DNA from: a virus
DNA: 21,223 bases
IMG/VR virus record: IMGVR_UViG_3300025280_000227
Location: 1-21,223 of that record
Direction: 5' to 3' (one strand)
A model generated the notes under the pieces. It made no database searches. It had not been told where the DNA came from and saw only the letters and a list, made by a program, of their open reading frames with translations. Shown here in pieces: positions 1-21,223 of the stretch (its first letter is position 1; every line of letters begins with the position of its first letter). Made by a program: the position numbers and the translations under genes.

Positions 1-187
1 ACGCAAGCTTCTCCCAACGGGCGCTATGAGCGCGGGTCTGTTCACGCATCAGTTTCAATTCATGGTGGACACCCTCCCACCTCAAACCACACGTACGTTC
101 GTGCTCAGAGAGCTTCGACAAGGCCATATTTGCTACCGTGAGTGCTTCGATTGCGATCGAGGTCGGTGTCTTGCGTGGCGTGGTCAT
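1..187 (-). CDS. Partial small helical protein running off the window edge
   Basis: An open frame of 62 codons from an ATG at 187 to the window edge, with no stop. The ATG overlaps the stop of the preceding gene in a classical ATGA arrangement. The product starts with a polar 'MTTPRKTPTSIAIEALTVAN' and continues as a charged helix ('LSEHERTCGLRWEGVHHELK', then 'REQTRAHSARWEKLA'). The 'hER.C..Rw..v..eL' pattern resembles small phage proteins found next to holins and XhlA-like proteins, which usually end in a C-terminal membrane helix; that part would lie outside the window. Coding potential is supported by the overlap, the lack of stops and the motif. Confidence 0.65.
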   Translation of the reverse strand, partial: MTTPRKTPTSIAIEALTVANMALSKLSEHERTCGLRWEGVHHELKLMREQTRAHSARWEKLA

Positions 188-414
188 TTAATTTTGTCCG
201 AGAGTTTGTTTATGTGGACCCAGAGTTCAGAAATCTGTTTGCTGTGAACGTCGGATTGCGCCCGTAGTTTCACGGTTTCCGTGTACATATCGCGCCGATT
301 GATATCATCGACATCCTTACGCAATTCTTGCGTTTGTTGGAGCAGTTTCACGGCGGTGACAATGCCCAAAAACAGCGCTACCAGGATCTCCCAGTATTCT
401 TGGATCATGTCCAT
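184..414 (-). CDS. Small membrane protein with coiled coil (holin- or spanin-like layout)
   Basis: A 76-residue protein starting at the ATG at 414, which shares one base with the previous stop (TGATG). A longer in-frame reading from 549 lies wholly inside the upstream gene and has no ribosome site. After a short polar start, one membrane segment is visible (about residues 8-23, 'WEILVALFLGIVTAV'). A charged heptad-like helix ('LLQQTQELRKDVDDINRRD' and 'SKQISELWVHINKLSDKIK') follows. One N-terminal transmembrane helix followed by a coiled coil is the layout of an inner-membrane spanin (Rz). A single-helix holin or accessory is also possible. No catalytic motif is visible, and no outer-membrane lipoprotein partner is seen in the window. 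Its stop forms an ATGA overlap with the next gene. Confidence 0.7.
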   Translation of the reverse strand: MDMIQEYWEILVALFLGIVTAVKLLQQTQELRKDVDDINRRDMYTETVKLRAQSDVHSKQISELWVHINKLSDKIK

Positions 415-863
415 CAGGCATCTGACCCTGGCTCTGCAATTATTGACTCGAGTTCCTCGGGATCGTATGCCCGCACCAGTGCGCCATCCGGCGCCGGCAT
501 GATGCAGAGAACGCTGACGAGCAGCTCGCCATCCAAATAGTTCTCCCAACGGCGTGCGGTGACGACAGCGACCTGCGGCTGATGCTGCGAGCGGAAGACC
601 CGAACCACGTCAACTTGGTCCGCAGGAAGTTCGTGATACTTCACCCACCTGGCCGTCGGACCTGGGCCAAGATCGACCCACTTGGCTTTCCACTTATACG
701 CGAAGAATTGCGTGAGCCCCTGGAGCAGCTTGTCACTTCCGCAGGGCGATCGCACCCCACGCTCCTCATGCTCGCCGTCCTGCGCGATCGCAGCAGTTGC
801 GTCAACCGCAATAAAAAAGGCCGCGCAAGCGGCCGCTGTGCCAAAGATTAAACGTCTAATCAT
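414..863 (-). CDS. Secreted protein of unknown function
   Basis: A 149-residue protein with a clear Sec signal peptide: positively charged 'MIRR', a hydrophobic core to about residue 22, and an A-I-A cleavage site before 'QDGEHEER'. There is no lipobox. The mature part (~120 residues) has two Cys (in 'RSPCGS' and 'SVLCIM') that could form a disulphide in the periplasm. It also has Trp-rich stretches 'FFAYKWKAKWVDLG' and 'ARRWENYL'. I do not recognise a family. I chose the ATG at 863, because AGGAG lies 7 nt upstream and it yields the signal peptide; a TTG 39 nt earlier would bury it. The stop is joined to the next gene as TGATG. The setting suggests a lysis-related or host-envelope role (inference). 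Confidence 0.7.
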   Translation of the reverse strand: MIRRLIFGTAAACAAFFIAVDATAAIAQDGEHEERGVRSPCGSDKLLQGLTQFFAYKWKAKWVDLGPGPTARWVKYHELPADQVDVVRVFRSQHQPQVAVVTARRWENYLDGELLVSVLCIMPAPDGALVRAYDPEELESIIAEPGSDA

Positions 864-1095
864 GGTGGGGCTCCTCGTATCTCCTTCTACTAACGATCGC
901 AACCGCCGGGATAATTAGCAAACAGTCATATTTGGGGGGGTCATTGTCATCCACAGACTGTGCGATGGTTACACTTTCGCTAGTTTCTTTAATCAAAACC
1001 CCGCACGACTTGATATGTGCAAGATCAATCTCGTCGCCCGTCCATGCTTCATCAGTTCCGGCCGAGTCAATCCACTCGATGAAAATAAGGGACAT
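856..1095 (-). CDS. Small conserved phage protein, unknown function
   Basis: A 79-residue soluble, acidic protein. The pattern 'EWIDSAG...AW...DEI', then 'CGVLIKETSESVTIAQS' and 'LLIIPAVAIVSRR', resembles a short protein often found near the lysis genes of marine and proteobacterial phages ('W.Da.....W.....i......svG.l..e....i.......g...IP...i'). Predicted as a small beta-barrel-like domain; no function is known to me. The ATG at 1095 has a GAGGT directly before it, too close for a normal ribosome site, so coupling to the gene ending at 1111 is likely. Its 3' end overlaps the next gene's start by 8 nt. Confidence 0.7.
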   Translation of the reverse strand: MSLIFIEWIDSAGTDEAWTGDEIDLAHIKSCGVLIKETSESVTIAQSVDDNDPPKYDCLLIIPAVAIVSRRRYEEPHHD

Positions 1096-1110
1096 ACCTC
1101 ATCCGCTGCT

Positions 1111-1629
1111 TCAGTCGATCGCGTCAGGCCAGTCGTGTATTGGTGCGTTTCCACCTACCGGAGCATCAAACAGGGCCTGAAAAGCAGCCATGTCCGCCGC
1201 ACCCGTGATCGCTGCCTCAATTGTTGTGCAAGCGCTAATCACCGCAGCGCGGTAAGTTGCTACAGCTTCGTCGATATCTCGATCCCGTTCAGCCTTGGCG
1301 ATTACTTGCCAGTCAGTTAACCGCAAGAGAGAGTTCGCAGTAGCTTTAGATTCCTTAATCCAAACAGTTTTCAGCCCATCTTTCGTGGTTCCATCATCTC
1401 TGCTTGTATCCGTAAGGGATTTTTCAGTCTTGTTATACGTTAAATCCTCATTTTGCGACCAAGTATAAAACCGACTATCTGGCTGAGGGTCTGGCGTAAA
1501 CTCAGTAAGGCCCATCGAGGACTTATATTCTGGAGTCCAGATTTCCCAGTTGCTTGGATGAGTTACACCATCTTGCGACCACGAGTGACCAGTTTGGATA
1601 ATTTGACCATCACTTGTTTTAAAAAACAT
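1111..1629 (-). CDS. Tail-fibre assembly/chaperone-like protein
   Basis: A 172-residue protein after the adhesion genes, with AAAGGA just upstream of the ATG at 1629. The N-terminal half is polar and Trp/Tyr-rich ('SWSQDGVTHPSNWEIWTPEY'). The C-terminal half has the pattern 'LLRLTDWQVIAKAERD', with 'VATYRAAVISACTTIEAAIT', resembling the C-terminal domain of phage tail-assembly proteins ('LL..TDW......e......w...R..lR......'). In T-even, lambda and P2 type phages such proteins follow the fibre gene and help it trimerise. Here that role is inferred from the motif and gene order; being a structural protein itself is also possible. The gene is AT-richer than the head genes (about 45% GC by hand count over 1321-1380). 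Confidence 0.65.
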   Translation of the reverse strand: MFFKTSDGQIIQTGHSWSQDGVTHPSNWEIWTPEYKSSMGLTEFTPDPQPDSRFYTWSQNEDLTYNKTEKSLTDTSRDDGTTKDGLKTVWIKESKATANSLLRLTDWQVIAKAERDRDIDEAVATYRAAVISACTTIEAAITGAADMAAFQALFDAPVGGNAPIHDWPDAID

Positions 1630-1639
1630 TATCTTTCCT

Positions 1640-2323
1640 TTAGGCTGGACCCCAAGAAGCAGCCGCCATCGATCCTTGGAATGTTGTTGCAGCGGGAGTG
1701 GATGATACTGTTAAACCTGATTGAGCGATGGCAAATGTTTTATGCGCTCCTGATCCCGCTTGGTTTTGTTTAAAATTAGAGTCAAAATCCTCAGTCAGTC
1801 CAGCCCAAGTATGTGTCGTAGCAGAACTACTTTTATTATCGATAGAACAGGCAATGCCAACGCCATTGGCTGGGATGTCCAGTGTGGTCGAGTAGCCTGT
1901 TCCGCTATCGTCTGCATCACTTCCTGTGTCATCGGCAGTAGCATTAGCATCATATACAGCCCAGACACCAATGTAGATGCCGTTAGTGCCACGATCATAA
2001 TTGAGGACGATATCACCCGTGGTTCCTGAGTTTACTACCGCCGAATAAATCGCTGAATGAGTTTGGTCAGCGGCGGTTGCATCAACAATCTTAGTCGCTG
2101 TTACTCCGGCTATAGTCACTGAAGTAGCAGCAGACGTACCACTATGACCACCTGTATTGCCGGTGCCTACCACAACCAGTCGCCCAGTAGCTGCATCGCC
2201 GATTGCGTGACTGGAAAATGTATAACTGTCAGTTTCAGTTGTGCTGCCCGTAGTTCCTTCAAATGATGCAGTAACTGCTGTCACCGCAGGACTAGCGAAC
2301 CACTGTGAGCCAAACATAGTCAT
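1640..2323 (-). CDS. Beta-rich tail protein, possible second receptor-binding protein
   Basis: A 227-residue Thr/Ser/Gly-rich beta-sandwich protein directly after the tail fibre. Its layout 'TDSYTFSSHAIGDAATGRLV', 'ATSVTIAGVTATKIVDA', 'GTTGDIVLNYDRGTNGIYIG', 'SMAAASWGPA' is one I recognise as a common phage tail domain ('yTFs...iG.a...R.vvV'). That family is seen as a stand-alone tip protein or fused to fibres. It has no fibre-docking N-terminus or signal peptide, so it probably attaches to the fibre tip or tail end (inference). The start at 2323 has GGAG 11 nt upstream inside the fibre stop region; an alternative Met is at residue 3. Codons are more AT-rich than in the head genes. Confidence 0.72.
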   Translation of the reverse strand: MTMFGSQWFASPAVTAVTASFEGTTGSTTETDSYTFSSHAIGDAATGRLVVVGTGNTGGHSGTSAATSVTIAGVTATKIVDATAADQTHSAIYSAVVNSGTTGDIVLNYDRGTNGIYIGVWAVYDANATADDTGSDADDSGTGYSTTLDIPANGVGIACSIDNKSSSATTHTWAGLTEDFDSNFKQNQAGSGAHKTFAIAQSGLTVSSTPAATTFQGSMAAASWGPA

Positions 2324-2329
2324 TGAACA

Positions 2330-5323
2330 TCAAGCTCCAGACAGTGCTAGTTGAACTGCACCGATCAAAATTGAGTCGGCAGCAGAGACAAAATAAGGGA
2401 TTATGTCTACCGCATTGGCGGCGGTACTAAGGGTAATACCAGCATCTCCGACTGTTTTGAACTGACTGCCAAGACTTAAAGTTCTGCTTCCCGACCCGTC
2501 TTGAATACACACAATGACACCAGCTTGTCCCACCTGTTCTGTAGATGGATTTGCCAGAGTGACGTTCCCCGTAAAGGTGAGAACAAAGTTCTGATTGGCA
2601 GTAAAATCTAAAGTAACCGATCCTGTATTTGACGTATCCGTATCGGTTTTAGCCAGAACAGTGCCAGCAAAAGTACCTGTAGTTGTACCCGTAGCTATAG
2701 AAAATACAGTGGCGTCGGCATCGTTCTTGATCGTGACATCTGTGTTTGAGCCTTGCCCACAAATTACGATTCCCTCCGTACTTGTGTATCCGAGGGCGGC
2801 GTTATCACTGGCAGCTGTGTCGCCTCCAGGTTCTATTTTCCCTGTCGCGCTTAACGTAGTGAATGCGCCAGCGGCGGGAGTTGTCCCACCGATAGCCCCA
2901 GGTGCCGCCATCTTAGCGGTCACATTGGCAGCCGTAACAGCGCGCGCTGTGTCAGATCCAGTTACAGTTTCGGCATCTGTCGCAAGCTCTACAACGCCTT
3001 TGTTTGTCGCGCTCGCGTCTTCTCCAGAATACGTGACTGTGTTCGTGCTAGAAACCGCGACATCGATACCTTCACCAGCTGCGAAGGTTTGCGTTTCCCC
3101 GTTCTCGACCTCCTGCGTGGTCGAGCCGTCGGACATAATGAAGGAAGACATGCCCCCGCCGGCATTTCCTGTTCTGACGAACTGCACGCTGACGGCATCG
3201 CCGTCGCTTATCGTGCCCGCGCTTTGCACAAATGTGCAGGCGATTTTCGAGTACGTCGAAGCGCTAGTGACGGCGCCGGTCACGTTGTAAATATGGAAGT
3301 TCTCAGGTGCCGAGTTCTTGTAGATTGAGATCGTGCCGCGCAGTGCTGTCGTCGTGCTGTCGTCCCAACTGTCGACCTGCGTATTGATCGATGCACCGCC
3401 GGCCTCAACGTCGTCCATATAGACAACCGTCGCAGAACTCGGCGTTCCGTTATTTAGCCAGACTTTTCCTGCGCCCTGGTCAGTATCGGTTGTCGCAGTC
3501 TCAAACGCCATCAGAAGGCCAGCGACATTTCCCGTCGCGCCGGTGCTGCCAGTCGAACCAGTCGATCCGGTCGATCCGGTGGCGCCAATATTTCCGGTGC
3601 GGACGAAGCCCAAGACCACTGGGTCGGTGTCACTGAACGAGCCCGTGCCGGCGACGTAAGTGAGAGCCTGCTTTGTGTAGCCGCTCGCGTTGGTTGCGGC
3701 ACCCGTTACATTCCATTGTGCCCAGACCGCGGCGTCGTCGCGCTTCGACATGGTCATAGTCCCGCGAAGCGCGGTCGTGGTGCTGTCGTCCCAGGTTTGC
3801 ACAAGGGTTGAGATGGTGGCGCCCGCTGTGTCGACATCATCGATGTAGCACGCACTTGCCGAACTTAGAGTGCCGTTATTGAAACGTATAATTCCAGCGC
3901 CTGGATCTGCATCTGTGGTCGTCGTCGAGTAGGTAAGATTAAGGCCGGCAGGGATGCCGATGTTGCCGCTGCGTGAGAAAGACAACCGAACCAAGTCATC
4001 ATTGCTGAACGAGCCCGTGCCGGCGACATATGATAAAGTGTGTTTCGTATAGCCCGAAGCATCGACCGCCGCGCCGGTTATGTTCCAGGTGGCCCAGACA
4101 GCAGCGTTCTCTTCCTTGACCATTATGATCGTGCCGCGCAGAGACGAGTTTGTGCTGTCGTCCCATGTTTGCACGAGCGCGCTGATATCCGCACCCGCAA
4201 GATCCGCATCATCGATATAGCAGATTGCTGCACTTGATAAGGTGCCGTTATTAAATCTAATGTACCCAGCCCCAGGGTCGCTGTCCGTGGTCGTGGTCGA
4301 ATACTTCAGGCCCAACCCCGGCGGCACACCAGAACTACCGGCTGGCGAGAAGGCGAGGGATACCTCGGCGCTGTTCGATGCCGATGTGGAACCCGCGAGA
4401 TAAACGACCGGCACTTTCGTATAAGAGCTCGCGTCCGTAACGGCACCCGTCACCTTGAAGGTAACAATCGGGGAAGCGGTATTCGGATTGCCGGCGATCG
4501 TAATGATACCCCGGTTTGCACCGTCGGCGTCGTCCCAGCTTTGAACCCACGCGGAGATGTCTGTGGACCCATCACTGTCGTCGACATACATCACGGTGGC
4601 CGAGCTAAAATCGGCATTGTTCAGACGGATAAACCCGGCACCTGGATCTGCATCTGCTGTGGTCGTCGAGTATTGCATCGAGATCCCGCCGGCCATGCCG
4701 GTCTGCCCGATCGGTATGCCCAACGCGAGGGCACCACTGGCGGTCGTGAAGGCTGCCGTCGCTGTTCCCGGTGAACCGGAACTGGTTGCAACATTGCTGA
4801 CGCTAACCGAACTGACACGGCCCGTCGTGGCTTCAATTCCCGTGCCGTCAGACGTAAACCCCAAGAGCTTGCCGGCTCGAGTGGAAGCATCGTCCGTAAA
4901 TTCGGGCGTGGTGATCGATGTCGTCCGCGATACCTTGAAGGAGCGGTCAAGCTCCTCTTGCAGTTCCTGGCTAATATGCGTCAGCTTGTCGAGCGCGTCT
5001 TCGTGATCGGCGGCCGGGAAGGGGTCGGCTGGCTGATAGTCGGTGCCTTGTGTGAGCGCAGTATCGCGAAGGATCACGACAGTCTCGCCGCTCGCCGGCG
5101 CCGTCACAAAGGTCACATTGCCGCCGGCAGTTTCACCAACGCCAGACACGCCGTAGTTGGCCGAGCCGGTTCCTTCCGCCTTGAGCGCCTCGGCGCCGGA
5201 GCTATCGGTCCTGACGTAGACCTTTAGTTCGGTACTGGCGAAGACCTTCCAGGTATACGCGAAGGCCGTCGTGGACCCGTTGCCGGAGTAACTGGCTTTG
5301 AGTGTAGTAGTGCTAATAGTCAT
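2330..5323 (-). CDS. Tail fibre protein with T7-type N-terminus and four tandem modules
   Basis: A 997-residue tail fibre. Residues 1-150 match the T7 tail-fibre N-terminal domain that docks on the tail: 'YSGNGSTTAFAYTWKVFAST', 'TQGTDYQPADPFPAADHEDA', then a trimerising helix 'ISQELQEELDRSFKV'. Four repeats of about 120 residues follow (212-332, 336-456, 458-579, 601-723), each with 'DxDxGAG.i..nN', 'Y.DD', 'WDDS', 'R G.i', 'vTGA..dAS.Y.k' and 'vrtGN.G'. Residues 580-599, between repeats 3 and 4, are a collagen-like Gly-X-Y run. The last 230 residues carry 'GVVELATDAETVTGSDTARA', 'IGGTTPAAGAFTTLSATG' and a beta tip ending 'ILIGAVQLALSGA', common in phage fibres. The tip probably contacts the receptor (inference). 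The upstream stop is 1 nt away (TAAGATG). Confidence 0.92.
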   Translation of the reverse strand: MTISTTTLKASYSGNGSTTAFAYTWKVFASTELKVYVRTDSSGAEALKAEGTGSANYGVSGVGETAGGNVTFVTAPASGETVVILRDTALTQGTDYQPADPFPAADHEDALDKLTHISQELQEELDRSFKVSRTTSITTPEFTDDASTRAGKLLGFTSDGTGIEATTGRVSSVSVSNVATSSGSPGTATAAFTTASGALALGIPIGQTGMAGGISMQYSTTTADADPGAGFIRLNNADFSSATVMYVDDSDGSTDISAWVQSWDDADGANRGIITIAGNPNTASPIVTFKVTGAVTDASSYTKVPVVYLAGSTSASNSAEVSLAFSPAGSSGVPPGLGLKYSTTTTDSDPGAGYIRFNNGTLSSAAICYIDDADLAGADISALVQTWDDSTNSSLRGTIIMVKEENAAVWATWNITGAAVDASGYTKHTLSYVAGTGSFSNDDLVRLSFSRSGNIGIPAGLNLTYSTTTTDADPGAGIIRFNNGTLSSASACYIDDVDTAGATISTLVQTWDDSTTTALRGTMTMSKRDDAAVWAQWNVTGAATNASGYTKQALTYVAGTGSFSDTDPVVLGFVRTGNIGATGSTGSTGSTGSTGATGNVAGLLMAFETATTDTDQGAGKVWLNNGTPSSATVVYMDDVEAGGASINTQVDSWDDSTTTALRGTISIYKNSAPENFHIYNVTGAVTSASTYSKIACTFVQSAGTISDGDAVSVQFVRTGNAGGGMSSFIMSDGSTTQEVENGETQTFAAGEGIDVAVSSTNTVTYSGEDASATNKGVVELATDAETVTGSDTARAVTAANVTAKMAAPGAIGGTTPAAGAFTTLSATGKIEPGGDTAASDNAALGYTSTEGIVICGQGSNTDVTIKNDADATVFSIATGTTTGTFAGTVLAKTDTDTSNTGSVTLDFTANQNFVLTFTGNVTLANPSTEQVGQAGVIVCIQDGSGSRTLSLGSQFKTVGDAGITLSTAANAVDIIPYFVSAADSILIGAVQLALSGA
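3155..4690 (-). repeat. Four tandem ~365-bp coding repeats in the tail fibre
   Basis: Four copies at about 4690-4328, 4318-3956, 3952-3587 and 3523-3155 encode the ~120-residue fibre module. Copies 2 and 3 are the most alike, also at DNA level: both contain GAACGAGCCCGTGCCGGCGAC (plus strand), and copies 2 to 4 share GTGCTGTCGTCCCA. Copy 1 is the most divergent. This degree of DNA identity suggests recent duplication and makes the array a likely site of recombination-driven length change. Confidence 0.85.
3527..3586 (-). repeat. Collagen-like Gly-X-Y run in the tail fibre
   Basis: Twenty codons (residues 580-599) encode six Gly-Ala/Ser-Thr triplets and a final Gly-Asn. On the plus strand this appears as a short tandem run of GT(C/G)GA(T/A)CC(G/A) units. 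Such runs act as short collagen-type triple helices or flexible joints in trimeric phage fibres. The near-identical 9-bp units could change in number by slippage. Confidence 0.85.
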
Positions 5324-5324
5324 C

Positions 5325-8300
5325 TTATTGGGCTTCCATTAGTTGCAGTGACTCCAGTCCTAATTTCTCTATTTCCAAATTAAGCTCGTCTCTAATGCTG
5401 GCTAGTTCCTCGGCGTAGGGGCTCTCGGTCATTAACTGGAACTTAGCCAAAGATCGAACAGCCCCCATGATGCCCCTCACACTTTGTCGGGCTGCGTCAT
5501 GCGCCAACTTGTTGCCCTGCCTGCTCGCGGCGATCATCTTTCGGTAATTTTCTTTTATTTCGGCGTACCCGGCCCCCAGTAGTGGGCCATCGCCATCTGT
5601 GTTTTTCGGCAAATCACTGGGCTTGGTTTTGCTGTCAGGGTTAATGATGTACTCCAGCACCTGGAAAGCCATTGTTCCGGCGCGTTCGTGGAACCAAGCG
5701 ATTTCTTTAGCCTCTAGCCCAATATCCCCGCCCAAATTTGTCGGGTGCCCTGTCAGCGTCGCGTCGTTTTGGCCTGTGTCCAGATAGACCAACTCTTGAT
5801 CAACAATATTGGGGTCGTAAGGACTTCTGGTACGGCTGTGGACGATCTTGCGCCCCCACAAGTCGCGCTCTGGTTCCAGTGTCAATGACCAGCCGGGGAG
5901 ACGCGCTGCAACATGGTCAAGCGTGTTAACCCGCAACCGTTTTAGCTCGTCCGTCGCCACTTTTAATTCGTTCCACGCTGCGGAACCGGGCACCAGACTT
6001 TTCAGATACTGGCGGATCATCCTCTCCCCGTAACGGCCAGGATTGCGTGTGGCATCCATAAACATCGCCGGGCCGGCCATAAAGGACTTGTTGTGCAAGT
6101 TGTAGCCAATCGCTCCGATCGCAGCCAACACGATTTCCGTAGAGGTGCGTTCGTCGAGTTGTGGATGCTGTGATATTTCCAAAGTATCCACAAACAATCC
6201 AATCATCGTAGCTAGCGGTTCGATGACGCCGTAGTTGTACCAAGTGTCTCCGATCTTAATGTGGTAGGGCTTTATGCCTTGTCGCTCATATGCGGCCCGA
6301 ATGTCTTTGTCGGCGGATATTCCGCCGGTGATGTTGCCGGCCTTATATTCAAACGCAAAGCCCAGCATTATGGACTGGCCCACTGCTATCTTTGTCCTGG
6401 CCTTTGCCAGTGCCACGCCGCCTTCCTCCGCTGCGTCCGTATAGCGCTTCATCCACGGGGCAATAAGAGATCTTTCGCCCACATACAAAATTGCATTGGT
6501 CGGTGTTTTGAAAAACGGCACGAGCCATCGACCGCTCCCGCCCATCGCCTCTTGCAACTTCTTGAGGCGGCCTTCCATGTCTGTCTGTAGTGTAACGTAT
6601 CGCGCTTTTTCCCTGGCCTTTTCCGCCATCTCTTTCGTTGGGTTCATTACAAAGTCGGCCATGTACTCCGACAAGTCGTCGCCCTTTTTGCCAAGCTGGC
6701 GGCCCTGGCGGAACGCCTCCTCCCAAAGCTGTCCGCGATAGGCAACAACCTTCATAAAGGCATCTTCCATCATAAGCGCGCGGGTTGGCGCACGGCCGAG
6801 TGTGACCAGATGGCCGAAAGCATTTATTGCGGCGCCATACATGCCGCCTTTTTCCCAAGTCTCGGCGGATATAGCGTCGGCACGTTTCAAGGGGTTGCGT
6901 CCGGTGATTAACGACATTTCCGCCCCGGCTATCGCTTCCTCACGCAACCAGAAGGCGCGACCGCCGGCATTCGATGCCTCACGCAAGGACATTATCTGTC
7001 CAAACAGTTGTGCCTGCACGTCGCCAAAAGTTACATCTCGCTCACGACCCGCAAGCCCACGCGGCACTTGCCAGGCGGCGGTTACCGCTAGCTCGGTAGT
7101 GTCCAGGATCATGGCAGCAGCAACGCCACCCGTGTTTTTCAAGTGCGTAAACCAGCCTGACAGTAGGGAGTTGATCCACATCTCATGGACGCCATCCCAT
7201 AATTTCTGCCCCTTTGTAACCACGCGCACCTGGTGTGCTCGCTCGACTAGGTCGCTGCTCTTACGATATGCCTCGATGGCATGGTCTAACTGATCTGCTC
7301 CGCCTGCCTGATCGATGATCCTGCTGTAATCGCGGGCGAGCAATTCGGCATCGCCGGATACAGTAGTACGAAGAGCGCCTAGCGCTTGTGCGATGTCGGT
7401 CTGTGCGCCCCGAAACGAGCGTTGCAGATTGGCGACATATGTCGCCTGCCGCTTCCATTCGTAGCGGACTTTGTCGCTGGGATCGATCGCCCATCGGTCG
7501 GCAAGCTCATCCAGTTTTCGTATTTCGGTAACCAGCATATTTTTGCCCGCTACGATCTTGGCAGCGAGTTCGCCAGGCGGACTGTTTGGTCCGAGGTTGA
7601 ATCGACCACTAAGGAAAGTTCTCGCAAGAGCTTCTGGGTTGGTGCCCAGAATGTTTGCCATCGCTTCGGTCTGCTGCAACGTAACTGTCGTTATTTCATC
7701 CTTGCCGAGTTTTTTCAGTGTCGCTTCGATCGCATCGCCCGTCGCATCGAGCGTCTGGTAAATGTGTGCCTCATCCGGCACCTTGATCTCTGCGCCAGGC
7801 GGCACTTCCGCCCCTGCCTTGGATTGCACACGGATGCCAGCAATCATGCCGTCGTCCATATCGTACTGGCGAGTACGAGCCTCTAGGATCTTGTCCAACT
7901 CGGGGTCGCCTATCGTCGTCCACATCTTATAACCGTCGTTGCGATCCATCTCGTTGACGAGTGGCCCGGTATAATCTATGTCGCGCTCTACGGTTGTCGG
8001 CGCTTCGGGTGGCGGTGTTTCGTCAATTCTAGGCTCTTGCTCTTTCAAATATGCTTTCGCATCTTTCTTTCTATCGAACGTGCCAAGAACCTTTTCGTTC
8101 GCGCTGTCGTAGGCTTCCCATTTACCAGTATCAACGTCCGAAGGTCCGGGCTGTTTTCGTACGGTAAACTTTTCCTGGATTTTTAATCTGGTACGCGTCT
8201 GCCCTGTAGGCGTTTGATAAGTTTCCGTCGCTCCCTCGAGGGTTTCTTCTAGCTCCTTTTGTTTTTGCATCTTCCGCGAGTACAGTTCGAACGCGCTAGG

Positions 8301-8495
8301 GAGTTCTTTGCCAAGTGGGCCAAAGGGTCGCACAATCCACCCAGCAACACGCCCTGCCACCGAGGCGGCCGCGACTTGTGTGCGCTCGGGCTCCGGCTGA
8401 AGAGGCACCAAGCGCTGGTCGTTGGGGATCTGATGCTGTGGGTAATCGTCAGCAATATCTGAAATCAGATCCGCGGATGATGTATTAATTGCCAT
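5325..8495 (-). CDS. Very large ejection protein, polyvalent type (T7 gp16 position)
   Basis: A 1056-residue protein in the place of T7 gp16, the largest internal virion protein, which spans the cell envelope to pull DNA in. The N-terminal 120 residues are polar. Residues 124-150 hold a short module shared with the preceding protein. About 430-830 is a hydrophobic helical domain typical of large phage polyproteins: 'WINSLLSGWFTHLKNTGG', 'RWLVPFFKTPTNAILYVGER', 'HNKSFMAGPAMFMDATRNPG', 'RYGERMIRQYLKSLVPGS'. The hallmark 'EPERDLWGRKI' follows near 875-885. The final 90 residues are helical and charged. I see no transglycosylase motif, unlike the N-terminus of T7 gp16. The start at 8495 has a weak GGA ribosome site just after the terminator, and one base separates its stop from the tail-fibre ATG. 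Confidence 0.82.
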   Translation of the reverse strand: MAINTSSADLISDIADDYPQHQIPNDQRLVPLQPEPERTQVAAASVAGRVAGWIVRPFGPLGKELPSAFELYSRKMQKQKELEETLEGATETYQTPTGQTRTRLKIQEKFTVRKQPGPSDVDTGKWEAYDSANEKVLGTFDRKKDAKAYLKEQEPRIDETPPPEAPTTVERDIDYTGPLVNEMDRNDGYKMWTTIGDPELDKILEARTRQYDMDDGMIAGIRVQSKAGAEVPPGAEIKVPDEAHIYQTLDATGDAIEATLKKLGKDEITTVTLQQTEAMANILGTNPEALARTFLSGRFNLGPNSPPGELAAKIVAGKNMLVTEIRKLDELADRWAIDPSDKVRYEWKRQATYVANLQRSFRGAQTDIAQALGALRTTVSGDAELLARDYSRIIDQAGGADQLDHAIEAYRKSSDLVERAHQVRVVTKGQKLWDGVHEMWINSLLSGWFTHLKNTGGVAAAMILDTTELAVTAAWQVPRGLAGRERDVTFGDVQAQLFGQIMSLREASNAGGRAFWLREEAIAGAEMSLITGRNPLKRADAISAETWEKGGMYGAAINAFGHLVTLGRAPTRALMMEDAFMKVVAYRGQLWEEAFRQGRQLGKKGDDLSEYMADFVMNPTKEMAEKAREKARYVTLQTDMEGRLKKLQEAMGGSGRWLVPFFKTPTNAILYVGERSLIAPWMKRYTDAAEEGGVALAKARTKIAVGQSIMLGFAFEYKAGNITGGISADKDIRAAYERQGIKPYHIKIGDTWYNYGVIEPLATMIGLFVDTLEISQHPQLDERTSTEIVLAAIGAIGYNLHNKSFMAGPAMFMDATRNPGRYGERMIRQYLKSLVPGSAAWNELKVATDELKRLRVNTLDHVAARLPGWSLTLEPERDLWGRKIVHSRTRSPYDPNIVDQELVYLDTGQNDATLTGHPTNLGGDIGLEAKEIAWFHERAGTMAFQVLEYIINPDSKTKPSDLPKNTDGDGPLLGAGYAEIKENYRKMIAASRQGNKLAHDAARQSVRGIMGAVRSLAKFQLMTESPYAEELASIRDELNLEIEKLGLESLQLMEAQ

Positions 8496-8504
8496 ATTTT
8501 TTCC

Positions 8505-8530
8505 AACAAAAAACCCGCCAGAAGCGGGTT
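8505..8530 (-). terminator. Intrinsic terminator between two ejection-protein genes
   Basis: On the minus strand a perfect 7-bp stem AACCCGC/GCGGGTT with a 5-nt loop (8530-8512) runs straight into a T-run of six (8513-8508; its first two T's overlap the stem). This is a classical Rho-independent terminator, located 23 nt after the stop of the 938-residue gene and ending about 10 nt before the ATG of the 1056-residue gene. The ribosome site of that gene (GGA, 8504-8502) follows the T-run directly. It would lower expression of the genes downstream (ejection protein, tail fibre, lysis region) relative to the head and tail-tube genes. Confidence 0.82.
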
Positions 8531-8552
8531 ACTACATTGATGTCAAACTTTG

Positions 8553-11369
8553 TTATTCTGTTCGCTCTTCGCCTGCGAGACCTGCGGCGGCAATCGGTGC
8601 CGCGCTAAACAGCGGAGCGCCTTTTTGCATCAGACTGTCGCGCATCTTCTTGGTGACGGGCAGGGTCCATACTTCTGGCGTAGACTCTCTCTGTGTTTGT
8701 ATCTCAAGCCCTGCCACATACGATTCAGCGTCCGCTTTATTGTTAAAGTCTGCCAAAGAACCGCCGTTCACCCTATCTCTCACTGTCCATTTTCCATTAT
8801 GTTCTATAATATGGATACCAGATAGATCAGACCTTATCCCGGTATCAATCTCCGTCACCCCGACCTTCGCGTTGAACTTCTTGCCAAACTTGCCAGCGTA
8901 AGTTTTCAGCATCTTGTCGTAGAAACCGGCCATGCCTTCGCCGCCAACTTGCAGATCAACGCCCGTATAATCACGACCGTCTGGATATTCAGCGGCATCT
9001 TTAATGGCTTTGTCCGCTAAATCTTTGCCAATCAATTCGGGCAACTTGTCTTCTGTAACAACTTCTGCGATGCCAGCACTTGTCCCGTCTTTTTCGGCGG
9101 TAACGTAATACTGCCCTGCCTTAGCGCCATCGCGCAGCTTTTCAACGCGGATTGTGTCAACCTGCTTACTCAAATCATACCGCGCTGCTTGTATCTTCCC
9201 AGGTGTCCACGCAATCATGTCGTAGCCTTCTTCTGCCGCCATACGTGCAATGCGGCGAAACGCCATTTCGTGCCATGTCTTTTTGAGCGGTGCGTCTGGG
9301 ACTCCTCTTGTGGGAATTTCTGCTGCTGGGGTGCCATCCGGATTCACCCAACGGTTACTTTCAAGATCAAAACGTGCCTCTCCAGTTTTATACCCCTGCT
9401 TGCGACCCTTCTGGTGCCAATCGCTCTGTATCTCCTCAACGAACAGTATCTTCTCACCATTCGGGCCAGTGCGGTCGTTCAGCCGCACATGCGCGAGGGT
9501 GTTGGGTATTTCGAGATGACCGCCTGTAAAGCCTTTCCCGCGCCGATTAGCGACACTCTCGTCCATCAGTCTCTTAAATTCTTCGATCTCTTGTGGATCT
9601 CTTAATTTGCCAGCCACATCTTTCTTGTTAAGCTCATCATATCTTTTTTTATCAAACCCACTCCCCCGTCTTTCTGGCAACGTAAGTGCCACCTCGCGGT
9701 AGTTCTCGCCGCCAGGGAGGGTGTATTGTTCAAAATCCCGATATTGTGCTGTGGCTCCACTCACGTTAGATTCAAAATCGTCGAAAACCCACCTTTTTAC
9801 TCGGGCGGGCGAAGCACCCGCAGCAACGAGGGCATCACCTAATTCACTAGCCACGTCATCATATTCAGCAGATGTTGCCTCTCGCAGTTTTTCAATTAAC
9901 GGCTGAAGCTCGTTAATGTTCTGATAAAGACCCTCGTCATTATTAACAATCAAATCTATTTCGTCAGCCGTTGCCTTTTTTGCCGTGTCAAAAACAACAG
10001 CATCCTGAGACTTTACAACTTCCTTAACCTCGACCTGGTTGGCATCAACGAAATCCATGATCTCCTGTTTGGTGACATTCTTGCGGCCCTTGAGGAAGTC
10101 ATCGAGTCCGATCCACGCCATCTCCTCTGGCTTGACACCTTCGCCCTTGGCAATCATCTGCCGCATCTGAATTGCGGTGCCCTTGTCTTGCGGCAAGGCA
10201 TCGACTGCACGGCGCACGGCAGAATAAAAGCCGATCTCGCTTATATCGTCCTGCGGCGCAGCGCGTGCGGCTGCGTCATCTGTAGGCCCCACACCCATGC
10301 GCGTGGTTGCACCACCTTCCGCAGCCATATCTTGAACTGTCTGACGCAGCTTTCCAGCACCCTGGCGTGCGAGCGGAGCAGCCGCGATCCCAAACGTCAG
10401 GCCACCAGCCAAGCCAAATCCGACCGCTGAGGCCGCGCCTATCTGACCCCAATCAGCTTCAAACGCCGCGCCCCGTTCTCGTGTGGAGCCGTGTTTAACT
10501 TTTTGATCGATATAGGTAGCAAACCCGGCCCAACCAGCACCCTCTGCCGCGATTGCGGTGGCGCCCAGACCCAGAGACAGCAGCCTTTTGTACGTGTTTT
10601 CCCCGATTGCACCCTTGCCGCCGGCCGCCAGCAAATTCTTGAATACCTTGAGCGATCCGAGCCCTGCAAAGGTGCTTGGGTTCATTACAAGGTTTTTAAA
10701 CAGCCGCGTACTGCCCTTAAAAGTGAACGGCGGCAGCTTATCGTAAACGTCCATCAAGGCAGCCTGCGCCATCAGCACTTCCCGAGGGGTATTCTCATCC
10801 GACTGCATAAAGGCGCCCAGCATTCCGACGTCCGAGTACAGCAAGTGGCCTATCCACTCGAGGCCAAATTGCGAGTACTCTGCATCGTTTTGAGCTAGGA
10901 AAGACTGATTGAGCGGCGGGCGGTTTATCTCCAAGTCACTTACGAACTCACCCGTAACATTCCAGTCTGAGCCCTTTGGAACACGCATCCCGTACTTGGC
11001 TGCGGCAAGGTGTTCGTAATCGTTAATCTGATAAAACCAGTCGTGTACTATTCTAGCAGCGCGATTAAAGTTCACGCCTGGCTGCTGCCAATGTTGTTCG
11101 GGCGTTGCATACTCGAGGGGCACTTCGCTGTCGTCCCACTCGGTGTTCCGCAGCAATTCATTTTCGTCCACCTCGTGCGAGCGGTTTTTCAATGTCTCCG
11201 GCGGGAGAGGGGGCGCGTTTATTTCATACGCAATGTGGGGGTCTTGCCCGTTCGCCTTGGCACGCTCGAACGTCTCCGAAAGCTCAAACTGTTCACGCTC
11301 CTGGTTGACGCTCATACTTGCAAGGGGATCGGTCATTAGTAACGCCGATCTCGTATCAATTACTGCCAT
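8553..11369 (-). CDS. Large polyvalent-type ejection protein with EEIQSDWHQ domain
   Basis: A 938-residue multidomain internal virion protein. Residues 1-350 are helical with hydrophobic Gly/Ala-rich segments (about 225-335) that could contact membrane. Residues 381-452 ('FYSAVRRAVDALPQDKGTA', 'MAWIGLDDFLKGRKNVTKQE') match a small domain widespread in large phage polyproteins. Residues about 550-850 form a conserved domain with 'LPGGENYREVALTLP', 'NTLAHVRLNDR', 'LFVEEIQSDWHQKGRKQGY', 'MIAWTPGKIQAARYDL' and 'GGEGMAGFYDKML'; its biochemical function is, to my knowledge, undefined. Residues 859-885 hold a short module also found in the next gene. The end 'DSLMQKGAPLFSAAP' is a usual ending for this protein type. 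The start at 11369 has only a weak ribosome site. I expect ejection with the DNA (inference from gene order). GC content falls in the C-terminal half. Confidence 0.8.
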   Translation of the reverse strand: MAVIDTRSALLMTDPLASMSVNQEREQFELSETFERAKANGQDPHIAYEINAPPLPPETLKNRSHEVDENELLRNTEWDDSEVPLEYATPEQHWQQPGVNFNRAARIVHDWFYQINDYEHLAAAKYGMRVPKGSDWNVTGEFVSDLEINRPPLNQSFLAQNDAEYSQFGLEWIGHLLYSDVGMLGAFMQSDENTPREVLMAQAALMDVYDKLPPFTFKGSTRLFKNLVMNPSTFAGLGSLKVFKNLLAAGGKGAIGENTYKRLLSLGLGATAIAAEGAGWAGFATYIDQKVKHGSTRERGAAFEADWGQIGAASAVGFGLAGGLTFGIAAAPLARQGAGKLRQTVQDMAAEGGATTRMGVGPTDDAAARAAPQDDISEIGFYSAVRRAVDALPQDKGTAIQMRQMIAKGEGVKPEEMAWIGLDDFLKGRKNVTKQEIMDFVDANQVEVKEVVKSQDAVVFDTAKKATADEIDLIVNNDEGLYQNINELQPLIEKLREATSAEYDDVASELGDALVAAGASPARVKRWVFDDFESNVSGATAQYRDFEQYTLPGGENYREVALTLPERRGSGFDKKRYDELNKKDVAGKLRDPQEIEEFKRLMDESVANRRGKGFTGGHLEIPNTLAHVRLNDRTGPNGEKILFVEEIQSDWHQKGRKQGYKTGEARFDLESNRWVNPDGTPAAEIPTRGVPDAPLKKTWHEMAFRRIARMAAEEGYDMIAWTPGKIQAARYDLSKQVDTIRVEKLRDGAKAGQYYVTAEKDGTSAGIAEVVTEDKLPELIGKDLADKAIKDAAEYPDGRDYTGVDLQVGGEGMAGFYDKMLKTYAGKFGKKFNAKVGVTEIDTGIRSDLSGIHIIEHNGKWTVRDRVNGGSLADFNNKADAESYVAGLEIQTQRESTPEVWTLPVTKKMRDSLMQKGAPLFSAAPIAAAGLAGEERTE

Positions 11370-11387
11370 GCTATTACACCATCACTG

Positions 11388-13439
11388 CTATCGCGTACCA
11401 GCGCCGCGATTGGCAGCCCGGTCTGCGGCACTCTCTTCTCCATTTCCGCCAGGTTCCCATTCCGCGATTGATTTTATCCACTTCCGCCACGCGGCTTCTT
11501 CCTCCACACTCTCAGATGTCTGCTGTTCTTCCCCCGTATTTGGGTTGGTTTCTGTTCGCTCGCTGGGCGGCGGCTCCAGTTCAATTGGCGCACCATGCCG
11601 CTGGATAATACGCCCCACGTACTGCAGACCGCTTTCCATTGCATACAGATCCCTGACGCCAATACGTGCTTCTATATCCAACCCAAGATCGCGAACTTCT
11701 TCTGGCGTAAGCTGCGCCAATGTTACATCTACGCCTGCCACTTCCTCTGCAGCGGATACTTTTTTCGGCAGCAGACCGCTGGCGTAGCGTTGCCACGCGG
11801 CTCGCGCATTGCCTAGATTGTCAAGCGTCAGCGTGGACATGTTGAGCGCGTTGCCCGCCCCAAACTCTCGTATGTTTGTAATCCCTAAAGCGCTTTGGAT
11901 GCTTGAGGGAAGAGTGCGCACGATGCTTTCCGCGACCTTTGTTTGTTGCTGCGTTTGGGCTAAGTGTGTGTCGATGACTTCATAATATGCCTGGGCTGGG
12001 CGCACTCCACGGCCGACCATATCATCGTACTGACGCAGGGCTGTCGCCAGTTGGATGTCGTTGTCCGCTGACCTCGATCCTTCAAGCGTAATCCCCCCAG
12101 GTCTATCGCCGAATACCGTCCTCAAACTCGTTTTGTAGCTCTTGATCTGTTTTGCGCGCGGCGTGTTACCGCGCATCGCCTTTGCGTTAGTGGTAAGACC
12201 TTTATGCGCCAAGCCACCAATGATCCCCGCTTGATACTGGCGGTTTACTTCTTTTTCCAAAGAACGAAGATCTTCGTCGGTGTACGCATTTGTAATGCGG
12301 TCGTTAAACTCGGCGACTGCTCTTTGATTGTTAACCTCGTCGTTGCCTTCAATTTTTCGTCGCAAGATATCTCTCTGCGCGGGGCTTATCTCGCGCTTGT
12401 TCATACTCAGCAGGTCACCAACCGTTACCATTGGAACATCGACCGGCAAGACCTCGCCAGGGTTTTCCAGTTGCCACGCACGCGCAATGTCTATCTCAGC
12501 GGATAGTCTCTCGTACTCCCGCTCCTGTTCGATATTCACCTTCGCTTCTTCGTCTCTGTCTTTCTTCAACTCCGCATTGTGCGCGGTAGTGATTAAGCTG
12601 GAAAGACGTCTCTCCCCCAAAGTTTCGAGGCGCGCTGCCGCGCTAATGTCCAGGTTTTTGTAGCGCTCGCCACTACGAAGGTCGTCCAAAAACTCTTCGA
12701 CAAGGAGTACGGGGTCTAGGTCGCCATCCTTTCCGCCGGCAGCCGCTACCGCGAACTCCGTTCGGGCCTGGTGGTAATCAATGTCGCTCAGTGCCGTGAC
12801 AACGGCTCTCTGGGTTTTTACGGCGCCCCAGCTTCCAATCTCACCCTGGTACTCAATCGACAAAGCCAGTTGCCCAATTGCTTCTTCCCGAACATCCCCT
12901 GGCGGCATTGCCGCAATCTCGCGCACCTTGGCATTCTGGTTTCGTATCCAGATGCTTTCTGAATAGTCCGAGTACTTTCCCCTGAGATGGCTTGCTATAC
13001 CTGGCATTGCCGAGGCAACACTCTTGTACCCAGACGTCAGAAACCGGGAGCGCACGACCGGATCTCGGATTGCCGCAGCCCTCTTATTCAGATCGCTTAC
13101 CAGGGAACTCTTAATCCATGAACGCTGATCGGTCACGCCTCTCGTCTGGCCGTGCTCGTCTTTCCAGTATTCACTGTCAACGCCGTAGGTCTGTGCGTTT
13201 ACGACCGATTGCTGTACGCCCGTACCAAACTCATACTCCGCCGCTGCCTGTTTGGTGGCGCGTTCCTTCCCCAACAAATGCCCAAACCAACGCGCACCTT
13301 CCGTCTGTATTGTTCCGCCGAGTGCTCCAGACGCTTCGGCGGCCATAGCAACCTGACCCGGGTTGGCGACTGCGCTTAAATCCTGGCCGGGTGCCGCCTT
13401 CGGCATACCCAGCGTGCGACGGTATTGAGGTACTTTCAT
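11388..13439 (-). CDS. Internal virion protein, gp15-like helical ejection protein
   Basis: A 683-residue, almost wholly alpha-helical and charged protein following the gp14-like gene, in the place of T7 gp15 (747 residues), which forms a periplasmic part of the DNA-ejection tube. Early landmarks are 'ARWFGHLLGKERATKQAAAEYEFGTGV' type helices and 'SRFLTSGYKSVASAMPGI'. Long heptad-like segments around 270-320 include 'ERLSAEIDIARAWQLENPGE'. The C-terminal 60 residues are Glu/Pro-rich and probably disordered. No signal peptide, lysozyme motif or enzyme motif is visible. The start ATG overlaps the previous stop (TAATG). Function is assigned by position, size and helical character only. Confidence 0.75.
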   Translation of the reverse strand: MKVPQYRRTLGMPKAAPGQDLSAVANPGQVAMAAEASGALGGTIQTEGARWFGHLLGKERATKQAAAEYEFGTGVQQSVVNAQTYGVDSEYWKDEHGQTRGVTDQRSWIKSSLVSDLNKRAAAIRDPVVRSRFLTSGYKSVASAMPGIASHLRGKYSDYSESIWIRNQNAKVREIAAMPPGDVREEAIGQLALSIEYQGEIGSWGAVKTQRAVVTALSDIDYHQARTEFAVAAAGGKDGDLDPVLLVEEFLDDLRSGERYKNLDISAAARLETLGERRLSSLITTAHNAELKKDRDEEAKVNIEQEREYERLSAEIDIARAWQLENPGEVLPVDVPMVTVGDLLSMNKREISPAQRDILRRKIEGNDEVNNQRAVAEFNDRITNAYTDEDLRSLEKEVNRQYQAGIIGGLAHKGLTTNAKAMRGNTPRAKQIKSYKTSLRTVFGDRPGGITLEGSRSADNDIQLATALRQYDDMVGRGVRPAQAYYEVIDTHLAQTQQQTKVAESIVRTLPSSIQSALGITNIREFGAGNALNMSTLTLDNLGNARAAWQRYASGLLPKKVSAAEEVAGVDVTLAQLTPEEVRDLGLDIEARIGVRDLYAMESGLQYVGRIIQRHGAPIELEPPPSERTETNPNTGEEQQTSESVEEEAAWRKWIKSIAEWEPGGNGEESAADRAANRGAGTR

Positions 13440-14023
13440 TATGCGCTCGCCAGTATGTATGCAGCTTTTGAGGCACCGCCAAGCAAAGCGCCATAGCTTC
13501 TGTACCTGCCGGCGGTTTTATATTGACGTGCGTAAAGTCGCTGGAGATTTGCCTCCAAATTCTCATTCACTGCTTTTTCTCGGAACTGCATTGCGTTCGT
13601 TTCGCCCTGCATCTCGATCATGGCGATCTGATCGTCCGCCTCGCGTGCCGCTTCTTCCTGCACCAGTCGCGCAGTTCCCTCGGTTGATACGACATTGGCC
13701 TTGGCATAAGCGACCGCCTGCGCACCACGAAAATCTTCAAACTGTTCACGGAAGTCTTGAACCTGCGTGCCGGCGAGGAACTTCTGCCACTCGCCCTGCA
13801 TTTCGGCGACCTTGGCATTCCGCGCGCGGATCTTGGCGTTGTACTCTGCTGCGCGTGCTGCTGCTTCGCCTGCCCGATTGCTACTCCCGCTCCCCATTAA
13901 CCCGCCAAGGAGACCTAATCCAGCAAACGCCCATCCTGCAGGGCCGCCCATCAACGACATCAAACCCCCCGCCGATGCTGCTGATGTCGTACTGGCAATG
14001 GTCCCTGGGTTCACAACATACAT
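13439..14023 (-). CDS. Internal virion protein, gp14-like
   Basis: A 194-residue protein in the T7 gene 14 position. The N-terminus is a Gly/Ala/Leu-rich hydrophobic stretch (about residues 14-46, 'AGGLMSLMGGPAGWAFAGLG' onwards), able to cross a membrane. A long charged helical or coiled-coil region (about 50-165) follows, and then a short Gly/Ala-rich tail 'YGALLGGASKAAYILASA'. This layout fits T7 gp14, which on ejection enters the host outer membrane to form the channel for DNA. There is no sequence motif strong enough to prove it, so the call rests on layout and gene order. It is joined to both neighbours by 1-nt TAATG overlaps, suggesting fixed production ratios for the ejection proteins. 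Confidence 0.82.
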   Translation of the reverse strand: MYVVNPGTIASTTSAASAGGLMSLMGGPAGWAFAGLGLLGGLMGSGSSNRAGEAAARAAEYNAKIRARNAKVAEMQGEWQKFLAGTQVQDFREQFEDFRGAQAVAYAKANVVSTEGTARLVQEEAAREADDQIAMIEMQGETNAMQFREKAVNENLEANLQRLYARQYKTAGRYRSYGALLGGASKAAYILASA

Positions 14024-14490
14024 TACATCAACCTCGCGTATAAATAATGGTCGGAGCCATCGGGTCCGTAGTGGTGCATCAAGCCCTCGCGCGTAAACCC
14101 AAGAAACTCCAGAAAACGCTGGCCCTGTGGGAAGTCATATCGCGCTGTCGCCTGTATTCGATGGTAACTGTTTTCTTTTGCCAGCTGATCCATGTAGCCG
14201 CGCACATACCGGACAAACTCACGCTTGTGCCGGCGGATCAAATCCGACGGTACTACCCACGCCTCGCCCATGCCGTCCCATATCGGGAATATGCCGGCAC
14301 TGAAAACCAGGTGTCCGTTTGTCAAGAGACTGAAAGCGTGGCCCTTCAGCGCCATCGCCTTCACGTTGTCCTTTGTCATAAACCCACGGTCCGCAGTAGC
14401 CAACGTGCTGTTTCTCTCCCAAAGGTCGTCCGCGTGCTCCGGCACAAAGTCGACGACCTTAAAGCTAGTCGTAGGTTTGGACGCGCGCAT
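14023..14490 (-). CDS. GNAT-like internal virion protein (T7 gp13 type)
   Basis: A 155-residue protein with the GNAT acetyltransferase fold pattern. It has an N-terminal helix pair, a 'MALKGHAFSLLTNGHLVFSAGI' beta pair, a 'GEAWVVPSDLIRRHKREFVRYV' segment, and a C-terminal 'GQRFLEFLGFTREGLMHHYGPDG' typical of GNAT proteins. Proteins like this occupy the T7 gene 13 position, between the tail tube and the ejection proteins. In T7, gp13 is needed for infectivity and may not be an active enzyme. The usual acetyl-CoA loop (Q/R-x-x-G-x-G/A) is not obvious, so catalytic activity is doubtful. The start ATG lies inside the nozzle gene (26-nt overlap), and the stop overlaps the next ATG as TAATG. Confidence 0.78.
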   Translation of the reverse strand: MRASKPTTSFKVVDFVPEHADDLWERNSTLATADRGFMTKDNVKAMALKGHAFSLLTNGHLVFSAGIFPIWDGMGEAWVVPSDLIRRHKREFVRYVRGYMDQLAKENSYHRIQATARYDFPQGQRFLEFLGFTREGLMHHYGPDGSDHYLYARLM

Positions 14491-17074
14491 GGATTGCGAT
14501 GACTGTCATCGGCAGCGGCAAGTCCTGGCGCACGACAACATAGCCATCCTGGTCGTATCCGGTCGGCATCTCCAGTTGTTTGTCACCAGAGAAAAGCGGT
14601 ATGGGCTCGTCCATCTCGTCAGCGCCCGAACGGAACGGGATGCGATCGAGGGTGGAGACATCACCGCCCACGAGGGCATTGACCGATCGATATAGTCTCA
14701 GGTTTACGTCATCGATGCGCTTGATCTTTCCTTGCGCTGTCCCATCCGTCGAACCCGCTTCGATGCGCATGGTCTTGAGCGTGCTGTGGAAAATCAAGCC
14801 CAGGTGTGCCTTTGTCGTGGCCCGATCGAGAGTAACCGCGCCCGAGGAGACAACCTTGTTTCCGTGTGCCGCGCCGTTGGTAATGATCGCGACGTTTTCC
14901 GCTTCCAAATGTGTCGCACCGCTAAGAGATGTCGCGGAGCTACCGTCGTATGTCAAACCAGAGTCAATATAAAAAGCATCCTCGACGTCCGAACCAAAGT
15001 CGAAGTTTTTGATGTACTCGACGTAACGCACAGTCGAACCGTCGATGGTACGGTTGACAATCATCCACAGTTCATCCTCGGCCGTGCCCGGGATGCTGGC
15101 GACACTTTCCACCAGTGCGTGGCTCTGGCTTGTTGCCGCCAGACGTGTGTCGTCCGATGTCGTTACAGTCAAAAAGCCGACGCCGGCGCGTGCTGTTTCC
15201 TTAATGGTGACCACAGCTGCCCCTGGGTTTGGCACAGTGAAATCTGCGTGGGCGTTGATCGCGGTATAGATGTTGTCGGCGGTCGTATCATTGCTCTCGT
15301 TTGGCCGCCATCCTAATGTCTCCGCCGGGGCCGAACCGCTAACCGCTTCCGAGGTAAAGGTTATTGTTTCCCCGTCGGACTTGGTCAGCTTAATCGTCGA
15401 GCCGACCGCAATGTTTGCGTAGTCGGAGACTGTTACGGTCGCGGCACCCGAGACACCGCCGATCTTGTGTGTGTGCCAGGCGACCACCTGCTCTTCGCGT
15501 CGGTAGGTCATACCGAGGAGTACGCCATCGGAACGCACCATCCAGACCACGCTGTCCGGCTCCTGTCCGTAGGACAACTCGGTCAAGCCGCCCTCGGTTG
15601 CGTGCTCCGCCAGGATTGTCAGATCCGGCGCTATGTAGCCATCGGTATCAAAGTCATAAGTAAGCTCACGTATTTTTCTCGAGGCACGCTGCAGAAAAAG
15701 CACCGCATTGCCAACCTGGACAGGCTGAACATCCGCCGCACCAAAAGCCGACTGCTGTTTGATCTGCACGTTCGTCGGCGTAATCGGCTCATCCGTGCCA
15801 CTGGCTCGAACTACAAACTCACCGCCCGAAGTGCCAACCAGCAAATTGCGAGACGACGACAGGTAGCGGATCACGTTTACCTGGTTCGATCCCAGCGTAT
15901 AAATTAGCGCGCTGTCGTCTTCGGTGCCTGCAGTAAAGTTCTCGAAGTCGCCCGACACCGAGAAGAAAACCGTCTGCGGCTGTGAAGCCGTGCCGGCAAA
16001 TGTCAAGCGCTGCTCGTAAAATGTGACCGAGGACGGATACCCTGTCTCGGGAGAGAACGCTCCGAGTGCCCACTCATCGTCCGCCACCAGCTTGCCCACA
16101 ACTGTGATACTGGAAGATGCGCTTTCGTTTACGACATCGTCACTTGGTGCAAGCAGCAACGTGTCGTCGGTCACCTTCACGATTAGGTAGCTTGTGTTAT
16201 TCGCGCTCGTGCCTGCGCCGGAGACCGTGATCTCCATGTTGTCGAGGAACCCCTGCTTTACCCAATTCTTGGCGCTGTCAATGATCCGGTCGTTGTGCTC
16301 CAGCGAGGTCGAGCTAGGATCGCCCTCTGCGAAAGAGATTGTGCTCGCAGTGTAGGAAGGCTCAAGCTCCGTATCAAAAACGTCGTTGTCCTGCACCGTT
16401 GCAGTGATCGATGTCGTCGAGCCGACCGCCGTGATCTCTGCGTAGCCGTGGTGCAGTTTTACCAGGCGCCCAATGTCATCAGTGGTAAAACCACTCCCGC
16501 CGTTGATGCCTGTTGCGGCACTGGCAGTAATAGTAACCGAGCCGGTACGCGCCCCCGATGTCAGCGTCGTCGCAGTTGTGTTCGGGTCTAAAAACGGTCC
16601 TCGGGCAAAGTCAACATCCGTAATAGTCCACGCTGTATGTGACGTGCGAGCTATCTTGCGCACCGGCTTATCAGGGTGGACGACATACATCACGTCGGCA
16701 GACTGGGCAAACTTCAGCGCAGCCAGATCCGCAGTGGCGTATGTTGTGGTTACCTCTACGGCAGAGGCAGGCGAGCCCGACGTTACCTGTCCGCCGTCCT
16801 TGTAAATGCGGAAGTAGTTGTTTCCGAACTCGAGCACGTATGCCTGGGTTACGTTAAACTGGAACGGCACCAGGCGTGTCTGCAGGGAACTCGTCTTGAC
16901 CTCGGCGACAAACCTTGTGCCCGGTCGTCGTGTCGCGCCCCCATGCGGGTGGATCAGAAAATTCTCGAGTGTCTCGCACCCGTTAAAATACTTTGCCAGA
17001 TCCGAACGACCGTTCAGTCTGGGGCTAAGTTCACCAGCTGTAAAATTGGTGAACGCGAAGTTGGCACGAGCCAT
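14465..17074 (-). CDS. Tail tubular protein B-like nozzle (T7 gp12 type)
   Basis: An 869-residue nozzle protein forming the distal tail tube. The N-terminus is highly characteristic: 'NFTAGELSPRLNGRSDLAKY', then 'GCETLENFLIHPHGGATRRPGT'. Other family anchors are 'ETGYPSSVTFYEQRLTFAGT', 'FSVSGDFENF', 'IRYLSSSRNLLVGTSGGEF', 'AVLFLQRASRKIREL' and 'DELWMIVNRTIDGSTVRYVEY'. Two regions look inserted into this scaffold: roughly residues 165-335, and 539-652, where a Thr/Ala-rich beta domain splits the normally continuous 'AWHTH..GG' to 'VESVASIPG' join. The C-terminus ('GYDQDGYVVVRQDLPLPMTVIAIHARV') is a normal family ending, so the protein is complete. It is longer than T7 gp12 (794 residues), as expected from the insertions. 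Its 3' end overlaps the next gene by 26 nt. Confidence 0.93.
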   Translation of the reverse strand: MARANFAFTNFTAGELSPRLNGRSDLAKYFNGCETLENFLIHPHGGATRRPGTRFVAEVKTSSLQTRLVPFQFNVTQAYVLEFGNNYFRIYKDGGQVTSGSPASAVEVTTTYATADLAALKFAQSADVMYVVHPDKPVRKIARTSHTAWTITDVDFARGPFLDPNTTATTLTSGARTGSVTITASAATGINGGSGFTTDDIGRLVKLHHGYAEITAVGSTTSITATVQDNDVFDTELEPSYTASTISFAEGDPSSTSLEHNDRIIDSAKNWVKQGFLDNMEITVSGAGTSANNTSYLIVKVTDDTLLLAPSDDVVNESASSSITVVGKLVADDEWALGAFSPETGYPSSVTFYEQRLTFAGTASQPQTVFFSVSGDFENFTAGTEDDSALIYTLGSNQVNVIRYLSSSRNLLVGTSGGEFVVRASGTDEPITPTNVQIKQQSAFGAADVQPVQVGNAVLFLQRASRKIRELTYDFDTDGYIAPDLTILAEHATEGGLTELSYGQEPDSVVWMVRSDGVLLGMTYRREEQVVAWHTHKIGGVSGAATVTVSDYANIAVGSTIKLTKSDGETITFTSEAVSGSAPAETLGWRPNESNDTTADNIYTAINAHADFTVPNPGAAVVTIKETARAGVGFLTVTTSDDTRLAATSQSHALVESVASIPGTAEDELWMIVNRTIDGSTVRYVEYIKNFDFGSDVEDAFYIDSGLTYDGSSATSLSGATHLEAENVAIITNGAAHGNKVVSSGAVTLDRATTKAHLGLIFHSTLKTMRIEAGSTDGTAQGKIKRIDDVNLRLYRSVNALVGGDVSTLDRIPFRSGADEMDEPIPLFSGDKQLEMPTGYDQDGYVVVRQDLPLPMTVIAIHARVQTYD

Positions 17075-17665
17075 CTACAGCCTCGCATTAACCAGGGTGT
17101 CTGCTTGCAACGAACCACTCACCGTGACGCTTTGCAGGGCACCCGGTGTTCCCTCGGTCGCATCAACAAATCGCGCCTCGCTCAACTTTGCTTCGTATAA
17201 CTGGAACATGGTGCCCGTCAGCGTGCTCGATTGCACCAGCGCGTAGCTGGTATCCGCAGCCAGGCGCGCCGCAATTGCTTCGACCAACAGCTGGTCATAC
17301 TCATTGGGATCGGTAACGCGAGCAAGGTAGATGACCTTGACGGTATCCTCGTCGCAGTGGATCTTCCGGCCTTCCACGCGGAAGTCGACATCGAGGTACT
17401 CGAGGCGCAGAACGCGCAGGCAGTAGGGATCAGTGGGGAGTGTAAACTGATTGGTGAAACCGAAAGCGGGACTGTCGCTGTCGGCAGCGATTTCGACGCG
17501 GGAGATCGCGCAGTTCCACGGATGGGCCCGGAGCACGGCGTCCCTCACGTAGTCGTAGCGTTGGTTGGTAATCCGCGCGGACTTGCTGTCTTCGCTGCGG
17601 GAAATAATGTTGCTTGCGCCGACCATGTTTAGCGCGGAATTAATGATGTCAACTTCACTCGCCAT
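17075..17665 (-). CDS. Tail tubular protein A-like adaptor (T7 gp11 type)
   Basis: A 196-residue homologue of T7 gp11, the ring that joins the portal to the tail nozzle. The N-terminus 'DIINSALNMVGASNI' and the hallmark 'YDYVRDAVLRAHPWNCA' are diagnostic. They are followed by 'FTLPTDPYCLRVLRL', an acidic 'VEGRKIHCDEDTVKVIYLARV' strand set, and 'LLVEAIAARLAADTSYALVQS' near the C-terminus, again typical for the family. The start at 17665 has AGGAG at good spacing. It overlaps the dioxygenase stop by 11 nt, and its TAG stop abuts the ATG of the nozzle gene with no gap, so adaptor and nozzle are probably made in a coupled way. Confidence 0.93.
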   Translation of the reverse strand: MASEVDIINSALNMVGASNIISRSEDSKSARITNQRYDYVRDAVLRAHPWNCAISRVEIAADSDSPAFGFTNQFTLPTDPYCLRVLRLEYLDVDFRVEGRKIHCDEDTVKVIYLARVTDPNEYDQLLVEAIAARLAADTSYALVQSSTLTGTMFQLYEAKLSEARFVDATEGTPGALQSVTVSGSLQADTLVNARL

Positions 17666-18080
17666 TGTCGGCTCCTAAAAATACCAGCAATACTTTTCTG
17701 CTTCCTTGGTGCGGCAACACCCGATGCCGTTCGTCGGACGTGTAAATAATTGCGTCCAGGTAATGCGCCGAGTGCTCCTCGGACGGGTCGGCAAACTGGA
17801 ATGCGCCACCTTCAAATCGATCGGGCGGGGTCAGCAAAACCGATGCACTCCATGCGCACCAGGGCATGTGGTTGCTGTCGCCGGTATCAACGTGCCAGTC
17901 GTGCCCGTCAGACTTGCCTTCGATCCTGCAATAACTTTTCGGTGTCACGACAGCGCCGAGGCGCTCCATCTCACCGACTACCTTGGGGATTGCGCCGATG
18001 TCAAAGGGCACTTTCCCGTTGAACCCCACGAGCGTTTCCGCTTCCGCCGGGGTCAAAATGTTTTCAACGTAACGACGCAA
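17655..18080 (-). CDS. 2-oxoglutarate/Fe(II)-dependent dioxygenase (prolyl-hydroxylase-like)
   Basis: A 141-residue compact dioxygenase of the prolyl 4-hydroxylase type, which uses 2-oxoglutarate and oxygen to hydroxylate a substrate. All key residues are visible: the metal ligands H63 and D65 in 'WHVDTGD', the third ligand H119 in 'DERHRVLP', and R128, placed to bind the 2-oxoglutarate carboxylate. The strand 'FEGGAFQF' (89-96) matches the family's 'y.GGel.F'. The length covers the double-stranded beta-helix core with a short N-terminal helix. The start is the TTG at 18080. The next in-frame Met (residue 38) would cut into the fold but keep all ligands, so it cannot be excluded. It lies between the cement-like gene and the tail adaptor, and its 3' end overlaps the adaptor gene by 11 nt. 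The substrate is unknown; a virion protein or a host protein are both possible. Confidence 0.85.
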   Translation of the reverse strand: MRRYVENILTPAEAETLVGFNGKVPFDIGAIPKVVGEMERLGAVVTPKSYCRIEGKSDGHDWHVDTGDSNHMPWCAWSASVLLTPPDRFEGGAFQFADPSEEHSAHYLDAIIYTSDERHRVLPHQGSRKVLLVFLGADNGE

Positions 18081-18120
18081 AGAAAGGGGAGAGGCGCGAA
18101 CGCTACCTCTCCCGCTCCTT
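18081..18120 (-). promoter_or_regulatory. Ribosome site bridged by an 8-bp hairpin before a TTG start
   Basis: On the minus strand AAGGAG (18120-18115) sits right at the stop of the preceding gene. It is followed by one base and then a perfect 8-bp stem GGGAGAGG/CCTCTCCC (18113-18087, 11-nt loop that can itself pair GCG/CGC). Six bases and a TTG codon at 18080 follow. Unfolded, the Shine-Dalgarno is 34 nt from the TTG; folded, only 7 nt remain between them, which is an ideal spacing. No other ribosome site lies near the TTG. The stem is followed by C-TTT-C-TTT, so a weak intrinsic terminator behind the capsid genes is the alternative reading. Confidence 0.55.
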
Positions 18121-18623
18121 TAGTCGATGACGTAGGTAATGAGGTACGACAGATCGCCGGCGGTGTCGCCTGCGGCGTCGGTTTCAAGACCTATGAAGTA
18201 GTAGCCCCCAGGATCGGTGCTGTCGCCAGCATCTTCCCAGACGCGCTGCCCCATCGTATTGACATTGCGCGCTTCAAACGCAACTTCCGTACCCGTGAGC
18301 ACAGCGGCCCTCAGATCGGTCGTCGCACTTGCATAAGCGTCAACGTCTTTTGCCGTCACGTTACCGTCTGCCGTATACAACCCGACGTGCATCGTTACGG
18401 TTGTGCCAGAGTCAAGATCGTCATTGTAGATCTTGATACTAACTACCGCAGCGTTGGTCGGAATTGGAGCCAACATGATGGTATCGCCGGCAGACAGATC
18501 GCCTGCCGCCAGCGCAATAGTTCCGCACGCAACACGCATCGAACCATGCAACTGGTAGGACGGGCTGTGTACACGCGGTGATGCCAGATGATTACTGGCA
18601 AGGGTCTGATTGACATTAGCCAT
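18120..18623 (-). CDS. Cement/decoration-like capsid accessory protein
   Basis: A 167-residue protein 12 nt after the capsid gene, with an AGGGGGG ribosome site. It is beta-rich: 'MRVACGTIALAAGDLSAGDTI', 'NAAVVSIKIYNDDLDSGTTV' and 'GGYYFIGLETDAAGDTAGDL' suggest a jelly-roll-like sandwich. The phrase types 'AaGDls.gD.i...plp.na.v....i..dDlDsg' are typical of the proteins that follow the capsid gene in this phage group. In BPP-1 the corresponding product (Bbp16) is a cement protein that clamps capsid subunits from outside; I infer the same role here by position and fold type. The stop TAA overlaps the AAGGAG ribosome site proposed for the next gene. Confident as a capsid-module protein, less so for the exact role. 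Confidence 0.72.
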   Translation of the reverse strand: MANVNQTLASNHLASPRVHSPSYQLHGSMRVACGTIALAAGDLSAGDTIMLAPIPTNAAVVSIKIYNDDLDSGTTVTMHVGLYTADGNVTAKDVDAYASATTDLRAAVLTGTEVAFEARNVNTMGQRVWEDAGDSTDPGGYYFIGLETDAAGDTAGDLSYLITYVID

Positions 18624-18635
18624 TGTTCAGCCCCC

Positions 18636-19502
18636 CTATTCTGAGCAGAGGATCTGAACTACTTTTTCCTCTTCCATGCGCGTGGCACCAAACTGTGCAC
18701 ACACATAGACTTGGGTCGAGTAGGACTTATCCGCTCTCTGGGTGATCTGGGTCATCAGGTCTTTGCCCATCGCCAGTGTAATACCGTCCTCGGCCCACGC
18801 CAGAACCTGGCGGTAGGACGAACTGTCGGTATTCAACCGGGTCGAGGTAATGAACTCAAAACCCATGAAGGTGTTGATGTCACCTTGTACCAATGCCTTG
18901 ACCGTATTGTAGTCGGCACTGGTTACGGTGCTGTCGTTCAAGAGGTCTTCAATCTGTTCTGGATGAACAGCGATATACCGCTTGATCGACGGATCAACAT
19001 TGTTCTGGTCAAGTATCTTTTTCGCATTGACCATCTTTGCGATTGTTAGCCCGGCCGCTGGCGAAGCAACGCCAACAATCTGACCAGCTGGAAGCGCCGT
19101 AGAGGTGCTTCCAGACTTACCCGTCAGTGCAGTACCGTCAGCCGCGTCTATAATTGCGGTGTCGACTGCACGTCCGATTGCATACGCCGCAGCGTTTGCG
19201 TAACTCGACGTCGGGTCAATTAACATGGCAACCTTATCAGCATCGTCGATAAGGTCGGCATATTCCCAGTGATCCATCGTGACCATCCGCCTCGAGTGAG
19301 GCGTATCGGAAATCGGTGTATCACCGTGACGCGACGTCTTCTTGGCGGCCGTAGCCGAACCTACCTGGTCGAAAAACGCTTTCTCGCCAGTTACAGGCTC
19401 TTCACGTACGGCGCGTCTAAGGAGACTGCCTTTCTGTTGTGACAACATCTGCACGTTAGCGCTGAACTGTTGCACAAAGGCAGTCGTGATTTGTGTACTC
19501 AT
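18636..19502 (-). CDS. Major capsid protein
   Basis: A 288-residue protein of the capsid family common in BPP-1-like and marine podoviruses, expected to have the HK97 fold and form the icosahedral shell. Supporting features are the N-terminal 'ITTAFVQQFSANVQMLSQQKGS' type helix, the Arg-rich E-loop-like segment ('SRHGDTPISDTPHSRR'), and 'DHWEYADLIDDADKVAML' followed by 'AAAYAIGRAVDTAIIDA', a capsid hallmark in this group. A later 'AVHPEQIEDLL' also fits, as does the C-terminal 'AQFGATRMEEEKVVQI', with the family's late conserved 'GA.R...e.VV'. It is shorter than the roughly 330 residues usual for larger relatives, so any insertion domain is small. The start at 19502 is supported by AAAGGAG just upstream. 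The separate leader and strong ribosome site fit the high expression a shell protein needs. Confidence 0.93.
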   Translation of the reverse strand: MSTQITTAFVQQFSANVQMLSQQKGSLLRRAVREEPVTGEKAFFDQVGSATAAKKTSRHGDTPISDTPHSRRMVTMDHWEYADLIDDADKVAMLIDPTSSYANAAAYAIGRAVDTAIIDAADGTALTGKSGSTSTALPAGQIVGVASPAAGLTIAKMVNAKKILDQNNVDPSIKRYIAVHPEQIEDLLNDSTVTSADYNTVKALVQGDINTFMGFEFITSTRLNTDSSSYRQVLAWAEDGITLAMGKDLMTQITQRADKSYSTQVYVCAQFGATRMEEEKVVQILCSE

Positions 19503-19660
19503 AACGGTACACTCCTTTCACGACATCAGTTGAGCGGCTACCCGTCACAATGACGGACCAGTGCTTTAAGTTTTGCGGGGGCTTGCGCTTGTCCCGACTT
19601 GACGTCTCGGTGTCTTGCCGACGGGGCTGTCGCTTATCGGCCGGCGTAACACCTCAACGG
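19503..19660 (-). promoter_or_regulatory. Capsid leader: hairpin and strong ribosome site
   Basis: This 158-nt stretch between the scaffold stop and the capsid ATG is the longest gene-free gap in the window. On the minus strand it holds a perfect 6-bp hairpin with a 3-nt loop (19542-19556, CCGTCA/TGACGG) about 40 nt upstream of the capsid start. AAAGGAG follows just before the ATG, the best Shine-Dalgarno match in the window. The hairpin has no T-run, so it is not an intrinsic terminator. It could stabilise or mark processing of a highly expressed capsid mRNA. I see no convincing sigma70-type -35/-10 pair, and a phage-polymerase promoter cannot be recognised without other copies to compare. 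Confidence 0.55.
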
Positions 19661-20503
19661 TTATGGGGCTGCTTCCATATCTGGATGGACGTATCCCATA
19701 AGTTCCTGCACCCGCTGCACTGTCCCGCCGTGCTGCGAGTGTCTGCGATCCCAATAAGGTGAATCGGGACGCATTAATTCGTCTATCTCTTTCTGCGCTT
19801 CCGCCGGCGTGTACGCACTGCTATCGCCCGACGTTATCGCCTGGTCTTCGCCGATGTTGTCGGCGACCCAGCTCTGCGTGTTGATCAAGGTCTTGATAAA
19901 TGCCGGGTGATTGCGCAGCGGCGTTCCGTCCTGCAGAACGAGGTGCGTCAACTCCGGCACGGCAAAACGATCGATGAACTGATTGCCCAGCGTGATGCGT
20001 TCGTCGTAGGCCCGGCCAAACTCTCTCTTTAGATCCGCCATCGCCTGGACGCGCCCCGTCTCGACATCGGCCACCCCCTGGGACTGCTCGGTCGCGGCAT
20101 ACTCCATGTAGTCCGCCATCAAGCCCTGCGCCTGCTTCTGATTAAAGCCATGCTTGTGTGCGGAGTTGCGGAACCAACCAACAAAATCCTCGTTGACAGT
20201 CTCGCCCTCGGGAAGGCCGGACGTATCAAATTCGTAGCCGGCGCCATCCTTCGGCCGGCCGAGCTTATCATAGACACCGTTCCAGTCTGTCTCGTCGGCC
20301 CACTTGCCGGGGATTACCATCTTGTCGGCACCGACCATGCTCTGTGCATGAACGAAGCTCTTGGCAAGCGTGCCTACATCCTCAAAACCCTGCAGACTCT
20401 GGTGATCGCGTATATCTTCCGGCAGGCTTTCCCGCCAGCTAACTTCTCCAGACGTCGCTTCCCCGGCTTCTACCGGAGCGTCCGCTACCTGTTCGTCAGC
20501 CAT
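19661..20503 (-). CDS. Capsid assembly scaffold protein
   Basis: A 280-residue acidic protein in the scaffold position directly before the capsid gene. Near the N-terminus it has the family's 'SWRESLPEDIRDHQSLQGFEDVGTLAK' type segment, in which a short hydrophilic leader precedes the 'LP.di....sl..f.d...laks' pattern. It then has a Trp/Gly-rich middle ('YDKLGRPKDGAGYEF') and a long charged helical region. The C-terminus carries 'SPYWDRRHSQHGGTVQRVQELM', resembling the capsid-binding tail seen in such scaffolds. I place the start at the ATG at 20503, which has GAGGAG about 10 nt upstream. A TTG nine bases earlier is in frame but has no better support. Scaffolds of this type direct capsid polymerisation and leave before or during packaging. 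Identification rests on motif pattern plus position. Confidence 0.88.
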   Translation of the reverse strand: MADEQVADAPVEAGEATSGEVSWRESLPEDIRDHQSLQGFEDVGTLAKSFVHAQSMVGADKMVIPGKWADETDWNGVYDKLGRPKDGAGYEFDTSGLPEGETVNEDFVGWFRNSAHKHGFNQKQAQGLMADYMEYAATEQSQGVADVETGRVQAMADLKREFGRAYDERITLGNQFIDRFAVPELTHLVLQDGTPLRNHPAFIKTLINTQSWVADNIGEDQAITSGDSSAYTPAEAQKEIDELMRPDSPYWDRRHSQHGGTVQRVQELMGYVHPDMEAAP

Positions 20504-20723
20504 CGATCTCAATCTCCTCTGGTTGTTGTGGTAAGTCCTTCAAAAATCCCTGTATCATCAAGACAACGCTCCGCTGCCCGTCGCGAAATGCCGTTTCATT
20601 CGCCTCTGTGCTGAACACCGGGCGGTGTACGTGGAAGCGTATCTGTAGGTCTTCCAGTACGACCTGGCCGTCGTCGGTGTTGAACAGCGCGCGGTATGCC
20701 GCGCGTAAGTCTTGCGGCGTCAA
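20496..20723 (-). CDS. Bbp19-like small virion-module protein
   Basis: A 75-residue protein between portal and scaffold. It matches the small Bbp19-type proteins found at this place in BPP-1-like podoviruses. The recognisable parts are an N-terminal helix, the core 'LEDLQIRFHVHRPVF', then 'ETAFRDGQRSVVLMI', which is the most conserved part of the family. The start is a TTG codon at 20723 that overlaps the portal stop (TTGA), with a GAGG ribosome site 7 nt upstream. No ATG would keep the conserved N-terminus, so TTG is favoured. Its stop lies inside the first codons of the scaffold gene (8-nt overlap), so the three genes are likely translationally coupled. The molecular role is not established. 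Its position between portal and scaffold suggests a part in procapsid assembly (inference). Confidence 0.85.
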   Translation of the reverse strand: MTPQDLRAAYRALFNTDDGQVVLEDLQIRFHVHRPVFSTEANETAFRDGQRSVVLMIQGFLKDLPQQPEEIEIDG

Positions 20724-21223
20724 CCGACAGCCTCAAGCGGCGGTGCGCCCATCTCCGCGGGAAGATCCGCTGCCGCCTTAACCGCCGGCGCTGCCTTGCC
20801 GGCAGCTTCAGCCGCCGCCATTTGCTGCTGCATCTCTGCCTGTTGTTGCTGTTGCTGCGCACGCTGCGCTCGGATCATCTCGACCTCGAAGGCACCGCGG
20901 ACAACGCTTGCCGGCACGCCCAAGACGTTAATGACGTGGCGTGCCAGGCCATCGGTGTCGATATGGTCGAGGGCTGCGGGATCGAGGGAAGCGATCGGCT
21001 GCATCATTTCGATCATGCGCACCACGCCCTGCACTTCGGATTGTTTCTGTGCTTTTGCAAGGGGTGACACATACTCGATTTCGATGCGATCGTTCGCCAG
21101 ATCCGGCGGCGCCTCGGGCAGCTGTTCCGCTCGGAGCATAATATTCCAGCACCGGCCGATTAACGGCTGCAACAATTCCGCCTGCAGGCGACCCAACACG
21201 GGCCCGAGCAGGCGCATCTTTTC
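20720..21223 (-). CDS. Portal (head-tail connector) protein, C-terminal part
   Basis: This is the last 167 codons of a T7 gp8-type head-to-tail connector, the twelve-subunit ring at the portal vertex through which DNA is packaged and ejected. The reading frame stays open to the window edge (two codons, Glu-Lys, precede the first visible Met at 21217), so the gene is cut and that Met is not the start. The visible part has the family's C-terminal signature: a 'YVSPLAKAQK..EVQG' stretch, a helical segment with 'LDHIDTDGLA', then 'LGVPASVVR'. It ends in a glutamine-rich helix (a run of six Q) and an Ala/Pro-rich tail, which is common in the portals of podoviruses related to BPP-1. The TGA stop overlaps the next gene's TTG start by 4 nt. 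Family assignment is from motif recall; fold and oligomer state are inferred from the family. Confidence 0.9.
   Translation of the reverse strand, partial: EKMRLLGPVLGRLQAELLQPLIGRCWNIMLRAEQLPEAPPDLANDRIEIEYVSPLAKAQKQSEVQGVVRMIEMMQPIASLDPAALDHIDTDGLARHVINVLGVPASVVRGAFEVEMIRAQRAQQQQQQAEMQQQMAAAEAAGKAAPAVKAAADLPAEMGAPPLEAVG

Follow-up and report, generated by a model that had tools for sequence, protein, structure and literature searches.

How translation begins at a dioxygenase-like gene that starts with TTG and has no ribosome site close by was the question raised by a gene junction in a 21.2-kb IMG/VR virus record (21,223 nt; this whole stretch of DNA is called the window). The junction was read on the minus strand, where the gene follows a cement/decoration-like virion protein gene and a hairpin lies between the two. 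Judging from the sequence comparisons, we consider it reasonably likely that this hairpin acts as the spacer of a split ribosome-binding site for the dioxygenase.

The cement/dioxygenase junction

The following features were located at the junction:

18120..18623, minus strand: cement/decoration-like virion protein gene, 167 aa, stop TAA at 18122-18120
18115..18121, minus strand: Shine-Dalgarno (SD) sequence AAAGGAG overlapping the cement stop codon (from the sequence; -7.9 kcal/mol with ACCUCCUUA)
18120-18115, minus strand: AAGGAG, then a single C at 18114
18087..18113, minus strand: candidate bridging hairpin, 8-bp stem plus a T-G pair, loop of 9-11 nt (from the sequence and the fold)
18113-18106, minus strand: 5' arm, GGGAGAGG
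18105-18095, minus strand: loop, TAGCGTTCGCG
18094-18087, minus strand: 3' arm, CCTCTCCC
18081..18086, minus strand: CTTTCT, stem-to-start spacer and putative eroded terminator U-tract; together with TTG able to form the outer helix with the SD
17655..18080, minus strand: 2OG-Fe(II) dioxygenase-like gene, 141 aa, TTG start at 18080-18078

On this strand the 3' end of the cement gene reads TAAAGGAGC, followed by GGGAGAGG-TAGCGTTCGCG-CCTCTCCC, CTTTCT and TTG. The preliminary description had placed AAGGAG 34 nt from the TTG and a perfect 8-bp stem, GGGAGAGG/CCTCTCCC, in the gap between them; a base-for-base check of the minus strand agreed with the distance and confirmed the stem. It had also counted exactly 7 unpaired nucleotides. 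Outside the 8-bp stem 1+6 = 7 nt are indeed left, but the predicted fold pairs them in an outer helix. The absence of any other ribosome site before the TTG was borne out, as no SD was found in the normal window before this codon (E +1.2). The SD energies of the other structural genes of the window were -9.1 (capsid), -11.0 (cement) and -6.5 kcal/mol (tail tubular A).

The capsid protein of the window was assigned to PF19821. Proteins of the Pelagibacter phages HTVC010P and HTVC034P shared up to 67% identity with the cement protein (67% for HTVC010P), which also weakly matched phrog_8455, a virion structural protein (E 1e-7). No Pfam match was obtained for the dioxygenase; its profile matches were phrog_61 (E 1e-3) and the PKHD-type hydroxylase PDB 3dkq (E 3.5e-4). 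Residues H63, D65, H119 and R128 were invariant in the dioxygenase alignment A1, and the 141-aa gene carries both the HxD...H...R motif and the profile match by which a 2OG-Fe(II) dioxygenase is recognized. In the same alignment the TTG sits at the homologous start position, ahead of an invariant Arg2. Homologues of the dioxygenase were absent from 50,697 phage records; relatives were common in IMG/VR.

Shine-Dalgarno sequence, hairpin and start among relatives

Relatives were gathered by cement and dioxygenase searches and reduced to 115 distinct cement-stop regions, in which the next gene was a dioxygenase (27), tail tubular A (63), a small Pelagibacter-phage gene (7) or another gene (18). 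A strong hairpin followed the cement stop in 100 of the 115 regions (26, 49, 7 and 18 in the same order). At 22 dioxygenase loci a canonical start was found directly past the hairpin, homologous to the TTG of the window and before the invariant Arg. When an SD was required to have at most -4 kcal/mol and to be sited between the cement stop and the stem, it preceded the hairpin at 20/22 of these loci versus 5/74 other hairpins (Fisher 5e-14, uncorrected for relatedness). An SD after the hairpin was present at none of the 22 loci, versus 40 of the 49 tail tubular A loci, where the usual order was hairpin, U-tract, and the SD and ATG of the next gene.

The remaining four hairpin-bearing dioxygenase loci had TTA or TTT at the homologous codon and a frame open through the hairpin from an upstream start. 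None of these four carried an SD before the hairpin; hence, what the SD accompanies is a start located past the hairpin and not simply the presence of the gene. At 11 loci, namely the window and ten others with stops at various places, no other canonical in-frame start was found between the cement stop and the homologous start, and 10 of the 11 had an SD-like sequence there. The linear distance from SD to start was 34-43 nt across the loci and the bridged one 7-15 nt (7 in the window); the bridged spacing was not tighter than the linear spacing, which was about equally constant. One locus (L179) kept the hairpin and an ATG with the SD absent. Weaker cases were L015, L100 and L118/L121/L170, which had alternative in-frame starts at or inside the hairpin. 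The cement frame of L100 was apparently disrupted or frameshifted, with a long branch and odd composition, perhaps owing to a sequencing error.

The trait changed about six times on the cement tree. Owing to the relatedness of the loci, the supported branches yielded just 4 independent contrasts, and these usually all pointed the expected way (p 0.125). The preliminary description had regarded relatives with the gene but with neither stem nor spacing as potential evidence against bridging. The relatives in which the stem was missing did not speak against it, since their gene mostly abutted another stop or had a linear SD. The dioxygenase started directly after the stop of another gene in L104, L115 and L129, outside the cement context, and L004 had a TTG start with a linear SD, AAGG, 7 nt away.

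Frames of dioxygenase homologues were also seen to begin directly after an upstream stop in L104, L105, L107, L108 and L117, as well as in L016 at 3506. In the L104 group and L016 the homologous start was CTG (in-frame TAA-CTG; L104 start 2501) or ATT, and these were apparent non-canonical, stop-coupled starts.

Between the cement and tail tubular A genes, the conserved hairpin was followed by a site of variable gene content (window 18087-18113; loci L007-L252). This site was occupied by the dioxygenase, by a 74-aa gene in Pelagibacter phages and by other small genes (L019/L022, L052). In Pelagibacter phages HTVC035P and Lederberg (L089, L090) the ATG of the small gene was located directly behind the stem, with no clear SD on either side. 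At L094 60-169 the hairpin was as in L010, and a tiny ORF (ATGCCGGCGACCGTAAGTTATTGA) lay in extra sequence before a GTG-start dioxygenase.

Terminator character and stem conservation

The T7 T-phi is an intrinsic terminator after the phage capsid gene. The hairpin described here resembles it by its position after the capsid and cement genes, its GC-rich stem and, in the sister phages, its U-rich tail; it differs by a degraded U-tract and a score below threshold in the window and 16/22 dioxygenase loci. The terminator score was an approximate d'Aubenton-Carafa score, with values above 0 taken as positive. It was positive for 37/49 tail tubular A loci versus 6/22 dioxygenase loci (p 8e-7). The window scored -12.3 against a median of +12.3 in relatives with tail tubular A next and thus fell outside the definition of an intrinsic terminator, a GC-rich hairpin with a direct U-tract and a score above threshold. 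A pattern scan for terminators with a loop limit of 8 did not pick up the window hairpin either. Clear terminators stood at the homologous place in sister phages, e.g., L012 and L014, and the window retained CTTTCTTT after the stem. In L025 the U-tract was absent and the hairpin, SD and ATG were kept.

The comparison of the 27-nt hairpins of the window and L010 revealed six differences, four of which made up two double changes (A-U to G-C and G-C to A-U), and no stem pair was broken. Hence, the compensatory changes that the preliminary description had suggested looking for were found, both bases being replaced in each of two pairs. Because a MAFFT alignment of all hairpins slipped register between families, the reading of covariation was confined to comparisons within families and to the window/L010 pair, which is ungapped. 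Individual stems had about -15 to -27 kcal/mol, and the median over all loci of a class was -21.8 for dioxygenase versus -14.5 kcal/mol for tail tubular A. The distances from stop to start fell into each of the three phases, and a conserved coding role of the hairpin was dismissed for this reason. A coding hairpin in the window was likewise rejected, as no in-frame start lies ahead of the TTG and the phases vary.

Termination is probably not what has preserved the hairpin in the dioxygenase subset, since the terminator scores were weak, the stems were at least as strong, L025 had lost the U-tract and no pairs were broken. Some partial or residual terminator activity may persist in the dioxygenase loci, most of all in L118, L121 and L170. 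The weak terminator that the preliminary description had offered as an alternative was right as to the place, where relatives have a terminator, but did not agree with the scores of the window and the dioxygenase loci. As a terminator occupies this site in relatives, the two readings need not exclude each other: the hairpin was probably a terminator in the past and is probably a bridge now.

Elsewhere in the window, at 8530-8512 on the minus strand, a terminator-like hairpin AACCCGC-TTCTG-GCGGGTT with T6 was located just ahead of an ATG at 8495. The next large gene starts at this ATG and has only a weak GGA as a ribosome site.

Predicted fold, coupling and alternative explanations

The junction fold of the window was more stable than 200/200 dinucleotide shuffles (z -4.5). 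No Rfam match was found within 17900-18700, and a known RNA family was rejected. The predicted minimum-energy fold extends outward by pairing UAAAGGAG with CUUUCUUUG, which would place the SD and the TTG inside an outer helix; in this helix the SD also pairs with CUUUCUUU ahead of the TTG, and both would be masked. The unpaired probability of the window SD was at most 0.07. Opening the whole linear stretch was calculated to cost 34 kcal/mol and the bridged state 14.8 kcal/mol, with 3.8-11.9 kcal/mol for the bridged state in relatives, below the value of the window. By this model the window is the most masked case among the loci: nearly the whole SD is paired, and a cost of 14.8 kcal/mol for the bridged state stands against -7.9 kcal/mol from the SD, so that unaided initiation would be poor there. 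When segments were swapped between groups, co-evolution of the outer helix that masks the SD fell short of significance (p 0.14) and is not claimed; the masking step is therefore put forward with caution.

The bridging proposed in the preliminary description was favored over a weak terminator by the relatives, namely by the position of the SD before the hairpin, the stem covariation and the degraded U-tract and score. However, the SD itself is paired in the predicted fold of the window, so simple bridging appears incomplete and translational coupling of the dioxygenase to the cement gene is likely. Our proposal is that, as in T4 genes 38 and 25, the GC-rich hairpin remains folded, so that only about 7 nt separate the TTG from the SD at the cement stop. 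The window would additionally form the weaker outer helix, in which this SD pairs with the bases just ahead of the TTG. A ribosome terminating on the cement stop codon, with which the SD overlaps, would cover and open the outer helix. A 30S subunit could then bind the SD, with the start kept nearby by the inner hairpin, and dioxygenase synthesis would thereby be tied to cement translation. Such coupling fits the frequent starts of the gene directly after another stop elsewhere (L104, L115, L129). The hairpin itself would probably be an old post-capsid terminator, altered after the dioxygenase took the cement-tail slot. In known cases of translational coupling an upstream ribosome opens a masked SD, and the start usually lies at the normal SD distance. 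The junction shares with them an SD that overlaps the stop codon of the upstream gene and is predicted to be paired, and differs in the persistent inner hairpin that would separate the SD from the start.

An SD at the stop could instead serve re-initiation only, by 70S scanning or 30S retention, and the hairpin would then be an inherited obstacle. This is unlikely in our view, though it agrees with the overlap of the SD and the cement stop in the window and several relatives and with the family members outside the cement context whose start abuts an upstream stop. A scanning ribosome would have to melt the whole stem, and the stems of the dioxygenase loci are strong despite the lost terminator features. 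A lower probability was given to a hairpin that serves chiefly as an intrinsic terminator, or as a structure at an mRNA 3' end, behind the capsid genes, positioned like T-phi, with the dioxygenase weakly produced by read-through. The clear terminators of the sister phages and the sequence retained after the window stem point in that direction; the scores of the window and most dioxygenase loci and the L025 locus point away from it, and it leaves unexplained why an SD precedes the hairpin mainly where a start follows.

It is very improbable that the dioxygenase starts elsewhere, by read-through of the cement TAA or from a start inside or before the hairpin, with the TTG needing no ribosome site. 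In favor of this reading, the cement stop of the window shares the frame of the dioxygenase, the start is upstream in L061/L234/L017/L028, and in-frame starts close to the hairpin are present in L015 and L118/L121/L170. On the other hand, the window has no in-frame ATG, GTG or TTG from the cement stop to the TTG, and 22 loci have a canonical start ahead of the invariant Arg2. Only some relatives have their cement stop in frame, and read-through was rejected as a general mechanism on this ground; all three phases occur.

Compared with these alternatives, the split ribosome-binding site has a direct precedent. The hairpin of T4 gene 38, mentioned in the preliminary description, was confirmed in the literature to cut the SD-AUG distance from 22 to 5 nt, and at the gene 26-25 junction an intercistronic SD 27 nt off gene 25 is brought to 11 nt by a hairpin, an arrangement conserved in close relatives only (PMC3014915). 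The bridged spacing of 7-15 nt was close to the T4 range (5 and 11), and four T4-type features, namely a distant SD, a spacing-reducing hairpin, no SD at the normal distance and conservation with compensatory changes, were present. As in T4 gene 25, the intercistronic SD is linearly too far away and the intervening hairpin would shorten the gap to a functional distance. Unlike T4 gene 25, the arrangement occurs in unrelated marine podovirus-type phages with a strong GC-rich hairpin and TTG, GTG or ATG starts, the hairpin stands at the terminator place of sister phages, and the SD can pair with the bases before the start. T4 gene 25 was demonstrated by reporters and DMS probing, whereas the phage dioxygenase case is argued by comparison only. 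T4 gene 38 likewise has an intervening structure that shortens the gap, although the gene is another one and the T4 stretch is shorter; we know of no relation of that hairpin to a terminator.

No bridging-hairpin precedents beyond T4 were found in the literature searched, which yielded only the T4 review (PMC3014915). Hairpin-bridged ribosome sites rest, as far as found, on two T4 genes, and about 20 natural variants are added here. The kind itself is known from T4; what is new is that the putative bridge sits at the terminator position of sister phages. The series has built-in controls, namely the hairpin site without the gene, the gene without the hairpin and the gene with an upstream start, and offers a direct way to test what governs bridging, namely the permitted spacing, the strength of the stem and the masking. 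It is quite possible that in this marine clade a post-capsid terminator hairpin was turned, possibly more than once, into a structural spacer through which an inserted auxiliary gene is translated only in dependence on the capsid cement gene, while the sisters keep the terminator. The series suggests a route by which a phage may place an additional gene after a terminator even if that gene brings no ribosome site.
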